Source: Ornithinimicrobium pekingense DSM 21552 (GTDB lineage: Bacteria > Actinomycetota > Actinomycetes > Actinomycetales > Dermatophilaceae). From it: a stretch of 64,000 nt of DNA. A program made the position numbers and the translations under genes. Below are positions 1 through 64,000 of the stretch, piece after piece (within the stretch, counting starts at the first letter, position 1; each line of letters begins with the position of its first letter). The notes beneath the pieces are model-generated. The model did no database searches and had not been told where the DNA came from. It worked only from the letters and a program-made list of their open reading frames with translations. The stretch covers positions 186,001 through 250,000 of the forward strand of contig NZ_ATWJ01000013.1 of the NCBI RefSeq assembly GCF_000421185.1, written 5' to 3'.

Positions 1-1270
1 GGCGACCGCACGCGACATACCCCTGCCCACCGCGGACGACGTCGACGCCGCCGCGGCGCGCATCGCCGGCAAGGTGGACCGCACCCCGCTGCAGCGCAGC
101 GAGCGGTTGTCGGCGTCCACCGGGGCCGACGTGTGGCTCAAGCGCGAGGACCAGCAGCCGGTCCGCTCCTACAAGGGGCGCGGGGCCGCCAACCTCATCG
201 CCCAGCTGGACGCCGAGCAGGTGTGGGCCGGGGTGGTGTGCGCGAGCGCGGGCAACCACGCCCAGGGGGTCGCCCACGCGTGCGCGTCGCTGGGCGTCAA
301 CGCGCGCATCTACCTGCCCGCGACCACGCCCCGGCAGAAGCGGGAGCGGGTGGCCGCGATCGGCGGGGACTGGGTGGAGACGGTGGTCGGCGGGGCGTCC
401 TACGACGAGGCCGCGGCGGCCGCCCTGGACGATGCGCGGCGCACCGGCGCCACGCTGGTGCCGGCGTTCGACCACCCGCACACGATCGCCGGCCAGGGCA
501 CGATCGCCCTCGAGGTCGTCGAGGACCTGACGGCGGCCGGCCGACGGCTCGACGTGCTCGTCGTGCCGGTGGGCGGGGGCGGGCTGCTCGCCGGCTGCCT
601 CACCTGGCTGCGGGAGCGCCACCCGCAGGTGCGCGTCGTCGGGGTCGAGCCCGCCGGCGCGGCGAGCATGATCGAGGCCACCTGGAAGGGCGGACCCACG
701 ACGCTGGCGACGATCGACTCCTTCGTCGACGGCGCCGCCGTGCGCCGCGCGGGCGACCGGACGTATGCCGTCGTCGCGCGCCACGCCCCCGAGCTGCTCG
801 CCGTGCCCGAGGGCCGGATCTGCACCGAGATGATCGACCTCTACCAGACCGAGGGCGTCATCGCCGAGCCCGCCGGGGCGCTGGCCGCCTCCGCGCTGGA
901 CCGCGTCGGCGTCGAGCCGGGACAGACCGTGGTCGCCGTGGTCTCCGGCGGCAACAACGACCTGCTGCGCTACCCGGAGGTGATGGAGCGCTCGCTCATC
1001 GACCGCGGGCTCAAGCACTACTTCCTGGTCGACTTCCCCCAGGAGCCGGGGATGCTGCGCACCTTCCTCGACGAGGTGCTCGGCCCCGACGACGACATCT
1101 CGCTGTTCGAGTACGTCAAGCGCAACAACCGGGAGACCGGGCCGGCGCTGGTGGGGATCGAGCTGGGTCGCCGCCAGGACCTGCCCGGGCTGCTGGAGCG
1201 GATGGACGCCTCGTCGATGGACGTCGAGCCGATCCCCCACGACAGCCCGCTATTCCGCTTCATCCTGTAG
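1..1270 (+). CDS. ilvA: Threonine dehydratase, 5' end cut by window edge
   Basis: PLP enzyme that deaminates threonine to 2-oxobutanoate, the first step of isoleucine synthesis. The reading frame is open from base 2 and the residues before the first internal GTG (position 74) already read DIPLPTADDVDAAAARIAGK, typical IlvA N-terminus, so the true start lies upstream of the window. Visible signatures: PLP-lysine motif SYKGRGA (Lys codon 173-175), SAGNHAQGVA, the glycine loop GGGGLLAG that holds the PLP phosphate, and VSGGNND. After about residue 335 a single ACT-like regulatory domain (KHYFLVDFPQEPGM onward) marks the short IlvA form. It converges on the MMPL gene across a strong hairpin. Confidence 0.93.
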   Translation, partial: ATARDIPLPTADDVDAAAARIAGKVDRTPLQRSERLSASTGADVWLKREDQQPVRSYKGRGAANLIAQLDAEQVWAGVVCASAGNHAQGVAHACASLGVNARIYLPATTPRQKRERVAAIGGDWVETVVGGASYDEAAAAALDDARRTGATLVPAFDHPHTIAGQGTIALEVVEDLTAAGRRLDVLVVPVGGGGLLAGCLTWLRERHPQVRVVGVEPAGAASMIEATWKGGPTTLATIDSFVDGAAVRRAGDRTYAVVARHAPELLAVPEGRICTEMIDLYQTEGVIAEPAGALAASALDRVGVEPGQTVVAVVSGGNNDLLRYPEVMERSLIDRGLKHYFLVDFPQEPGMLRTFLDEVLGPDDDISLFEYVKRNNRETGPALVGIELGRRQDLPGLLERMDASSMDVEPIPHDSPLFRFIL

Positions 1271-1290
1271 CGCCCTGCGCCGGGACCCCG

Positions 1291-1326
1291 TCGCGGCGGG
1301 CACCTGTCCCGTGGTGCCCGCCGCGA
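1291..1326. terminator. Bidirectional hairpin terminator candidate
   Basis: Fourteen-base-pair perfect stem (1291-1304 with 1313-1326, arm TCGCGGCGGGCACC) and an 8-nt loop, lying between the convergent ends of ilvA and the MMPL gene. No T-run follows on either strand, as is common in GC-rich actinomycetes. Confidence 0.7.
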
Positions 1327-1375
1327 TCCCGCCACACCACCCTGTCCCGGGGTGCCCGCGTGGATGCCTGTGCGC

Positions 1376-3613
1376 TCAGCTCATCGCGTCGACATACTCC
1401 TCGCTGTGCCGCGGCGCCTGCGCCGCAGCGGCCGGACCGACGCGGCGCGGCCACCAGAAGCGCTCGCCGAGGACCCGCACGATCGCGGGCACGAGCACCG
1501 TCCGCACGACCAGGGTGTCGAGCAGCACGCCGATGCAGATCACCACACCGATCTGGGCCAGCACCACCAGCGGCAGGACGCCCAGGACCGCGAAGACCGC
1601 GGCCAGCAGGATGCCGGCGCTGGTGATGACGCCACCGGTGGCGCCGAGCGCGCGCAGCACCCCGTCGCGGGTGCCGTGCGCCCCGGCCTCCTCCAGCGTG
1701 CGGGTGATGAGGAAGATGTTGTAGTCCACGCCCAGGGCGACCAGGAAGACGAAGGCCAGCAGCGGCATGCTCGCGTCGATGGCCGCGAAGCCGAAGACCC
1801 CGGTGAAGAGCCACCACGAGACGCCGAGGGCGGCCGCGAAGGTGGCGACGACGCTGCTGACGAGGATGACCGGGGCCAGGACCGAGCGGAGCAGCCCCAT
1901 GAGGGCGAGCAGGACGCCCGCCAGGATCAGCGGCATGACCTTCCACCGGTCCTGCAGGCTGCCGGCGTCGGCGTCGGCGCCCGAGGCGTCGCCACCGGTG
2001 ACGTAGACCTCCGGGCCGTCGGTGCCGTCGGTGCCGTCGAGGGCGGAGCGGATGTCCTCGACCGTCGCGCGCGCCTCGTCGCTGCCGGGCTCGGCGTCGA
2101 GGACGACCTGGACCTGCCCGATGCCGGCCGCGGGGGCGACCGGGGTGGCCTGGTCGACGCCGTCCACCCCGGCGACCGTCGCGGCGAGGTCCTCCAGGAC
2201 CGCGGCGTCGTCGGTGCGCGTCACCACGAGCACCGGGTCGGAGGCACCGGCCGGGAAGGACTCCCCCAGCCGCTGGGCGGCCGTGATCGCCTCGGGCGTC
2301 TCCAGGAACTGGTCCTCCTGGGCCAGGCCGCTCTGCAGCTGGGTCAGGCCGAACGCCATGGCGGCCAGGACGGCCAGCGTGCCGGCGATGTAGGCCACCG
2401 GGGCCTTGGCGACGGCGTCACCGACCCGGCGCCACAGCGACCGCGACTCGGCCAGCACCGACTGGCCCTCGCGGGGCACCTGGGGCCAGAAGATCCAGCG
2501 CCCGAAGATGACCAGGGCCGCGGGCAGGACCACCAGCACCGCCAGCATCGCCACGACGACGCCCACGGCGCTGGCCAGGCCGAGGCCGCGGGTGGACGGG
2601 AAGACCGACAGGAGCAGGCACAGCACGCCGATGACGACGGTGCTGGCGCTGAAGATGATGGGCTCGGCGGCCCGCCGCAGGGCCACCCGCATGGCCTCGT
2701 AGCGGGACTCGTGCAGCCGCAGCTCGTCCCGGTAGCGGCTGATGAGCAGCAGGGCGTAGTTGGTGCCCGCACCGAAGACCAGCACGGACAGGATGCCGAT
2801 CGTCGACTCGTCCCACGGCACGCCGAAGGCCTTGAGCACGTAGGTCGCGGTGGAGGCGGCGGCCTGGTCGGCGGCACCGACGACGGTCAGCGGGACGATC
2901 CACAGCACCGGGCTGCGGTAGGTCACGATGAGCAGCAGCGCCACGACGCCCGCGGTGACGGCCAGCAGGGTGAAGTTGGCGCCGTCGAAGACGGAGGCGA
3001 GGTCGGCCTCGATGCCGGCCGGGCCGGTCACCCGGGCGGTGACACCCTCCGGCACGGTGTCGGCCAGGGCGGTGCGCAGCTCGGTCACCGCGTCCCGGGT
3101 GTCGGTGGACGTCGGCGCGTCGAGCGTGAGCACCCCGATGGCCGCCGTGCCGTCCTCGGCCGGGATGACGGGGAAGGCTCCCTCCGTCACGCCCGGCGGA
3201 GGACCACCGGCCTGGCCGCCCTCCCCCTCGGGAGCACCCTCAGGAGCACCCTCGGGAGCACCGCCCGACGGCGCCTGAGCGCCGCCCTCGGCGGCCTCGG
3301 CGACCTCGGCGGCCTCGGCGCCCTCCGGAGCCACGTCCTCGAGGACCTGCGCCAGCTCGGGCAGCTGCTCGGTGATGTCGCCGTCCTCGACGGTGAAGAG
3401 GACGATCGCGCTCTTGGCCCCCTCGTCGGGCAGCTCGTCGAGCAGGGCCTGGCCCTGCGTGCTCTCGAACCCCGCGGGCAGCTGGTCGAGGGAGGAGGCG
3501 TCGCGCTCGGCCTGGCCGACGCCCACGATCATGCCGACCGCCAGCGCCATGCCGAGCAGGGCGACCAGCCACGACGAGCGGCGGTTGACGATCAGATCGA
3601 CGATGCGCGACAT
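1376..3613 (-). CDS. MMPL/RND-superfamily membrane transporter
   Basis: Large inner-membrane exporter of the MMPL family (745 residues from the ATG at 3613). Two homologous halves are visible, each with one N-terminal TM, a large external loop and a TM bundle. The proton-relay motifs are GAGTNYALLLISRYRDE in half one and GVDYNIFLITR in half two; the first has Asn where many members have Asp. The first external loop contains an Ala/Glu/Gly-rich stretch encoded by three 12-bp repeats at 3227-3262 (EGAP repeats). I prefer the ATG at 3613 (GAAGG about 9 nt upstream) to a TTG at 3652 because the TTG lies inside the operator. Divergent from a MarR regulator, which probably controls it. Substrate unknown. 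Confidence 0.88.
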   Translation of the reverse strand: MSRIVDLIVNRRSSWLVALLGMALAVGMIVGVGQAERDASSLDQLPAGFESTQGQALLDELPDEGAKSAIVLFTVEDGDITEQLPELAQVLEDVAPEGAEAAEVAEAAEGGAQAPSGGAPEGAPEGAPEGEGGQAGGPPPGVTEGAFPVIPAEDGTAAIGVLTLDAPTSTDTRDAVTELRTALADTVPEGVTARVTGPAGIEADLASVFDGANFTLLAVTAGVVALLLIVTYRSPVLWIVPLTVVGAADQAAASTATYVLKAFGVPWDESTIGILSVLVFGAGTNYALLLISRYRDELRLHESRYEAMRVALRRAAEPIIFSASTVVIGVLCLLLSVFPSTRGLGLASAVGVVVAMLAVLVVLPAALVIFGRWIFWPQVPREGQSVLAESRSLWRRVGDAVAKAPVAYIAGTLAVLAAMAFGLTQLQSGLAQEDQFLETPEAITAAQRLGESFPAGASDPVLVVTRTDDAAVLEDLAATVAGVDGVDQATPVAPAAGIGQVQVVLDAEPGSDEARATVEDIRSALDGTDGTDGPEVYVTGGDASGADADAGSLQDRWKVMPLILAGVLLALMGLLRSVLAPVILVSSVVATFAAALGVSWWLFTGVFGFAAIDASMPLLAFVFLVALGVDYNIFLITRTLEEAGAHGTRDGVLRALGATGGVITSAGILLAAVFAVLGVLPLVVLAQIGVVICIGVLLDTLVVRTVLVPAIVRVLGERFWWPRRVGPAAAAQAPRHSEEYVDAMS

Positions 3614-3650
3614 GGGTCCGGCCTTCGGGGTAGTCTGTGGCTGTCTCGGC

Positions 3651-3675
3651 AAGTATCTAAGTAAATGAGATACTT
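3651..3675. promoter_or_regulatory. MarR-type operator between mmpL and marR
   Basis: Perfect 8-bp inverted repeat AAGTATCT (3651-3658) / AGATACTT (3668-3675) with a 9-bp spacer, in an AT-rich island between divergent transporter and MarR genes. A second palindrome CTTCGCGAAG abuts it at 3673-3682. Size and position fit a MarR dimer site controlling both genes; the binding is inferred. Confidence 0.75.
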
Positions 3676-3735
3676 CGCGAAGGAGACGCTACCACCCCAT
3701 CCCGATCGGTGCAAGGTTTGTCACAGGTTAGTCAT

Positions 3736-4200
3736 ATGTCGTCGGACGAGGGTCCGCAGACGCGCTGGGTGCAGGACTGGCAGCGCAGCGAGGTCCTCGA
3801 CGCCCTGCGCCGGCTGCTGAGCACCAGCGGTCGGGTCGGGCCGGCGATGGCCCGTCGCGCGGAGCTGACCCACACCGAGCTGTCCGCGCTGGAGCACGTG
3901 ATGGAGGAGCCGCTCGGGCCGACCGAGCTGGCGCAGCGCCTGGGCGTGACCTCGGCCGCCGCCAGCGGCATCGTCGACCGCCTGGTCGCCCGCGGCCACG
4001 TCGAGCGGCAGCCGCACCCGACCGACCGACGCCGCACCGCGGTGGTCTGCACGGCCGGCGGGCGCGAGGAGCTCATGGGCCACCTCATGCCGATGTTCGT
4101 CGGGCTCGCCGCGCTGGACGCCTCCCTCACCGAGGAGGAGCGCACGGTCGTGCTGCGCTTCCTCACCGAGGCCGACCGGGCCGTCGGTCGGCTCCTCTGA
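3736..4200 (+). CDS. MarR-family transcriptional regulator
   Basis: Winged-helix regulator of 154 residues from the ATG at 3736 (a GTG at 3709 is possible but gives an atypical N-terminus). Winged-HTH region: ELAQRLGVTSAAASGIVDRL (recognition helix) followed by HPTDRRRTAVVCT, the classic MarR wing DxRxx motif. Flanked by helices for dimerisation. Divergent from the MMPL exporter with a palindromic operator between, so it most likely represses that exporter and itself in response to an unknown ligand. It ends 20 nt before moaB, whose own promoter appears to lie in that gap. Confidence 0.88.
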   Translation: MSSDEGPQTRWVQDWQRSEVLDALRRLLSTSGRVGPAMARRAELTHTELSALEHVMEEPLGPTELAQRLGVTSAAASGIVDRLVARGHVERQPHPTDRRRTAVVCTAGGREELMGHLMPMFVGLAALDASLTEEERTVVLRFLTEADRAVGRLL

Positions 4201-4220
4201 ATGACGGCTATCCTGGGTCG

Positions 4221-4748
4221 GTGACTTCCCACGACGCCCCCGCGGGCGGTCGGACCGCCGCGGCCATCACGGTCTCCGACCGGAGCTCCGACGGGCGGCG
4301 GGAGGACACCTCCGGCCAGCTCCTCGTCGAGGCCCTCCGCTCCTACGGGTATGCCGTGGACGCCCCCGTGGTCGTGCCGGACGGCGTCGACACCGTCGCC
4401 GGCGCGCTGCGCGACGCGGTCGCCGCCCGGCACCGCCTGGTCGTCACGACCGGCGGCACCGGGATGGGGCCGCGCGACCTGACTCCGGAGGCCACCCGCA
4501 CCGTGATCACCCGCGAGAACCCCGGGCTGGCCGAGCTGCTCCGGCACGAGGGTGCACGCCATACCCCCTATGCCGCCGCGTCGCGCGGCGTGGTCGGCGT
4601 CGTCGACTGGCCCGACGGGCAGGGCGTCGGCGGCACGCTCGTGGTCAACCTGCCCGGCCGCCCGTCCGCCGTCACCGAGGGGATGGACGTCATCGGCCCG
4701 CTGCTGGGCCACCTCGTCGACCAGGTCGCCGGAGGTGACCACTCGTGA
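4221..4748 (+). CDS. MoaB/Mog-type molybdopterin protein
   Basis: MogA/MoaB fold protein (175 residues) acting in molybdenum cofactor synthesis, where this family adenylylates molybdopterin before metal insertion. The MPT-binding signature TTGGTGMGPRDLTPEAT is clear, as is AAITVSDRSSDG at the N-terminus. The GTG start has no ribosome-binding site, but TATCCT lies 4209-4214, exactly 6 nt upstream, so a leaderless transcript is likely. It overlaps moaA by 4 nt (GTGA), so the two are translationally coupled. Supplies cofactor for the Nar and Fdh enzymes encoded nearby. Whether it acts like Mog or MoaB cannot be settled from sequence. Confidence 0.88.
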   Translation: MTSHDAPAGGRTAAAITVSDRSSDGRREDTSGQLLVEALRSYGYAVDAPVVVPDGVDTVAGALRDAVAARHRLVVTTGGTGMGPRDLTPEATRTVITRENPGLAELLRHEGARHTPYAAASRGVVGVVDWPDGQGVGGTLVVNLPGRPSAVTEGMDVIGPLLGHLVDQVAGGDHS

Positions 4749-5743
4749 CGTCCGGCCCCCTGGTCGACCGCTTCGGCCGCGTCCACCGCGACCTGCGCAT
4801 CTCGGTGACCGACCGCTGCTCGCTGCGCTGCACCTACTGCATGCCCGAGCAGGGCGTGCCGTGGCTGCCGCGGGACACGATGCTGACGACCGAGGAGGTC
4901 GTACGCCTGGCCGGCGTGGCGGTCTCCCTCGGCATCGAGGAGATCCGCCTCACCGGCGGCGAGCCCCTGCTGCGGCGCGACCTCGTCGACGTCGTGGCCG
5001 GGCTGGCCGCGCTCGAGCCCTCCCCCGAGATCTCGATGACCACCAACGGCGTCGGCCTGGCCAAGACCGCCCGGGCGCTCGCCGACGCCGGTCTCACCCG
5101 CGTCAACGTCAGCATCGACACGCTGCGCCGCGACATCTTCCTGGACCTGGCCAAGCGCGACCGGCTCAAGGACACCCTCGAGGGCATCCACGCCTCCGCC
5201 GAGGCCGGTCTGGTGCCGGTCAAGCTCAACACGGTGCTCATGCGGGGCGTCAACGACCACGAGGCCCCGGACCTGCTGGGCTTCGCGCTGGAGCACGGCT
5301 ACCAGCTGCGCTTCATCGAGCAGATGCCGCTGGACGCCCAGCACCAGTGGGACCGCACCCAGATGATCACCGGCGAGGAGATCCTCGAGCGGCTGCGCGT
5401 CCGCTACGACCTGACCCCGCTGCCCGACGAGGCCCGAGGCAGCGCCCCGGCAGAGCTGTTCCTCGTCGACGGCGGGCCGGCCACGGTCGGCGTCATCGCC
5501 TCGGTGACGATGCCCTTCTGCGGCACCTGCGACCGGGTGCGGCTCACCGCCGACGGCATGGTCCGCAACTGCCTGTTCGCCACGGGCGAGACCGACCTGC
5601 GCACGTCGCTGCGGGCCGGCGCGTCGGACGAGGAGCTGGCCGACCTCTTCCGCGCCTCCATCGGCGCCAAGCTGCCCGGGCACGGCATCAACGAGCCCGA
5701 CTTCCTCCAGCCACCGCGCCCGATGAGCCGTATCGGGGGCTGA
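4745..5743 (+). CDS. moaA: GTP 3',8-cyclase MoaA
   Basis: Radical SAM enzyme (332 residues) that converts GTP to 3',8-cyclo-GTP, the first step of molybdopterin synthesis. N-terminal radical SAM cluster: Cys25, Cys29 and Cys32 in CSLRCTYC. C-terminal second [4Fe-4S] site: FCGTCDRVRLTADG...NCLF. It ends in RIGG, the double glycine tail needed for MoaA function. GTG start overlaps the stop of moaB. No moaC or moaE is present in the window, so the rest of the pathway must lie elsewhere. Confidence 0.95.
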   Translation: MTSGPLVDRFGRVHRDLRISVTDRCSLRCTYCMPEQGVPWLPRDTMLTTEEVVRLAGVAVSLGIEEIRLTGGEPLLRRDLVDVVAGLAALEPSPEISMTTNGVGLAKTARALADAGLTRVNVSIDTLRRDIFLDLAKRDRLKDTLEGIHASAEAGLVPVKLNTVLMRGVNDHEAPDLLGFALEHGYQLRFIEQMPLDAQHQWDRTQMITGEEILERLRVRYDLTPLPDEARGSAPAELFLVDGGPATVGVIASVTMPFCGTCDRVRLTADGMVRNCLFATGETDLRTSLRAGASDEELADLFRASIGAKLPGHGINEPDFLQPPRPMSRIGG

Positions 5744-5744
5744 C

Positions 5745-6824
5745 GTGGCCCCGGGCGCGCCGTCCACGACCAGCAGCACCGGTGACGCGCGCCCGGCCCC
5801 GCTGAACCCCGCGGGCCTGACCCCCGGCTACTTCGCCGGCGTCATGGCCACCGGCATCGTCTCGATCGGTGCGCAGCTGCGCGGCTTCACGCTGCTCGCC
5901 ACCGTGCTCTTCTGGCTGGCCGTGGGCTTCTACCTGGCCCTCGTCGCGCTCACCGCCTGGCGCTTCGTCGCGCACCGCGACCGCATGTCCGAGGACTTCC
6001 ACGACCCCGCCCGGGCGTTCGGGTTCTTCACCTTCATCGCGGCCACCGACGTGCTGGCGGCAGCGCTGGTCGGCGTCGGCCGCAGCGGCGTCGCGGCCGT
6101 CCTGCTCGGCGTCGCGGTGCTGGTCTGGCTGGTCCTGGGCTACGTCATACCGTGGACGGCCGTGCTCGGCAGCGACCGGCGCCCGATGCTCGACACCGCC
6201 AACGGCACCTGGTTCATCTGGGTGGTCGCCAGCCAGTCGATCGCGGTCGTCGCCGCCAGCCTCGAGCCGGTCTACGACGGGCTGCGGCACGAGCTGGCGA
6301 TCCTGGCGGTCTTCGCCTGGTCGGTCGGGGTCGTGCTGTATGCCGCGTGCGCGGTCTTCGTCGCCCTGCGGGTGATGCTCTACCCCCTGGAGCCGCGCCA
6401 CCTGGACCCGCCCTACTGGGTCGCCATGGGAGCGGTGGCCATCACGATCGTGGCCGGCGCCCGGATCGTGGAGATGAAGGACGCCCCGATGATCGACGTC
6501 ACCCGCGACCTGGTCGCCGGCCTGTCCGTGGTGTTCTGGGCGTTCGCGACGTGGCTGATCCCGGTGCTGGTCGCAGCCGGGTTCTGGCGGCACGTCCTGC
6601 ACCGCGTCCCGCTGGTCTACCAGCCCACGCTGTGGAGCATGGTCTTCCCGCTCGGCATGTACTCCGTCGCCGGCATCTACCTGGGCCGCGCCGACCGGCT
6701 GCCGGTGGTGGAGGCTGTCGGCACGCACTGGTTCTGGGTGGCCCTGCTGGCCTGGGTCCTCGTGGCCGCCGGGATGGGTGCCGACGTCGCCCGCAAGGTC
6801 GTGGCCGCGCGTCCGCTCACGTGA
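5745..6824 (+). CDS. TDT/TehA-SLAC1 family carrier
   Basis: Polytopic membrane protein (359 residues, about ten hydrophobic segments) of the tellurite-resistance/dicarboxylate transporter family. The N-terminal TPGYFAGVMATGIVSIGAQL is the family signature. It starts with GTG one base after the moaA stop, so it may ride on the moaBA transcript. Substrate is unknown; relatives move malate, sulfite or other anions, and a sulfite or nitrite-related role beside molybdoenzyme genes is only speculation. It overlaps the convergent downstream gene by 8 nt. Confidence 0.82.
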   Translation: MAPGAPSTTSSTGDARPAPLNPAGLTPGYFAGVMATGIVSIGAQLRGFTLLATVLFWLAVGFYLALVALTAWRFVAHRDRMSEDFHDPARAFGFFTFIAATDVLAAALVGVGRSGVAAVLLGVAVLVWLVLGYVIPWTAVLGSDRRPMLDTANGTWFIWVVASQSIAVVAASLEPVYDGLRHELAILAVFAWSVGVVLYAACAVFVALRVMLYPLEPRHLDPPYWVAMGAVAITIVAGARIVEMKDAPMIDVTRDLVAGLSVVFWAFATWLIPVLVAAGFWRHVLHRVPLVYQPTLWSMVFPLGMYSVAGIYLGRADRLPVVEAVGTHWFWVALLAWVLVAAGMGADVARKVVAARPLT

Positions 6825-7572
6825 CGGCGCGGACCGCACCCACCAGGCCCCACAGCGCCCACAGTCCGAGGGCCACGAGGAGCACCCGTGCCGACCAGGC
6901 GACGGCGGCCCGGGCGCCGGTGGACAGCGTCGGCGCGAGGCGCTGGTGGACCAGCCCGACGACGACGGCCAGGCCCAGGAGCGGCAGCAGGAGGCCCGCC
7001 AGCACCCACACCAGCAGCAGGGGCGCGACATACCTCAGGCGCGCCGTGGCGAACCAGGACCCGGGCGCGAGCCAGCGTTCGGCGAGGAGGGCGAGGAGCG
7101 GGACGAAGACGGCCGGCAGGGCCACGAAGAGCAGCACCGGCAGCCAGTCCGGCCCGAGGATCCGGAAGTCGCGGCCCTGGGGGTGGACGAGGAAGGCGCC
7201 CACGACCACCGCGCCGCCCAGCGTGAGGGAGGCGACGCGCACCGCCGGCGCGCCGAGGGCGAGCCGGCGCAGCGCCAGGTAGAGGAGCGCACCCGTCAGG
7301 CCCGCCTGGACCGCCGCGCCGAGCAGGTTGAGGGTCCCGCTCGCCGTGAGCTGGCCGATGCGGAAGCCGTCGTCGGTGATCCGTCCGGCGTCCTCGGGGT
7401 TGAGCCGGGCCAGCAGCCCCATGGCGAGCCGTCCCCCGACGCCGCCGACGACCAGGCCGACGACCGCCCCGGCGAGCGATGCCGCGGCGAGGGCTCGCAC
7501 GACCCTCTCGAGCGCGGGTCGCGGCGGAGGAGGCGCAGGGTCGAGGACCTGCTGGCTCTGGGCTGTCGGCAC
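6817..7572 (-). CDS. Hypothetical polytopic membrane protein
   Basis: 251 residues, about seven predicted TM segments; I do not recognise the family. Pro-rich N-terminus (PAPPPPRP), then a Gly-rich TM with VGGVGGRLAM, typical of small actinomycete membrane proteins. GTG start at 7572 without a ribosome-binding site; TAGGCT (7584-7579, minus strand) lies 6 nt upstream, suggesting its own leaderless promoter downstream of the terminator that ends the nar/moa operon. The 3' end overlaps the TDT gene by 8 nt. No function proposed. Confidence 0.7.
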   Translation of the reverse strand: MPTAQSQQVLDPAPPPPRPALERVVRALAAASLAGAVVGLVVGGVGGRLAMGLLARLNPEDAGRITDDGFRIGQLTASGTLNLLGAAVQAGLTGALLYLALRRLALGAPAVRVASLTLGGAVVVGAFLVHPQGRDFRILGPDWLPVLLFVALPAVFVPLLALLAERWLAPGSWFATARLRYVAPLLLVWVLAGLLLPLLGLAVVVGLVHQRLAPTLSTGARAAVAWSARVLLVALGLWALWGLVGAVRAVT

Positions 7573-7599
7573 GGCGGCAGCCTAGGGCCGCCGAGGCCT

Positions 7600-7626
7600 C
7601 GGCCGGAAGGGCTTTTCGCCCGGCCG
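7600..7626 (-). terminator. Terminator of the nar-mo operon
   Basis: Directly after the moaD stop: outer arms CGGCCGG/CCGGCCG (7600-7606 with 7620-7626) enclosing an inner GGGC-GAAAA-GCCC hairpin on the minus strand. Placement right at the end of the long operon supports a transcription end. Confidence 0.65.
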
Positions 7627-7872
7627 TCAGCCGCCGGCGAAGGGCGGGAGCACGTCCAGGACGGCGTCGTGGGCGATCGCCAGCCCGCGGTCGTTGACGT
7701 ACTGCCCCTCGTGGAGCACCGAGCTGCGGCGCAGCACCCGCTCCAGCTCGGCCCCGTGCAGCTCGACCAGCCGGTCGAGCAGACCCCCCAGGTCGTCCGC
7801 GTGCACCTGCTCGGTCTCGGTGCCGGCCGCCTCCGCCGCAGCGGCGAAGAACCTCACGGTCGCCATCGTCAT
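7627..7872 (-). CDS. moaD: MoaD-type molybdopterin synthase sulfur carrier
   Basis: Small ubiquitin-fold sulfur carrier (81 residues) with the diagnostic C-terminal Gly-Gly (PPFAGG), which is adenylylated and thiocarboxylated before delivering sulfur to the molybdopterin precursor. Its start ATG at 7872 overlaps the mobA stop (ATGA); a second ATG at 7866 is possible. The neighbouring moeZ (E1-like plus rhodanese) is the natural activating enzyme. Last gene of the nar operon, immediately followed by a terminator hairpin. MoaD is favoured over ThiS by context. Confidence 0.85.
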   Translation of the reverse strand: MTMATVRFFAAAAEAAGTETEQVHADDLGGLLDRLVELHGAELERVLRRSSVLHEGQYVNDRGLAIAHDAVLDVLPPFAGG

Positions 7873-8486
7873 CCCTCCAGGTCGAGTCGGTCCGTGGCCA
7901 TGGTCGCACGTCCCAGACGGCGTTCCCAGTCCTGCGCGTCCTCCCAGGTGTCGACGTCCCCCAGGTGCTCCGCGCCACGCTCCACGGTCTGCCAGGACAG
8001 CCCGGACACCAACCGGCGGACGGAGGTATGCCGTGCCTCGCCGAGGTCCCGGAGCGCCGCCTCGAGCGCGGGGCGGCGGTAGACGGCGAGCAGCCACTGA
8101 CGGTGACCGCCGGCGTCCTCGTGACTCACCGCGTCCACGTCCTCGCCCAGTCCCGGCAGCGTGGCACAGAGGGCGGCGAGCGCACGGGCGGCGCCGGGCT
8201 GGTCCACCGCCACGACCGCGACCCAGGACGCGGCGGGCCGCAGCACCTCGAGGCCGGCGGCGATCCCCGCCACGGGCCCGCCGTCCGGCGGGTCCTCCAG
8301 CGTCCGCGGGACGTCGGCCGGCACGGGGGTGTCGCCGACCACGACCACCCGGCCGCCCAGGGCGGGGGCGGCGTCCAGAACCCGGTCCAGCAGCGGGCGC
8401 CCGCCGAGCGTCAGCGCCGCCTTGTCCTGGCCTCCGAGGCGCTCGCCGCGGCCGCCGGCCAGCACCAGCAGGTCGATGGCGTGCAC
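7869..8486 (-). CDS. mobA: MobA-like molybdenum cofactor guanylyltransferase
   Basis: Nucleotidyltransferase (205 residues) predicted to attach GMP to molybdopterin, giving the bis-MGD cofactor that NarG and FdhA require. Glycine-rich NTP loop LVLAGGRGERLGGQDKAAL at the N-terminus and the VAVDQPG segment at the position of the usual D-x-P metal site. I chose the GTG at 8486 because GAGG sits 7 nt upstream; longer forms would run into a repeated non-coding stretch. Coupled to moaD by ATGA. The 141-bp gap to moeZ is the only large gap in the operon and carries direct repeats. Confidence 0.85.
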   Translation of the reverse strand: MHAIDLLVLAGGRGERLGGQDKAALTLGGRPLLDRVLDAAPALGGRVVVVGDTPVPADVPRTLEDPPDGGPVAGIAAGLEVLRPAASWVAVVAVDQPGAARALAALCATLPGLGEDVDAVSHEDAGGHRQWLLAVYRRPALEAALRDLGEARHTSVRRLVSGLSWQTVERGAEHLGDVDTWEDAQDWERRLGRATMATDRLDLEG

Positions 8487-8510
8487 ACCACGTCCTCGGT
8501 CGCCGTCCGG

Positions 8511-8600
8511 GCGTGCACCCGGTGTCGTCGGTGGGGTCACGGGCGTGCACACGGTGTCGTCGGTGGGGCGGTGGGCGGGCGCACGGTGTCGTCGGTCGGG
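8511..8600. repeat. Three degenerate direct repeats between moeZ and mobA
   Basis: GTGCACNCGGTGTCGTCGGT-like units begin at about 8513, 8545 and 8581 (spacing 32-36 bp), with a decayed fourth copy at 8480-8500. They fill the only sizeable gap inside an otherwise overlapping operon. No spacer-like unique blocks, so not a CRISPR. Role unknown. Confidence 0.75.
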
Positions 8601-8627
8601 ATGGGGAGTGGGGTCGGGTCGGGTGCG

Positions 8628-9827
8628 TCAGTAGGTCGGGAGGGTGGGGTCGACGCGCTCGATCCAGGCGAGGATGCCGCCGGTCATCACGCGGACGTCG
8701 GGGTGGCCCACCTTGACCAGGTGGGCTGCGGCGCGACGGGCGCGGGGGCCGGTCTTGCAGTAGACGACCACGGGCCCGTCGGGCAGCTGGCCGACGAGCT
8801 CCTCCCAGGTCAGCACCTCCCCGACCGGGACCGTCAGCGCGCCCGGGACCGTGCCGAGGGCGTGCTCGGCGGGCTCGCGCACGTCGAGCAGCACCGGGGC
8901 GGGACCGCCGGGACCGCCGGGACCGCCGGGACCGTCGGTGCCGGCCAGCTCGTCGCGGACCTCCTCGGCGGAGACCTCCACGAGCGGCACCAGCTCGCGC
9001 ACCTGCTCGTGGGCGGGCGGCGCGACGACGGCACCGACGGGGCGCAGCGGGACCTCGCGGGTGCGCTGCGACAGGGCGTCGACGAGCAGGACCCGCCCCA
9101 CCAGCGGCTCGCCGAAGCCGCAGATCAGCTTGACCGCCTCGCCGGCCATGATCGAGCCGACCTGTCCGACCAGGGCCCCGAGCACGCCGGCCTCGGAGCA
9201 CGAGGGCACGTCCTCCGGACGCGGCGGCACCGGAAAGAGGTCGCGCAGGCTGACCGACCCCTCCAGCCCCGGCACGAACGCCGAGATCTGGGCGTCGAAG
9301 CGCAGCACCGCGGCCCACACCACCGGCAGCCCGAGCGCGGCGCAGGCGTCGGACACCGCATACCTCGTGGGGAAGTTGTCCGCGCCGTCCAGGACGAGGT
9401 CGTGCCCGGCGAGCAGCGCCTGGGCGTTCTCCGGCGTGATCCGGGTGTGGTGCACGGTCACCGACACGTCGGGGTTGAGGCCGCGGACGTAGCCGGCCGC
9501 CGAGTCGACCTTGCGCTGCCCCACCGCGTCGGTGCGGTGGACGACCTGGCGCTGCAGGTTGGTGGTGTCGATGACGTCGTCGTCGATGATCGTCAGGTGC
9601 CCGGTGCCGGCGGCGGCCAGGTAGGCCAGGATCGGGCTGCCCAGCCCGCCCGCGCCGACGACGGCGACGCGCGCGTTGAGCAGCCGCCGCTGCGCCTCGA
9701 TGCCCATGCCGGGCACGAGCAGGTGGCGCGAGTAGCGCGAGACCTGCGCCGGGGTCAGCTCGGGGCCGGGCTCGACGAGCGGCAGGAGGCGGTCGGTCAC
9801 GCCCGGCAGCGTACGCGTGGGCGTCAT
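8628..9827 (-). CDS. moeZ: MoeZ-type E1-like adenylyltransferase with rhodanese domain
   Basis: 399-residue two-domain enzyme that activates MoaD-type carriers. N-terminal ThiF/MoeB domain: ATP loop VVGAGGLGSPILAYLAAAG, the D-x-V-x-x-x-N-L-Q-R-Q segment (DDVIDTTNLQRQ) and PSCSEAGVLG holding the adenylation-site Cys region. C-terminal rhodanese domain with catalytic Cys in YCKTGPRARR carries the persulfide. The domains are joined by a Gly-Pro linker encoded by four 9-bp tandem repeats at 8901-8936. ATG at 9827 overlaps the cupin gene stop (ATGA). The operon position implies that Moco sulfuration is made together with nitrate reductase. Confidence 0.9.
   Translation of the reverse strand: MTPTRTLPGVTDRLLPLVEPGPELTPAQVSRYSRHLLVPGMGIEAQRRLLNARVAVVGAGGLGSPILAYLAAAGTGHLTIIDDDVIDTTNLQRQVVHRTDAVGQRKVDSAAGYVRGLNPDVSVTVHHTRITPENAQALLAGHDLVLDGADNFPTRYAVSDACAALGLPVVWAAVLRFDAQISAFVPGLEGSVSLRDLFPVPPRPEDVPSCSEAGVLGALVGQVGSIMAGEAVKLICGFGEPLVGRVLLVDALSQRTREVPLRPVGAVVAPPAHEQVRELVPLVEVSAEEVRDELAGTDGPGGPGGPGGPAPVLLDVREPAEHALGTVPGALTVPVGEVLTWEELVGQLPDGPVVVYCKTGPRARRAAAHLVKVGHPDVRVMTGGILAWIERVDPTLPTY
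8901..8936. repeat. 9-bp tandem repeat in moeZ linker
   Basis: Four units of GGGACCGCC (last one GGGACCGTC) encode the GPGGPGGPGG linker between the E1 and rhodanese domains. The unit is a multiple of three, so copy-number change would alter linker length without a frameshift. Confidence 0.85.
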
Positions 9828-10219
9828 CGGTCCTGCACCGGGAGGGAGACGGTCAGGACGCACACGCTGTCGACGGCGGCGACGACGTCGTGGCGGGCGG
9901 GAGGTATGGCGTGCGCCGTGCCGGCGGGCAGGGTCCAGGACCCCTCGGCCGTGCTCAGCGTCACCTCGCCGGACAGGCACAGCAGCGAGGCCGGGCCCGG
10001 TGCGTCGTGCTCGGGCAGCCCGCCGCCGGCCGGCAGGCCGAGCAGGATCATGTTCTGCCCCGGCTGGCGGACCACGGCGCGCACGGCCCGGCCCCGGCCG
10101 GAGGACCGTGCCTTCTCCAGCAGCCGGCGGCCCTCGGCGGTCAGGTCGACCACCCGGGAGGGGTCGACCTCCTCGACCGGCTGCAGCGCCAGGTCGCCCA
10201 GCACAGGGTGGTCGGTCAC
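9824..10219 (-). CDS. Small cupin-domain protein in nar operon
   Basis: 131-residue protein; the C-terminal two thirds form a single cupin barrel (GLPAGGGLPEHDAPGPASLL then LPAGTAHAIPPARHDV), with His residues at the usual metal positions. GTG start overlaps the narI stop (GTGA) and its own stop overlaps the moeZ start, so it is locked into the operon between the enzyme and cofactor genes. Role unknown: it could be a sensor, a cofactor-binding helper or a detoxifier of NO or nitrite by-products. I know of no assigned function for such a gene in nar operons. Confidence 0.75.
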   Translation of the reverse strand: MTDHPVLGDLALQPVEEVDPSRVVDLTAEGRRLLEKARSSGRGRAVRAVVRQPGQNMILLGLPAGGGLPEHDAPGPASLLCLSGEVTLSTAEGSWTLPAGTAHAIPPARHDVVAAVDSVCVLTVSLPVQDR

Positions 10220-10962
10220 TGCACGCGCTCCCAGCCGCGCTTCTGGGCCCGGGTGCCGGTCGCCGTGCCGGGTCGCTCGTCGCGGCTGCGGTAGACGATG
10301 TAGGGCCGGGTGAAGTAGCCGACCGGCGCGGAGAAGACGTGCACCAGGCGGGTGAACGGCCACATCGCGAAGAGCAGGAACGCCAGCAGCGCGTGCAGCT
10401 GGAAGCCCAGCGGTGCACCCTCCATCAGCGAGGCGTCGGGCTGGAACCAGAAGATCTGGCGGAACCACGGCGAGACGCCGTCGCGGTAGTTGTAGTGGTC
10501 GCCCGCGATGCCCAGGTTGAGCAGGGTGCCGGCGACGGTGTTCCACATGCCCAGCACGATGACCACGGCGAGCACGGCATACATGACCTTGTCGTTGACC
10601 GTCGTCGCGCGGAAGACCGGCCCGACCGTGCGCCGCCGGTAGACGAGGATGGCCAGCCCGACCAGGCAGGCGATCCCCGCCGGCAGGCCGCCGGCGAGCG
10701 CGACGATGTGGTAGAGCTCCTGGCTCATCCCGGCCTGCTCGGTCCAGCTCTGCGGCACGACCAGCCCCATGAAGTGCCCGACGGCCACGAAGAGGATGCC
10801 GAAGTGGAACAGCGGGCTGCCGATCCGCAGCAGCCTGTCCTCGTAGAGCTGGGAGCTGCGGGTGGTCCACCCGAACTTGTCGTAGCGGTAGCGCCAGAAG
10901 TGCCCCACGACGAAGATCGCCAGGCAGATGTAGGGGAAGATCACCCAGAGGAAGGTGCTCAT
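10216..10962 (-). CDS. narI: Respiratory nitrate reductase gamma subunit
   Basis: Membrane cytochrome b subunit (248 residues, five TM segments) that oxidises menaquinol and passes electrons to NarH. The paired haem-ligand histidines are visible: LFHFGILFVAVGHFMG near residues 53-63 and FQLHALLAFLLF...RLVHVF near 190-207. ATG overlaps the narJ stop (ATGA). The Arg-rich C-terminus is cytoplasmic. Confidence 0.95.
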   Translation of the reverse strand: MSTFLWVIFPYICLAIFVVGHFWRYRYDKFGWTTRSSQLYEDRLLRIGSPLFHFGILFVAVGHFMGLVVPQSWTEQAGMSQELYHIVALAGGLPAGIACLVGLAILVYRRRTVGPVFRATTVNDKVMYAVLAVVIVLGMWNTVAGTLLNLGIAGDHYNYRDGVSPWFRQIFWFQPDASLMEGAPLGFQLHALLAFLLFAMWPFTRLVHVFSAPVGYFTRPYIVYRSRDERPGTATGTRAQKRGWERVQ

Positions 10963-11738
10963 CGAGGGGCTCCTACGGGGATGGTCGGGCCGAGGGACTG
11001 GGACGAGGAATGGGGTGCCCCTCCGCCGCAGGCGTTCGGGGGGTGCACGGGGGGCGGAGCCCCCCGGGTGTGGCCGTCGAGGGCCGGGTCCATGGCGTAA
11101 GGGGCGTCATCGATCCCCACGGTCTCCTGCGGGGGGCCCTGGGCGATGAGCGCGGCGAGCGCCTGCTCGTCGTCGCCGTCGAGCGCGGGCAGCGTGGCGC
11201 GGACGGCGGCGACCACGTCCAGCCAGGGCGAGCCGCGGCGGTCCAGGGCCCGGCGCAGCAGCTCGATGCCCACCCGGTGGTCGTTGAGCACCTTCCAGGC
11301 GGTGTCCGGGGCGACGGTCGCGCCGAACTCCAGCACCACCGGGAGGAAGTCAGGAAGCTCACTGTCCGCGTCGTCGAGCTCGACCCCGTGCTGGCGGTAG
11401 AGCTGCTTGAACTGCACCAGCGCCACCCCGCGGTTGCGGGTGTCCCCGTGCAGGAAGTAGGTCAGGTGCAGCGCGCACTTGCGGGTGACGTCGAAGGTGT
11501 CGACGTAGTCGCGCTGCAGCTCCGGCAACCCGACGGCCTGCACGTGGTCGAGGAACCGGCCCAGGGGCTCGCCCGCCGCCCGCGGCAGGCCGGCGACGAC
11601 CTCCCGCAGGACCGGCAGGCGCCCAGGCAGGTCCTCCCCGGGATAGTCCAGCAGCAGCGAGCACAGCTGCCAGGTGTCGGCCTGGGCGCGCGCGTCGAAC
11701 CGGGGGCTGGTGCGCCGGTGGCGCCGCCAGGGCATCAT
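10959..11738 (-). CDS. narJ: Nitrate reductase assembly chaperone
   Basis: Cytoplasmic chaperone (259 residues) of the NarJ/TorD type that holds apo-NarG while molybdenum cofactor and Fe-S centre are inserted. Recognisable core: LLLDYPGEDL, RDYVDTFDVTRKCALHLTYFLHGDTRNRG (two parts), LPDFLPVVLEF. A Pro/Ser/Gly-rich tail of about 45 residues follows the folded part. ATGA overlap with narH upstream and narI downstream. Confidence 0.93.
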   Translation of the reverse strand: MMPWRRHRRTSPRFDARAQADTWQLCSLLLDYPGEDLPGRLPVLREVVAGLPRAAGEPLGRFLDHVQAVGLPELQRDYVDTFDVTRKCALHLTYFLHGDTRNRGVALVQFKQLYRQHGVELDDADSELPDFLPVVLEFGATVAPDTAWKVLNDHRVGIELLRRALDRRGSPWLDVVAAVRATLPALDGDDEQALAALIAQGPPQETVGIDDAPYAMDPALDGHTRGAPPPVHPPNACGGGAPHSSSQSLGPTIPVGAPR

Positions 11739-13513
11739 CGCTGCGGCCCTCCGTCGGCGCCGGCCACGTTGTCCGGCCGGGCCTCGCCACCCTCGAGGAG
11801 CGACCGGTCGTCGGTGGGCTGCTGCGGGGTGCCACCGCCCGCCGAGACCTCCACGCCCTCCTCGCGCCGGGGGAAGAGGCCCTCGGGCATACCGCGGCCG
11901 TCCCAGTTCAGCAGGTTGACGCGGCCGCGCTTGGCGCCGCCGGAGACGAGGGTGTCCGCGCCGGCCCGCTCCTGCAGCATCATCAGGTTCTCCACCGCGA
12001 CCGGGGTGACGGCACCACGGCCCGAGCCCTCGCCGAACGGGCCGGAGGAGTCGAGCAGCTCGTCGTCGAAGGAGCTCACGGGGCAGTCGGTCGCCAGCTC
12101 CTCCAACGCGTGGGCCTGCTCGCCGTGCGCCGTCGGGATGACGTAGCGGTCGCCGTACTTGGCGATCGCCAGGAGGCGGAACATCTCATACATCTCCTCC
12201 TCCTCCATGCCGACCGCCTCGGCGATGTGCGCCTGGGGGTCGCGGCCGAGGTTGATGTCGCGCATGTAGGACCGCATCGCGGCCAGGCGGCGCAGCACCG
12301 CCTCGACCGGCCGGGTGTCGCCGGCGGTGAAGAGGTTGGCGAGGTACTCCACCGGGATGCGCAGCGCGTCGATCGCCGCGAAGAGGTTGTCCTTGTCCTC
12401 GGCGTCGTAGCCGGTGTCCTTGATGACGTCGACGACCGGGGACAGCGGCGGGATGTACCAGACCATCGGCATGGTGCGGTACTCCGGGTGCAGCGGCAGC
12501 GCCACCTTGTAGTCGTTGATCAGCTTGAGCACGGGGCTCTTCTTGGCCGCCTCGATCCAGTCGCCGGGGATGCCCGCGCGCTCGGCCTCGCGCTCGACCG
12601 CCGGGTCGCGGGGGTCGAGGAAGACGCTGCGCTGCGCCTCGTAGAGGTCGTGCTCGTCCTCGACCGCGGCCGCCTCGAGGACCTTGTCCGCGTCGTAGAG
12701 CATCAGGCCGATGTAGCGCAGCCGGCCCACGCAGGTCTCGGCGCACACGGTGGGGATGCCGACCTCGACGCGCGGGTAGCAGAAGGTGCACTTCTCGGCC
12801 TTGCCGGTCTTGTGGTTGAAGTAGACCTTCTTGTAGGGGCACCCGGTGACGCACATGCGCCAGCCGCGGCACTTGTCCTGGTCGACCAGCACGATGCCGT
12901 CCTCCTCGCGCTTGTAGATCGCGCCGGAGGGGCAGGAGGCCGCGCAGCTGGGGTTGAGGCAGTGCTCGCAGATCCGCGGCAGGTAGAACATGAAGGTCTG
13001 CTCGAACTCGAACTTCACCTTGTCCTCGATGCCCTTGAGCATCGGGTCCTTGGCCGCGTGCTCGGTGGAGCCGCCGAGGTCGTCGTCCCAGTTGGCCGAC
13101 CACTCGATGTTGATGTGCTTGCCCGAGATCAGCGACTTCGGGCGGGCGACGGGGAAGGTGTCCTGCGCCGGGGCGTTGAGCAGCGTCTCGTAGTCGTAGG
13201 TCCAGGGCTCGTAGTAGTCCTGGATCGAGGGCATCTTGGGGTTGGAGAAGATGTTGAGCAGCTTGTTGAGGCGCCCGCCGGCGCGCAGCTTGAGCCGGCC
13301 GTTGTCGGCGCGGACCCAGCCGCCCTTCCACTCCTCCTGGTCCTCGTAGCCGCGGGGGTAGCCCAGCCCCGGCCGGGTCTCGACGTTGTTGAACCAGACG
13401 TACTCCATACCCTGGCGGTTGGTCCACGCCTGCTTGCAGGTGACCGAGCAGGTGTGGCACCCGATGCACTTGTCCAGGTTCATGACCATGGCCATCTGTG
13501 CCATGACGCGCAT
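11735..13513 (-). CDS. narH: Respiratory nitrate reductase beta subunit
   Basis: Iron-sulfur subunit (592 residues) wiring NarI to NarG. Four cysteine groups are visible: CIGCHTCSVTC, CEHCLNPSCAASCP, CRGWRMCVTGCP (Trp replaces one Cys, giving the [3Fe-4S] cluster) and CTFCYPRVEVGIPTVCAETC. I chose the ATG at 13513 because GGGAGAGAG precedes it by about 7 nt; the frame extends further upstream but without a conserved sequence. Gap to narG is 43 nt. Confidence 0.95.
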   Translation of the reverse strand: MRVMAQMAMVMNLDKCIGCHTCSVTCKQAWTNRQGMEYVWFNNVETRPGLGYPRGYEDQEEWKGGWVRADNGRLKLRAGGRLNKLLNIFSNPKMPSIQDYYEPWTYDYETLLNAPAQDTFPVARPKSLISGKHINIEWSANWDDDLGGSTEHAAKDPMLKGIEDKVKFEFEQTFMFYLPRICEHCLNPSCAASCPSGAIYKREEDGIVLVDQDKCRGWRMCVTGCPYKKVYFNHKTGKAEKCTFCYPRVEVGIPTVCAETCVGRLRYIGLMLYDADKVLEAAAVEDEHDLYEAQRSVFLDPRDPAVEREAERAGIPGDWIEAAKKSPVLKLINDYKVALPLHPEYRTMPMVWYIPPLSPVVDVIKDTGYDAEDKDNLFAAIDALRIPVEYLANLFTAGDTRPVEAVLRRLAAMRSYMRDINLGRDPQAHIAEAVGMEEEEMYEMFRLLAIAKYGDRYVIPTAHGEQAHALEELATDCPVSSFDDELLDSSGPFGEGSGRGAVTPVAVENLMMLQERAGADTLVSGGAKRGRVNLLNWDGRGMPEGLFPRREEGVEVSAGGGTPQQPTDDRSLLEGGEARPDNVAGADGGPQR

Positions 13514-13556
13514 GTTGTCTCTCTCCCTCAGGTCGGTAGGTCGTGCGTCGGGTGGA

Positions 13557-16500
13557 TCAGTAGGTGACCGGGGCGGTGCGCCGGCGGATGACCGTGACCT
13601 CGTCACGGTTGCTGCCGATCGGCCCGATGTAGTTGAAGAAGTAGGAGAACTGGGCGTAGCCGCCGACCATGTGGCTGGGCTTGAGCAGGATCCGCGTGAG
13701 GCTGTTGTGGATGCCGCCGCGCTTGCCGTCGGTCTCGGTCAGCGGCACGTCGATGAGCCGGTCCTGGGCGTGGTGCATGAAGACCGTGCCCTCGGGCATC
13801 CGGTGGCTGACGATCGCCCGGCAGGCGACGACGCCGTTGCGGTTGACCGCCTCGATCCAGTCGTTGTCACGCACGCCGATCTTGGCGGCGTCCACGTCGG
13901 ACATCCAGATCGTCTGCCCGCCGCGCGAGAGCGAGAGCATGAACAGGTTGTCCTGGTACTCGCTGTGGATCGACCACTTGCTGTGCGGGGTCAGGTAGCG
14001 GACCGCGACGGCGACCGCGCCGTCGTGCTCGCTCTGCCGACCGACCGGGTCCTCGCCGAAGAGCGTGGTCATGTTCAGCGGCGGACGGTAGGTCGGCAGC
14101 GACTCACCCATCCCCTGCACCCAGTCGTGGTCGAGGTAGAAGTGCTGGCGGCCGGTCAGGGTGTGGAACGGCTTGGAGCGCTCGATGTTGATCGTGAACG
14201 GCGCGTAGCGCCGGCCGCCGCTCTCCGAGCCCGACCACTCCGGGGAGGTGATGACCGGCACGGGCGCCGCCTGGGTGTCGGCGAAGGTGATCTGCTTGCC
14301 CTCGTGCTCGGCCGACAGGTCGTGCAGCTGGGTGCCGGTCCGCTTCTCCAGGAACCTGAACCCCTGGGTGGCGAGGTGGCCGTTGCTGACCCCGGACAGG
14401 TGCATGATCGCGTCCGCGACCTGGATGTCGGTCTCGACCCTCGGCTGCCCGTCGGCGACGCCCCCGTGGACGGTGCCGTTGCGCCGGCGCAGGATGTCGA
14501 CCTCGCGACCGACCTCGTACTTCACGCCCTTGGTCAGCATGCCGACCTTCTCCAGCAGCGGGCCGATGGCCGTCATCTTGTCGTAGACGGCGGTGTAGTC
14601 GCGCTCGACCTCGGCGACGACCGGCATCGTCCGTCCGGGCACCGGCTCGACCTCGCCGGTGCGCCAGTCCTGGACCCGGCCGTGCACGGTGGCCATCGCC
14701 TCGGGGGTGTCGTGCCACAGCGGCTTGGTGACGACGTCCTTGCGGGTGCCCAGGTGGTCGACCGCCAGCTCGGAGAACCGCCTGGCGATCACCTTCCACG
14801 CCTCCCAGTCGCTCTTGGCCTGCCACGGCGGGGCGATGGCGGGGTTGAAGGAGTGGATGAACGGGTGCATGTCCGTGGTGTTGATGTCGTGCTTCTCGTA
14901 CCACGTCGCGGCCGGGAGCACGACGTCGGAGAACAGCGTGGAGCTGGTCATCCGGAAGTCGAGCGTGAGCAGCAGGTCGAGCTTGCCCTCGCCGGCCCGC
15001 TCGGGCCAGGCCACGTCCTGGGGCCGGTGCTCCGGCGAGGCCTCCACCGCCTTCACCGCGTTGTCGGTGCCGAGCAGGTGCTTGAGGAAGTACTCGTTGC
15101 CCTTGGCCGAGGAGCCGAGGAGGTTGGAGCGCCACAGCGACAGGACCCGGGGGTAGTTGTCCGGGTGCTCGGGGTCCTCGACCGCGAACCGCAGCGTGCC
15201 GTCCTTGAGCCGGCTGGCAACGTAGTCCCCGGCGGCCATGCCGGCCTCGGCGGCCTCGTCGGCGACCTGCAGGGAGCTGCGGTCGAACTGGGGGTAGGAC
15301 GGGACCCACCCCAGCCGGACGGCCTGGGCGAGCAGGTCCATCGTGGAGCGCCCGGTGAAGGCGCCGGTCGCGCCGTTGACCGCGTCGGCGTCGAAGGTGT
15401 CGTAGCGGTACTGGCTGGTGTGGACGTACCAGTAGGACGTCTGGTTCATGTGGCGCGGCGGCCGCACCCAGTCGAGGGCGAAGGCGAGGTGCTGGAAGCC
15501 CATGAGCGGGCGCACCTTCTCCTGGCCGACGTAGTGCGCCCAGCCGCCGCCGTTGCGGCCCTGGCAGCCGGTGATCGAGGTCAGCACCAGCAGGGCGCGG
15601 TAGATCTGGTCGGAGTGGTACCAGTGGTTGATGCCGGCGCCCATGAGGATCATGCCGCGGCCCTGGGTGTCGATCGCGTTCTGCGCCCACTCGCGGCCGA
15701 TCCGGATGATCTGCTCGACCGGGACGCCGGTGATCTCGGCCGCCCAGGCGGGGGTGGCGGGGGCCGAGGGGTCGTCGTAGCCGGACGGCCAGGCCCCGGG
15801 CAGCCCGTCGCGGCCCACGCCGTACTGGGCGAGCATGAGGTCCAGGACCGTGGTGACCAGCCGGTCGCCGACGCGGCGGACCGGCACGCCGCGACGCTCC
15901 AGCACCTGCTGGCCCTCGAGGTTGTCGAAGCGCGGCAGCGCCACCTCGACCGCCTCACCGGTGTCGCCGTAGAGCGAGAGCACCGGGCGGATGTCGCCCA
16001 GCTCGAGGTTCCACCGGCCCTCGCCCTCCTCGCCGAAGCGGTGGCCGATCGAGCCGTTCGGGATCGCGACCTCACCGGTGGCCCCGTCGAGGACCGCCGG
16101 CTTCCACATGGCGTTCTCGCTGCCCGCCTCGGGGTGGCCCTCCAGGTCGCCGGCGACCAGGAACTTTCCGGGCCTGTAGGAACCGTCTCCGGCGTCATCG
16201 AGCGTCACCAGGTAGGGCAGGTCGGTGAAGCGCTGGTTGTAGTCGGTGAAGAAGTCGACCTGGCGGTCCACGAAGAACTCGCGGAGGACGACGTGCCCCA
16301 TACCCATCGCGAGCGCGCCGTCGGTGCCGGGGGCGGAGGCGACCCACTCGTCGGCGAACTTGACGTTGTCGGCGTAGTCCGGCGCGACCGCGATGACCTT
16401 CTGGCCGCGGTAGCGCGCCTCGACCATCCAGTGGGCGTCGGGGGTGCGGGTCAGCGGGACGTTGGAGCCCCACATGATCAGGTAGCCGGCGTCCCACCAG

Positions 16501-17273
16501 TCGCCGGACTCGGGGACGTCGGTCTGGTCGCCGAACATCTGCGGCGAGGCGTTGGGCAGGTCGGCGTACCAGTCGTAGAAGGAGAGCATCGGCGCGCCGA
16601 TGAGCTCGTGGAAGCGGGCTCCGGAGGCGTAGGACACCGGCGACATCGCCGGGATCGGGGAGAAGCCGGCGATCCGGTCGGGGCCGAAGCGCTTGATCGT
16701 GTAGACGTGGGCGGCCGCGACGAGGTCGACGACCTCCTCCCAGCTGGCCCGCACCAGGCCGCCCTTGCCGCGCGCGGACTTGTACGACCTCGCGCGCTCC
16801 TCGTCCTGGACGATCGAGGCCCAGGCCAGCACGGGGTCGCCGTACTGCTGGCGGGCGGCGCGGAACATCTCCAGCAGCGTGCCGCGCACGTAGGGGTAGC
16901 GCACGCGGGTGGGACTGTAGGTGTACCAGGAGAAGGCGGCACCGCGGGGGCAGCCGCGCGGCTCGTACTCCGGGCGGTCCGCGCCGGCCGAGGGGTAGTC
17001 GGTCTGCTGGGCCTCCCAGGTGATGATCCCGTCCTTGACGTAGACCTTCCAGGAGCAGGACCCGGTGCAGTTGACGCCGTGCGTGGAGCGGACGACCTTG
17101 TCGTGGCTCCAGCGGTCGCGGTAGAAGGAGTCGCCGCTGCGGCCGCCTTGCAGGCTCAGGGTCCGCCGGTCCTGCGAGACCTGGCCCCGCGTGAAGAACC
17201 GCCTGGTCCCGACCAGCGCCTCGCTCAGGGGGCCGTCAAGACCGGCGGCGGGACGCTCGTGGATGTCCGTCAT
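13557..17273 (-). CDS. narG: Respiratory nitrate reductase alpha subunit
   Basis: Catalytic subunit (1238 residues) reducing nitrate to nitrite at Mo-bisMGD. The FS0 cluster ligands His65, Cys69, Cys73 and Cys108 have the NarG spacing (4, 4, 35); the Mo-ligand aspartate is Asp234 in SFYDWYADLPNASP. Length and C-terminus are normal. The ATG overlaps the stop of the upstream regulator gene (ATGA), so the regulator and enzyme are translated in tandem. A long antisense open frame covers this gene but is a GC-codon artefact. The enzyme is expected on the cytoplasmic face of the membrane. Confidence 0.97.
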   Translation of the reverse strand: MTDIHERPAAGLDGPLSEALVGTRRFFTRGQVSQDRRTLSLQGGRSGDSFYRDRWSHDKVVRSTHGVNCTGSCSWKVYVKDGIITWEAQQTDYPSAGADRPEYEPRGCPRGAAFSWYTYSPTRVRYPYVRGTLLEMFRAARQQYGDPVLAWASIVQDEERARSYKSARGKGGLVRASWEEVVDLVAAAHVYTIKRFGPDRIAGFSPIPAMSPVSYASGARFHELIGAPMLSFYDWYADLPNASPQMFGDQTDVPESGDWWDAGYLIMWGSNVPLTRTPDAHWMVEARYRGQKVIAVAPDYADNVKFADEWVASAPGTDGALAMGMGHVVLREFFVDRQVDFFTDYNQRFTDLPYLVTLDDAGDGSYRPGKFLVAGDLEGHPEAGSENAMWKPAVLDGATGEVAIPNGSIGHRFGEEGEGRWNLELGDIRPVLSLYGDTGEAVEVALPRFDNLEGQQVLERRGVPVRRVGDRLVTTVLDLMLAQYGVGRDGLPGAWPSGYDDPSAPATPAWAAEITGVPVEQIIRIGREWAQNAIDTQGRGMILMGAGINHWYHSDQIYRALLVLTSITGCQGRNGGGWAHYVGQEKVRPLMGFQHLAFALDWVRPPRHMNQTSYWYVHTSQYRYDTFDADAVNGATGAFTGRSTMDLLAQAVRLGWVPSYPQFDRSSLQVADEAAEAGMAAGDYVASRLKDGTLRFAVEDPEHPDNYPRVLSLWRSNLLGSSAKGNEYFLKHLLGTDNAVKAVEASPEHRPQDVAWPERAGEGKLDLLLTLDFRMTSSTLFSDVVLPAATWYEKHDINTTDMHPFIHSFNPAIAPPWQAKSDWEAWKVIARRFSELAVDHLGTRKDVVTKPLWHDTPEAMATVHGRVQDWRTGEVEPVPGRTMPVVAEVERDYTAVYDKMTAIGPLLEKVGMLTKGVKYEVGREVDILRRRNGTVHGGVADGQPRVETDIQVADAIMHLSGVSNGHLATQGFRFLEKRTGTQLHDLSAEHEGKQITFADTQAAPVPVITSPEWSGSESGGRRYAPFTINIERSKPFHTLTGRQHFYLDHDWVQGMGESLPTYRPPLNMTTLFGEDPVGRQSEHDGAVAVAVRYLTPHSKWSIHSEYQDNLFMLSLSRGGQTIWMSDVDAAKIGVRDNDWIEAVNRNGVVACRAIVSHRMPEGTVFMHHAQDRLIDVPLTETDGKRGGIHNSLTRILLKPSHMVGGYAQFSYFFNYIGPIGSNRDEVTVIRRRTAPVTY

Positions 17274-18112
17274 GAAGGAAGCACTCCTTGAGTGGTGGGC
17301 GGGTCGGGATCGGTGATGGTACCCAGGTCAGGGGCCTGGACGGGGGAGGCCTCGCCCGGCACGTACAGACGCGCGCGACAGGTGGTCGGCCCGACGAACG
17401 GCTGCAGGCTGACCCGGGCGTCGGGCTCGCCGACGGCGTCGAGCGCGCCGCGCAGCAGGCCGCGGTGCACGCCGCAGACGACGTCGGGGTGGGTGTGCGC
17501 CAGGTCGAGGAAGGGGCAGTCGCGCAGGGTGATGTCGACGGCCCTCCCGTCCTCGGCGGGCTCGGTCTCGGGGGTGTAGCCCCACTCGGCCAGCAGCTCG
17601 ATGACCCCCTCCACCGCAGACCGGGAAGCCGTCGCCGGGGCGGGCGCCCCGGGCTCGGGGGCGTGCGCCGCCTCGGCCTCCTCGGCCCGGTGGCGGGCCC
17701 AGCGCACCCCCGCCTCCTCGGGCGTCATCTGCTCGGCCTCCCCGGCCGACATCGCGGAGGCCAGCAACCCGGCCAGCACCTGGTAGGGCCCGGCACCGTG
17801 CTGGGCGGTGTCGGTCTCGCCGAGCACCTGCTCGCGCAGCACGTACTTCTTGCTCGGCCGGCCCACGCCGCCGCTGCGCACGAAGTGGGACTCCAGCACA
17901 CCGCCGACCACCAGCTGGTCGACGTGGAAGCGGATCGTGGTGGTGTGCAGCCCGAGGCGCGAGCCCAGCTCGGCGGCCGTCAGCCCGACCGGACGCGTGG
18001 CCTCGTCGAGGGCGGCGAGCTCGTCCACGACGGCCCTGCGCACCGGCGAGACGAGCAGGGCCGCCCCGGCGGGCGGCTCCGGCCGCGTGGGCTGGATGGC
18101 TGGAACTGGCAC
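17270..18112 (-). CDS. ArsR-fold regulator with C-terminal cysteines, coupled to narG
   Basis: 280-residue regulator. N-terminal winged helix (VGLTAAELGSRLGLHTTTIR), then a linker, then a C-terminal domain with three cysteines spaced C-x13-C-x31-C (DCPFLDLA...VVCGVHRG...TTCRARL). This architecture resembles SufR-like iron-sulfur sensing repressors and, by position, nitrate-respiration regulators such as corynebacterial ArnR; the Fe-S ligand role is inference. I chose GTG at 18112, since AGGAGG lies 7 nt before it; a GTG at 18118 is too close to that site. Its stop overlaps the narG start, so it is probably autoregulated with narGHJI. Confidence 0.8.
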   Translation of the reverse strand: MPVPAIQPTRPEPPAGAALLVSPVRRAVVDELAALDEATRPVGLTAAELGSRLGLHTTTIRFHVDQLVVGGVLESHFVRSGGVGRPSKKYVLREQVLGETDTAQHGAGPYQVLAGLLASAMSAGEAEQMTPEEAGVRWARHRAEEAEAAHAPEPGAPAPATASRSAVEGVIELLAEWGYTPETEPAEDGRAVDITLRDCPFLDLAHTHPDVVCGVHRGLLRGALDAVGEPDARVSLQPFVGPTTCRARLYVPGEASPVQAPDLGTITDPDPPTTQGVLPS

Positions 18113-18135
18113 CTTCACCTCCTCACAAGGGCCGT

Positions 18136-18160
18136 CCGGCTCGTCGCATCGATGAGCCGG
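18136..18160. promoter_or_regulatory. Hairpin between narK and the nar regulator
   Basis: Arms CCGGCTC (18136-18142) and GAGCCGG (18154-18160) with an inner TCG/CGA pair. It sits in the 53-bp gap between narK and the regulator. It could attenuate or process the narK-narG transcript, or be an operator; no U-run follows. Confidence 0.55.
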
Positions 18161-18165
18161 TCACG

Positions 18166-19497
18166 TTACTGGGTGGTGGCGGCGAGCTCCTTGCGGAAGC
18201 CCACCAGGGTGAACAGGCCACCCCCCACGGCCACGACGGCCAGGAGCAGCAGACCGAGGGTGTAGCTGCCGAAGGCGCCGTAGATCGCGCCCATCAGCAG
18301 CGGGGGGACGAACCCGCCCAGACCGCCGGCCGCGCCGACGACACCGGTCACGGCGCCCACCCGGGCCGGCTCGACGAGCGCGGCCACCAGCGCGAAGACG
18401 GCACCGGCACCGGCACCGAGCCCGGCCGCCATGCCGAGGAAGGCGACGGTCCCGACCGGCTCCAGGGCCACGGGGTAGGTGTTGTCCCCGACGATGACGG
18501 TGGTGCCCGCCCCCACGAGGGCGGCGAGCAGCGCGAACAACCCGGTTCCGATGAGCAGGGAGGCCAGGACGAGGGTCTTGGAGAAGCGGTCGCACAGCCA
18601 GCCGCCGATGGGCCGGGCGACGACGGAGACGACGACGAAGCCGGCCATCCGCAGGGCGCCGTCACCCTTGTCCATGCCGAAGTTGTTGACCAGGTAGGTG
18701 GGCAGGTAGACGCTGAAGGCCACGAAGCCGCCGAAGGCGATGGCGTAGAGCATCGCCAGCTTCAGGGCCACCGGCTGGGCCAGCGTGTGCAGGGCGGCGG
18801 AGAGCCAGTTGCCGCCCCGGGCACCCCCGGCGCGGCCCGGGGGCACGCGCAGGACGAACCAGGCCAGCACGGCATACCCGGCGAGGAGCACCGCGACCAG
18901 CACGAAGGGGGCGGGGCGGCCGAAGGCGTTGGCCAGCTGCAGGGTGGTGAACGCGGCGACCGCGGTGCCGCCGGTGCCCATGCCGAAGATGCCGAGGGCC
19001 GCGCCGCGCCGGGCCGGGGGGTGCCAGGCGTTGACGAACGGCACGCCGACCGCGAACGAGGTGCCCCCGATGCCCAGGAAGAAGCCGCCGATGAGCAGGG
19101 CGGCGAGGTTGTCGCCGAAGAAGCCGAGGAAGAGCACCGGCAGGATGGTCAGGACCGCGACGGCCGGGAACATCACCTTGGCGCCGAGGCGGTCGGTGAG
19201 CGCGCCGGCCGGGATCCGGCCCAGGGAGCCGACGATCACCGGCGTGGCGACGACCAGCGACTGCTGCAGGGAGGTCAGGCCCAGCTCCTCGCGCAGGGTG
19301 ACCGCCAGCGGCGAGAGCAGGGCCCAGGCCCAGAAGCAGATGGCGAAGCCGAGCGTCGCCATCACGAGCATCGTCCGGGCGGTGCGGGGGTCGGGCTCGC
19401 CCGTCGCGGCGGCCGTGCCGGCCCCGGCTGGGGCGGCAGCAGGTGCGCCGGGGTCGGGGGCGGGCGTGCCGACGTCGCGGCTCGGGGAGTCAGTCAT
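18166..19497 (-). CDS. narK: Nitrate/nitrite MFS transporter
   Basis: Twelve-TM major facilitator (443 residues from the ATG at 19497) that imports nitrate and/or exports nitrite. The Ala/Pro/Gly-rich N-terminal tail precedes TM1 (LGFAICFWAWALLSPL). MFS loop GRIPAGALTDRLGAK and the nitrate-signature region FAVGVPFVNAWHPPARRGAA are visible. First gene of the minus-strand nar block; the promoter must be in the AT-rich gap that it shares with the divergent NO-related genes. Direction of transport cannot be read from sequence. Confidence 0.92.
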   Translation of the reverse strand: MTDSPSRDVGTPAPDPGAPAAAPAGAGTAAATGEPDPRTARTMLVMATLGFAICFWAWALLSPLAVTLREELGLTSLQQSLVVATPVIVGSLGRIPAGALTDRLGAKVMFPAVAVLTILPVLFLGFFGDNLAALLIGGFFLGIGGTSFAVGVPFVNAWHPPARRGAALGIFGMGTGGTAVAAFTTLQLANAFGRPAPFVLVAVLLAGYAVLAWFVLRVPPGRAGGARGGNWLSAALHTLAQPVALKLAMLYAIAFGGFVAFSVYLPTYLVNNFGMDKGDGALRMAGFVVVSVVARPIGGWLCDRFSKTLVLASLLIGTGLFALLAALVGAGTTVIVGDNTYPVALEPVGTVAFLGMAAGLGAGAGAVFALVAALVEPARVGAVTGVVGAAGGLGGFVPPLLMGAIYGAFGSYTLGLLLLAVVAVGGGLFTLVGFRKELAATTQ

Positions 19498-19571
19498 CAA
19501 CGGTTCACTTTCGGCGTCGAGCTGTGCGGGCAGGGGGCGTGCGTGGTGCCGGTCCGTCGGGGTCGGACACT

Positions 19572-19627
19572 ACGGAGCATAGTGGACGACGGACTCCGTT
19601 GTTTAGTTTATATTGGATCTGTCCGTC
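19572..19627. promoter_or_regulatory. Shared divergent promoter region narK / DUF2249 operon
   Basis: AT-rich island with TATATT at 19609-19614 as a plausible plus-strand -10. Palindrome ACGGA-C-TCCGT at 19589-19599, and a perfect 7-bp inverted repeat GACGGAC (19588-19594) / GTCCGTC (19621-19627) flanking the -10 region; a further ACGGAG lies at 19572. Likely contact points of a regulator that coordinates nar and nir genes. Confidence 0.6.
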
Positions 19628-19658
19628 AAACTCCCCCACGACCCGCGAAGGACTCCTC

Positions 19659-19970
19659 ATGAGCGACACCACCGCCCCCGCCGGCACCACCGCGCTGCCC
19701 CTCACCGACCGCAGCGGCTGCGCCTGCGGCTGCACCGACGAGGGCGTGCCCGCGCTCGACGCCCGCGAGATCCCCCACGCGATCCGTCACGCGACGATCT
19801 TCGGGGCGCTCTCCGGCCTGCGCCCGGGCCAGCAGATGGACCTGGTCGCCCCGCACGACCCGCTGCCGCTGCTCGCCCAGATCACCGACCGCGAGGGCGA
19901 GGCCATCACCTGGGACTACCGGGTCCGCGGCCCGGAGGCCTGGACCCTGCGCTTCACCCGCTCCGCCTGA
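19659..19970 (+). CDS. DUF2249 domain protein
   Basis: Small soluble protein (103 residues). The conserved DUF2249 core runs from DAREIPHAIRHATIFGALSGL through LLAQITDREG to WTLRFTR; the fold is TusA-like. A Cys-rich SGCACGCTDEG stretch precedes it and could bind metal or carry sulfur. Start ATG at 19659 has GAAGGA 8 nt upstream. Only 2 nt before the hemerythrin gene. DUF2249 and hemerythrin genes often sit together beside NO and nitrite respiration genes; the molecular function is not established. Confidence 0.85.
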   Translation: MSDTTAPAGTTALPLTDRSGCACGCTDEGVPALDAREIPHAIRHATIFGALSGLRPGQQMDLVAPHDPLPLLAQITDREGEAITWDYRVRGPEAWTLRFTRSA

Positions 19971-19972
19971 CG

Positions 19973-20476
19973 ATGTGCACCTACTGCGGCTGCGAGTCGA
20001 TCCAGGTGATCGGCCGGTTCATGGCCGAGCACACCGAGATCATCAACGCCGCCGGCGAGCTGCGCCGGGCCTGCGAGGGCGGCCGCGCCCCGCAGGTCGC
20101 GGCGGCCGTCGACCGGGTCGAGGCGCTCCTGCACCCGCACACCCGCGACGAGGAGACCGGCCTGTTCGCCGTGATGCGCCGCCAGGAGGAGTTCACCGAC
20201 CACATCGACAGCCTGTGCTCGGAGCACACCACGCTCGACGCGCAGCTCGAGGCGATCCGCAGGGCCGGCGCCGGTGTCGACCCGGCGCTCGTCGACACCT
20301 TCCTGCACGACCTGCGTCACCACATCGACCGGGAGGACAACGGCCTGTTCCCCGCGGCGGCGATCGCGCTGGACGGCCCCGACTGGGCCGAGGTCGACGA
20401 GGCGACGCCGGCTCCGGCCCCGCGTGCCCCGGCCCCGCCGGCCGGGGCACGGGGACAGGCACCGGACCGGGGATGA
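19973..20476 (+). CDS. Hemerythrin-domain protein
   Basis: 167-residue four-helix di-iron protein. Ligand-bearing helices: AEHTEIINAAGELR, HPHTRDEETGLFAVM, DHIDSLCSEHTTLD and HDLRHHIDREDNGLFPAA. It starts with a Cys motif, MCTYCGCES, and ends in a Pro/Ala-rich tail. Such proteins bind O2 or NO or act in Fe-S repair; next to a nitrite reductase, NO binding or protection is the likeliest role. ATGA overlap with the next gene shows tight coupling. Confidence 0.87.
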   Translation: MCTYCGCESIQVIGRFMAEHTEIINAAGELRRACEGGRAPQVAAAVDRVEALLHPHTRDEETGLFAVMRRQEEFTDHIDSLCSEHTTLDAQLEAIRRAGAGVDPALVDTFLHDLRHHIDREDNGLFPAAAIALDGPDWAEVDEATPAPAPRAPAPPAGARGQAPDRG

Positions 20477-21642
20477 GCCGGAGCACGGGCCTCGCCGGCC
20501 GGAGCCCACGCTGGGCCCCGCTGCTCATCGTCGGGGGCGGGCTGGCCCTGCTGGCCGGCCTGGACGCCGCGCTCACCCTGGCCGGTCTGCCCGCCCCCGT
20601 CGGCAGCGCGCGGCTCGCGGTCCTGCACGGGCCGCTCATGGTGCTGGGCTTCCTCGGCACCGTCATCGCCCTCGAGCGTGCCGTCGCGCTGCGCACGACG
20701 TGGTCCCTGCTCGCCCCCGCCCTGCTCGGCGCCGGCGCCCTCGCCCTGGTCCTGCTGCCCCGGCCGCTGCTCGGACGGCTGCTGCTCGTGCAGGGCATGC
20801 TGCTGCTCGTCGTGGTCTACCTCGCGCTCTGGCGCCGCAACGGGGACCTGCTCGTGGCCGTCCAGGCCCTCGGCGCGGTGCTCGCAGCCGCGGCCGCGCT
20901 CTTGCTCACCCGCCTCGAGGTGGCCACCGTGGTGCCGCTGCTCGTCGGCTTCGTCGTGCTGACCATCGGCGCGGAGCGCGTCGAGCTGGCCAGGCTGGCG
21001 ATGCCTGACGGTGCCCGGCGCACCCTCACCGCCCACGCCACCGGCCTCACCGGCGCCGCCCTGACGGCCGTGCTGTGGCCGGTGACGGGCGGGCGCCTGC
21101 TGGGCCTGTCGCTGCTGCTCCTGACGGCCTGGCTCGTCCGGCACGACGTGGCCCGCCGGCTGGTCCGCACGAGCGGGCTGCCGCGCTTCGCCGCCGCCGC
21201 GCTGCTCACGGGCTACTCCTGGCTGGGGGTCGCCGGGCTGGGCCTGGTGCTGCTGGGGTCCCCGGCCGTCTCCCCCGCCGGTTACGACATCGTGGTCCAC
21301 GCCACCTTCCTCGGCTTCGCGATGTCGATGATCCTGGCCCACGCCCCGGTGATCCTGCCGGCCGTGCTGCGGGTCCGCCTGCCCTACACCGCCGTGATGT
21401 GGGGCCCGTTGGTCCTGCTGCACGTCACGCTGCTGGGCCGGGTCCTCACGGTGGCCGCCGGCACGACGGCCGGCTGGCACGCCGCGCTCGTGGGCAACGT
21501 CGCCGCCGTCCTCCTCTTCGTCGCCGTCGCGGTCCTCACCGCGGTCGGCGCCCGGCGCCGCCCGAGCGGGCGCGCACGCCATACCCCTCGCCCCTCCCCC
21601 GCCCCGACGACCGAGGACCACGCGCCCGCATGCCTGCCCTGA
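20473..21642 (+). CDS. NnrS-like polytopic membrane protein
   Basis: 389 residues with about twelve hydrophobic helices. His-containing helices LHGPLMVLGFLGTVIALERA and VHATFLGFAMSMILAHAPVI resemble the haem/Cu-binding NnrS family associated with NO metabolism, but the match is by pattern only. A basic, Pro-rich tail follows the last helix. Overlaps the hemerythrin stop by ATGA and the nirK-fusion start by 13 nt, so all four genes form one translationally coupled unit. Alternative: an uncharacterised quinol- or haem-binding membrane partner for nitrite reductase. Confidence 0.7.
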   Translation: MSRSTGLAGRSPRWAPLLIVGGGLALLAGLDAALTLAGLPAPVGSARLAVLHGPLMVLGFLGTVIALERAVALRTTWSLLAPALLGAGALALVLLPRPLLGRLLLVQGMLLLVVVYLALWRRNGDLLVAVQALGAVLAAAAALLLTRLEVATVVPLLVGFVVLTIGAERVELARLAMPDGARRTLTAHATGLTGAALTAVLWPVTGGRLLGLSLLLLTAWLVRHDVARRLVRTSGLPRFAAAALLTGYSWLGVAGLGLVLLGSPAVSPAGYDIVVHATFLGFAMSMILAHAPVILPAVLRVRLPYTAVMWGPLVLLHVTLLGRVLTVAAGTTAGWHAALVGNVAAVLLFVAVAVLTAVGARRRPSGRARHTPRPSPAPTTEDHAPACLP

Positions 21643-24368
21643 CCAGCCCTGCCGCTCCCCCCACCGCACGACCGACCGGTCCCGCCCGCCCCGGCGGCGC
21701 CCGGGGCCGGTGGCCGATGCGCGACTACCCCGGCGTGCTGTGGATGGTGCTCGCCGTGGTCATGACGTTCGTGCACCCCTTCGTGCCGGGCTCCCGCTGG
21801 CTCATGGTGCACCTGGTCCTGCTGGGCGCCCTGACGCACTCGATCATGGTGTGGAGCACCCACTTCACCCAGGCGCTGCTCAAGACCGCGCCTGGGCTGG
21901 ACGAGCGGCGCCAGCAGAACCGCCGCCTCGTCCTGCTCCTCGTCGGCACCTCGACCACCCTGGTCGGCGTGCCCACCGCGCAGTGGTGGGTCACCGCGAC
22001 CGGGGCGGCCCTGGTCACCGCCGCCGTCGTCTGGCACGGCGTCCAGCTCTTCCGCCGGCTGCGCTCGGCGCTCCCGGGCCGGTTCCGGGTGACGGTGCGC
22101 TACTACCTGGCCGCCGCGGTCTGCCTGCCGGTCGGCGTCGCCCTGGGCGCCACCCTCGCGCTCGGCCTCGACGACGCGGCGCACGGGCGCATCCTGCTGG
22201 CGCACATCACCGTCAACGTCCTGGGCTGGGTCGGCCTGACCGTCACCGGCACCCTGCTGACCCTGTGGCCGACGATGTTGCGCACCCCGATCGGGGCCGA
22301 CGCGGAGCGGCGTGCACGCCAGGCCCTGCCCGGGCTCGCCGGTGCCGTCGCGCTGCTGGTCGCCGGTGCCCTCGCCGACCTGCGCTGGGTCACGGTCGCC
22401 GCGCTGGGCCTGTATGCCGTGGCGCTGCTGTGGTGGGCCTCCGCCGTCCTCGCGCCGGTCCGGACCGCCCGCCCCCGCGAGTTCGCCCCCGCCTCGGTCG
22501 GCCTGTCGCTCCTGTGGTGGCTGGTCGCCATCGTGGTCATCCTCGTGCGGCTGTCGACCACGCGGACCTGGGCCGAGTTCACCGACGGCTTCGGCACCAC
22601 GAGCGCCATCCTCGTCGTGGGGTTCGCAGCCCAGCTGCTGCCCGGCGCGCTGTCCTACCTGGTCCCGTCGGTGCTCGGCGGCGGCAAGACGGTCGTGCGC
22701 GCCGGTCAGGCGTGGTTCGACCGGTGGGGCACCGCGCGGCTGGTCGTCGTCAACGGCGGCCTGCTCCTGTGCCTGCTGCCCGTCCCGAGCATCGTCCGGG
22801 TGATCCTGTCGGTGCTCGTCGTCCTCGCCCTCGCCGCCTTCGTCCCGCTGATGCTCGGGGGGATCCACGCCGCGGTGCGTGCCAGGAAGGAGGTGGAGGC
22901 GGCCCGGGCGCGGGGCGAGCGTCCGGCCGGGTCGAGTCCGACGCCCGGCACCCCCGCCGGCGAGCCGGACCGGATGCCCTCGGTCTGGTCCGGCGGGCAG
23001 CTGGTGGCCGCGGTGTCCGCGCTGGTGCTGGCCGTGTCGGTCGGCGTCGCGCTGGACCCCGCCGCTGCCGGGCTGCCGGGGGGCACGACCGGCGGGGCCG
23101 CCGCGGTCGTGGCGACCGGCAGCACCACCACGGTGCAGGTGTCCGCGGTCGACATGCGCTTCGAGCCGGCGCGCATCGAGGTCCCCCGCGGGGACCGCCT
23201 CGTCGTCGAGCTGACCAACACCGACCCCACCAACGTGCACGACCTGCAGGTGCTTGGCGAGCGCACGCCCCGCCTCGCGCCCGGCGAGTCGGCCACGCTC
23301 GACCTCGGCGTCGTCGGGGAGACGGCGCAGGGGTGGTGCACCATCGTCGGCCACCGGCAGATGGGCATGGTCCTGGACGTCGTGGTGACCGGGGACGGCG
23401 GGGCGCCGGTCGCCGCGACCGACCACACCGGGCACGGCGACGCTGCCGTCGGCGTCGGCGGCCCCGCCGCGGTGCGCCTGGACCCTGCCGCCACCGTGAC
23501 CGACCCGGTCGACCCCGTCCTGCCCCCGCTCACCACCCCGGCCGGCACCACGCACCGGCTCACGCTGACCGCGACCGAGGAGGAGCTCGAGGTCGCGCCC
23601 GGCGTGACGCAGGTCCGCTGGACCTTCGACGGGCAGGTGCCCGGCCCCACGCTGCGCGGCAGGGTCGGTGACACCTTCGAGGTCACGCTCGTCAACGACG
23701 GGACGATGGGCCATTCCATCGACTTCCACGCGGGGGCGCTCGCGCCGGACAGGCCGATGCGCACCATCCCGCCCGGTGAGTCGCTGGTCTACACCTTCAC
23801 CGCCGAGCGGGCCGGCATCTGGATGTACCACTGCTCGACCATGCCGATGAGCAGCCACATCGCCGCCGGCATGCACGGTGCGGTCATCATCGAGCCCGAG
23901 GAGGGACTGCCCGCGGTCGACCGCGAGTACCTGCTCGTCCAGTCCGAGGTCCACCTCTCACCGGGCACCGGGCAGGGCGAGGCGCCCGCCGCCGAGGTGG
24001 ACGCCGCCTCGATCGCGGCCGAGCAGCCCACCTTCGTCACCTTCAACGGCATCGCCGACCAGTACGACGAGCACATGCTCGCGGCGCGGGTCGGCGAGCG
24101 GGTGCGGCTGTGGGTGCTGGACGCCGGGCCGAGCCGGCCGACCTCCTTCCACGTCGTGGGCGGCCAGTTCGACACCGTCTACGCCGAGGGCGCCTACTCC
24201 CTCGGCCCCGAGGCCGGCGGGGCAGGCGCCCAGGCCCTGGGGCTGCAGGCAGCCCAGGGCGGCTTCGTGGAGCTGACTTTCCCGCAGGAGGGCCACTACC
24301 CCCTGGTGTCGCACATCATGGTCGACGCCGAGCGCGGCGCCCACGGGTTCGTGCGCGTGACCGGCTGA
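21630..24368 (+). CDS. nirK: Membrane-cupredoxin-copper nitrite reductase fusion
   Basis: 912-residue, three-part protein reducing nitrite to NO. Residues about 30-440: His-rich membrane domain of roughly ten TMs (HPFVPGSRWLMVHLVLLGAL; ILLAHITVNVLGWVGLTVTG). Residues about 500-590: cupredoxin with a complete type-1 Cu set (VHDLQ ... WCTIVGHRQMGM). Residues about 630-912: two-domain NirK of the AniA type with GHSIDFHAG, IWMYHCSTMPMSSHIAAGMHG (His734, Cys735, and the Met of the type-1 site) and TSFHVVGGQFD (type-2 His). The fusion suggests an internal electron path from membrane quinol or haem through the cupredoxin to NirK. ATG at 21630 overlaps the upstream gene; the stop is 2 nt from the convergent glycosyltransferase. 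Confidence 0.9.
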   Translation: MPALTSPAAPPTARPTGPARPGGARGRWPMRDYPGVLWMVLAVVMTFVHPFVPGSRWLMVHLVLLGALTHSIMVWSTHFTQALLKTAPGLDERRQQNRRLVLLLVGTSTTLVGVPTAQWWVTATGAALVTAAVVWHGVQLFRRLRSALPGRFRVTVRYYLAAAVCLPVGVALGATLALGLDDAAHGRILLAHITVNVLGWVGLTVTGTLLTLWPTMLRTPIGADAERRARQALPGLAGAVALLVAGALADLRWVTVAALGLYAVALLWWASAVLAPVRTARPREFAPASVGLSLLWWLVAIVVILVRLSTTRTWAEFTDGFGTTSAILVVGFAAQLLPGALSYLVPSVLGGGKTVVRAGQAWFDRWGTARLVVVNGGLLLCLLPVPSIVRVILSVLVVLALAAFVPLMLGGIHAAVRARKEVEAARARGERPAGSSPTPGTPAGEPDRMPSVWSGGQLVAAVSALVLAVSVGVALDPAAAGLPGGTTGGAAAVVATGSTTTVQVSAVDMRFEPARIEVPRGDRLVVELTNTDPTNVHDLQVLGERTPRLAPGESATLDLGVVGETAQGWCTIVGHRQMGMVLDVVVTGDGGAPVAATDHTGHGDAAVGVGGPAAVRLDPAATVTDPVDPVLPPLTTPAGTTHRLTLTATEEELEVAPGVTQVRWTFDGQVPGPTLRGRVGDTFEVTLVNDGTMGHSIDFHAGALAPDRPMRTIPPGESLVYTFTAERAGIWMYHCSTMPMSSHIAAGMHGAVIIEPEEGLPAVDREYLLVQSEVHLSPGTGQGEAPAAEVDAASIAAEQPTFVTFNGIADQYDEHMLAARVGERVRLWVLDAGPSRPTSFHVVGGQFDTVYAEGAYSLGPEAGGAGAQALGLQAAQGGFVELTFPQEGHYPLVSHIMVDAERGAHGFVRVTG

Positions 24369-24370
24369 GC

Positions 24371-25225
24371 TCAGACCGCGACGTAGCCGCCGGTCTCCGC
24401 CCGCTGCAGCACGCCGGCGCCGAGCAGCCGGTCGATCATCGGGTGGTCGGGGTCGGTCCCCCAGCGCGCGCGCCAGGTCGCGGCGTGCCGCAGGGCGATG
24501 CGCAGCTCGTCGGCCGTGTCCGGCGCGGGCACGGGCTGCAGGTATGAGGCCGCGCCCCCCACCCACACCAGGGAGCCGCCGGCGTCACCCACCTTGCGCG
24601 CGAAGTCGGCGTCCTCCAGGCCGTGACCGGTGTAGTCGGGGCAGAAGCCGCCGACGTCGGCGAAGTCCCGCGCGGTCATCGCGAAGGCGCACCCGCGGAA
24701 GTGGCCCCAGTCCGGCTCGTGCAGCAGCTGGCCCGGCTCCAGCACCGGGTCGCTACCGGTGGGCGTGGCGATCTCGGCCAGGTGACCGAAGGGGTAGCCC
24801 AGCGCCTCGTTCTCCAGCGGAGGCAGGTGCAGCAGCGGGCCCTGCCAGACCACCGGCCCGCTCACCCCGTCCGGGGCGCCGGTGGTGACGGCGTCGGCAT
24901 ACCGCTCGAGCGCGCGCTTGCCGGGGATGACGTCGCCACCCATGAAGACCAGCAGGTCAGCGCCCTCCTCGACCGCGGCCTCGGCAGCGGCGTTGCGGGC
25001 CTGCGCCAGCGGGAGCGCACGGCGGTCGGACTGCACCGGTCGGACCACCGTGCGCCACCGGTCGGTGCCCAGGGGCAGGCGGCCCCTCGTCAGGTCACGG
25101 TCGCCCATCGACACGACGCTGTGCACGACGGGAGGGACGGAACCGACGGACAACCCGTCCACCTGGCCGAGGAGGTGCTCATGGCGTCCCTTGGCCATGG
25201 TCAGAACTGCGATCGTCGAAGACAC
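24371..25225 (-). CDS. Family 2-type glycosyltransferase
   Basis: 284-residue GT-A fold enzyme. N-terminal strand STIAVLTMAKGRHEHLLGQV starts the nucleotide-binding fold; DLLVFMGGDVIPG has Asp residues near the usual metal-binding (DxD) position; GCAFAMTARDFADVGGFCPD and HGLEDADFARKV are the acceptor-side ED motif region of galactosyltransferase-like GT2/GT7-C proteins. GTG start at 25225 has no ribosome-binding site but TAGTGT lies 7 nt upstream (25238-25233), indicating a leaderless transcript. Acceptor unknown. Divergent from the response regulator. Confidence 0.83.
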   Translation of the reverse strand: MSSTIAVLTMAKGRHEHLLGQVDGLSVGSVPPVVHSVVSMGDRDLTRGRLPLGTDRWRTVVRPVQSDRRALPLAQARNAAAEAAVEEGADLLVFMGGDVIPGKRALERYADAVTTGAPDGVSGPVVWQGPLLHLPPLENEALGYPFGHLAEIATPTGSDPVLEPGQLLHEPDWGHFRGCAFAMTARDFADVGGFCPDYTGHGLEDADFARKVGDAGGSLVWVGGAASYLQPVPAPDTADELRIALRHAATWRARWGTDPDHPMIDRLLGAGVLQRAETGGYVAV

Positions 25226-25315
25226 GCTCCAGACACTAGTCCTGGTGCCGCGAGGTCCAGTACCCCCTTGAGGGTGGGACCTGCACCGGCTCTGACGAGG
25301 GAATAGACTGCTTCG

Positions 25316-26002
25316 ATGACTACGCCAGGCCCGGTGCGCGTCGCCATCGTCAACGACTACGAGGTGGTCGTCCACGGTCTGGCGGCCATGCTGGCGCCCT
25401 ACCGCGACCGGGTCAGGGTCGTGGAGGTCGACGTCGACGGCCACGTCGCCTCCGAGGTCGACGTCACGCTCATGGACACCTTCGCCCAGCAGCCGATCAC
25501 CGACTCCCACCTCGAGCAGGTCCTGTCCAGCCCCCGGGCGGGCAAGGTGGTCGTCTTCACCTGGAACATGCAGCCCGAGCTGGTCGACCTCGCCCTGGCC
25601 AAGGGCGCCCGCGGCTACCTGGACAAGAGCACCCACGCCGAGCAGCTGGTCGAGGCGTTGGAGAAGGTGGCCGGGGGCGACGTCGTCGTCTCCCCCTCCT
25701 TCGGCCCGGGGACCGACACCGACCTCGAGCCCGCCGACACCCAGGGCGACTGGCCAGGGCGTGCCCACGGCCTGTCGCCCCGGGAGGCGGAGGTGCTGGC
25801 CCTGATCACCCAGGGGCTGACCAACACCGACATCGCCCGGCGCACCTACCTGTCCATCAACTCGGTCAAGACCTACATCCGCAACGCCTACCGCAAGATC
25901 GGCGTGACCCGCAGGTCCCAGGCGGTCCGCTGGGGTCTGGAGAACTCGATGACGCCCGGCTCCGAGCGCACCAGGACCCCGCGCGGTCAGGCCGGCACGT
26001 AG
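25316..26002 (+). CDS. NarL/LuxR-type response regulator
   Basis: 228 residues: an atypical receiver domain (IVNDYEVVVHGLAAML; putative phospho-acceptor Asp in VTLMDTF; Lys in YLDKST) and a C-terminal LuxR HTH (LSPREAEVLALITQGLTNTD, then SVKTYIRNAYRKIGV). Only one acidic residue is seen in the first metal-binding position, and the usual L-R-M-P after the acceptor Asp is replaced by TFAQQ, so phosphorylation may be altered. No kinase is adjacent. Predicted leaderless: TAGACT (25304-25309) ends 6 nt before the ATG. Overlaps the convergent GH13 gene by 16 nt. Confidence 0.85.
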   Translation: MTTPGPVRVAIVNDYEVVVHGLAAMLAPYRDRVRVVEVDVDGHVASEVDVTLMDTFAQQPITDSHLEQVLSSPRAGKVVVFTWNMQPELVDLALAKGARGYLDKSTHAEQLVEALEKVAGGDVVVSPSFGPGTDTDLEPADTQGDWPGRAHGLSPREAEVLALITQGLTNTDIARRTYLSINSVKTYIRNAYRKIGVTRRSQAVRWGLENSMTPGSERTRTPRGQAGT

Positions 26003-27732
26003 ACGACGGCCGAGTAGGGCCCCAGGTCGAGCACGGCGCTGCCGTCGCTGACGTCGAGGTCGGGGGTGGGGTGGTCGCCGAAGAGCTGGCTGTAGCGGCG
26101 GGCGTCGCTGTTGAAGACCAGCTGCCAGTGCTCCCCGGGGACCTTCACCTCGCGCCGGACCGCCTCCGCGGTGAGGTTGAGGGCGACGAGCACGTGCTGG
26201 TCGTCGTCGGTGGAGCGCACGAAGGCGATGACGTTGGCGTCGTCGTCGAGGGTGACCAGCGTGGTGCTGGGACCGGAGAGCCCGGGGGTGGCGCCGTCGA
26301 GGTTGCGGCGCATCCGGATCAGGTCGCGGAACATCTGGGTGATGTCGCGGAAGGCCCAGGCCCGCTCCCAGTCCAGCGGCACCGTGTCGCGGAACCACTC
26401 GTCCTCGAGGAACTCCTGGCCCTGGAAGAGCATCGGCATACCCGGCGCCGTGAGGACGAGCGCGGCTCCCAGCGTCGCGCGCTTCTGCGCGTGCCAGCCG
26501 TCGGCGTTGTCCCCCTGCACCTCGGTGGTCATCCGCGCCTTGCCGTTGGCCACCTCGTCGTGGGACTCGACGTAGACGACCCGGTCGAAGGCGTGGTGGT
26601 AGGAGTGCATGACCGCCCGGGCCACCTCGGGGATGGAGCGGTGCTCGTCGGAGGGGGTGATGAGCGCCTGGCGCACCGGGTGGACGAACTGGTTGTCCCA
26701 CTGGGCGTGCATCGCCGCGCCGCCGTCCTCGGTGGAGGTGACGGCCGGGTCGTTGTGCAGGTCCTCGGCGATGACCAGCCGGCCCGGGAAGTCGGTGCGC
26801 ACGAGCTCGCCGACCGCCCGCATCATGGCCCAGCCCTCGGGGATGTCGCCGCTGAAGCCGTCGATGTGCCGCATGTAGGGCGTCATGTCGAGCCGCAACC
26901 CGTCGACGTGGTAGTCGCGCAACCACATCCGGGCGTTGTCGAGGATGAAGTCACGGACCTCGGAGCGGCCGTAGTCCGGGCGGGTGTCGCCCCACGGCGT
27001 GTGCGACCGCTCGTCCTGGTAATAGTAGATGCCGCCCTTGCCGTTCTCGCTCCAGCCGTCGAACTGCCAGGTCGGCAGGTCGCTGGGGCCGAAGTGGTTG
27101 TAGACGACGTCGACGAGCACCGCGATGCCGTGCCGGTGCGCCTCCCGCACGAAGGTCTTCAGGGCGTCGGGGCCGCCGTAGGTGTGCTCGACGGCGAAGA
27201 TGTGCGCCGGGTTGTAGCCCCAGGAGTAGTCGCCGGCGAACTCCATCAGCGGCATGAGCTCGATGGCGTTGACGCCCAGGCCGACGAGGTAGTCGAGCCG
27301 CCCGGTCAGGTCGTGCAGGTCGGCCGGCCCACCCTCGGGCGTCTCCATGAACGAGCCGATGTGCGTCTCGTAGATGACCAGCTGGTGCTGGCCGGGGGTC
27401 TCGAAGCGCTCGTCGCCGTCCCAGTCGAAGCGGCCCTGGTCGTAGAGGATGCCGTTGCCGACCGAGTTGGTCACCGCCAGCGCGCGGGGGTCGATGCGGA
27501 AGAAGGTGCCCTCGCCGTTGGTCAGCAGCAGCTTGTACTCCTGCCCGTGCTCGGCGCCGGGGGCCTCGCCGTACCAGTGTCCGTTGCCCTCGGGGGCGAG
27601 CTCGGTCGCGCCCTCGTCCCAGTCGTTGAAGTCGCCGACCACCCGGACGGCGTCTGCGTTCGGGGCCCAGACCCGGAAGGCGAAACCGCCCTCGATGGGG
27701 AAGGCGCCCATGCCGGGGTGGTGCTCGCTCAC
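25987..27732 (-). CDS. GH13 alpha-glucan enzyme (branching-enzyme-like)
   Basis: 581-residue cytosolic glycoside hydrolase family 13 protein. N-terminal CBM48 (FAFRVWAPNADAVRVVGDFNDW) then a TIM barrel with the four GH13 regions: DVVYNHFG, DGLRLDMTPY (nucleophile Asp), VIAEDLH (acid/base Glu) and VESHDEV (third Asp); a beta-sandwich domain ends the protein. GTG start at 27732 follows AGGAGG by 8 nt. It is shorter than GlgB; glycogen branching, trehalose-forming or alpha-amylase activity are all possible. It is not in an operon with glg or tre genes here. Confidence 0.85.
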   Translation of the reverse strand: MSEHHPGMGAFPIEGGFAFRVWAPNADAVRVVGDFNDWDEGATELAPEGNGHWYGEAPGAEHGQEYKLLLTNGEGTFFRIDPRALAVTNSVGNGILYDQGRFDWDGDERFETPGQHQLVIYETHIGSFMETPEGGPADLHDLTGRLDYLVGLGVNAIELMPLMEFAGDYSWGYNPAHIFAVEHTYGGPDALKTFVREAHRHGIAVLVDVVYNHFGPSDLPTWQFDGWSENGKGGIYYYQDERSHTPWGDTRPDYGRSEVRDFILDNARMWLRDYHVDGLRLDMTPYMRHIDGFSGDIPEGWAMMRAVGELVRTDFPGRLVIAEDLHNDPAVTSTEDGGAAMHAQWDNQFVHPVRQALITPSDEHRSIPEVARAVMHSYHHAFDRVVYVESHDEVANGKARMTTEVQGDNADGWHAQKRATLGAALVLTAPGMPMLFQGQEFLEDEWFRDTVPLDWERAWAFRDITQMFRDLIRMRRNLDGATPGLSGPSTTLVTLDDDANVIAFVRSTDDDQHVLVALNLTAEAVRREVKVPGEHWQLVFNSDARRYSQLFGDHPTPDLDVSDGSAVLDLGPYSAVVYVPA

Positions 27733-27844
27733 GGATGAGCCTCCTGCTCGTCGTCGGTGCTGGTGGCACGCCCTGCTGGGCGGTGCGGGGTTCACTCTAG
27801 GGCTGCCGGGCGACCGGTGCCGACCGTCGGGCACACTGGCCGTT

Positions 27845-28513
27845 GTGACCGACACCCCCACCGCGAGGCGCCAGCTGGCCGACCTCGGGCCGATCGAGCA
27901 GCTGCGCGCGGGTCGGCTCGCGCCCCGGCTGGCGCTGCTGCTGGTCGGGCTGTTCCTCTACGGCGCGTCGATGGCGATGGTGGTGCGCAGCGTCCTGGGG
28001 CTCATCCCGTGGGACGTGCTGCACGTGGGGCTGCAGCAGCACCTGCCGCTGACCTTCGGCACGGTCGTCGTCGGCGTCTCGGTGCTGGTGCTGCTGCTGT
28101 GGATCCCGCTGCGCCAGCGGCCCGGCCTGGGCACGCTGTGCAACGCCTTCCTCATCGGGCCCGCGGCCGACCTCACCCTGGCGGTGCTCCCGCAGACCGA
28201 CGAGCTCGGCTGGCGGGTGGTGCTCCTGCTCGGCGGCATCCTGCTCAACGGGGTGGCCACGGGGATGTACATCGGCTCGCAGTTCGGCCCCGGCCCGCGG
28301 GACGGCCTGATGACGGGGCTGGCGCGGGTCTCCGGCCGCTCGTTCCGCCTGGTGCGCACCGCGATCGAGGTCAGCGTCGTCGCGGTCGGCTGGCTGCTGG
28401 GCGGCGTCGTCGGCGTCGGCACCGTGCTCTACGCCGTGGCCATCGGTCCGCTGGCCCAGCTGTTCCTGCCGGTCTTCACCGTGGACCTGTCCCGACCGCA
28501 CCCGCGCCGGTGA
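27845..28513 (+). CDS. YczE/YitT-type membrane protein
   Basis: 222 residues, about five TM helices, matching the YczE family: RLALLLVGLFLYGASMAMVV, GLIPWDVLHVGLQQHLPL and GSQFGPGPRDGLMTGL. Function of the family is unknown. GTG start without a ribosome-binding site; CACACT lies 7 nt upstream as a weak -10, so possibly leaderless. Overlaps the next gene by GTGA, so the two are co-expressed. Confidence 0.78.
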   Translation: MTDTPTARRQLADLGPIEQLRAGRLAPRLALLLVGLFLYGASMAMVVRSVLGLIPWDVLHVGLQQHLPLTFGTVVVGVSVLVLLLWIPLRQRPGLGTLCNAFLIGPAADLTLAVLPQTDELGWRVVLLLGGILLNGVATGMYIGSQFGPGPRDGLMTGLARVSGRSFRLVRTAIEVSVVAVGWLLGGVVGVGTVLYAVAIGPLAQLFLPVFTVDLSRPHPRR

Positions 28514-29727
28514 CCCGCCCCTCGGCGCCCCCGGCCTGGACCGTCACCGCGGTCGTCGCCGCGCTGGCGATGGTGGGGCCGTTCACCATCGACACGATCT
28601 TCCCCGGGTTCGTCTCGCTGGGCCGGCAGTTCGAGGCCGACGCCACGGCGCTGCAGCAGGTGACGAGCGTCTACCTGCTCACCTTCGCGGCGATGAGCGT
28701 GCTGCACGGGCCGCTGTCGGACGCGCTGGGCCGCAAGCCGGTCATGCTCGCGGGGCTCCTCGGGTATGTCGTGGCCTCCGTGGTCTGCGCCCTCGCCCCC
28801 AGCCTCGGCTGGCTGCTGGTCGGCCGGGGCCTGCAGGGCGTCTTCGCCGGGGCGGCCACCGTCGTGAGCCGGGCCGTGATCCGCGACCTCTACTCCGGGG
28901 CCACGGCCCAGCGGCTGATGAGCCAGGTGATGATGATCTTCGCGATCGCCCCGGCCCTGGCGCCGATCATCGGCGGCTGGCTCCTGCGGCTCGGCCCGTG
29001 GCCGGTGATCTTCTGGTTCGTGGCGGCCTACGCCCTCGTCGTGGCGGTCGTCATGGTCCTCGTGCTCCCCGAGACCCTCGACCCGGCCGACCGGGTGCCG
29101 CTGCGCCTGCGCCCCGTCCTGTCCGGCCTGTGGGACGTGGCGCGGTCGCTGACGTTCGTGCGGCTCACGGTCGCGATGGTGGCCACCTTCGGGGCCTACA
29201 TCTTCTACGTGCTGGCGGCACCCATCATCGTCGTCGACCTGCTCGGGCTGGGTGAGCAGGACTTCTGGGTGCTCTTCGTGCCGCTGGTCGGCGGCATGGT
29301 CGTCGGGTCCTGGGTGAGCGGGCGGGTGGCCGGGCGCGTGGCCGGCCCCGTCCTCGTCGACCGGACCATGCTGCTCGTCCTCGCGGCCGCGACCACCAAC
29401 CTCCTGGTCGCCCTGCTGGCGCCCCGGCTCCCCTGGGTGCTCGTCGGCCCGACCCTGCTCGGCACGGCGATCGGCATGGCCTTCCCCGTGCTGCAGCTGG
29501 CGCTGCTCGACCTCTTCCCGCACCGCCTGGGGTCGGCGGCCTCGATGTCGGCCTTCGCCGTGCTCATCTCCAACGCCGTCCTCGCCGGTCTCCTGGCACC
29601 GCTGGTGACCGGCTCCCTGCTCACCGCCGCGCTGGCCAGCGCCGCCCTGTCGGTGACCGGTGGGCTGCTGTGGGGCTGGCACCGCGCGGCGACGGGCGGG
29701 GCGACCCGCGTCGCCGAGCTGCACTGA
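28510..29727 (+). CDS. Bcr/CflA-type MFS drug exporter
   Basis: 405 residues, twelve TMs. Bcr/CflA hallmarks: FTIDTIFPGFVSLGRQF in TM1, LHGPLSDALGRKPVML in loop 2-3 and GRGLQGVFAGAATVVSRAVIRDLY in TM4. Proton-driven export of a small drug-like molecule is the family role; the substrate is unknown. GTG start overlaps the upstream stop (GTGA). Confidence 0.87.
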   Translation: MTRPSAPPAWTVTAVVAALAMVGPFTIDTIFPGFVSLGRQFEADATALQQVTSVYLLTFAAMSVLHGPLSDALGRKPVMLAGLLGYVVASVVCALAPSLGWLLVGRGLQGVFAGAATVVSRAVIRDLYSGATAQRLMSQVMMIFAIAPALAPIIGGWLLRLGPWPVIFWFVAAYALVVAVVMVLVLPETLDPADRVPLRLRPVLSGLWDVARSLTFVRLTVAMVATFGAYIFYVLAAPIIVVDLLGLGEQDFWVLFVPLVGGMVVGSWVSGRVAGRVAGPVLVDRTMLLVLAAATTNLLVALLAPRLPWVLVGPTLLGTAIGMAFPVLQLALLDLFPHRLGSAASMSAFAVLISNAVLAGLLAPLVTGSLLTAALASAALSVTGGLLWGWHRAATGGATRVAELH

Positions 29728-29784
29728 CGGTATGACGCATCAGGTGGACTGTGCAGCTGGGCGTCGTGAGTGCGACGGCGGACG

Positions 29785-31056
29785 TCAGCTCCCGGCCGGA
29801 GCGACCCCGACCGCAGCCACCGACTCGCGCCAGATGCCCAGGGCCTCGGCCACGAGCGCCTCGTCGACGACGAGCGCCGGGATGAAGCGGACCACCTGGC
29901 CCCACGCCCCGCAGGTGAGCAGCAGCAGCCCGCGCCGGGCGGCCTCCTGCTGCGCCGCTGCGGCCGTGGCGGCGTCGGGCTCGCCGTCGACGTCGCGGAA
30001 CTCCGCGCCGAGCATCAACCCCAGCCCGCGCACGTCGGTGATCCGGGGGTCGTCGGCCGCGACCTTCTCCAGCCCGGCGCGCAGCTGCTCGCCCCGCACC
30101 GCTGCGTTGTCGACCAGGCCCTCCCCCTGGATCACCTCGAGCGTGGCCACGGCCGCGGCGCAGGCGACGGCGTTGGCGCCGTAGGTCCCGCCCTGCGAGC
30201 CCGGCCAGGCGCGGCTCATCAGCTCCTCGGAGGCGGCGATGCCCGACAGCGGGAAGCCGGAGGCCAGGCCCTTGGCCGTGACGAGCACGTCCGGCCGGCC
30301 GTCGAAGTGGTCGTGACCCCAGAACCGGCCCGTGCGGCCCCACCCGGTCTGCACCTCGTCCACCACCAGCAGGATGCCGTGCCGGTCGGCCCGCTCGCGC
30401 AGGCCGGCGAGGAACTCGGTGGACGCCGGGACGTAGCCGCCCTCACCCAGGACCGGCTCGACGACGAAGGCCGCCGTGTCTGCGGGGGCGCTGACGGTCT
30501 GCAGCAGGTGGTCGAGCTCGCGCAGCGCGAACCGGGTGGCCTCCTCCTGGGTCCACCCGTAGTGGGTGGGGTTGGGGAAGGGCGCCAGGTGCACGCCCGC
30601 CATGAGGGGGGCGAACCCGGCGCGGAACCGCGTGCCCGAGCTGGTCATCGACGCGGCCGCGACCGTGCGGCCGTGGAAGCCGCCGTGGAAGGCGACGACG
30701 TTGGGCCGCCCGGTCGCCTGCCGCACGAGCCGCAGCGCCGCCTCGACCGCCTCGGAGCCGGAGTTGGCGAAGAACATGCGGTCGAGCCCCGCCGGGAGCA
30801 CCTCGCCCATCCGCTCCACCAGCGTCAGCAGCGGCCGGTGCATCACGGTGGTGTACTGCGCGTGGATAATCCGCCCCACCTGCTCCTGGGCGGCCGCGAC
30901 CACCCGCGGATGGCAGTGGCCCGTGCTGGTGACGCCGATCCCCGCGGTGAAGTCGAGGTAGCGCCGGTCCTCCTCGTCGAAGATCAGCGCACCCTCGCCG
31001 CGCGCCGCCACGACCCCTGTGGCCTGCCTGAGCACCGGGGACAACGTCGTCGCCAT
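29785..31056 (-). CDS. Class III omega-aminotransferase (GabT/DoeD-like)
   Basis: 423-residue PLP enzyme moving an omega-amino group to 2-oxoglutarate. Motifs: LDFTAGIGVTSTGHCHPRV, FFANSGSEAVEAALRL (PLP phosphate), VVDEVQTGWGRTGRFW (Asp on the pyridine N) and VTAKGLASGFPLSG (PLP Lys). Substrate candidates are 4-aminobutyrate or 2,4-diaminobutyrate. ATG at 31056 has GGAGG 8 nt upstream. Divergent from the aldehyde dehydrogenase with the ATTGTCGACAAT palindrome between, so product aldehyde and oxidising enzyme are co-regulated. In an ectoine pathway this would be DoeD and its partner DoeC. Confidence 0.85.
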   Translation of the reverse strand: MATTLSPVLRQATGVVAARGEGALIFDEEDRRYLDFTAGIGVTSTGHCHPRVVAAAQEQVGRIIHAQYTTVMHRPLLTLVERMGEVLPAGLDRMFFANSGSEAVEAALRLVRQATGRPNVVAFHGGFHGRTVAAASMTSSGTRFRAGFAPLMAGVHLAPFPNPTHYGWTQEEATRFALRELDHLLQTVSAPADTAAFVVEPVLGEGGYVPASTEFLAGLRERADRHGILLVVDEVQTGWGRTGRFWGHDHFDGRPDVLVTAKGLASGFPLSGIAASEELMSRAWPGSQGGTYGANAVACAAAVATLEVIQGEGLVDNAAVRGEQLRAGLEKVAADDPRITDVRGLGLMLGAEFRDVDGEPDAATAAAAQQEAARRGLLLLTCGAWGQVVRFIPALVVDEALVAEALGIWRESVAAVGVAPAGS

Positions 31057-31079
31057 GCCACACACCTCCAGCGTTGGTA

Positions 31080-31093
31080 GATTGTCGACAATC
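31080..31093. promoter_or_regulatory. GntR(FCD)-type operator, copy 1
   Basis: Perfect 14-bp palindrome GATTGTCGACAATC in the divergent promoter of the aminotransferase and aldehyde dehydrogenase genes. The core ATTGTYGACAAT recurs at 35873-35884 in the second divergent promoter of the cluster. It matches the TNGTNNNACNA-like sites of FadR/VanR-type GntR regulators, and such a regulator is encoded at 32621-33331. Confidence 0.82.
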
Positions 31094-31147
31094 ACCGTAT
31101 CCCATCTGACGTCCCTGCCCGGCCCTCGAGAAGGAGCGGTTTCCGCC

Positions 31148-32605
31148 ATGACCCCCACCGTCGTCAGCACCGTCCCCTCCCAGCTCTTCGTCGCGGGGAG
31201 GTGGGTCGACGCCACGGGAGGGGCGACGTTCGAGGTCGTCAACCCGGCCACCGGCGAGGTGGTCCGCGAGGTCGCCGACGCCACGCCCCAGGACGGGCGC
31301 GCCGCCCTGGAGGCCGCCGTCGCGGCCCAGCCCGGGTTCGCCCGGACCACGCCCCTGGAGCGTCACGAGATCCTCATGACCGCCTTCGGTCTGCTGCACG
31401 AGCGGGCCGACGACCTGGCCCTGCTGATGACCACCGAGATGGGCAAGCCGCTGGCCGAGGCGCGCGGCGAGATCAGCTACGCCGCGGAGTTCCTGCGGCA
31501 TTTCGCCGGGGAGGCGCTGCGCATCGACGGGGGCTACCAGGTGGCGCCGCAGGGCGGGGCCCGGATGCTGGTCACCCGTCAGCCGGTCGGCCCCTGCCTG
31601 CTCATCACCCCGTGGAACTTCCCGATGGCGATGGGCACCCGCAAGATCGCCCCGGCGATCGCGGCCGGCTGCACCAGCGTGATCAAGCCCGCCCACCAGA
31701 CCCCGCTGTCGATGCTCGCCTTCGTCGACATCCTGCGCGAGGCCGGGCTGCCCGACGGTGTCGTCAACTGCGTGACCGCCACCGACTCCGGCGGGGTCAT
31801 GGAGCCGCTCATCCGCTCCGGTCTGGCCCGCAAGCTGTCCTTCACCGGGTCGACGCGGGTGGGCAAGATCCTGCTCGAGCAGTGCGCCGGGACGGTCCTG
31901 CGCACCTCGATGGAGCTCGGGGGCAACGCCCCCTTCGTGGTCTTCGAGGACGCCGACCTCGACGAGGCGGTGACCGGGGCGATGGCGGCCAAGATGCGCA
32001 ACATGGGCGAGGCGTGCACCGCGGCCAACCGGATCTACGTCCAGGAGTCGGTGATCGAGGAGTTCGGCGCGCGGCTGGCCCGCCGGATGGGGGCGCTCAC
32101 CGTGGGCGACGGCACCCACGAGGGCGTCGACGTCGGCCCGCTCATCGACGAGGCGGCCCTGGAGAAGGTGACGACGCTGACGGCCGACGCCGTGGAACGC
32201 GGCGCCACGGTCCTGTGCGGGGGCGAGCCGGGCGAGGGGCCCGGCTTCTTCTACCCGCCGACCGTGCTCACCGGGGTGCCGACCGACGCCCGGATGTCAG
32301 CGGAGGAGATCTTCGGCCCGGTGGCCCCGCTCACCCCGTTCAGCACCGAGGAGGAGGCGGTGCGGCTGGCCAACGACACCCCCTACGGCCTGGTCGCCTA
32401 CGTCTACACCCAGGACCTGCGTCGGGCGCTGCGCACGGCCGAGGCGATCGAGAGCGGCATGGTCGGGCTCAACCAGGGGGTGGTCTCCAACCCCTACGCC
32501 CCCTTCGGCGGCGTGAAGGAGTCCGGCCTGGGCCGCGAGGGCGGGCCGACGGGCATCGACGAGTACCTGGAGACCAAGTACGTCAGCATCTCGATGCCCG
32601 ACTGA
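31148..32605 (+). CDS. NAD(P)-dependent semialdehyde dehydrogenase
   Basis: 485-residue aldehyde dehydrogenase of the succinate-semialdehyde dehydrogenase (GabD) type. Motifs: LITPWNFPMAMGTRKIAPAI (cofactor), FTGSTRVGK, MELGGNAPFVVF (catalytic Glu) and MGEACTAANRIYV (nucleophile Cys). Oxidises the semialdehyde made by the neighbouring aminotransferase: succinate semialdehyde if the substrate is GABA, aspartate semialdehyde if diaminobutyrate. GGAG lies 11 nt before the ATG at 31148. Converges on gntR over a hairpin that includes both stops. Confidence 0.88.
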   Translation: MTPTVVSTVPSQLFVAGRWVDATGGATFEVVNPATGEVVREVADATPQDGRAALEAAVAAQPGFARTTPLERHEILMTAFGLLHERADDLALLMTTEMGKPLAEARGEISYAAEFLRHFAGEALRIDGGYQVAPQGGARMLVTRQPVGPCLLITPWNFPMAMGTRKIAPAIAAGCTSVIKPAHQTPLSMLAFVDILREAGLPDGVVNCVTATDSGGVMEPLIRSGLARKLSFTGSTRVGKILLEQCAGTVLRTSMELGGNAPFVVFEDADLDEAVTGAMAAKMRNMGEACTAANRIYVQESVIEEFGARLARRMGALTVGDGTHEGVDVGPLIDEAALEKVTTLTADAVERGATVLCGGEPGEGPGFFYPPTVLTGVPTDARMSAEEIFGPVAPLTPFSTEEEAVRLANDTPYGLVAYVYTQDLRRALRTAEAIESGMVGLNQGVVSNPYAPFGGVKESGLGREGGPTGIDEYLETKYVSISMPD

Positions 32606-32624
32606 GGAGCCACGGCTCTCTCAG
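32602..32624. terminator. Bidirectional hairpin over two stop codons
   Basis: CTGAG-GAGCC-AC-GGCTC-T-CTCAG: two stacked 5-bp stems with one bulged T. It covers the stop of the aldehyde dehydrogenase (plus) and of gntR (minus), a compact convergent terminator. Confidence 0.6.
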
Positions 32625-33331
32625 CCGGCCCCCTCCCGGTCGAGCGCCCGCTCGCTGAGCTCGACGAGCTCGGTGACGGCGTCCTCCATGTGCGCCACCA
32701 GGAGCCGGTCGAGCAGCTCGCCGTCGCCGTCCCGCAGCGCCTGGACGATGGCGCGGTGCTCCTCCACCCGCAGCACGTCGTGGGCGTAGGTGCTGCCGAG
32801 CGCATGGATGCAGATCCGGGCCTCGGCCGCCTGGGTCTCGTGCACGCGGCGCAGGCGCTGGCTGCCGGTGAGCCCCACGAGGGTCTCGTGGAAGCGGATG
32901 TCGGCCTCGGCGACGCCGCGGGAGTCCCCGGCCTCGGCGGCCCGGGCCATCTCCTCCAGCGCCGTGCCGAGCGCGTCGGCCGCGGCGACGTGGTCCCCCC
33001 GGACCAGGACGTCGGCGGCGCAGCGCTCGATCGCCGCGCGCGCGAGGTACATGTCGCGCACGTGCTCGGGGGTCAGCTCGACGACGAAGAGGCCGCGGTT
33101 GCGGACCGAGACGAGCAACCCCTCCTGGGCGAGCCGCTGCAGCCCCTCGCGCAGGGGCCCGCGGCTGACACCCAGCTGGCGTGCCAGGTCGGCCTCGAAG
33201 AGCTGGGCGCCCGGCGGGAAGTCCCCGCTGGCGATGGCCGCACGCACCAGCGCGGCGATCCGTGAGGGCGTCGACTCCTGGACCAGCGGCTCGAGCACGG
33301 CGGCCGACGGGGTCGCGGCGCGCGGGCTCAC
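32621..33331 (-). CDS. GntR-family (FCD) regulator of the catabolic cluster
   Basis: 236 residues: N-terminal winged HTH (FEADLARQLGVSRGPLREGL; QEGLLVSVRNRGLFVVEL) and a C-terminal FCD ligand domain (YLARAAIERCAADVLV, DIRFHETLVGLTGSQRL, EEHRAIVQALRDGD) whose Asp/His residues would hold a metal and the effector. GTG at 33331 overlaps the aminotransferase stop (GTGA). Its predicted sites are the two ATTGTYGACAAT palindromes at 31081 and 35873, which would put all six surrounding genes, including itself, under its control. Effector unknown, probably a pathway intermediate. Confidence 0.88.
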   Translation of the reverse strand: MSPRAATPSAAVLEPLVQESTPSRIAALVRAAIASGDFPPGAQLFEADLARQLGVSRGPLREGLQRLAQEGLLVSVRNRGLFVVELTPEHVRDMYLARAAIERCAADVLVRGDHVAAADALGTALEEMARAAEAGDSRGVAEADIRFHETLVGLTGSQRLRRVHETQAAEARICIHALGSTYAHDVLRVEEHRAIVQALRDGDGELLDRLLVAHMEDAVTELVELSERALDREGAG

Positions 33332-34560
33332 CGGCCCTCCGACCCTGCCCGCACCCGGTCGACGGCGACCCGCAGCCGCCGCACCCCCTCGTGGATGCGC
33401 TCCGGCGCCGTGGACGCGAAGCACAGCCGCAGCGCGTGGGGGAAGCGGCCCTCGGGGGAGAAGGCGTTGCCCGGGATGAAGGCCACCCCCTCGTCGAGCG
33501 CGACCTCGAAGAGCGCCTGGGTGTCGACGGGCTCCTCGAGGGTGACCCACAGGAAGAACCCGCCCTCGGGGTCGGTCCACCGGGCGAGGTCGGCGAAGTG
33601 CTCCCCGAGCGCCTCCTGCATCGCCTCCTTGCGCAGCCGGTAGCGCTCCCGCTGCGTGGCCAGGTGCTCGGCGAGGTGCCCTCCCCGCAGAAAGCCGGCG
33701 ACGAGCCGCTGCATCGGCAGGTTGGTGCAGGTGTCCATCGCCTGCTTGGCGCTGATCAGCACCGGCTGCAGCGAGGGGTCGGCGTCGACCCACCCCACCC
33801 GCAGCCCCGGCGCGATGATCTTGGAGAAGGTCCGCACGGAGAAGACCAGCGGGTCACCGTCGGCCAGCTGGTGCAGCGTCAGCACGTCCTCGCCGGCGAA
33901 GCGCAGCAGGCCGTAGGGGTCGTCGTCGACGACCACGCTGCCCCACTCGCGCGCCAGCTCCAGCAGCTGCCCGCGCCGCTGCTCCGACATGGTGGCGCCC
34001 GAGGGGTTCTGGAAGGTCGGGACGGTGTAGATCGCCTTGGGACGGCCGTGCCGCTCACCCAGCGACCGCAGCTCCTCGACGACCATCCCCTCGCCGTCGA
34101 CGGGCACCTCCAGCAGCCGGGCCTGGTAGGACAGCGCCGTCCCGCTGCCGTTGGTGTAGGTCGGCGACTCCACGGCGACGAGGTCACCGGGGTCGACGAA
34201 GAGCTTGCAGGCCAGGTCCAGGCCCTGCATCCCGCCGCTGGTGATGGTCAGCCGCTCGGCGGTGGTCGCGTCGCCCGTGCCCGCGAGCGCGCCGAGCAGC
34301 GCCTCGCGCAGTGCGGGGTCACCCTCGGTCGCGGCGTAGTCGAAGGCGTCCGCGGCGCCGGCACCGATCGTCTCCCGCCCGACCTCGGCCAGGGTCTGCG
34401 TCGGGATGGCCTCGGGCGCCGGGCTGCCCATGGCGAAGCGCACGATGTCGTGGGTGCGCGTGGCCAGCAGCGAGGTGCTGGAGTCGATCACCGAGCCCAC
34501 CAGCCCTGCGGCGCGGGCCGCCAGGGGCAGCGTGGAGGTCGTGCTGGGTGGTGCGCTCAC
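33328..34560 (-). CDS. Class I/II PLP aminotransferase
   Basis: 410-residue fold-type I aminotransferase of the 2-aminoadipate/LysN-MocR type. Motifs: ITSGGMQGLDLACKLFVDPGD, TVPTFQNPSGATMS, VVDDDPYGLLRF and the PLP lysine region FSVRTFSKIIAPGLRVGW. GTG at 34560 follows GAGAGG by 8 nt. Coupled to gntR by GTGA; gene order HTH regulator plus this aminotransferase recalls the two halves of a MocR regulator encoded separately. It probably acts on an amino acid released by the M24 enzyme upstream. Confidence 0.82.
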   Translation of the reverse strand: MSAPPSTTSTLPLAARAAGLVGSVIDSSTSLLATRTHDIVRFAMGSPAPEAIPTQTLAEVGRETIGAGAADAFDYAATEGDPALREALLGALAGTGDATTAERLTITSGGMQGLDLACKLFVDPGDLVAVESPTYTNGSGTALSYQARLLEVPVDGEGMVVEELRSLGERHGRPKAIYTVPTFQNPSGATMSEQRRGQLLELAREWGSVVVDDDPYGLLRFAGEDVLTLHQLADGDPLVFSVRTFSKIIAPGLRVGWVDADPSLQPVLISAKQAMDTCTNLPMQRLVAGFLRGGHLAEHLATQRERYRLRKEAMQEALGEHFADLARWTDPEGGFFLWVTLEEPVDTQALFEVALDEGVAFIPGNAFSPEGRFPHALRLCFASTAPERIHEGVRRLRVAVDRVRAGSEGR

Positions 34561-34612
34561 GTTCGTGGCCTCTCGTCGGGTGCGTGCGTGCGGGTACGGG
34601 GTCTGCGCCGGG

Positions 34613-35848
34613 TCAGTCCTTGACCACGAGGTCCTGGGGCAGGGGGGCCAGCCGCTCGACGGCACCGTCCGGGCCGGTGCCGACGAGGACCGGCTCGGAC
34701 AGCTCGTAGCCCCAGCCCTCCATCCACATGCCGAGGATGACGTGGAACGCCATACCCCGCTGGAGCCGGGTGAGGTCGCCCGAGCGCAGGCTGATCGTGC
34801 GCTCGCCCCAGTCGGGCGGGTAGCCGACCCCGATCGAGTAGCCCACCCGGGAGCCCTTGACGTAGCCGTGCCGGCCGACCGCGTCGGCGAAGGCGGCCTG
34901 CACGCGGTGGCCGGTCGACCCGGGCCGCAGCTCCTCCAGGGCGGCGCGCAGCCCCTCGGTCACCGCGTCGGCGCACCGGCGCAGCTCGGCCGGGGGCGGG
35001 CCCAGGCTGACCGTGCGGGCGAGCGGCACGTGGTAGCGGTGGTAGACCCCGGCGAGCTCGACGGTGGTCGCCTCCCCGGGGCGCAGGGGCAGGTCGCTCC
35101 AGGTCAGGTGCGGCGTGCCGGCGGTCTCCCCCGTCGGCAGCATCGGCACGATGGCCGGGTAGTCGCCGCCGAGCTTGCGCGCGCCGAGGGCCTGGGCGTA
35201 CTGGATCTGCGCGACGACGTCGCACTGGCGCCGGCCCGGCTCGACGTGCTCGAGGGCGATCCGCATGACGTTCTGGGCGATCTCCCCGGCGACGCGCAGC
35301 TTGTCCTGCTCCAGCGGCGACTTCACGACCCGCACCCAGTTGACCAGCTCGTGGCTGTCGACGAGCTCGGCGCTGGCCAGCTGGGCCCGCAGCGCCAGGT
35401 GGCTGCGCACGGAGAAGTACGGAGCATCGGTCTCGACGCCGACCCGGGCGGACGGGGTGTCCTCGAGCACCCCCAGCTCGACCGCCTGCCGGCCGATCCA
35501 GTCGAAGGGGTGCCGGTCGGGGCGGTGCACCAGGTCCTCGGGATAGCCGTGGATCTGCTCCACGGGCAGGTATGCGGTGTAGTGGGCACCCTGCGCGTCC
35601 ATCTCCCGCATGAACAGGTGCGGCTCGCCGCGCACCGGCACGACGAGGCACTGCGGCATGTAGAACGACCAGGCGTTGTAGCCGGTGAGGTAGTACAGGT
35701 TGGCCGGGTCGGCCACGACGAGGGCCGACAGGTCGCTGCGCGCCATCGCCTCCTGCACCCGCGCCAGCCGCTCGAGGTACTCGGGCACCGGGAACGGCCG
35801 GGAGCGGATGCTCTCCCGCTCCATCAGCTCCCCGCCGGAGGTGGTCAT
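34613..35848 (-). CDS. M24-family hydrolase, ectoine hydrolase (DoeA/EutD)-like
   Basis: 411-residue pita-bread fold protein. The N-terminal domain (YYLTGYNAWSFYMPQCLVV; REMDAQGAHYTAYL; DRHPFDWIGRQA) and the catalytic domain (GGDYPAIVPMLPTGETAGTP; YSIGVGYPPDWGERTISL; GMAFHVILGMWMEGWGYELS) follow ectoine hydrolase DoeA/EutD as I remember it, rather than ordinary Xaa-Pro peptidases. DoeA opens the ectoine ring to acetyl-diaminobutyrate. The expected deacetylase DoeB is not in the window, so the substrate may instead be a related cyclic or amide compound. First gene of a minus-strand unit with the aminotransferase and gntR; the promoter carries operator copy 2. Confidence 0.8.
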   Translation of the reverse strand: MTTSGGELMERESIRSRPFPVPEYLERLARVQEAMARSDLSALVVADPANLYYLTGYNAWSFYMPQCLVVPVRGEPHLFMREMDAQGAHYTAYLPVEQIHGYPEDLVHRPDRHPFDWIGRQAVELGVLEDTPSARVGVETDAPYFSVRSHLALRAQLASAELVDSHELVNWVRVVKSPLEQDKLRVAGEIAQNVMRIALEHVEPGRRQCDVVAQIQYAQALGARKLGGDYPAIVPMLPTGETAGTPHLTWSDLPLRPGEATTVELAGVYHRYHVPLARTVSLGPPPAELRRCADAVTEGLRAALEELRPGSTGHRVQAAFADAVGRHGYVKGSRVGYSIGVGYPPDWGERTISLRSGDLTRLQRGMAFHVILGMWMEGWGYELSEPVLVGTGPDGAVERLAPLPQDLVVKD

Positions 35849-35872
35849 GCTGCATCGTGCCTCACGGGGAGG

Positions 35873-35905
35873 ATTGTTGACAATAAGACACCCCCTTCCT
35901 ACGTT
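35873..35905. promoter_or_regulatory. GntR operator copy 2 over a sigma70-type promoter
   Basis: Palindrome ATTGTTGACAAT at 35873-35884. It contains the -35 box TTGACA (35877-35882) of a plus-strand promoter with a 17-bp spacer and -10 TACGTT (35900-35905), placing +1 at or near the GTG of the dehydrogenase. Binding of the GntR protein would block this promoter and the divergent M24 promoter. Confidence 0.78.
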
Positions 35906-35911
35906 GACCGG

Positions 35912-36898
35912 GTGAGCACCAGCCGCCCCGTCATCGCCGTGCTGTGCGCCACCGTGGACGACGTGCCGCCGCACCTGGAGCAGCTGGCCGGGCGGGCCGA
36001 GCTGCGCCCGACGGACGAGGAGGGGCTGGCGGAGGCGATCGCCGGTGCCGACGCGCTGCTGCTGTGGGACTTCTTCTCCCGCGCGGTGCAGGACGTCTGG
36101 CCGCGGGCCGACCGCCTGCGGTGGGTCCACGTCGCGGCCGCCGGCGTGGACACCCTGCTCTTCGAGGAGCTGCGCGCCTCCGACGTCGTCGTGACCAACG
36201 CCCGCGGGATCTTTGACCGCCCGATCGCCGAGTTCGTCCTCGGGGCCGTGCTGGCGCACGCCAAGCGCGTCCACGAGAGCCACGACCTGCAGCGCGAGCG
36301 GCGATGGCGGCACCGCGAGACCCGGCGGGTGCAGGGCGCACGGGTGATGGTCGTGGGGACCGGCGCCATCGGGCGGGAGACCGCCCGGCTGCTGCGTGCC
36401 GTGGGGATGGAGGTGGTCGCCGCCGGCAGCCGGGCCCGTCCCGAGCCGGACCCCGACCTCGGCCCGGTCGTGGCCAGCGCCGACCTGGCCGATCACGTGG
36501 TCGACGTCGACTACCTGGTCAACGCCGCCCCGCTGACCCCGGCCACGCACGGCCTCCTGGACGCGAGGGTGCTGGCGGCCCTGCCCGCCCACGCCCACCT
36601 GGTCAACGTCGGGCGTGGGGCGACGGTGGTCGAGGAGGACCTGCTGGCCGCGCTGCGTGCCGGCGCGCTGGACGGCGCCACCCTCGACGTGTTCGCGACC
36701 GAGCCGCTGCCTCCGGGCTCACCCCTGTGGGACACCCCCGGGGTGGTCGTGTCGGCGCACATGTCCGGCGACGTCGTCGGCTGGCGTGACGCGCTGGCAC
36801 GGCAGTTCGTCGACAACGCCGCCCGCTGGCTCGACGGCAGCCCGCTGCTCAACGTCGTGGACAAGCAGCTCGGCTACGTGTCGACGGCTGGTGCCTGA
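35912..36898 (+). CDS. D-isomer-specific 2-hydroxyacid dehydrogenase
   Basis: 328-residue NAD(P)-dependent dehydrogenase. Rossmann loop VVGTGAIGRE; catalytic triad Arg in VNVGRGATVVEE, Glu in DVFATEPLPPGS and His in VVVSAHMSGD. GTG start is predicted leaderless (-10 ends 6 nt upstream). Divergent from the M24 hydrolase with a shared operator, so it likely reduces a 2-oxo acid produced by the pathway's aminotransferases. The exact substrate cannot be told. Confidence 0.87.
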   Translation: MSTSRPVIAVLCATVDDVPPHLEQLAGRAELRPTDEEGLAEAIAGADALLLWDFFSRAVQDVWPRADRLRWVHVAAAGVDTLLFEELRASDVVVTNARGIFDRPIAEFVLGAVLAHAKRVHESHDLQRERRWRHRETRRVQGARVMVVGTGAIGRETARLLRAVGMEVVAAGSRARPEPDPDLGPVVASADLADHVVDVDYLVNAAPLTPATHGLLDARVLAALPAHAHLVNVGRGATVVEEDLLAALRAGALDGATLDVFATEPLPPGSPLWDTPGVVVSAHMSGDVVGWRDALARQFVDNAARWLDGSPLLNVVDKQLGYVSTAGA

Positions 36899-36946
36899 GC
36901 CCACCTCCGCGCTGCACCGCCGCGGACGTTCGGGTAGACCGGACGC

Positions 36947-37615
36947 ATGAGAGTCCTGGACCGGCCGGCGGAGCAGCGCGAGCACCTCGCCCAGGAGCTC
37001 CTCGACCGGTTGACCCCGCTGATGAGCGCCCTGGGCATCATCTTCGTGCTGCTCATCCTCGGTGAGCAGCTCAGCCTGCCGGGCTCGCGTCTCTCCGCGG
37101 CGCTCAGCGTGCTGGGGTGGGTGCTGTGGGCGGTGTTCGCCGCCGAGTTCGTGGCCCGGGCCGTCGTGGCCCCGCACACCGGCCGGTTCCTGCGGCGCAA
37201 CTGGTGGCAGATCGCCTTCATCCTGCTGCCGTTCCTGCGCGTCTTCCGGCTGGTCCGGGCCGCGCGCTTCCTGCGCACGGGCCGGGTCCTGTCGGGCGCC
37301 GTCCGGGGCACCCGCTCGGCCGCCTCCGTGCTGCGCGGACGGCTCGGCTGGCTGCTCTCGCTGTGGTCGATCACCGTGCTGTCGGTCAGCCAGCTGCTCT
37401 ACGCCTTCAGCGACTTCGCGACCTTCGCCGAGGCGCTGCACGCCACCGCGCTGGGCGCGGTCACCGGCGAGCCGCTGGCCCCGGACGACCTGGTCGCCCG
37501 CCTGACCGAGCTGTTCCTGGGCGTCGTGTCGGTCGTGGTCTTCGGCACCCTCGCCGGGACCGTGGGCGCCTACTTCCTGCGCTCGGACGAGCAGGCCGCC
37601 GTCGAGGCGTCCTGA
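36947..37615 (+). CDS. Voltage-gated-channel-like protein without a selectivity filter
   Basis: 222 residues with six hydrophobic segments. An S4-like helix with regularly spaced Arg (FLRVFRLVRAARFLRTGRVL) identifies the voltage-gated ion channel fold. The pore loop, where TVGYGD is expected, reads HATALGAVTGEPLAPDD, so no K+ filter is present; the last helix is intact. It could be a different-selectivity or non-conducting relative. ATG at 36947 has TAGACC 6 nt upstream and no ribosome-binding site: probably leaderless. The end overlaps the convergent gene by 46 nt. Confidence 0.75.
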   Translation: MRVLDRPAEQREHLAQELLDRLTPLMSALGIIFVLLILGEQLSLPGSRLSAALSVLGWVLWAVFAAEFVARAVVAPHTGRFLRRNWWQIAFILLPFLRVFRLVRAARFLRTGRVLSGAVRGTRSAASVLRGRLGWLLSLWSITVLSVSQLLYAFSDFATFAEALHATALGAVTGEPLAPDDLVARLTELFLGVVSVVVFGTLAGTVGAYFLRSDEQAAVEAS

Positions 37616-38139
37616 CGGTCGTGCGGCCCACGAAGGTGCGCTGCGCTCCGACGCCTGCGCAGCAGCCGGCCCGTGCGCGCCGTCAGCCAGCCCCCGAGCA
37701 GGGCCGGAACGAGCGCCAGCGCACCGGCGGCCGCCCCCTGCGCGCGCACGCCGCCAGGCCCCGGGTCCACGACGTCGCGCGCCAGCTGCCACCCGACGAC
37801 CAGGGCCACGCCCAGCGCGGCGGTGAGGGTCGCGACCGCCCACGACGACCACCAGGCAACGCGGTCGCTGCGCAGCCGCGGCTGCAGCACCGCGTTGACC
37901 AGGCCGCCGGGAGTGCCCACCACCCCGCCGAGCGTCGCGCCGAGGAGCAGGCCGAGCACCGGTGCTCCGAGGAGCAGGCTGGCCCGCTCGACCACCCGAC
38001 CGCCGTCGACCCCTCCACCCGCCAGCGCCACCGCGGCCCAGCCCAGCCCGCAGAGCAGCCCGGTGGCCGCGCCGACGGCCACGCCCCACCCGAGCCCGGC
38101 CGCGGCATACCGCCACTCCACGGCGTGCGGGGCGCTCAC
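37570..38139 (-). CDS. Hypothetical membrane protein coupled to selB
   Basis: 189 residues, about four TM helices (YAAAGLGWGVAVGAATGLLC; LLGAPVLGLLLGATLGGVVG; WAVATLTAALGVALVVGWQL), then a basic, Arg-rich tail. Family not recognised. GTG start overlaps the selB stop (GTGA), so it is translated as the third gene of selA-selB. Its last 46 nt overlap the opposite-strand channel-like gene. A link to selenium is suggested only by position. Confidence 0.68.
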   Translation of the reverse strand: MSAPHAVEWRYAAAGLGWGVAVGAATGLLCGLGWAAVALAGGGVDGGRVVERASLLLGAPVLGLLLGATLGGVVGTPGGLVNAVLQPRLRSDRVAWWSSWAVATLTAALGVALVVGWQLARDVVDPGPGGVRAQGAAAGALALVPALLGGWLTARTGRLLRRRRSAAHLRGPHDRQDASTAACSSERRK

Positions 38140-40016
38140 CGCACCACCTGACGCAGGCGGCCGTCCAGACGTCGCGTCCAGCCGCGCTGGTCCAGGTGCT
38201 CCAGCAGGGGGACCGCGACCCGGCGGGTCGTCCCGAGGGCCTGCCGTGCGGCGCTCAGCGTGAACGGCTGGTCGAGCGCCGCCAGCTCGCGCATGGCACG
38301 CGCGGGGGCGTCGGGCAGGAGCACGACGTCGTCGGGCAGGCGGACCAGCCTCCCGAGCCGGGCCGCTGCCGCCAGCTCGACCGGGCCCAGGCCCAGCCGC
38401 GCCAGGTCGTCACGCTCCGGCGCGGCGAAGGGGGTGGCGCGCAGCCGAGCCTCGAGCTCGGCGACCCCCGCCTCCGCGGGGCCGAGGCCGCCCGCCTCGG
38501 GGACGCAGACCCGTCCGCCCGCCACCGTCAGGCCGGCGTGCGCGGCGACGTGGCGCACCAGGTCGGCCTCCGGGGGCGCCAGGTCGTCCGGTAGGGACCC
38601 GCCGGCCGAGACGGGTCGCAGGTGCCCCGGCAGGTCCAGGGCGTGCGCCACCCCGGCGAGCGGCATCCCCGCGCTCAACGGCTGCTCCTCGTGGTGCGCC
38701 CGCACCGCGCGCCCCGCCCGGTCCGACCAGACCTCCACTGCCCCGGGGTCGACCCACCAGCCCTCCACCCGCTGGCCGGTGGAGGGGTCGCCCAGCCCGA
38801 GACGCCGCAGGACCGTCGGGTGCTCGGCCGAGCGGGACCGCAGCCGCAGGTCGGCGAGGGCCGTCGTGGCCGCATCCCCTGCCCTCCCTGCGTCGGCGGC
38901 CGCGAGTGACTCGGCGCGGGTGCGGGCCGCGCCGCGGCGGCGCAGCGGGAGCGGGTCCACGTCGAGAACGCGCGCCGACCACAGCCGGCGGGTGCCCGGG
39001 TCGCGCAGGACGGCGCGGTCGCCGACGTGCCACGGCAGGGCGAGGGGGAGCGACAGCCGGGCGTACCCCGGCCCGAGGGGGCGCAGCCGCACGGGGTGGT
39101 CGGCCGTTCCCACGTGCAGCACGAGATGCTCCGGAGGACCGCCGTCCGTCCCGGGCCGAGCACCCGGCTCCCCGGCGCTGACCGGGGTGAGGCCGACATC
39201 GACGGCACGCGCCGACGCGAAGGCCCCGGGGGTCGTGAGCACGGACTCGCGGCCGACCTCCTCGGTGTCGGTGCGGCGCAGGTTGACCGCCACCCGGGAC
39301 ACCGGCCCCACGGCCTCGCGTCCGACGTCACCGCTGTGCAGCCCACGGACGACCACCTCGCGCACGCGGTCGCCGGACACCAGGGTGAGGGTGTCGCCGA
39401 CGGACAGGGTCCCTGCCCCCAGGGTGCCGGTGACGACGGTCCCGGCCCCCTGGACCGTGAAGGACCGGTCGCACCACAGCCGCACCGGGGCGTGCGGGTC
39501 CGGCGCCGGCAGGCGGGCCACCAGCGCGTCGAGGGCCGCCCGCAGCTGCTCCATACCCGCTCCCGTGCGCGCCGACACCAGCTCGCCGGGAACGTCGAGC
39601 CCCGCCGCTGCCAGGCGGCGGGTCGCCTCGGCCCGGACCTCCTCGGCCCGCCGCGCCTCGGCGAGGTCGGCCCGGGTGAGGACGAGCAGGCCGTCGGTGA
39701 TGCCGAGCGCGCGGACCGCCGCGAGGTGCTCCTCGCTCTGCGCCTGCCAGCCCTGGTCGGCCGCGACGACGAACACGACCGCCGGCGCCGGTCCCAGGCC
39801 GGCCAGGGTGTTGCCGACGAACCGCTGGTGCCCCGGCACGTCGACGAACGCCACGTCGGCACCGCCGGGCAGCCGCGTCCAGGCGAAGCCGAGCTCGATC
39901 GTCAGGCCCCGCTCCTTCTCGGCCGCGAGCCGGTCGGGGTCGCGCCCGGTCAGCGCCTGCACGAGCGTCGATTTGCCGTGGTCGACGTGCCCGGCGGTGG
40001 CGAGCACCCGCCTCAT
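38136..40016 (-). CDS. selB: Selenocysteine-specific elongation factor SelB
   Basis: 626-residue GTPase that carries Sec-tRNA to UGA codons by binding a downstream mRNA hairpin. GTPase motifs: GHVDHGKST (P-loop), VDVPGHQRF (G3), TRAD (G4 variant of NKxD). EF-Tu-like domains II-III follow, then the C-terminal winged helices that bind SECIS RNA (final repeat: FTLSAARQALGTTRRVAVPL). ATG overlaps the selA stop (ATGA). Required for the UGA codon in fdhA at 49021-49023. Confidence 0.95.
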   Translation of the reverse strand: MRRVLATAGHVDHGKSTLVQALTGRDPDRLAAEKERGLTIELGFAWTRLPGGADVAFVDVPGHQRFVGNTLAGLGPAPAVVFVVAADQGWQAQSEEHLAAVRALGITDGLLVLTRADLAEARRAEEVRAEATRRLAAAGLDVPGELVSARTGAGMEQLRAALDALVARLPAPDPHAPVRLWCDRSFTVQGAGTVVTGTLGAGTLSVGDTLTLVSGDRVREVVVRGLHSGDVGREAVGPVSRVAVNLRRTDTEEVGRESVLTTPGAFASARAVDVGLTPVSAGEPGARPGTDGGPPEHLVLHVGTADHPVRLRPLGPGYARLSLPLALPWHVGDRAVLRDPGTRRLWSARVLDVDPLPLRRRGAARTRAESLAAADAGRAGDAATTALADLRLRSRSAEHPTVLRRLGLGDPSTGQRVEGWWVDPGAVEVWSDRAGRAVRAHHEEQPLSAGMPLAGVAHALDLPGHLRPVSAGGSLPDDLAPPEADLVRHVAAHAGLTVAGGRVCVPEAGGLGPAEAGVAELEARLRATPFAAPERDDLARLGLGPVELAAAARLGRLVRLPDDVVLLPDAPARAMRELAALDQPFTLSAARQALGTTRRVAVPLLEHLDQRGWTRRLDGRLRQVVR

Positions 40017-41338
40017 ACCCCGGTCGTCCCCAGCGCCTCGCGCAGCGCGCGCAGCAGGTCGTCGTCCCGGTCCGGAGGTATGCAGCGCACGTCGACCAGG
40101 CCGCGCCCGTCCTCGACCCGCGCCAGGACGACCGGCACGTCCGGGCTCGCGGGCCGGCGCAGCCGCTCGACCGTCTCCACCGGCAGCTCCACGGCCCAGC
40201 CGGGCAGCGGGACACCCGGCGCGCCCCCTCCTCCGACCCGCCCCTCGACGGGGACGACGTCGCGTCCGAGCGCGCGGGCGAGGCGTTCGGCCCGGGGCCG
40301 CAGCTCCTCGGCCGTGGCGTGCAGCGCCTCGCGGACGGGGCTCGCGGCCGTGCGCACGGTGGCCTCGAGCGCGGCCAGCGTGAGCTTGTCGACGCGCAGC
40401 GCCCGCGCCAGCGGGTGCCGGCGCAGCTGCTGCACGGTCGCCTGCTCGCCCAGGACCAGCCCCGCCTGGGGGCCGCCGAGCAGCTTGTCACCGCTGGCGG
40501 TGACGATCGTGGCGCCGTCGCGCAGGGCGGTGGCCGCGTCCGGCTCCTGCGGCAGCACCGGGTCGGGCGCGAGCAGGCCGGAGCCGATGTCGGCGACGAC
40601 GGGCACCCGGGTGCCGTCGGGGCGCCGCAGGTCGCGCAGCTCGGCCAGCCCGGCGGCGGAGACGAAGCCCTCGACGCGGAAGTTGCTGGGATGCACCTTG
40701 AGCACGCACCCGGTGTCCGCTCCCACCGCGTCGGCGTAGTCCTGGCGGTGGGTGCGGTTGGTGGTGCCGACCTCGCGCAGCCGCGCCCCGGTGGAGGCGA
40801 TGAGGTCGGGCAGCCGGAACCCGTCGCCGATCTCGACCATCTCGCCCCGGGACACGACGACCTCGCGACCGGCGGCGAGCGCGGTGGTGGCCAGGACCAG
40901 GGCGGCGGCGCCGTTGTTGACCACGAGGGCGTCCTGCGCCGCGGGCACCGCCTCGCGCAGCGCCGCGAGCGCTCCCGTGCCGCGTCGGCCACGCGCCCCC
41001 GTGGACAGGTCCAGCTCGACGTCGACGTAGCCGGTGGCGTCGAGCACCGCCTCGACCGCCGCACGCGACAGCGGCGCGCGGCCGATGTTGGTGTGGACGA
41101 CCACGCCGGTGGCGTTGAGCACCGGCGTGAGGGAGGACGCGCGGGCGGGGAGGGCGGCGAGCGCGGCGGCCGCGACCTCCTCGGGGTCGATCTCTCCACG
41201 GCGGGCCCGGTCCTGGGCACCGGCCACCGCGGCCCGGACCGACGACCGCCCCAGCCGGGCGGCCGCCGCGGCCAGGGGCGGGCTCGCGAGGAGCACGTCG
41301 GTGCGGGCGATCGCCCGGCGCGGGTCGCTCTGGCTCAC
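40013..41338 (-). CDS. selA: L-seryl-tRNA(Sec) selenium transferase
   Basis: 441-residue PLP enzyme that converts Ser-tRNA(Sec) to Sec-tRNA(Sec) with selenophosphate. The PLP lysine is in TASGDKLLGGPQAG; other landmarks are LNATGVVVHTNIGRAPLS, VVNNGAAALVLA and VLKVHPSNFRVEGF. GTG at 41338 follows GGGAG by 6 nt. It lies 42 nt downstream of the tRNA-Sec gene on the same strand and is coupled to selB. Confidence 0.96.
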   Translation of the reverse strand: MSQSDPRRAIARTDVLLASPPLAAAAARLGRSSVRAAVAGAQDRARRGEIDPEEVAAAALAALPARASSLTPVLNATGVVVHTNIGRAPLSRAAVEAVLDATGYVDVELDLSTGARGRRGTGALAALREAVPAAQDALVVNNGAAALVLATTALAAGREVVVSRGEMVEIGDGFRLPDLIASTGARLREVGTTNRTHRQDYADAVGADTGCVLKVHPSNFRVEGFVSAAGLAELRDLRRPDGTRVPVVADIGSGLLAPDPVLPQEPDAATALRDGATIVTASGDKLLGGPQAGLVLGEQATVQQLRRHPLARALRVDKLTLAALEATVRTAASPVREALHATAEELRPRAERLARALGRDVVPVEGRVGGGGAPGVPLPGWAVELPVETVERLRRPASPDVPVVLARVEDGRGLVDVRCIPPDRDDDLLRALREALGTTGV

Positions 41339-41380
41339 CGTGCGCTCCCTTTCCGTCCCGGGGCGTCCTCGCCCCGCAGC

Positions 41381-41476
41381 TGGCGGAGGCGGACGGGAAT
41401 CGAACCCGCCAGACCGAGATGCTCGGCCTCACCGGTGTTGAAGACCGGGGGGCCCACCAGGAACCCTGACGCCTCC
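41381..41476 (-). tRNA. selC: Selenocysteine tRNA, anticodon UCA
   Basis: 96 nt including an encoded CCA. On the minus strand: acceptor GGAGGCG / CGCCTCC, anticodon stem CCGGT / ACCGG closing the 7-nt loop CTTCAAC (anticodon TCA at 41441-41439), a long variable arm with CCGAG-CAT-CTCGG, and a T arm with GTTCGATTC. The long extra arm and UCA anticodon identify tRNA-Sec. It lies between selD (plus) and selA (minus). Confidence 0.96.
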
Positions 41477-41513
41477 AGGGGCCAGCCTAGACACCCGAGC
41501 CTAAGGTGGGCGC

Positions 41514-42518
41514 ATGCCACCCACCCGTCTGACCCAGCTGGCCCGCGGCGGCGGGTGCGCCTGCAAGATCCCCGCCGGTGAGCTGGAGGACCTGGTGGCC
41601 GGTCTGCGGGGCGCTCGCCCGGGAGGGGCCGACGTCCTCGTCGGCCTGGACGACGGCGACGACGCGGCAGCCGTCCGCATCGAGGGCGGCGTGGCGGTGC
41701 TGTCCACCGCCGACTTCTTCACGCCGGTCGTGGACGACCCCTACGACTGGGGCCGGATCGCGGCCGCCAACGCCCTGTCGGACATCTACGCCATGGGCGG
41801 CACCCCGGTGATGGCGATCAACCTCGTCGGCTGGCCGCGCGAGAGCCTGGGTCCCGACCTGCTGCGCGCGGTGCTGCAGGGCGGTCTGGACGTCGCGAGC
41901 TCGGCCGGCTGCCCGGTGATCGGCGGCCACAGCATCGACGCCCCCGAGCCGCTCTACGGGATGGCGGTCACCGGCACCGCCGACCCCGACCGTCTCATGC
42001 GCAACGACGCCGCCCGGGCCGGGCTGCCGATCAGCCTGACCAAGCCCCTCGGCGTGGGCGTGCTCAACAACCGCGCCAAGGCCACCGGCGAGGTCAGCCC
42101 CGAGGCGGTGGAGAGCATGGCGTCGCTCAACCGGGAGGCCGCGCTCGCCGCGCTGGCGGCGGGGGTGCGGGCGGCCACCGACGTCACCGGCTTCGGGCTG
42201 CTGGGCCACCTGTTCAAGATGTGCCGCGCCTCCGGGGTGAGCGCACGGGTCGACGCCGCGGCCGTGCCCTACCTGGACGGTGCCCGGCAGGCGCTCGCGG
42301 CCGGGCACGTCCCGGGCGGCTCCCGGCGCAACCTGGACTGGGTGCGGCCCCACCTGGCCACGGCGCCCGGTGTCGACGAGGACGAGCTCGTCCTCCTCGC
42401 CGACGCCCAGACCTCCGGCGGCCTGCTCGTCGTGGGCGAGGTGCCCGGGGCGCCGGTCGTCGGCGAGACGCTGCCCGCCGGAGCGCTAGGGCAGGGGGTC
42501 CTCCTCCAGGTCGCGTGA
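41514..42518 (+). CDS. selD: Selenide, water dikinase (selenophosphate synthetase)
   Basis: 334-residue ATP enzyme making selenophosphate for SelA. The N-terminal active-site motif GGGCACKIP has Cys15 and Lys18 (Cys rather than Sec). Other motifs: LDDGDDAAAV, FFTPVVDDPYDWGRIAAANA (split), VIGGHSIDAPEPLYGMAVTG, TDVTGFGLLGHL. Predicted leaderless start: TAAGGT (41502-41507) ends 6 nt before the ATG. Divergent from tRNA-Sec; overlaps the convergent OFA transporter by 33 nt. Confidence 0.95.
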   Translation: MPPTRLTQLARGGGCACKIPAGELEDLVAGLRGARPGGADVLVGLDDGDDAAAVRIEGGVAVLSTADFFTPVVDDPYDWGRIAAANALSDIYAMGGTPVMAINLVGWPRESLGPDLLRAVLQGGLDVASSAGCPVIGGHSIDAPEPLYGMAVTGTADPDRLMRNDAARAGLPISLTKPLGVGVLNNRAKATGEVSPEAVESMASLNREAALAALAAGVRAATDVTGFGLLGHLFKMCRASGVSARVDAAAVPYLDGARQALAAGHVPGGSRRNLDWVRPHLATAPGVDEDELVLLADAQTSGGLLVVGEVPGAPVVGETLPAGALGQGVLLQVA

Positions 42519-43877
42519 GCGCCCGGTCGCGGACGTGGTCCGTGCGGGCGTGCTCTCCTCGGGCGTGCTCTCCTCGGGCGCGGTGTCCCGCCGGGGCGGA
42601 CGCGTGACCAGGGGCAGGGCGACGCCGACCAGGGCGAGGATGCCGACGACGGTGAAGCCCAGCGTGTAGGCCTGGTCGTCGCCGACGAGCCAGGAGATGA
42701 GCAGCGGACCGGCGACCCCGCCGATCGACCAGCCGATGAGCATGAGCCCGTAGATGGCCCCCGAGTACCGGACCCCGAAGAAGTCGCTGGCGGTGGAGGG
42801 CAGGGTGCCGAAGGCGCCGCCGTAGCAGAGGTAGATCACGGCCGCGAGAACGCAGAAAAGCACCACGTCGGAGGTGTGCGGGATGGCCAGCAGCGCCAGG
42901 CCCTGCAGCCCCAGGATCCCCAGGAACGCCGGTCGCCGCCCGATCCGGTCGGAGATCGCGGCCCACAGGATGCGCCCTGCTCCGTTGAACAACCCCATCA
43001 CCCCGACCAGCGTCGCGGCCCCGGCGGCGCTGAACCCGGCGACGTCGGTAGCCGTGCCGGCGGCGATCGAGACGAAGGAGATGCCGGCGGTGACCGACAC
43101 GGTGAGGATGAGCGTGAGCAGGTACCACTGCGGCGTGCGCATCGCCTCCTGCTGCGTGTAGTCGTGCCCGGCACCCACCGGCTCGGCCTCCGTCTCGGTC
43201 TCCTCCTCGGCACCGGACGACTCGTCCGCAGACTCGTCCGCGGGCTCGGCACCCACGCGGTAGCCCTGCGGCGGGTCGCGAAACACCGACGCACCCAGCA
43301 GCCCGGCCACGAGGTAGGCCAGCCCCAGCCACAGGAACACCTTGGTGGGATAGCGCTGGTAGTCCTCGCTGGCCCCGATCATCGCCTGCGCCAGCGGCGA
43401 GGTGATGACCGCGCCGAAGCCGAAACCGCCCACGGCGATGCCGGTGATCAGGCCCCGCTTGTCCGGGAACCACTTCTGCAGCATCGAGATCGGGACGATG
43501 TAGGCCAGCCCGAGGCCGACCCCGCCGAGCACGCCATACCCGAGGATGAGCAGCCACAGGTCGCCCGCGTCGCGGGCGAGGCTGGCCAGCATGATGCCCC
43601 CGGAGTAGACCGTCACGCCGGCGAGCGCGACCGGGCGGGGGCCCCGCCGGTCCTGCAGGCGCCCGCCGAGGAAGGTCCCGACGAAGATCATCCCGATCGC
43701 GACCTCGAAGGGGATGGCGGCCTGCACCTTGCTCAGCTCGAAGGCCGACGCCTCGGACTGGAGGGCCTTGGCGAAGGTGCTCCAGGCGTAGACGGCACCG
43801 ATCGCCAGCTGGACCAGCACCCCGCCGGCGAGGACCAGCCAACGATGTCCGGAGGGGGTGTCGCTCGCGTCGCTCAT
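42486..43877 (-). CDS. OFA-family MFS transporter (oxalate/formate-type)
   Basis: 463-residue, twelve-TM major facilitator of the oxalate:formate antiporter family: GAVYAWSTFAKALQSE in TM1, GTFLGGRLQDRRGPRP in loop 2-3, and YLCYGGAFGTLPSTASDFFG in TM10-11. The central loop is acidic (ADESADESSGAEEETETEAE), and the tail carries an EEST repeat encoded by two 15-bp units at 42546-42575. AGGAG precedes the ATG at 43877. Lying 48 nt downstream of nrfD, it most likely brings formate to, or exchanges it for, formate dehydrogenase; this substrate is an inference from context. Confidence 0.85.
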   Translation of the reverse strand: MSDASDTPSGHRWLVLAGGVLVQLAIGAVYAWSTFAKALQSEASAFELSKVQAAIPFEVAIGMIFVGTFLGGRLQDRRGPRPVALAGVTVYSGGIMLASLARDAGDLWLLILGYGVLGGVGLGLAYIVPISMLQKWFPDKRGLITGIAVGGFGFGAVITSPLAQAMIGASEDYQRYPTKVFLWLGLAYLVAGLLGASVFRDPPQGYRVGAEPADESADESSGAEEETETEAEPVGAGHDYTQQEAMRTPQWYLLTLILTVSVTAGISFVSIAAGTATDVAGFSAAGAATLVGVMGLFNGAGRILWAAISDRIGRRPAFLGILGLQGLALLAIPHTSDVVLFCVLAAVIYLCYGGAFGTLPSTASDFFGVRYSGAIYGLMLIGWSIGGVAGPLLISWLVGDDQAYTLGFTVVGILALVGVALPLVTRPPRRDTAPEESTPEESTPARTTSATGRSRDLEEDPLP

Positions 43878-43925
43878 GCCATCTCCTGGGTGGGCGGACC
43901 GGAGGCCGTGGCGGCCGGACCGGGG

Positions 43926-45068
43926 TTACCGGACGGTGACGATGCTGTCGTGGACGGCACCCTGGGCCCGGCGCTGCTCCAGGCGGCGCTTCTGGGGACC
44001 GACGGTGTAGCGGGGGTCGCGCGCGGACTCCATACCGGCCTCGACGACGCCGAAGCGGGTGAGCGCCGACGCGGCGGCGAGGGCGACCCCGGAGGCCACC
44101 GACACCAGGCGGCTGCGGCCGGCCAGCAGGGTGCCGAGGCCGCCGGCGACGGTCAGGAGCCTGGCCAGGCGCAGCGTGCGGCCGGCCTTGCCGGTCTCCA
44201 GCGGCTCGACGAGCTCGAGGCCGTGCAGGTGCTGCTCGAGCCGCTGCATGGCGACGAGGTCGGTGGCCGCCCCGATGAGGGCGAAGCGTCGGGCCGGACC
44301 GGCCTCGGTCACCGGGCTGAGCGCCATCTGCACCCCGCCGGAGGCCATCGCGGCCGAGGCGACGAAGACGAAGGGCAGCTGCGAGCGGCTCTCGAACCAG
44401 ACGGGCGTGACGGTGTCGGACAGCAGCACCGCCGTGTATGCGGCCAGGGGCGGGGCGAAGAGCGCCTGCCCCGCCGCCGCCGGCGCGTCCATCAGCGCGA
44501 GCGTGCGCTGGGCCGTGCCGAGCACGCCGCGCTCGGGCACGTCGACCGCCCGGGCCACCTCCGCGGCCGTCGCCACCCCGGCGAAGGCGGCGTAGCCGGA
44601 CAGGATCCAGGTGCCCACGCTCATCGGCGAGGTCAGCTTGACGGTGCGCAGCATGTTGAGGAAGCGTTCGGGCCTCCCCAGGTCGGCGACGAGGGCCGCC
44701 CCGCTGAGGACCACGGCGGTCATCGCGGTGTAGCGGCTGTTGCGGCGCAGCACGTGCCGGCCGGTCGCCGCCGCTCCCGTGGCGATGAGTCCGGAGCCCG
44801 CCGCGACGCCGCCCAGGAAGAGGTAGAGCGGGATCTCGTGCTTCCAGGGCACCGGCTTGATGACCGGCTGGCCGTAGTAGTCGGAGAACTCGGCGTCGGG
44901 CACCGCCGGGGCCTCGCGGCGTCCTCCCCCGTCCCGGTTCAGCCAGCTCCGGCCGGTGCGGGCCAGGTCGCGGGCCGCGCCCGTGGCGTGGCCGCGCACG
45001 GAGCTCCGCCGGCGGCGCCGACCCCCCTCCTCCGGCGGGCGGTAGCTGTCGAACCTCGAGGTGGTCAC
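43926..45068 (-). CDS. NrfD/PsrC-type membrane quinone subunit of formate dehydrogenase
   Basis: 380-residue integral membrane protein, about eight TMs, of the NrfD family; it should pass electrons between FdhB and the menaquinone pool. A basic N-terminus (RRRRRSS) precedes WKHEIPLYLFLGGVAAGSGL, the family signature. No haem-ligand pattern of a cytochrome b FdhI is present, so this replaces the FdoI-type subunit. GTG overlaps the fdhB stop (GTGA). Last Fdh subunit before the transporter gene. Confidence 0.88.
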   Translation of the reverse strand: MTTSRFDSYRPPEEGGRRRRRSSVRGHATGAARDLARTGRSWLNRDGGGRREAPAVPDAEFSDYYGQPVIKPVPWKHEIPLYLFLGGVAAGSGLIATGAAATGRHVLRRNSRYTAMTAVVLSGAALVADLGRPERFLNMLRTVKLTSPMSVGTWILSGYAAFAGVATAAEVARAVDVPERGVLGTAQRTLALMDAPAAAGQALFAPPLAAYTAVLLSDTVTPVWFESRSQLPFVFVASAAMASGGVQMALSPVTEAGPARRFALIGAATDLVAMQRLEQHLHGLELVEPLETGKAGRTLRLARLLTVAGGLGTLLAGRSRLVSVASGVALAAASALTRFGVVEAGMESARDPRYTVGPQKRRLEQRRAQGAVHDSIVTVR

Positions 45069-46216
45069 GGGCGTCTCCCGACGAAGGCCAGCGCCGCCGC
45101 ACCGAGCAACCCCACCCCGGCCAGGCCGGCCTTGCGGAACATCTCGGCCAGCTTCGCCGTGGGGACCACCGGGTCCGGCGGCAGGCCGTAGACCTCGGGC
45201 TCGTCGAGCAGGAGGAACACCGACCCGGTGCCGCCGACGCCGTCGTCGTCGTTGGCGCCGTAGAGCCGGGCCTCGGTAAAACCCTGCTCGTGCAGCTCGG
45301 TCACGCGCTCCCGGGCGATGTCGACCATCTCCTGGCGCGTGCCGAAGCGGATCGAGGTGGTCGGGCAGGTCTGGGCGCAGGCGGGCGTCTGGTCGTCGGT
45401 GAGCCGGTCGTAGCACAGCGTGCACTTCTGGGCGATGCCGACGTCGGGCACGTGCCCGTCCTCCCGCACGGAGACGGCCGCGTCGGTGCGCCGCTCGATG
45501 ACCCCGAACGGGCAGGCCCCCACGCAGTAGCCGCAGCCGTTGCAGACGTCGGCCTGGACGACCACCGTGCCGTGCTCGCTGCGGAAGAGCGCACCGGTGG
45601 GGCAGACGTCGAGACAGCCGGCGTGGGTGCAGTGCTTGCACACGTCGGAGGCCATGAGCCAGCGGAAGTCCGGCAGGGCGCCGACCATCGGCGTGCCGTC
45701 GACGGTGGTCCCCGGGCTCGCCGCGCCCGAGGCGCCGGCCGTGCCGGCCGCGATGGACGTGCCGGCCCGGCTCGCCGTGCTGGACGCGAGCATGTCGCGC
45801 AGGTCGGGGCCGTGCCCGTCCGCCGGGGCGGGCGGGGTCCCGTAGCCGGCGGGCGAGCCCCCGGCCGGGGCACCGCCGACGGCTGCCGGGGGCGCCCCCA
45901 TCCCCGGCATCCCCAGCTCGACCAACCGACGCCCCGACTCCCGCGCCTCGGCGATCCGCTCGCGGCTCTGCTCCACGAAGGCGACGTGCCGCCAGGTGCT
46001 CGCGCCCAGCCCGCCGGTGTTGTCGTAGGAGTTGGCGCTGAGGGTCAGCCCGTCGAGCGGGATCGCGTTCCACTCCTTGCACGCCACCTCGCAGGCCTTG
46101 CACCCGATGCAGATCGAGGTGTCGGTGAAGAAGCCCTTGCGCTCGGGAGCCTCCTGCCAGCCCGCGTCGGGGGCCGGGTCGGTCCGCCCGGCCAGCTGGC
46201 GTGCGAGGTAGCCCAT
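45065..46216 (-). CDS. fdhB: Formate dehydrogenase iron-sulfur subunit
   Basis: 383-residue ferredoxin-like subunit with four [4Fe-4S] sets: CIGCKACEVACKEW, CKHCTHAGCLDVCP, CNGCGYCVGACPFG and CTLCYDRLTDDQTPACAQTC. Between sets one and two lies an insertion of about 90 residues, rich in Gly, Pro, Ala and Ser, longer than usual. A single C-terminal TM (AGVGLLGAAALAFVG) anchors it. ATG shares one base with the fdhA stop (TGATG). Confidence 0.92.
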   Translation of the reverse strand: MGYLARQLAGRTDPAPDAGWQEAPERKGFFTDTSICIGCKACEVACKEWNAIPLDGLTLSANSYDNTGGLGASTWRHVAFVEQSRERIAEARESGRRLVELGMPGMGAPPAAVGGAPAGGSPAGYGTPPAPADGHGPDLRDMLASSTASRAGTSIAAGTAGASGAASPGTTVDGTPMVGALPDFRWLMASDVCKHCTHAGCLDVCPTGALFRSEHGTVVVQADVCNGCGYCVGACPFGVIERRTDAAVSVREDGHVPDVGIAQKCTLCYDRLTDDQTPACAQTCPTTSIRFGTRQEMVDIARERVTELHEQGFTEARLYGANDDDGVGGTGSVFLLLDEPEVYGLPPDPVVPTAKLAEMFRKAGLAGVGLLGAAALAFVGRRP

Positions 46217-49200
46217 CAACCCGTTCCTTCCGTGTCGGCCGTCGCGCTGGTGGAGCCGGTCTCCCCGGGAGCGCCCGCCGCGGCCCGGCGTCGCGCCATC
46301 TCCGGCGGCACCTCGTCGACGCGCTCGTGGGCGGTGGCGGCGGTGGTGCCCGCCCGGGACTGGTACTCCGAGACGAGGCGGAGCAGCTCCTCGCCGCGCG
46401 GGCGCCGCCCGGGCCGGATGTCGCAGGAGGCGACCTTGGACTCCTGGATGTGCACGTTGGGGTCGAGCACCACGCCGAGCAGGTCGTTGGCGGAGTCGCC
46501 CTCGACCACGGCGTCCCGGCCGATGCCCCAGTGGTAGGGCAGCCCGATCTGGTGCAGGGTGCGGCCGGCGATCGTCAGCGGGCGGACCCGGTCGGTGACC
46601 AGGACACGGGCCTCGATGGCGCTGCGCGCCGAGATGATCGTGGCCCACCCGCCGTTCTCCAGCCCGACCTCCTGGGCGAGCTCGGGCGAGACCTCGCAGA
46701 ACATCTCGGGCTGCAGCTCGGACAGGTAGGGCAGCCAGCGGCTCATCCCGCCGGCCGTGTGGTGCTCGGTGAGACGGTAGGTGGTGAAGACGTAGGGGTA
46801 GACGTCGCTGCCCGGCTCCTCGCCCGAGGGGCTCCACAGGTTGTCCTTGCGCGGGAAGATCAGCCGGCTGGGGTTGCGCTGCTGGGCGTAGAGCGGGTTG
46901 TCGACGGGCGACTCCTGCGCCTCGTAGTGCGTGGGCAGCGGTCCGTCGACCATGCCCTTGGGCGCGAAGAGCCAGCCCTTGCCGTCGGCCTGCATGATGA
47001 ACGGGTCGTCACCGGCCAGGGCGGCCGGGCCACCGTCGTCGGGGGCCGGGCGGAAGGACGGGTCGCGGTCGACCGGGAAGTCGGGGACGTCCTTGCCGAC
47101 CCACCGGCCCGCCTCCTCGTCCCACCAGACGTACTTCTTGCGCTCGCTCCAGGGCCGCCCCTGCGGGTCGGCCGAGGCACGGTTGTAGAGGATGCGCCGG
47201 TTCATCGGCCAGGCCCAGCCCCACTGGGCGGCCACCTCGTCCTGCTCGTGCCGGGGCACCCGGTTGGCCGACCGGTTGACCCCGCCGGCGAAGACACCGG
47301 TGTAGATCCAGCAGCCGCCGGACGTCGAGCCGTCGGCCCGCATCTGCGTGAAGGAGCTCAGCAGCTCGCCGGCCTTCTCCCCGGTCAGGTGGGAACCGTT
47401 GATCTCGCGCAGGACGGCCTCGCCGTCGACCTCGCCGTGCTCGTCCTGGGGGTAGTCCCAGGTCAGGTCGAGCAACGGACGGTCGCGCTCGTCCGTCGAG
47501 CCGGCGAGCTTGTCGCGCATCCGCCGGCCCAGCTCGTAGAAGAAGTCGAGCTCGCTCTGCGCCTCGCCCGGCGGCCGGACCGCCTGGTGGCGCCACTGCA
47601 GCATCCGCTGCGTCTGGGTGAACGTCCCGGACTTCTCCACGTGGGTCGCCGCGGGCAGGAAGAACACCTCGGTCTGGATGTCCTCGGTGCGCACCTCGCC
47701 CGTGGCGATCTCCGGGGAGTCCTTCCAGAAGGTGGCGGTCTCGATGAGCTGGAGGTCGCGGACCACCAGCCACTTCAGGTGGCCCAGCGCGAGCCGCTGC
47801 ATCCGCGCGTGGGCCGAGCCCACCGCCGGGTTCTGGCCGACGACGAAGTAGCCCTCGACCTCGCCGTCGAGCATCGCCATGGTCGTCTGGTAGGTGCCGT
47901 GGGCTCCCGTCAGGCGCGGCAGGTAGTCGAAGCAGAAGTCGTTGTCCGGGGTGGCGGCGTCGCCGAACCAGGCCTTGAGCAGGCTGGCGGTGTAGGCCGG
48001 GGACTCCGTCCAGAAGCCCTTCTGCAGCGGCGAGGCGATCTGGGACAGGTAGTCCTCGAGCGTGTCGTGCTCGCCGGCCACCGGCATCGGCAGGTAGCCG
48101 GGCAGCAGGTTGAACAGCGTCGGGATGTCGGTCGAGCCCTGGATGCTGGCGTGCCCGCGCAGGGCCATGATGCCGCCGCCGGGGCGGCCCATGTTGCCCA
48201 TGAGCAGCTGCAGGATGGCGGCCGCGCGGATGAACTGGGCCCCGAGGCTGTGCTGGGTCCAGCCCAGCGCGTAGGCGAAGCAGGTCGTGCGCTCACGCCC
48301 GGAGTTGTCCGTGATCGCGCGGGCGACCTCGTAGAACTGCTCCTCGGGTATGCCGCACACGTCGCGGACCATCTGCGGCGTGTACCGGCGGTAGTGCCGC
48401 TTGAGGATCTGGAAGACGGTCCGGGGGTGCTGCAGGGTCTCGTCCCGCACCACGCGTGCGTGCTCCAGGGGGGCGCCGTACGAGCCCAGCTCCTGTCCCG
48501 CGGCCCGGGCGCGCGTGCGCGACTCCGGCTCGTCGTCACCGGCCGGTTCCTGGATCTCGCCGTCGGTGTCCGCCCGCGCCTCGTAGGCCCAGGAGGCGTT
48601 GTCGTAGGTGCCGGTGCGCGGGTCGTAGCCGGAGAACACGCCGTCGAGGTCCTCGGTGTCCACGAAGTCCTCGTTGACCAGGGTCGCGGCGTTGGTGTAG
48701 GCGACGACGTAGTCGTGGAAGTACAGGTCGTTGCTCAGGACGTGGTTGATGATCGCGCCGAGCAGGACCACGTCGGTACCCGCCCGCACGGGGACGTGCG
48801 TGTCAGCGATCGCCGAGGTGCGGGTGAAGCGGGGGTCGATGTGGATGACGCGCGCACCGCGGGCCTTGGCCTCAGAGACCCACTGGAAGCCCACGGGGTG
48901 GCACTCGGCCATGTTGGACCCCTGGATCACCACGCAGTCGGCGTTGGCCATGTCCTGCAGGGCCTGGGTCGCACCGCCGCGCCCGAACGAGGCTCCCAGA
49001 CTGGGAACCGTGGAGCTGTGTCATATCCGGGCCTGGTTCTCGATCTGGATCGCCCCCGACGCCGTGTACAGCTTCTTCATGAGGTAGTTCTCCTCGTTGT
49101 CGAGGGTGGCTCCCCCGAGCGAGGCGATCCCCATGGTCCGGCGGACCCGGCGGCCCTTGGAGTCGAGCTCCTGCCAGGTGTTGCGGCGGGACTCCAGGTA

Positions 49201-49593
49201 GCGCTCGGCGATCATGTCGATCGCCGTGTCCCGGTCGAGACGCTGCCACTGCGTGCCGCCGGGTGGTCGGTAGAGCACGTGCGTCTGGCGGGACGGGCTG
49301 TTGACCAGCTGCTCGCTGGCGGCGCCCTTGGGGCACAGGCGGCCCCTGCTGACCGGCGAGTCCGGGTCGCCCTCGATCTGCACGACCTTCTCGTCCTTGA
49401 CGAAGACCTTCTGCCCGCATCCCACCGCGCAGTAGGGGCAGACGCTCTGGACCACCCGGTCCGAGGTGGAGGTGCGTGGCGTCACCTCGCGCGTGCGGCG
49501 TGAGGTGACCGAGGCTCCCCGTCCGAGCAGGTCACCGGTCGCCAGCTGCCGCAGCACGGGCCAGCCCAGGAAGGTCGAGTCCTTGCGTGCCAT
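46216..49593 (-). CDS. fdhA: Selenocysteine-containing formate dehydrogenase alpha subunit
   Basis: 1125 residues with an in-frame TGA (49023-49021) as Sec191. It oxidises formate to CO2 at Mo/W-bisMGD. N-terminal [4Fe-4S] site: CPYCAVGCGQKVFV then GRLCPKGA. Around the Sec: ENQARI-U-HSSTVPSLGASF, the exact FDH active-site context (U-H). The frame stays homologous on both sides (ANADCVVIQGSNMAECHPVG follows). A SECIS-like hairpin lies 11 nt after the UGA, and selA, selB, selC and selD are all nearby. No twin-arginine signal is seen at the N-terminus, so a cytoplasmic-facing enzyme is likely. The start was chosen at ATG 49593. Confidence 0.95.
48991..49023 (-). promoter_or_regulatory. UGA(Sec) codon and bacterial SECIS element in fdhA
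   Basis: UGA at 49023-49021, an 11-nt spacer, then a hairpin (49009-48991): GGUUCCC-AGUCU-GGGAGCC with one U-G pair. The 11-nt spacing and AGUCU loop closely parallel the Escherichia coli fdhF element (11 nt, loop AGGUCU). SelB would bind here. Confidence 0.9.
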
Positions 49594-49704
49594 GGTCACC
49601 GCCGCCTCGTGTCGTGGAACGTCCGCGTCCGACTGCCCATACCGTAGCCCGGCCCGCGACGTTCGCCACCCGAGGCGACCCGGGGCCGCCGGACCGTGCG
49701 GGCG

Positions 49705-49721
49705 TACGACATATGGTCGTA
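49705..49721. promoter_or_regulatory. Palindromic operator in the fdhA / split-barrel promoter region
   Basis: TACGAC-ATATG-GTCGTA, perfect 6-bp arms with a 5-bp spacer. TAGAAT at 49720-49725 is a good -10 for the plus-strand gene and overlaps the right arm, suggesting repression. The regulator is not identifiable in the window. Confidence 0.65.
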
Positions 49722-49762
49722 GAATGGGGCCACCAGCGTCCCGAAGAGAAGGAGGCGGGAGC

Positions 49763-50194
49763 ATGCAGCAGGTGCGCCCCATGCAGATCCTGTCCGAGGC
49801 CGAGTGCTGGGCCCGGCTCGAGGCGACGGAGTTCGGCCGCATGGCCTACCACCTCGCCGACGAGGTCCACATCGCACCGGTCAACTACGCCGTCACCGAC
49901 CGACGGCTGGTCTTCCGCACGGCCGAGGGCTCCAAGCTGCTCGGCGTCGTGATGAACGAGGACGTGGCCTTCGAGATCGACCGCATCGACGACGGCGACG
50001 AGCGCGCCTGGAGCGTCATCGCGCGCGGCAAGGCGCGGATCCTCGAGGGCGAGGAGGCCAGGGCAGCGGACAACCTGCGGCTGCGGCCGTGGGTGTCCTC
50101 GGAGAAGCACAACGTGGTCGCGATCGACGTCGACGAGGTGAGCGGGCGGGAGTTCCACCTGGCACGCCCCTGGCAGCACATGCTGCCGGACTAG
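49763..50194 (+). CDS. Pyridoxamine-phosphate-oxidase-like split-barrel protein
   Basis: 143-residue FMN/F420-binding split-barrel protein of the PNPOx-like/NimA type: AEVH-like core EVHIAPVNYAVTDRRLVFRT, EGSKLLGVVMNEDVAFEIDR and WSVIARGKARI. ATG at 49763 is preceded by AAGGAGG with 7 nt spacing, the best ribosome-binding site in this region. Divergent from fdhA with a palindromic operator between. Such proteins bind flavin, deazaflavin or haem; substrate unknown. Confidence 0.82.
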   Translation: MQQVRPMQILSEAECWARLEATEFGRMAYHLADEVHIAPVNYAVTDRRLVFRTAEGSKLLGVVMNEDVAFEIDRIDDGDERAWSVIARGKARILEGEEARAADNLRLRPWVSSEKHNVVAIDVDEVSGREFHLARPWQHMLPD

Positions 50195-50238
50195 GTGGCT
50201 ACTGCCGAGGATCCTTCGTAAGCCATGGCGCGTTCGGG

Positions 50239-50252
50239 CCGAGCATGCTCGG
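50239..50252. promoter_or_regulatory. 14-bp palindrome upstream of metB
   Basis: CCGAGCATGCTCGG, perfect palindrome about 60 bp before the metB start. TAGTTT at 50271-50276 could be the -10, which puts the palindrome near the -35 region. An operator for sulfur or methionine control is a guess. Confidence 0.45.
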
Positions 50253-50312
50253 ATCGTTCGGTCGGTGTGCTAGTTTCGCGGCTCATCCGCCGACGCTTCT
50301 CGAGGACCGCTC

Positions 50313-51494
50313 ATGACCACGCCCCCGACCACCCGGCTCACCCGTGCCGTCCGAGCGGGCATCGACACCGACCCCTCGGAGGGAGCGGTCATCCCGCCGC
50401 TGCACCTGTCCTCCACCTACAGCTTCACCGGTTTCGACGAGCCGCGGCGCTACGACTACTCCCGCTGCGGCAACCCGACCCGGGACGTGCTGGGCGAGGC
50501 CCTGGCGACGCTCGAGGGCGGGCACGGGGCGACCGTCACCCCCAGCGGGCTCGCGGCCGTCACCCTCGTCTGCTCGCTCCTGCTGGGCCCGGAGGACACT
50601 GTGCTCGTGGCCCACGACTGCTACGGCGGCAGCTGGCGGCTCTTCGACACCCTCGCCGCCCGCGGGCACCTGCGCTACCGCACCGTCGCCCTGGGTGACC
50701 TCGCCGCGGTCGAGGCGGCGCTGGCCGGCCCGACCCCGCCGGCGGCCGTGTGGCTGGAGACGCCGTCGAACCCGCTGCTGCGGATCACCGACATCGCCGC
50801 CGTGTCCGCGCTCGCCCACCGCGCCGGGGCGCAGGTGGTCGTGGACAACACCTTCCTCTCACCGGTCCTGCAGCGCCCGTTCGAGCACGGTGCCGACCTG
50901 GTCGTGCACTCCACGACCAAGTTCATCAACGGGCACAGCGACGTGGTGGGCGGCGCCGTCGTGGCCCGCACCGCGTCGCAGCACGAGGCCCTGCAGGACC
51001 TGGCCAACGTGCTCGGTCTCGTCGGCAGCCCCTTCGACGCCTACCAGACGCTGCGCGGCCTGCGGACGCTCCATACCCGGCTGCGGGCCCACGACGAGAA
51101 CGCGCAGGCGCTCCTCGGCGTGGTGCTCGGGCACCCCGCCGTCGCGGCGGTCCACCACCCGAGCCTGCCCGACCACCCGGGGCACGCGGTGGCCGCGCGG
51201 CAGCAGGACGGCTTCGGCTCGATGCTCTCCGTGGACCTGGCCGGCGGGGTCCCCGCGGTCCGCGCGTTCGTCGACGGGCTGCGCTGCCTGACGCTGGCCG
51301 AGTCGCTGGGTGGCACGGAGAGCCTGGTCGCGCACCCGGCCACGATGACGCACGCCTCCATGACGCCCGAGGCGCGGGCCGCCGCCGGCATCGGCGAGGG
51401 GCTGCTGCGCCTGTCGGTCGGCATCGAGCACCCCGACGACCTGCGCGCCGACGTGCGGGCCGCGCTCGACCGGGCGGTGGCGGCCGCCGGCTGA
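50313..51494 (+). CDS. metB: Cystathionine gamma-synthase/lyase
   Basis: 393-residue PLP enzyme of the Cys/Met metabolism family: IPPLHLSSTYSF, YDYSRCGNPTRDVLGEALA, PLP Lys in HSTTKFINGHSDVVGG and SLGGTESLVAHPATMTHASM. Synthase (MetB) and gamma-lyase members cannot be told apart with certainty by eye. GAGGA lies 6 nt before the ATG. It ends at a strong convergent hairpin shared with acs. Confidence 0.9.
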   Translation: MTTPPTTRLTRAVRAGIDTDPSEGAVIPPLHLSSTYSFTGFDEPRRYDYSRCGNPTRDVLGEALATLEGGHGATVTPSGLAAVTLVCSLLLGPEDTVLVAHDCYGGSWRLFDTLAARGHLRYRTVALGDLAAVEAALAGPTPPAAVWLETPSNPLLRITDIAAVSALAHRAGAQVVVDNTFLSPVLQRPFEHGADLVVHSTTKFINGHSDVVGGAVVARTASQHEALQDLANVLGLVGSPFDAYQTLRGLRTLHTRLRAHDENAQALLGVVLGHPAVAAVHHPSLPDHPGHAVAARQQDGFGSMLSVDLAGGVPAVRAFVDGLRCLTLAESLGGTESLVAHPATMTHASMTPEARAAAGIGEGLLRLSVGIEHPDDLRADVRAALDRAVAAAG

Positions 51495-51514
51495 CCGGCC
51501 GACCGGCTAGGACT

Positions 51515-51541
51515 CAGCCCCGCCGGCCACTCGCGGGGCTG
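51515..51541. terminator. Bidirectional terminator between metB and acs
   Basis: Perfect 9-bp stem CAGCCCCGC (51515-51523) / GCGGGGCTG (51533-51541) with a 9-nt loop, between convergent stops. Confidence 0.72.
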
Positions 51542-53527
51542 TCAGTCGCCCTTGTTCAACCCCGCGCTGATCATGCTCATCACCGACGAGTCGGCCAGGG
51601 TGGTCACGTCGCCGACCTCACGGTGCTCGGCGACGTCCTTGAGCAGGCGGCGCATGATCTTGCCCGAGCGGGTCTTGGGAAGCTCGGGGACGACCATGAT
51701 CTGCCGCGGCTTGGCGATCGGGCCGATCTCCTTGGCCACGTGCTGGCGCAGCTCGGCGATGAGCTCGGCGCCCTCGCCCTCCTCGTCGGCCTCCGCGACC
51801 GCGTCGGCGCGCAGGATGACGAAGGCGCAGATCGCCTGGCCGGTGGTCTCGTCGGCGGCGCCCACGACCGCGGCCTCGGCGACCTTGGGGTGGGAGACCA
51901 GGGCGGACTCGATCTCGGCCGTGGACATCCGGTGGCCGGAGACGTTCATGACGTCGTCCACCCGCCCGAGGACCCAGATGTTGCCGTCCTCGTCGAGCTT
52001 GGCGCCGTCACCGGCGAAGTAGACGTTCTCGAACCGGCTCCAGTAGGTCTCCTTGTAGCGCTCCGGGTCGCCCCAGATGCCCCGCAGCATCGACGGCCAC
52101 GGCTCGGTGAGGACCAGGTAGCCGCCGGACCCCTTCTCCACCGGCTTCCCGGTGTCGTCCACGACCGCGGCGGAGATGCCCGGGATCGGGCGCATCGCGG
52201 ACCCGGGCCGGGCCGCGGTGACGCCGGGCAGCGGGCTGATCATGATCGCGCCGGTCTCGGTCTGCCACCAGGTGTCCACGATCGGGCAGCGGTCGCCGCC
52301 GATGACCTCGCGGTACCACATCCACGCCTCGGGGTTGATCGGCTCGCCCACCGAGCCGAGCAGGCGCAGCGAGGACAGGTCGAACTTCGCCGGGATGTCC
52401 TTGCCCCACTTCATGAACGTGCGGATCGCCGTCGGCGCGGTGTAGAGGACCGACACCTTCTTGTCCTGCACGATCTCCCAGAACCGGCCCTGGTGCGGGG
52501 TGTCGGGGGTGCCCTCGTACATCACCTGGGTGGCGCCGAGCGTCATCGGCCCGTAGACGATGTAGGAGTGGCCGGTGACCCAGCCGATGTCGGCGGTGCA
52601 CCAGTAGACGTCGGACTCGGGGTGGATGTCGTGCACCACCGAGCTGGTGTAGGCCGTCTGCACCAGGAACCCGCCGGTGGCGTGGAAGATGCCCTTGGGC
52701 TTGCCCGTGGTGCCCGAGGTGTAGAGGATGAACAGCGGGTGCTCGGCGTCGAAGGCCTCCGGCTCGTGGGTGTCGGCGGCCGCCCCCAGCGCCTCGTGCC
52801 ACCACAGGTCACGATCGTCGTCCCAGTCGACGTCCTGCTCGGTGCGCCGCACCACGAGCACCTTCTCGACGGGGGACTCCCCCACGGCCAGCGCCGCGTC
52901 CACGGCGGGCTTGAGCGCACCGGGCTTGCCGCGGCGCCAGCCGCCGTCGGCGGTGATGACCACCTTCGCGCCGGCGTCGTCGATGCGGCTGTGCAGCGCC
53001 TCGGCGGAGAACCCGCCGAAGACCACCGAGTGCGGGGCGCCCAGGCGGGCGCAGGCCAGCATCGCCACGACCGCCTCGGGGATCATCGGCAGGTAGATCG
53101 CGACCGCGTCACCCTTGCCGACGCCGAGGTCGGCCAGGGCGTTGGCCGCCTTCTGCACCTGGACGTGCAGGTCGGCGTAGGTGATGTCGCGGGTGTCACC
53201 CGGCTCGCCGACGAAGTGCAGCGCGACCCGGTCGCCGTGGCCCGCCTCGACGTGCTTGTCGACGGCGTTGACGCAGGCGTTGACCCTGCCGCCCACGAAC
53301 CACTTCGCGAACGGGGCCTGCGACCAGTCGAGGACCTGGTCGAAGTCGGTCTCCCACTGCACGTACCTGCGGGCCTGCTCGGCCCAGAACCCCTCCCGGT
53401 CCTGCGCCGCGCGGTCGTAGAGCTCGGCCGTGCCGTTGGCCTGCGCCCCGAACTCCTCGCTCGGCGGGAAGGTCCGCTCCTCGTGCAGCAGGTTGGACAG
53501 GCCCTCGGACGTGGTCTCGGTCGACAT
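51542..53527 (-). CDS. acs: Acetyl-CoA synthetase
   Basis: 661-residue AMP-forming enzyme making acetyl-CoA from acetate, ATP and CoA. Motifs: [19 protein letters not shown] (ATP loop), [31 protein letters not shown] and [13 protein letters not shown] with the lysine that is acetylated in Acs regulation. AAGGAGG lies 6 nt before the ATG at 53527. It belongs functionally with the SSS symporter/DUF485/LytTR/LytS block 2 kb away. Confidence 0.96.
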
Positions 53528-53948
53528 CGTGCCTCCTTGCGTCGTTGCGTGGTCTGGGTTCGAGTATGCCGTGCGGCCGGGGTCGGTGGTCGACCGATGC
53601 GGACACCCGTGCCCGGGCAGGCTCCCGACCTCCACCTCGGCCCCGTCCCCCGGAGCACGCTGCCCGCTGGACACCGCGACCACTGTGCGGGCCCGGTATG
53701 CCGTGACGGAAGGCCTGCCGGGCCGGCCACCGGCGAGAGGCGGGCGGGGCGCGCCGAGCGGTCGTCCGGTCACGACGAGCGGCGGACCGGTGGTGCGGCG
53801 CGACGAACGGTCCCCCCGGTCCGCCGGGGCGGCAGTGTAGAGCCACCGCGCCGGCGCTGACCAGTGGGCAATATTGCCCATGTCCTCCGGCCCCCCGGCG
53901 CTCCTAGCGTGGGGACACCCACAGCCGACGACCCACCGGAGGTCCATG
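53528..53948. other. Intergenic region, acs / secreted protein, no gene seen
   Basis: 421 bp between divergent genes. I find no supportable coding frame or RNA gene. It holds two copies of the recurring GTATGCCGTG word (53566 and 53696) and the 16-bp palindrome at 53865-53880. The length leaves room for separate promoters with regulatory sites. Confidence 0.6.
53865..53880. promoter_or_regulatory. 16-bp palindrome TGGGCAATATTGCCCA
   Basis: Perfect palindrome with an AT-rich centre about 70 bp before the secreted-protein start. It is likely an operator for this gene or the divergent acs; the regulator is unknown. Confidence 0.65.
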
Positions 53949-55112
53949 ATGTCGTCCACGCCCACGCGCGCCCTTGTCGGACTGGCCCTGGCCGGCCTGG
54001 TGACCGCCTCGGTGGTCCCGGTCGCGACGGCCGGAGAGCGCAAGGGGGGTGATGACCGGGGCAGGGTCGTGGCGACGGGGCTGGACAGCCCGCGCCACCT
54101 GTCCGCCTCCGCACGCGGTGACCTCTACGTCGCCGAGGCGGGCGAGGGCGGCGACGACTGCGTCCTCGGCGAGGCACCGGGCGAGCCGGAGCCGGTCGAG
54201 GTGTGCGGCGGCACGACCGGGGCGGTCACCCGGGTGACCCACCGGGGCCACCAGAGCCGCGTCGTCACGGGCCTGCCGTCGTTGCGGCTGGGCGAGGACG
54301 TCATCGGCACCTCGGACGCCGAGCTGCACGGCCGGACCCTGATGATCTCCGTGGGCCTGGGCAACCCGCCCGAGACCCGGGACCACCTCGTCGAGGAGCA
54401 CGGACGTGCCTACGCCCGCCTGGCCACCGTGCAGTCGGCCCGGCTCAAGGGCTCGCACACGACCAGGCTGCGCACGGAGGCCGACCTCGCCAGGTCCGAG
54501 ACCCGGCGCAACCCCGACGGCGGCCTGCTCGACACCAACCCCAACTCGATCGCCCGTGACCGCGGGGGCTGGGTCGTCGCCGACGCCGGCGCCAACGACG
54601 TGCTCCGCCTCACCGACAAGGGCCGGCTGCGGCTGGTCACCGTGCTGCCCGAGGGCATGGCCGAGGCACCGCCCTTCCTCGAGCTGCCGCCCGGCACGCA
54701 GATCCCCTTCCAGCCGGTGCCGACCTCGGCCGTGCGCGGCCCGGACGGGGCGATCTACGTCAGCCAGCTGACCGGCTTCCCCTTCCCGCAGGACGGCGCC
54801 GGCATCTGGCGGGTCGGCCGCGACGGCGTGGCCCGCCCGTGGGCCACCGGCCTGACCAACGTCACCGACCTGGCCTTCGACCACAAGGGCCGGCTCTACG
54901 CGGTCCAGCTCTCCGACGTCGGGCTGCTCAACGAGACCGGCCTGCCCTCCGGGTCGCTGGTCCAGGTGCGCAAGAACGGCAACCACCGGACCGTCGTCGA
55001 CGACCTCGACGCGCCGTTCGGGGTGGCGCTGCACCGGGGCGACGCCTACATCACCACGTGCACCGTCTGCGCGGACGGCGGCCAGGTGATGAGGTTCGAC
55101 CTCGACCGCTGA
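53949..55112 (+). CDS. Secreted ScyD/ScyE-type beta-propeller protein
   Basis: 387 residues. Sec signal peptide about residues 1-28 ([23 protein letters not shown]). The mature protein has NHL-like repeats: [80 protein letters not shown]. The ScyD/ScyE family name comes from cyanobacterial scytonemin genes; its role in actinomycetes is unknown. I prefer ATG 53949 (GGAGG 6 nt upstream) over the adjacent ATG 53946. Confidence 0.85.
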
Positions 55113-55134
55113 CGGCGGGGGCGCTCCCGCCGTC
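55111..55134. terminator. Terminator after the secreted-protein gene
   Basis: Perfect 9-bp stem GACGGCGGG (55111-55119) / CCCGCCGTC (55126-55134), 6-nt loop, overlapping the stop codon. Confidence 0.72.
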
Positions 55135-55185
55135 CGACCCGACCGGTCGTCGGTCCTCACGGGGGACCGGCGGCCGGCCGGTGCG

Positions 55186-55761
55186 TCAGGAACGGTTGCC
55201 GAAGCTGTCGGCGATGCGCTGCAGCCGCGCCCGGTAGTCGGCCCACCACCGGGCGTCGCCGGTGGCCATGTTGGTGTTGCGCGCGGAAAGTCCCACGGCC
55301 CCGTCCAGCTCCTCCCGCAGGATGTCGGCGTGCCCGGCGTGCCGGGCCAGGTCGCCGGTGACGTGCACGAGGACCTCGCCGAGCGTCGTCGTGGGCCTGC
55401 CCCACCACGGGACGTGGCCGGCTGCGGCCAGCGGCAGCTCGGTGATCGTCGCGTCGGCGTGCTGCTGCACGCGGGCGTAGAGGTCCAGGACGTCCTGCGT
55501 CGACTCCTCCGCGGGCACCCAGAAGTCGGCGTTGTCCTCCCCGTCCATGTCCCAGCCGAGCTCGAAGGGCACCGGCCGCCCGAAGACCAGGCCGAAGTAC
55601 TCCGCCTCCACGCCCGTCGCGTGCCGCACCAGGCCCAGCAGGTTCGTGCCGGTCGGGGTCATCGGCGAGCGCACCTCGCGCTCGCCCAGGCCCTCCAGCT
55701 TCCAGATCAGGGCGTCGCGCTCGAGGCGCAGGTAGCGGTGCAGGGTGTCCTTGAGCTCCAT
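55186..55761 (-). CDS. DinB/DUF664 family protein
   Basis: 191-residue four-helix protein of the DinB/YfiT superfamily. Putative metal histidines occur in LVRHATGVEAEYFG and HVTGDLARHAGHADILREEL. Actinomycete members are often mycothiol-dependent transferases; the substrate is unknown. ATG at 55761 lacks a ribosome-binding site but TAGCCT (55774-55769) is 7 nt upstream, inside the end of the symporter gene: probably leaderless. Confidence 0.85.
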   Translation of the reverse strand: MELKDTLHRYLRLERDALIWKLEGLGEREVRSPMTPTGTNLLGLVRHATGVEAEYFGLVFGRPVPFELGWDMDGEDNADFWVPAEESTQDVLDLYARVQQHADATITELPLAAAGHVPWWGRPTTTLGEVLVHVTGDLARHAGHADILREELDGAVGLSARNTNMATGDARWWADYRARLQRIADSFGNRS

Positions 55762-55771
55762 ACCCGCGAGG

Positions 55772-57286
55772 CTAGCGAGAGGTGATCTCCTCGGGGGTGT
55801 GCAGGCGCACCAGGGTGCGCGTGGCGGTGCGGGGTATGCCGTGCGGCGTCGCCAGCGAGACCACGACCGCCGTGAGCACGGCGGTCGGGACCGTCCACGC
55901 GGCCGGGTGGGCCAGGAGGGCCGCCGGCCATCCCGACCCCGGTCCGAGCACCACGCTGGCGACGAGCGAGCCGGTGGCCAGCACCGCCCCGGTGACCAGC
56001 CCCGCGGCCGCGCCGTGCACCGACAGCCGTGACCACCACACCCCGAGCGCGAGCAGCGGGAAGAAGGTCGAGGCGGCGACCACGAAGGCCAGCGTGACGA
56101 AGGCGGCGAGGGGGACCTCGGGGAAGAACCGGCTCACCGCGTAGGGGACGACGACCGCCACGACCGCGGCCAGGCGGAAGCCGGTGACCTCCGAGTGGTC
56201 GCCGGCGGTGACCCGGCCGAGCAGCGGGCGGAGCACGTCCTGGTTGAGCACGCCGGTGACCGCGACCGCCAGGCCGGAGGAGGTGGACAGGAAGGCGGCG
56301 AAGGCGCCACCGGCGAGGGCTGCCGTGAGCACGTCGGAGCCCAGTCCGGGCACGACCTCGGCCGGCAGCCGCAGCACGACCGTGTCGGCGCGGACCCCCG
56401 CGTCCAGGACCGGCAGGTAGGCGCGCCCGAGCACGCCGTAGACGATCGTGAAGACGTAGAACAGGCCGAGCAGCGCCAGGACGTGGACCGTCGTGCGGCG
56501 GGCGGCCGTGCCGTCGGGGTTGGTGTAGTAGCGCACCACGACGTGCGGCAGCCCGGTGGTGCCGAGCGCGAGGCCGACGACCAGCGAGAGCGTGCGGTAG
56601 AGGTGGTGCTCCTCGGGCGCGCGGCCGGTGAACGGCTGCGTCCAGCCCACCCCGACCTCCGGCGTCGGGCCCTGGGTGACCCACCACACCGCGAGGATCA
56701 TCCCGGCGGGGATCGCGAGCGCGCTGAGCTTGAGCCAGTACTGCACGGCCTGGACCAGGGTGATCGAGCGCATCCCGCCGGCGGCGACGGCCAGGACGAC
56801 CACGACCAGCACGACGAACGCGCCGACCCACAGCGGAGCCCCGGTGACCAGGCGCAGGGTGAAGGCGGCACCCTGGAACTGGGGGATGAGGTAGAGCCAG
56901 CCGATGAGGACGGCCAGCACCGAGCACAGGTGGCGCACCGCCCGCGACTCCAGGCGGGCCTCGGCGAAGTCGGGCAGGGTGTAGGCCCCGGAGCGGCGCA
57001 GCGGGGCGGCGACGAGGACGAGCAGCACGAGGTAGCCGACGGTGTAGCCGATCGGGTACCACAGCGCGTCGACGCCCTGGTCGTAGATGAGGCCGGCGAC
57101 CCCGAGGAAGCTGGCGGCCGAGAGGTACTCCCCGCCGATCGCCGCGGCGTTGCGGCGCGGTGAGACGACACGGCCGGCGACGTAGAAGTCGCTGGTGCGC
57201 CGCGCCCACCGCAGCGCGAAGACGCTCAGCCCCAGCGTGACGAGGCAGACGGCGGCGATCGTGCCGACGGACAGCGGTCCGGCCAC
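55772..57286 (-). CDS. SSS-family acetate-type symporter (ActP-like)
   Basis: 504-residue, about thirteen-TM sodium/solute symporter. Motifs: SDFYVAGRVVSPRRNAAAIG near the N-terminus, GGEYLSAASFLGVAGLIYDQ, GTTGLPHVVVRYYTNPDG and FAAFLSTSSGLAVAVTGVLN. These, and the DUF485 partner 5 nt upstream, match the ActP (cation/acetate) branch. The GTG at 57286 is the best start; longer forms overlap the DUF485 gene. It is expected to feed acetate to Acs. Confidence 0.87.
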   Translation of the reverse strand: MAGPLSVGTIAAVCLVTLGLSVFALRWARRTSDFYVAGRVVSPRRNAAAIGGEYLSAASFLGVAGLIYDQGVDALWYPIGYTVGYLVLLVLVAAPLRRSGAYTLPDFAEARLESRAVRHLCSVLAVLIGWLYLIPQFQGAAFTLRLVTGAPLWVGAFVVLVVVVLAVAAGGMRSITLVQAVQYWLKLSALAIPAGMILAVWWVTQGPTPEVGVGWTQPFTGRAPEEHHLYRTLSLVVGLALGTTGLPHVVVRYYTNPDGTAARRTTVHVLALLGLFYVFTIVYGVLGRAYLPVLDAGVRADTVVLRLPAEVVPGLGSDVLTAALAGGAFAAFLSTSSGLAVAVTGVLNQDVLRPLLGRVTAGDHSEVTGFRLAAVVAVVVPYAVSRFFPEVPLAAFVTLAFVVAASTFFPLLALGVWWSRLSVHGAAAGLVTGAVLATGSLVASVVLGPGSGWPAALLAHPAAWTVPTAVLTAVVVSLATPHGIPRTATRTLVRLHTPEEITSR

Positions 57287-57291
57287 CGACC

Positions 57292-57684
57292 TCAGCGCTC
57301 CTGGGTGACGATGTCGGCGAACCGGCGCTCGGTCCGCTCGGCCTGCCGGGAGTAGACGGCGGCGGCGGCGATCATCGCCGGGTAGAGCAGCACCCCGAGG
57401 ACGAGCCACGGGAAGGGCAGCGGGCCGAGGTGGAGCTCGCGGGTGGCGGGGACCGCGGCGAAGAGCAGCGGGAGCCCGAGCAGGGTGGTGGCGACCACGC
57501 CGAGCACCGCGAGCGCCAGGCGGAGCTGGGCCCGGAGCAGGCCCCGCAGGTAGAGCTCGCCGACCTCCGTCTGCTCGACGAGGGCGCTGGTCGCGGTGCG
57601 GCGCCGCGGGGCGCTGGCCCCGCGGCGGGAGGAGGTCACCCGGACCCGCTGCGTCGGCGCGCTCCTCGGCGCCCTCGAGGTCAT
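57292..57684 (-). CDS. DUF485 small membrane protein
   Basis: 130 residues: a basic N-terminal tail (about 35 residues), then two TM helices (LALAVLGVVATTLLGLPLLF and LVLGVLLYPAMIAAAAVYSR), the YjcH/DUF485 layout seen next to ActP symporters. ATG overlaps the LytTR stop (ATGA). Probable accessory subunit of the symporter. Confidence 0.85.
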   Translation of the reverse strand: MTSRAPRSAPTQRVRVTSSRRGASAPRRRTATSALVEQTEVGELYLRGLLRAQLRLALAVLGVVATTLLGLPLLFAAVPATRELHLGPLPFPWLVLGVLLYPAMIAAAAVYSRQAERTERRFADIVTQER

Positions 57685-58508
57685 GCCCCGAGCACCCGTT
57701 CGCGCACCTCGCGCACGTGCCGGCGGGCGACCGGCAGCTCGGTGCCGTCCGGGGCCAGGACGAGGCTGAGCTTGCCGTGGCCCTGGCGCACCTCGGCCAC
57801 GTGCGCCAGGCTCACCAGGGTGGAGCGGTGGATGCGCACGAAGCCGGCGTCGGACCAGCGCTCCTCCAACGCGGCCATCGGGGTGCGCAGCAGGTGGGAG
57901 CCGGTGGCGGTGAAGAGCCGGACGTAGTCGCCCTGCGCCTGCACGTAGCGGACGGCCGAGCGCTGCACGAAGCGGGTCACGCCCCCCAGCTCCACGGGGA
58001 TCCGCTCCTCCGCCGGCGGACCGCCGGGTGCGCCGGTGCCCGAGCCGCCCGTGGGAGCAGCCGGGGCGGGCCTGTCGGGACCGGTGTCGTCAGCGGCACC
58101 GCCCGGGGGTGCGCCCGGGGGTGCGCCCGGGCCCTCGGCGCCGGCGCGCGGCATACCCGCGACGACCCGGTCGACCGCCTGGGCCAGGCGCGCGGCGGAC
58201 ACCGGCTTCATGACGTAGTCGGTCGCGTGCACCTCGAAGGCGTCGACGGCGTGCTCGTCGTGGGCGGTGACGAAGATGATCTGGGGGCGGTCGGCGAAGC
58301 GGGCGATGACGCGGGCCAGCTCCATGCCGTCCAGCCCGGGCATCGAGATGTCGGAGAAGACGACGTCGACCGGGCCCGCCTCCAGGGCGCGCAGGGCGTC
58401 GGTGCCCGATCCGACCGCGACCACGGCCGAGAACCGCCCGTCCTGCTCGAGCAGGTAGGCCAGCTCGGAGAGGGCGGGCGGTTCGTCGTCGACGACGAGG
58501 GCGCGCAT
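57681..58508 (-). CDS. LytTR-family response regulator
   Basis: 275 residues: receiver domain (VVDDEPPALSELAYLL; acceptor Asp in VVFSDISMPGLDG; Lys in YVMKPVS), a Pro/Gly/Ala-rich linker of about 50 residues and a LytTR DNA-binding domain (VRYVQAQGDYVRLFTA; GFVRIHRSTLVSLAHV). Leaderless start predicted: TACGAT (58520-58515) is 6 nt before the ATG. Coupled to DUF485, so it likely controls the symporter operon with the adjacent kinase. Confidence 0.92.
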   Translation of the reverse strand: MRALVVDDEPPALSELAYLLEQDGRFSAVVAVGSGTDALRALEAGPVDVVFSDISMPGLDGMELARVIARFADRPQIIFVTAHDEHAVDAFEVHATDYVMKPVSAARLAQAVDRVVAGMPRAGAEGPGAPPGAPPGGAADDTGPDRPAPAAPTGGSGTGAPGGPPAEERIPVELGGVTRFVQRSAVRYVQAQGDYVRLFTATGSHLLRTPMAALEERWSDAGFVRIHRSTLVSLAHVAEVRQGHGKLSLVLAPDGTELPVARRHVREVRERVLGA

Positions 58509-58543
58509 GGTGCCATCGTAGGCATCCGCCCTCCGGCGACCCG

Positions 58544-59752
58544 CTAGGTCGAGGGGTGCACGCCGGGCGCGTACTTCGGCACCCGGAAGCTGACCCGGGT
58601 GCCGAGCCCCGGGGCGGTCTCCACCACCAGCCCGTGGTCGTCGCCGTAGACCCGGCGCAGGCGGGCGTCGACGTTGCCCAGGCCGACCGACTCGCCGGAG
58701 CCGTCGCCCCCGGTCTCGCCGTCGAGCGCCCGGCGCACGTCCTCGGGGTCGGAGCCCGCCCCGTCGTCCTCGACGCTGATCTCGGCCAGGTCGCCGCGGT
58801 CGGTGGCGGTGATCGTCACGGTGCCCGTGCCCACCTTGTCGGCCAGGCCGTGGCGCACGGCGTTCTCGACGAGCGGCTGCACCGCCAGGTAGGGCACCGC
58901 GACGGTGAGCACCTCCGGGGCGACCAGCAGGTTGACCTGCAGCCGCTCGCCGAAGCGCGCCTGCTCCAGCACGAGGTAGCGCTCGACGTTGCGCAGCTCG
59001 TCGGCGAGGGTGGTGAAGGTGCCTCCGCGGCGCAGGGCGTAGCGGGTGAAGTCGGCGAACTCGAGGAGGAGCTCGCGGGCACGGTCGGGGTCCGTCCGCA
59101 CGAAGCTGGCGATGGCGCCCAGGGAGTTGTAGATGAAGTGCGGGCTGATCTGCGCGCGCAGGCTGCGCAGCTCGGCCTCCATCGCCCGGGTGCGCTCCCG
59201 GTCGAGCTCGCCCAGCTCCAGCTGGCCGCTCACCCACGTCGCCACCTGCTCCGTCGCCCGCGCCAGCCCGGCCGACGGACGGTCGGAGTATGCCGCGAGC
59301 GTGCCGATCACGCGGTCCTCGACCACGATCGGGGCCACCACGCCGGCGCGCACGTCGCACTCCGGCCGGTCGCACGGCAGGTCGCGACGGCCCAGCACCA
59401 CGACGTCACCGGTCGTCAGCACGCGCCCGGCGTGGTCGAAGGCCCGGTCGCCGTGGTGCTCGCCGTGCCCGGTCCACACGAGCAGGCCCTGGGTGTCGCA
59501 GAGGGCGAGCGCCGACCCGCCGAGCATGAGCCGCAGGTGCCGGGCCGCCTTGGTCGCGTTGTCCTCGGTCAGCCCCTCGCGCAGGTGGCGGCCGGCCTGG
59601 GCGCCGGTGCGCAGCGTCTCGTAGGTGATGCGGTCGGCCTCGGACAGGAAGCCCCGGGCCACCCGGCGGCGGCGCAGCCACAGCCAGGCCTGCAGCGCCA
59701 CGAAGACGGTGGCGACGAGCAGGGCCGTCGGGAGGTGGAGGCCGTCCTGCAT
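58544..59752 (-). CDS. LytS-type sensor histidine kinase
   Basis: 402 residues: one N-terminal TM (LLVATVFVALQAWLWL), a GAF-like sensory domain with cysteines (LPCDRPECDVRAGVVAP), phospho-acceptor His in LRAQISPHFIYNSLGA and an ATPase domain (PLVENAVRHGLAD; GESVGLGNVDARL). The Cys pair in the GAF domain may sense redox or metal. Leaderless start: TAGTCT (59764-59759) is 6 nt upstream. Pairs with the LytTR regulator 35 nt downstream. Confidence 0.92.
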   Translation of the reverse strand: MQDGLHLPTALLVATVFVALQAWLWLRRRRVARGFLSEADRITYETLRTGAQAGRHLREGLTEDNATKAARHLRLMLGGSALALCDTQGLLVWTGHGEHHGDRAFDHAGRVLTTGDVVVLGRRDLPCDRPECDVRAGVVAPIVVEDRVIGTLAAYSDRPSAGLARATEQVATWVSGQLELGELDRERTRAMEAELRSLRAQISPHFIYNSLGAIASFVRTDPDRARELLLEFADFTRYALRRGGTFTTLADELRNVERYLVLEQARFGERLQVNLLVAPEVLTVAVPYLAVQPLVENAVRHGLADKVGTGTVTITATDRGDLAEISVEDDGAGSDPEDVRRALDGETGGDGSGESVGLGNVDARLRRVYGDDHGLVVETAPGLGTRVSFRVPKYAPGVHPST

Positions 59753-59804
59753 GGACGCAGACTAGGGCGCACGAGGCGGCGGGGCGCGCACCCGGCAGGT
59801 GACG

Positions 59805-59824
59805 TCATACCCCACGGGGTATGA
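59805..59824. promoter_or_regulatory. CsoR/CstR-type operator
   Basis: Perfect inverted repeat TCATACCCCACGGGGTATGA. Pseudo-palindromes of the form ATACCCC-NN-GGGGTAT are typical of CsoR, CstR and FrmR-type repressors. TATGAT at 59820-59825 is a strong -10, so occupancy would block transcription of the AhpD-like gene. Confidence 0.8.
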
Positions 59825-59869
59825 TGGCGGTGTTGTCCCCCACCACCCCGCACCACCAGGAGCGACCCC

Positions 59870-60238
59870 ATGTCCTACGGCAAGCACACGCTCGACGACC
59901 TGCGCGGCCCGGCGCGTGAGCTGCGCTCGCGCATCCCCGAGGTCTACGCCGGCTACTCGGCGACGCACAAGGCGGCCCTGGCGCCGGGCGAGCTCGACGT
60001 CGCGACCAAGGAGCTCATCGCCCTGGCGATCGCCGTCAGCAGCCAGTGCGACGGGTGCATCGCCAGCCACGCCCGCGGCGCCGCCCGGGCCGGGGCCACG
60101 GAGCAGCAGGTCGCCGAGGCGCTCGGCGTGGCGATCCTCATGAACGGCGGGCCCTCGACGGTCTACGGCCCGCGGGCGATGGAGGCCTTCCTGGAGCTCG
60201 CCGGGCCCGCGCAGCCGCAGGAGCCGGCCTCGTCCTGA
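59870..60238 (+). CDS. Carboxymuconolactone decarboxylase/AhpD-like protein
   Basis: 122-residue AhpD-fold protein with the redox motif CDGCIASH (Cys-x-x-Cys-x-x-x-His), typical of AhpD-like disulfide reductases. AGGAG lies 7 nt before the ATG at 59870. It is preceded by a CsoR/CstR-type operator, which suggests induction by copper, sulfane sulfur or an aldehyde rather than by aromatic compounds. Confidence 0.87.
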   Translation: MSYGKHTLDDLRGPARELRSRIPEVYAGYSATHKAALAPGELDVATKELIALAIAVSSQCDGCIASHARGAARAGATEQQVAEALGVAILMNGGPSTVYGPRAMEAFLELAGPAQPQEPASS

Positions 60239-60277
60239 CCGAGGCACCCGGTCGCACCGGCCGCACCGGTCACGTCG

Positions 60278-60297
60278 CCATCGCCCTTGGGCGGTGG
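60278..60297. terminator. Bidirectional hairpin between ahpD-like and GH13 genes
   Basis: CCATCGCCC / GGGCGGTGG with one T-G pair and a very short loop, in the 124-bp convergent gap. Nothing else was recognised in that gap. Confidence 0.5.
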
Positions 60298-60362
60298 ACC
60301 TCGTCCAGCTGGGCGATGTCGACCGTCCGAGGGCGCGGTCGTCGTGCCGGGGGGAGCCTGGT

Positions 60363-61574
60363 TCAGCGCTCCTCGTCGGTCCACCACCCGGGCTCGCGGC
60401 CGTCCTCGCCGGCGTCCAGGGTCAGGGTGAGCCGCTCGTCGCCGGCGGAGAGCAGCAGCGCGATCCGGGTGCCGGTGACCTCGGTCACGCTGACCTGCGC
60501 ACGGGTCAGCCACGGGTGGCGGCGGCGGAGCGAGACCAGGTGACGGTGGGTGTCCAGGACCTCCTGCCCCCGGCCGTCGAGCTCGTCGGGCCCGGCCGGG
60601 AAGCGCGGGCGGATCTCGTCGTCGCCGCCGGGCCGGTCGTGCTTCGTGCCGGTCATGCCGAACTCGTCCCCGGCGTAGACGGACGGCACGCCGGGCAGGA
60701 GCATGAGCAGCGCCACCGCCAGGGGCAGGTGGCGCTCGTCGTGCAGCCGGGTGGCGATGCGGGTCACGTCGTGGTTGCCGACGAAGGTCTGCGGCACGAA
60801 GGCCCGGCACAGGTCGGCGTGCCGGCCGACCGTCCACGCGAGCTCGTGCAGGTTGCGGTCGTTCAGCGAGCTCCAGACCGACTTCCACAGCTCGTACTGC
60901 GTCACCGAGTCCACGCCGGAGGCCGCCACGAAGTCCTCGTAGGGGCCGTGGATGACCTCGGCCAGGATCCACACCTGCGGGTATGCCGCGCGCACCCGCT
61001 CGACGATGCCGCGCCAGCTCTGCGCCCCCGGCGCGTAGGCGGCGTCGAGGCGCCATGCGTCGACCCCGCGGGAGAGCCAGTGCGTCATCACCTCCACCAC
61101 GTGGTCGGCGACCGGGGGGTGCGTCAGGTCCAGCTCGACCAGGTCCAGGTGGCCCTCGAAGCAGAGCGGGTAGCCCTCGCTCCACCGCAGCCAGCGGCCC
61201 TCCTCGCTGTCCGGACCTGCGGCGAGGGCACGCTGCACGACCGGGTGGTCACGGCTGACGTGGTTGAAGACCCCGTCCAGGCAGACCCGCACACCGCGGG
61301 CCCGCGCCTCGCGCAGCAGCTCGTCGAGGTCGCGGTCGTCGCCGAGCCGGGGGTCGACCCGCAGGTGGTCGAGGGTGTCGTAGCCGTGCGTGCGGGAGGC
61401 GAACACCGGGCCCAGGAGCAGCCCGTTGGCGCCGAGACGGACGACGTGGTCGAGCCAGCCGGTCAGCCGGCCGAGCCGGTGCCGCACCGGCTCGTCGTCC
61501 GCGGCGGTCGGCTCGGCCCCGACGAAGCCCAGCGGGTAGCAGTGCCACCAGATGACGTGGTCGGCCCAGCCCAT
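60363..61574 (-). CDS. GH13 alpha-amylase-family enzyme
   Basis: 403 residues without a signal peptide: a bare (beta/alpha)8 GH13 barrel. Catalytic regions: LDGVFNHVSRD, DAWRLDAAYAPG (nucleophile Asp), WILAEVIHG (acid/base Glu) and FVGNHDVTRIA (third Asp). A short C-terminal sheet ends in EPGWWTDEER. ATG shares one base with the MFS stop (TGATG), so it is translated with the exporter; this pairing is unusual. Substrate could be a maltooligosaccharide or trehalose-type sugar. Confidence 0.84.
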   Translation of the reverse strand: MGWADHVIWWHCYPLGFVGAEPTAADDEPVRHRLGRLTGWLDHVVRLGANGLLLGPVFASRTHGYDTLDHLRVDPRLGDDRDLDELLREARARGVRVCLDGVFNHVSRDHPVVQRALAAGPDSEEGRWLRWSEGYPLCFEGHLDLVELDLTHPPVADHVVEVMTHWLSRGVDAWRLDAAYAPGAQSWRGIVERVRAAYPQVWILAEVIHGPYEDFVAASGVDSVTQYELWKSVWSSLNDRNLHELAWTVGRHADLCRAFVPQTFVGNHDVTRIATRLHDERHLPLAVALLMLLPGVPSVYAGDEFGMTGTKHDRPGGDDEIRPRFPAGPDELDGRGQEVLDTHRHLVSLRRRHPWLTRAQVSVTEVTGTRIALLLSAGDERLTLTLDAGEDGREPGWWTDEER

Positions 61575-63640
61575 CAGCGCACCTGCGACGGCTGCGGACG
61601 GACGACGTCGACGAGCAGCACGGCGGACAGCTCGGTCGCGGCCTGACGCACCTGGTCGAGGTCCACGGCCGCGTGCCGCTCGGCCACCGAGGGCTCGACG
61701 CTCGTGAGCACCGCGTCACCACCGCGCTCGGCCACCCGGACGGCGAGGTCCTGGCGCAGCTGCTCGCTGAGCAGGCCGCCCTCCCCGCCCGCGCGCCGGG
61801 CGAGCTCGACGGCATACCGCTCGGCGTCGGTGACCGCCTGCTCGTCGTCGCTGGTGAGCATGAGCGCGGCACGCTCGAGCAGGCAGGTGCCGCGGCCCAC
61901 GTCCCCGTCCCCGAGCTCGGCGACGGCCCGGGTGAGCAGCGGGCGGTCGTCGCGCCCCGCCTGCGCCGCGATGAGCGCCAGCTCGATGCCGAGCACCCGC
62001 TCCCGGGTGCGCGCGCCGACGTCACCCTGGCGCAGCCCGGGCGTGTAGTGCTCCGAGGGGGCGCTCTGGGCCATCGTGTCAAGGTACTCGCGCTGGGCCT
62101 CGTCCGGGGTGTGGACGGTGTCGCGCAGCGGGATCGCGCGGATCGCGAGCGTGGCGAGGAAGACGACGGCCATGATGGGCAGGCCGAGCACGAAGACGTC
62201 GTGCAGCTGGTCGGCCAGGCCGGCCCGCACGGCGGCGAGCACCTCCGGGGGCAGGTCGGCGGTGGCGGCCGGGTCGAGCGCCGCACCGGCGCCCAGCTCG
62301 TCGAAGGCACCGCCCGCCTGCTCGGCGACGTCGGCCGGAAGGCGCGAGGCGATCGCCGGGCCCATGCCGATCGTCATGACGGCGCCGAAGAGCGCGATCC
62401 CGACGGTGTTGCCGACGTTGCGGAAGAACTGCAGCGCGGCCGTGCCGACGCCCAGGTCGGCCCGGGACACGGCGTTCTGCACCACGAGGGTGTACTGCTG
62501 CATCGACAGCCCCAGCCCCGTGCCCATCACCGCGATGGCGGCGGTCAGCTGCCACTCGGTGGAGCCGGCGTCGAGCCGGGTCAGCATCCACAGGCCGACG
62601 GCGATGACGACGGTGCCCAGCAGCATCAGCTCCTTGTAGCGGCCGGTGAGCGTGACCAGGTAGCCGGACACGATGCCGATGACGATCAGCCCCAGCATCA
62701 TCGGCATGAGGATCAGGCCCGACTCGGTCGCGCCGACCCCCAGCACGCCCTGGGCGTAGACCGGGACGTAGATGATCGCGCCGAACATCACCATCGCCAG
62801 GCCGAACGCCGCGACGTTGGCCCAGGTGAAGATGCTGTTGCGGAACAGCCCCAGCGGCAGCAGCGGGTTCTCCGCGCGCAGCTCGACCAGGACGAAGAGC
62901 GCCAGCAGCACGGCGCCGCCGGCGAGGAGGCCGACGATCACCGGCGAGCCCCACGGGTAGGTGACGCCGCCGAAGGAGATCGCCAGCAGCACCGCCACCA
63001 GCGCCGGGGTGAGGGTGACGATGCCGAGCACGTCGACCCGTCCCCGCGTCGCGGTGTGGTCCAGGTGCAGGAAGCGGGCGATGATGAACACCGCCGCCAC
63101 CCCGATGGGCAGGGCCGCGAAGAACAGCCAGCGCCAGCCCCAGTGGTCGGTGATCCACCCGCCGGCGATCGGGCCGGCGACCGAGGTCACGCCGAAGACG
63201 GCACCCATCAGGCCCTGGTACTTCCCGCGCTGCCGGGCGGGGATGATGTCGCCGATGATCGTCTGGGACAGCGGCATCAGCGTGCCCATCCCCAGACCCT
63301 GGACCGCGCGTCCCGCGACGAGCGTCCAGAAGTTCGGCGCGAGCCCGGAGATGACCGAGCCGACCATGAAGACCACCAGACCGCCCAGGTAGAACCGGCG
63401 GCGGCCGAAGATGTCGGAGAGCTTGCCCACGATCGGGACCACGATGGCCGAGACGAGCATGGCGGCCGTGGCGACCCAGCTGTAGTGGTCCATCCCGCCG
63501 AGCTCGACGACGATCCGCGGCATCGCCGGGCCGACGATGCCCTGGCTGATGGAGGCGACGAACATGCCGAGCATGAGGCCGACGAAGACGCGGCGGTGCT
63601 CGGGCGAGAGGCGGTAGGGGGCGGGGGCGGTCGCGGTCAC
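61574..63640 (-). CDS. DHA2-type MFS multidrug exporter with long C-terminal domain
   Basis: 688 residues. Fourteen TMs of the EmrB/QacA type: VGPAMPRIVVELGGMDHYSW in TM1, GKLSDIFGRRRFYLGG in loop 2-3, GRAVQGLGMGTLMPLSQTII in TM4 and TSVAGPIAGGWITDHWGWRW in TM5. After TM14 (about residue 510) come roughly 170 extra residues, acidic and helical, Ala/Leu/Glu-rich, with no recognised domain. GTG overlaps the marR stop (GTGA). Substrate unknown. Confidence 0.87.
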   Translation of the reverse strand: MTATAPAPYRLSPEHRRVFVGLMLGMFVASISQGIVGPAMPRIVVELGGMDHYSWVATAAMLVSAIVVPIVGKLSDIFGRRRFYLGGLVVFMVGSVISGLAPNFWTLVAGRAVQGLGMGTLMPLSQTIIGDIIPARQRGKYQGLMGAVFGVTSVAGPIAGGWITDHWGWRWLFFAALPIGVAAVFIIARFLHLDHTATRGRVDVLGIVTLTPALVAVLLAISFGGVTYPWGSPVIVGLLAGGAVLLALFVLVELRAENPLLPLGLFRNSIFTWANVAAFGLAMVMFGAIIYVPVYAQGVLGVGATESGLILMPMMLGLIVIGIVSGYLVTLTGRYKELMLLGTVVIAVGLWMLTRLDAGSTEWQLTAAIAVMGTGLGLSMQQYTLVVQNAVSRADLGVGTAALQFFRNVGNTVGIALFGAVMTIGMGPAIASRLPADVAEQAGGAFDELGAGAALDPAATADLPPEVLAAVRAGLADQLHDVFVLGLPIMAVVFLATLAIRAIPLRDTVHTPDEAQREYLDTMAQSAPSEHYTPGLRQGDVGARTRERVLGIELALIAAQAGRDDRPLLTRAVAELGDGDVGRGTCLLERAALMLTSDDEQAVTDAERYAVELARRAGGEGGLLSEQLRQDLAVRVAERGGDAVLTSVEPSVAERHAAVDLDQVRQAATELSAVLLVDVVRPQPSQVR

Positions 63641-64000
63641 GGCGCGCTCCGCTCGCGCCGGTCGGCCCGGCGGGCCTCGAGCGAGTCGGTCAGCTGGGAG
63701 AGCAGGCGCGCCAGCTCGGCCCGGTCGTGCTCGGCCCAGCCGTCGAGGGCGTCGGTGACCAGGGCCACCCGCCGCGCGCGCTCGCGCCCGACGGCGGCGG
63801 CGCCGGCGTCGGTCAGGGACAGCAGCGAGGCGCGGCCGTCGGCGGGGTCCGGCCGGCGGCCGATCAGGCCACGGTCGGCGAGCGAGCCGAGGCGGCGGCT
63901 CATGGTGGAGGGGTCCAGGCCCTCGGCCCGGGCCAGGTCGCGCGAGCGCACCTCGGCCCCCTCGGTGCCGGGCAGGGCGAGCCGGACGAGCACGATGAAG
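63637..64000 (-). CDS. MarR-family regulator, N-terminus beyond window
   Basis: At least 120 residues visible; the frame stays open through base 64000, so the start is outside. Winged helix: SRDLARAEGLDPSTMSRRLG, then RRPDPADGRASLLSLT (wing DGRAS). Coupled to the MFS gene by GTGA; likely repressor of the marR-MFS-GH13 operon. Confidence 0.85.
   Translation of the reverse strand, partial: FIVLVRLALPGTEGAEVRSRDLARAEGLDPSTMSRRLGSLADRGLIGRRPDPADGRASLLSLTDAGAAAVGRERARRVALVTDALDGWAEHDRAELARLLSQLTDSLEARRADRRERSAP

Follow-up and report, generated by a model that had tools for sequence, protein, structure and literature searches.

Ectoine catabolism is controlled by the MocR-type repressor EnuR/EhuR, and the EnuR-controlled cluster comprises EutD, an aminotransferase and a semialdehyde dehydrogenase, as described in two reports (PMC5924519, PMC13188858). 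For Gram-positive bacteria, a breakdown pathway for ectoine has to date been postulated from gene neighbourhoods only; the putative clusters of Bacillota and Actinomycetota, which were put forward tentatively, contain a EutD homolog, an abgB amidohydrolase and varied transporters, with no eutE in Bacillota in the text available (PMC13188858). The regulator named for the putative Bacillota clusters is PucR, and the main text of PMC13188858 contains neither GntR nor any mention of Serinicoccus or Janibacter. Among GntR regulators, PrpR (PA0797) of Pseudomonas aeruginosa is a GntR-FCD repressor of the 2-methylcitrate operon, supported by EMSA (PMC9765439), and FadR-subfamily operators carry TKGT/ACMA boxes with 2-3 nt between GT and AC and often lie in divergons (PMC4494728).

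Here we describe a six-gene cluster of Ornithinimicrobium pekingense DSM 21552, contained in a 64,000-nt stretch of DNA (the window), in which one 12-bp palindrome is placed at two divergent promoters (Table 1). Judged from the sequence, the neighbouring GntR protein very probably binds the palindrome, and we consider it likely that both copies are operators of this cluster-encoded FCD-type regulator and, less certainly, that they serve an ectoine-type catabolic pathway, degrading some small compound akin to an osmoprotectant.

Table 1. Genes, palindromes and predicted promoter elements of the cluster (window positions)
Feature	Coordinates	Strand	Basis or role
AT3, class III aminotransferase (GABA/DABA-transaminase-like)	29785..31056	-	PF00202, 387 bits
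Predicted -10 TAGATT, ALDH promoter, overlaps palindrome	31078..31083	+	20/25 sequences vs 13.8% in shuffled flanks
Site 1 palindrome ATTGTCGACAAT, fully symmetric	31081..31092	.	Predicted GntR operator in the AT3/ALDH gap
Predicted -10 TACGGT, AT3 promoter, 1 bp off palindrome	31094..31099	-	Conservation
ALDH, succinate-semialdehyde-dehydrogenase-like aldehyde dehydrogenase	31148..32605	+	TIGR01780, 560.6 bits (cut-off 646); PF00171
gntR, FadR/FCD subfamily, predicted binder of both sites	32621..33331	-	PF00392 and PF07729 above cut-off; relatives' alignment
AT1, fold-type I aminotransferase, like MocR aminotransferase domain	33328..34560	-	PF00155 above cut-off
M24 hydrolase, DoeA/EutD-like (ectoine hydrolase-like)	34613..35848	-	TIGR02993, PDB match, alignment
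Site 2 palindrome ATTGTTGACAAT	35873..35884	+	Predicted GntR operator in the M24/HADH gap
-35 box TTGACA, HADH promoter, within palindrome	35877..35882	+	Sequence
Predicted -10 TACGTT, 17-bp spacer	35900..35905	+	Conservation in related sites
HADH, D-2-hydroxyacid dehydrogenase	35912..36898	+	PF02826 and PF00389 above cut-off; PDB relatives

Cluster genes and candidate substrate

The names that an earlier note on this DNA had given to the six cluster members proved correct by profile matches. M24 scored 403.4 bits over residues 19-411 against TIGR02993, the DoeA/EutD equivalog model, which is under the cut-off of 613, and we therefore call it DoeA-like rather than DoeA. Its nearest solved relative is DoeA (PDB 6twk/6twj, 347 bits; next entry 83 bits), and the alignment between the two spans residues 16-410 with the motif regions aligned. 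AT3 and ALDH belong to superfamilies that suit Atf/DoeD and Ssd/DoeC, with no equivalog match among those listed, and the NCBIfam matches listed for AT3 were all under cut-off. The proteobacterial eutABCDE/ssd/atf/enuR cluster has EutE/DoeB and a MocR-type EnuR, whereas the window cluster has neither. EnuR carries a MocR aminotransferase domain (PMC5924519, PMC13188858); the window regulator, in contrast, is of the FCD type, and its MocR-like neighbour AT1, for which PdxR was the best NCBIfam match (217 bits, cut-off 320), showed no GntR or DNA-binding domain in a Pfam domain search. The EhuR model NF052286 gave 19 bits in the window cluster (cut-off 480).

O. pekingense itself encodes EctB and EctC, the only proteins for which ectoine-pathway models were not under cut-off. 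Its genome contains no EutA1 match and no close M20 relative, and the best EutE/DoeB match is a distant DoeB-like protein of 86.5 bits (cut-off 402.7). A palindrome-controlled transporter in this genome was considered and rejected: there is no close MHS relative, and the genome's EhuB-like gene has no palindrome. In relatives, the palindrome precedes EutA-like genes as well as genes for ProP-like, EhuB-like (four genomes) and BCCT (two genomes) transporters, and it led to ehuB and BCCT genes that lie well away from the cluster. An ArgE/DapE-like M20 deacylase is a further addition in the relatives' clusters. The EutA-like proteins of relatives reach 102 and 77 bits, far under the cut-off of 318, and the EhuB-like proteins 178.6 bits, slightly under the cut-off of 190.9. 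We read these sequence comparisons as pointing to a repressor regulon for ectoine-type catabolism that is reduced in O. pekingense DSM 21552.

Confidence in the substrate is much lower than in the operator: clusters of one genus, g27, keep the palindrome and gntR with an amidase replacing the hydrolase. Four g27 genomes, searched in full, gave no M24, AT1 or M20 matches, and the clusters read gene by gene in two genomes encode an AS-family amidase (PRK06169, 729 bits, above cut-off); AT3, ALDH, HADH, EutA1/2 and gntR are retained. It is possible, if somewhat doubtful, that the same operator and repressor serve another substrate, namely an amide-, amidine- or lactam-containing amino acid leading to a GABA- or aspartate-semialdehyde-like step. 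Besides the g27 amidase, this would fit the scores of the ectoine-pathway models, the EutA-like proteins, which match arylmalonate decarboxylase nearly as well, and a GABA-permease-like gene that adjoins one palindrome (G033), but DoeA is the sole close solved relative of M24, and the EhuB-like, ProP-like and BCCT transporters preceded by the palindrome are compatible-solute transporter types. If the pathway is of the ectoine type, M24 would open the ring, AT3 and ALDH would carry the diaminobutyrate-like product to aspartate, and HADH and AT1 would contribute steps outside the known proteobacterial ectoine pathway.

Placement of the palindrome at the two promoters

As the earlier note had claimed, an exact-match scan for ATTGTYGACAAT found sites 1 and 2 and no other place in the window, with 0.00 copies expected by chance (100 shuffles); allowing up to two mismatches yielded no extra place and added only the opposite strand of site 2. 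That note had also placed gntR between two divergent promoters. The sites do lie in the divergent gaps AT3(-)/ALDH(+) and M24(-)/HADH(+), but gntR itself is divergent from neither; it closes the leftward run M24-AT1-gntR, and some 2.5 kb separate its start codon from site 2.

At site 2, the -35 hexamer TTGACA lies inside the palindrome, as previously noted, and the GTG start codon of HADH (35912) follows 6 bp past the predicted -10 box. The HADH-side palindrome was found in 47 sequences, in 40 of which TTGACA is directed at HADH; the other seven (reverse orientation, AT3/HADH type) were omitted from the promoter count. TANNNT placed 17-19 bp past TTGACA and followed after 6-7 bp by ATG or GTG was present in 35 of these 40 sites compared with 3.0% in shuffles, and TANNNT was absent in five. 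The HADH mRNA is, on this spacing, likely to be leaderless. A scan for the strict sigma-70 consensus found no promoter, so the predicted boxes rest on conservation instead. At site 1, the palindrome between AT3 and ALDH is conserved in 25 sequences including the window, and on the AT3 side TANNNT lies 1-3 bp off the palindrome in 18 of the 25 (3.5% in shuffled flanks); the four g27 sites among them have neither -10 box. For each promoter of this divergent pair, the predicted start point falls under the site 1 palindrome.

Both sites show the features of FadR-subfamily operators, with the sequence TTGT-CG/TG-ACAA, TKGT/ACMA boxes, 2-nt spacing and a single central site in a divergon (PMC4494728). 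The 12-nt consensus of PrpR is identical to site 1, and both regulators are FCD-type GntR proteins; PrpR governs the methylcitrate cycle, whereas the window cluster consists of other genes, the likeness being drawn from the motif and the FCD type (PMC9765439). With a motif that equals the operator consensus of PrpR and suits the FadR (FCD) subfamily, this switch belongs to a known type. The GntR protein matches PF00392 with 59.5 bits (cut-off 27) and PF07729 with 69.2 bits (cut-off 24.3). In an alignment of 44 distinct GntR proteins of relatives (drawn from 48; some, e.g., that of L146, were missed by extraction, and several carry an over-long N terminus from the ORF rule), identity is 72% in the HTH and 48% in the FCD domain, the sequence SRGPLRE is invariant, and D144, H148, H192 and H214, which we take to be metal and effector ligands, are kept in at least 85% of the 44 sequences.

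A palindrome over the -35 box at site 2 and over start points at site 1 occupies repressor positions. When inducer is absent, a GntR dimer would bind both palindromes, at site 1 covering the start points of the AT3 and ALDH promoters and at site 2 covering the HADH -35 box together with a putative M24-AT1-gntR promoter, and we propose that gntR is, through the latter, also self-repressed. A pathway intermediate, probably a carboxylate held in the FCD domain, would then free GntR and switch on all six genes. Some FadR-subfamily members activate, and activation in one direction from a position near a -35 box is conceivable; an activating or dual role of this GntR at the two sites is nevertheless unlikely given these positions and the fact that PrpR, with the same motif, represses.

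Conservation of the palindrome with gntR

Among 60 loci (L061-L110, L018-L026 and L029, with L017, L027 and L028 set aside, as were the named duplicates, L005-L016 and L030), gntR was seen at 38, all of which have the palindrome, as do two of the 22 others. ATTGTHGACAAT occurred in 43 of the 51 family genomes that have an M24 gene and in 34 of the 135 that lack one, although kinship among the loci means that such tables overstate independence. Of the two exceptions, L177 has gntR next door and the other lies on a short contig. Both gntR and the palindrome are missing from nine M24 loci (L018-L026), whose names are of the Microbacteriaceae type. The 34 palindrome genomes without M24 were examined save for G071, G137, G144, G147, G153, G154, G162, G167 and G175; G066 and G067 also lie outside the genomes examined. 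It would be quite improbable, on these counts, that the palindrome is the site of a regulator encoded elsewhere and gntR a mere passenger: a few exact palindromes do occur in genomes or places without the cluster, but 20 of the 22 loci lacking gntR also lack the palindrome, the motif is of the known FadR-subfamily type, and O. pekingense has two copies only.

These two copies emerged from the genome-wide scan that the earlier note had suggested as a check (G000, 3,852,644 bases, up to one mismatch): both exact copies of ATTGTYGACAAT in the 3.85 Mb are at the cluster promoters, against 0.0073 exact places expected per genome (first-order Markov, window composition). With these figures, and with 233 strand matches of ATTGTHGACAAT in 186 family genomes and six for the reversed pattern, a chance origin is rejected, and the idea of a symmetric -35 region with no operator, for which the hexamer within site 2 might speak, is negligible as site 1 lies over a -10 box and start point yet is equally conserved. 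Two places in G000 differ by a single mismatch and were not counted as regulon members; C4:5748 sits within a 158-aa reading frame, and C10:258295 is just 5' of an S1-like (rpsA) gene, named from its translation. Some palindromes of relatives, too, fall inside reading frames or beside unrelated genes.

The palindrome is thus confined to two promoters, is conserved with gntR and sits on promoter elements. The two-copy genome scan and the co-occurrence in relatives support the compact six-gene regulon of the earlier note, with one palindrome, two divergent promoters and a GntR-FCD regulator. The operator type is ordinary and already known, but the proposed regulon is new: the word "ectoine" is absent from the main text of PMC4494728, and the literature searched by titles and abstract openings, with subscription journals outside its scope, contained no GntR-FCD ectoine regulator.

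We tentatively suggest that actinobacteria of this family may possess their own ectoine/hydroxyectoine utilization system, under a FadR-type GntR repressor in place of EnuR. Its chemistry would differ, an M20 deacylase standing in for EutE, and two EutA-like proteins together with a D-2-hydroxyacid dehydrogenase and a MocR-like aminotransferase taking the place of EutB/EutC. The MHS/ProP-like, EhuB and BCCT transporters would be interchangeable, with one 12-bp operator throughout, and the window organism would hold a stripped form of the system. A near-invariant operator that ties together the hydrolase, EutA-like proteins, transporters and regulator offers a direct handle on Gram-positive ectoine breakdown, and can be used for finding missing pathway members.

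A predicted GntR operator at two divergent promoters

The earlier note had placed a 12-bp palindrome at the two divergent promoters around gntR and nowhere else in the window, which our search bore out, and the genome-wide scan that it called for returned the exact palindrome at two places only in the organism's own genome, with 0.0073 exact copies per genome expected from composition. One-mismatch palindromes were found at two further places, one inside a reading frame and the other, ATTGTGGACAAT at G000:C10:258295 (L004:1501), directly upstream of an rpsA-like gene. Judged by orientation, the cluster comprises four transcription units (AT3; ALDH; M24-AT1-gntR; HADH), each of which begins at one or other of the palindrome promoters. 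As gntR is last in its run, it would be autoregulated.

Genes and promoter elements of the cluster in the window
Feature	Position	Strand	Description
AT3	29785-31056	-	class III aminotransferase
Palindrome, site 1	31081-31092		AT3-ALDH divergent promoter region
ALDH	31148-32605	+	SSADH-like aldehyde dehydrogenase
gntR	32621-33331	-	GntR plus FCD domains
AT1	33328-34560	-	MocR-like aminotransferase domain, without DNA-binding domain
M24	34613-35848	-	best match ectoine hydrolase DoeA
Palindrome, site 2	35873-35884		M24-HADH divergent promoter region
HADH -35 box	35877-35882		TTGACA
HADH -10 box (predicted)	35900-35905		TACGTT
HADH start codon	35912		GTG
HADH	35912-36898	+	D-2-hydroxyacid dehydrogenase

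In an alignment of 44 distinct GntR proteins, mean identity to the window protein was 72% in the HTH versus 48% in the FCD domain, and SRGPLRE was invariant. Residues D144, H148, H192 and H214 are kept in at least 85% of these proteins; we take them to be this family's ligands of a metal and a carboxylate effector. FadR-subfamily operators carry TKGT/ACMA boxes with GT and AC 2 or 3 nt apart, according to PMC4494728. In PMC9765439, PrpR of Pseudomonas is described as a GntR-FCD repressor, with EMSA showing that it binds the upstream region, and its consensus is the same 12-mer as the palindrome here. We consider it well supported, from sequence comparison, that the palindrome is the predicted operator of this regulator and the six-gene cluster its regulon; both are ordinary in kind. 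AT1 is akin to the aminotransferase domain of the MocR-type regulators EnuR/EhuR and PdxR, with a separate GntR protein adjoining, and the two are possibly a split or recruited pair. Genes reading, from translations alone, as selB (38136-40016) and selA (40013-41338) adjoin the cluster.

Promoter anatomy

TTGACA is directed at HADH in 40 of 47 HADH-side palindrome sites and, in 35 of these 40, is followed after 17-19 bp by TANNNT and 6-7 bp further on by ATG/GTG (shuffle control for TANNNT, 3.0%). With a start codon so near the -10 box, the HADH mRNA would be leaderless. At site 1, TAGATT overlaps the palindrome on the ALDH strand in 20/25 sites (shuffles 13.8%), and on the AT3 strand TANNNT ends 1-3 bp before it in 18/25 (shuffles 3.5%), placing both predicted start points in or at the palindrome. 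A strict consensus promoter scan detected no promoter here, because the -10 boxes match the consensus only at TA...T. A protein bound at either site would obstruct polymerase, at site 2 because the -35 box is covered and at site 1 because the start points are.

Conservation among relatives

The M24 protein is encoded in 51 of 186 family genomes (E <= 1e-60), and 50 loci of relatives were retrieved for comparison. Gene order differs among them, with the palindrome constant at the AT3-ALDH and M24-or-EutA1-HADH promoters. Many carry extra genes, namely two EutA-like genes (EutA1, EutA2), an ArgE/DapE-like M20 deacylase and a ProP-like MHS transporter, often with additional palindromes; among 117 palindrome sites, 11 precede EutA2, 28 are located between EutA1 and HADH, and 8 precede MHS.

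The exact palindrome ATTGTHGACAAT occurred in 38/38 loci with a gntR match versus 2/22 without (60 loci), and in 43/51 genomes with M24 versus 34/135 without, counts that are not independent since loci and genomes are related. The two exceptional loci were L073, whose genome has gntR at L177, and L082, on a 15.6-kb contig. Across the 186 genomes the pattern gave 233 strand matches and its reversed control 6. Fifteen of the 34 palindrome-bearing genomes without M24 belong to genus g27, where the 13 inspected have it at the AT3-ALDH or HADH-EutA1 promoter; G043 and G127 also have the AT3-ALDH promoter. Among eight inspected of the other 17, the site falls inside a predicted reading frame in G004, G026, G039, G104, G120 and G129, and outside in G017 and G027.

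In G107, G110, G111 and G112, a palindrome outside the cluster precedes an EhuB-like gene by ~220 bp (the one protein scored, from G110, gave 178.6 bits, below the cut-off of 190.9). A palindrome is also present at the 5' end of a BCCT transporter gene in G130, as is the variant GTTGTCGACAAC in G108. The organism's own EhuB-like gene (L183, G000:C1:156000-172000, at 7850-8758; 185 bits, below the same cut-off) has no palindrome, though ~80% identical to the palindrome-preceded genes. In L150, a locus of genus g9 without the cluster, two palindromes 73 bp apart, GTTGTCGACAAT at 7916 and ATTGTCGACAAT at 7989, are flanked by an ABC-ATPase gene on one side and a short-chain-dehydrogenase-like gene on the other. 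In G033, where the cluster is also present, a palindrome (L157, 7928) lies near a GABA-permease-like gene (TIGR01773, 443 bits, below the cut-off of 678).

The pathway substrate

We rate the chance that the substrate is ectoine as about even or slightly better. This reading draws on the DoeA-like hydrolase, the EutA-like partners and the transporter types, on a transaminase and semialdehyde dehydrogenase pair that may correspond to DoeD/DoeC (PMC5924519), and on the ectoine synthesis genes of the organism itself (EctC, 184.4 bits, cut-off 27; EctB, 625.7 bits, cut-off 552.2). The M24 protein matched the DoeA structures 6twk/6twj at 347 bits, the next PDB entry scoring 83. A 2026 paper (PMC13188858) compiles tentative Gram-positive ectoine clusters and names PucR as the regulator in Bacillota.

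The ectoine reading is weakened by scores below cut-offs, both for M24 (TIGR02993, 403.4 bits against 613) and for the EutA-like proteins of relatives (TIGR02990, 102 and 77 bits against 318). It is weakened also by the g27 genomes, which keep the palindrome, gntR, AT3, ALDH, HADH and EutA-like genes and gave no match for M24, AT1 or M20; in the two loci read, an AS-family amidase adjoining HADH occupies their place (L144, 9417-10787; L146, 8838-10283). Finally, a search of the organism's own genome found no EutA1, close M20 relative or DoeB, which likewise counts against ectoine and implies that the pathway is shortened here or that a deacylase is encoded elsewhere. A distant DoeB-like protein (G000:C2:137105-137947, L164; 86.5 bits, below the cut-off of 402.7) could supply a deacetylase.
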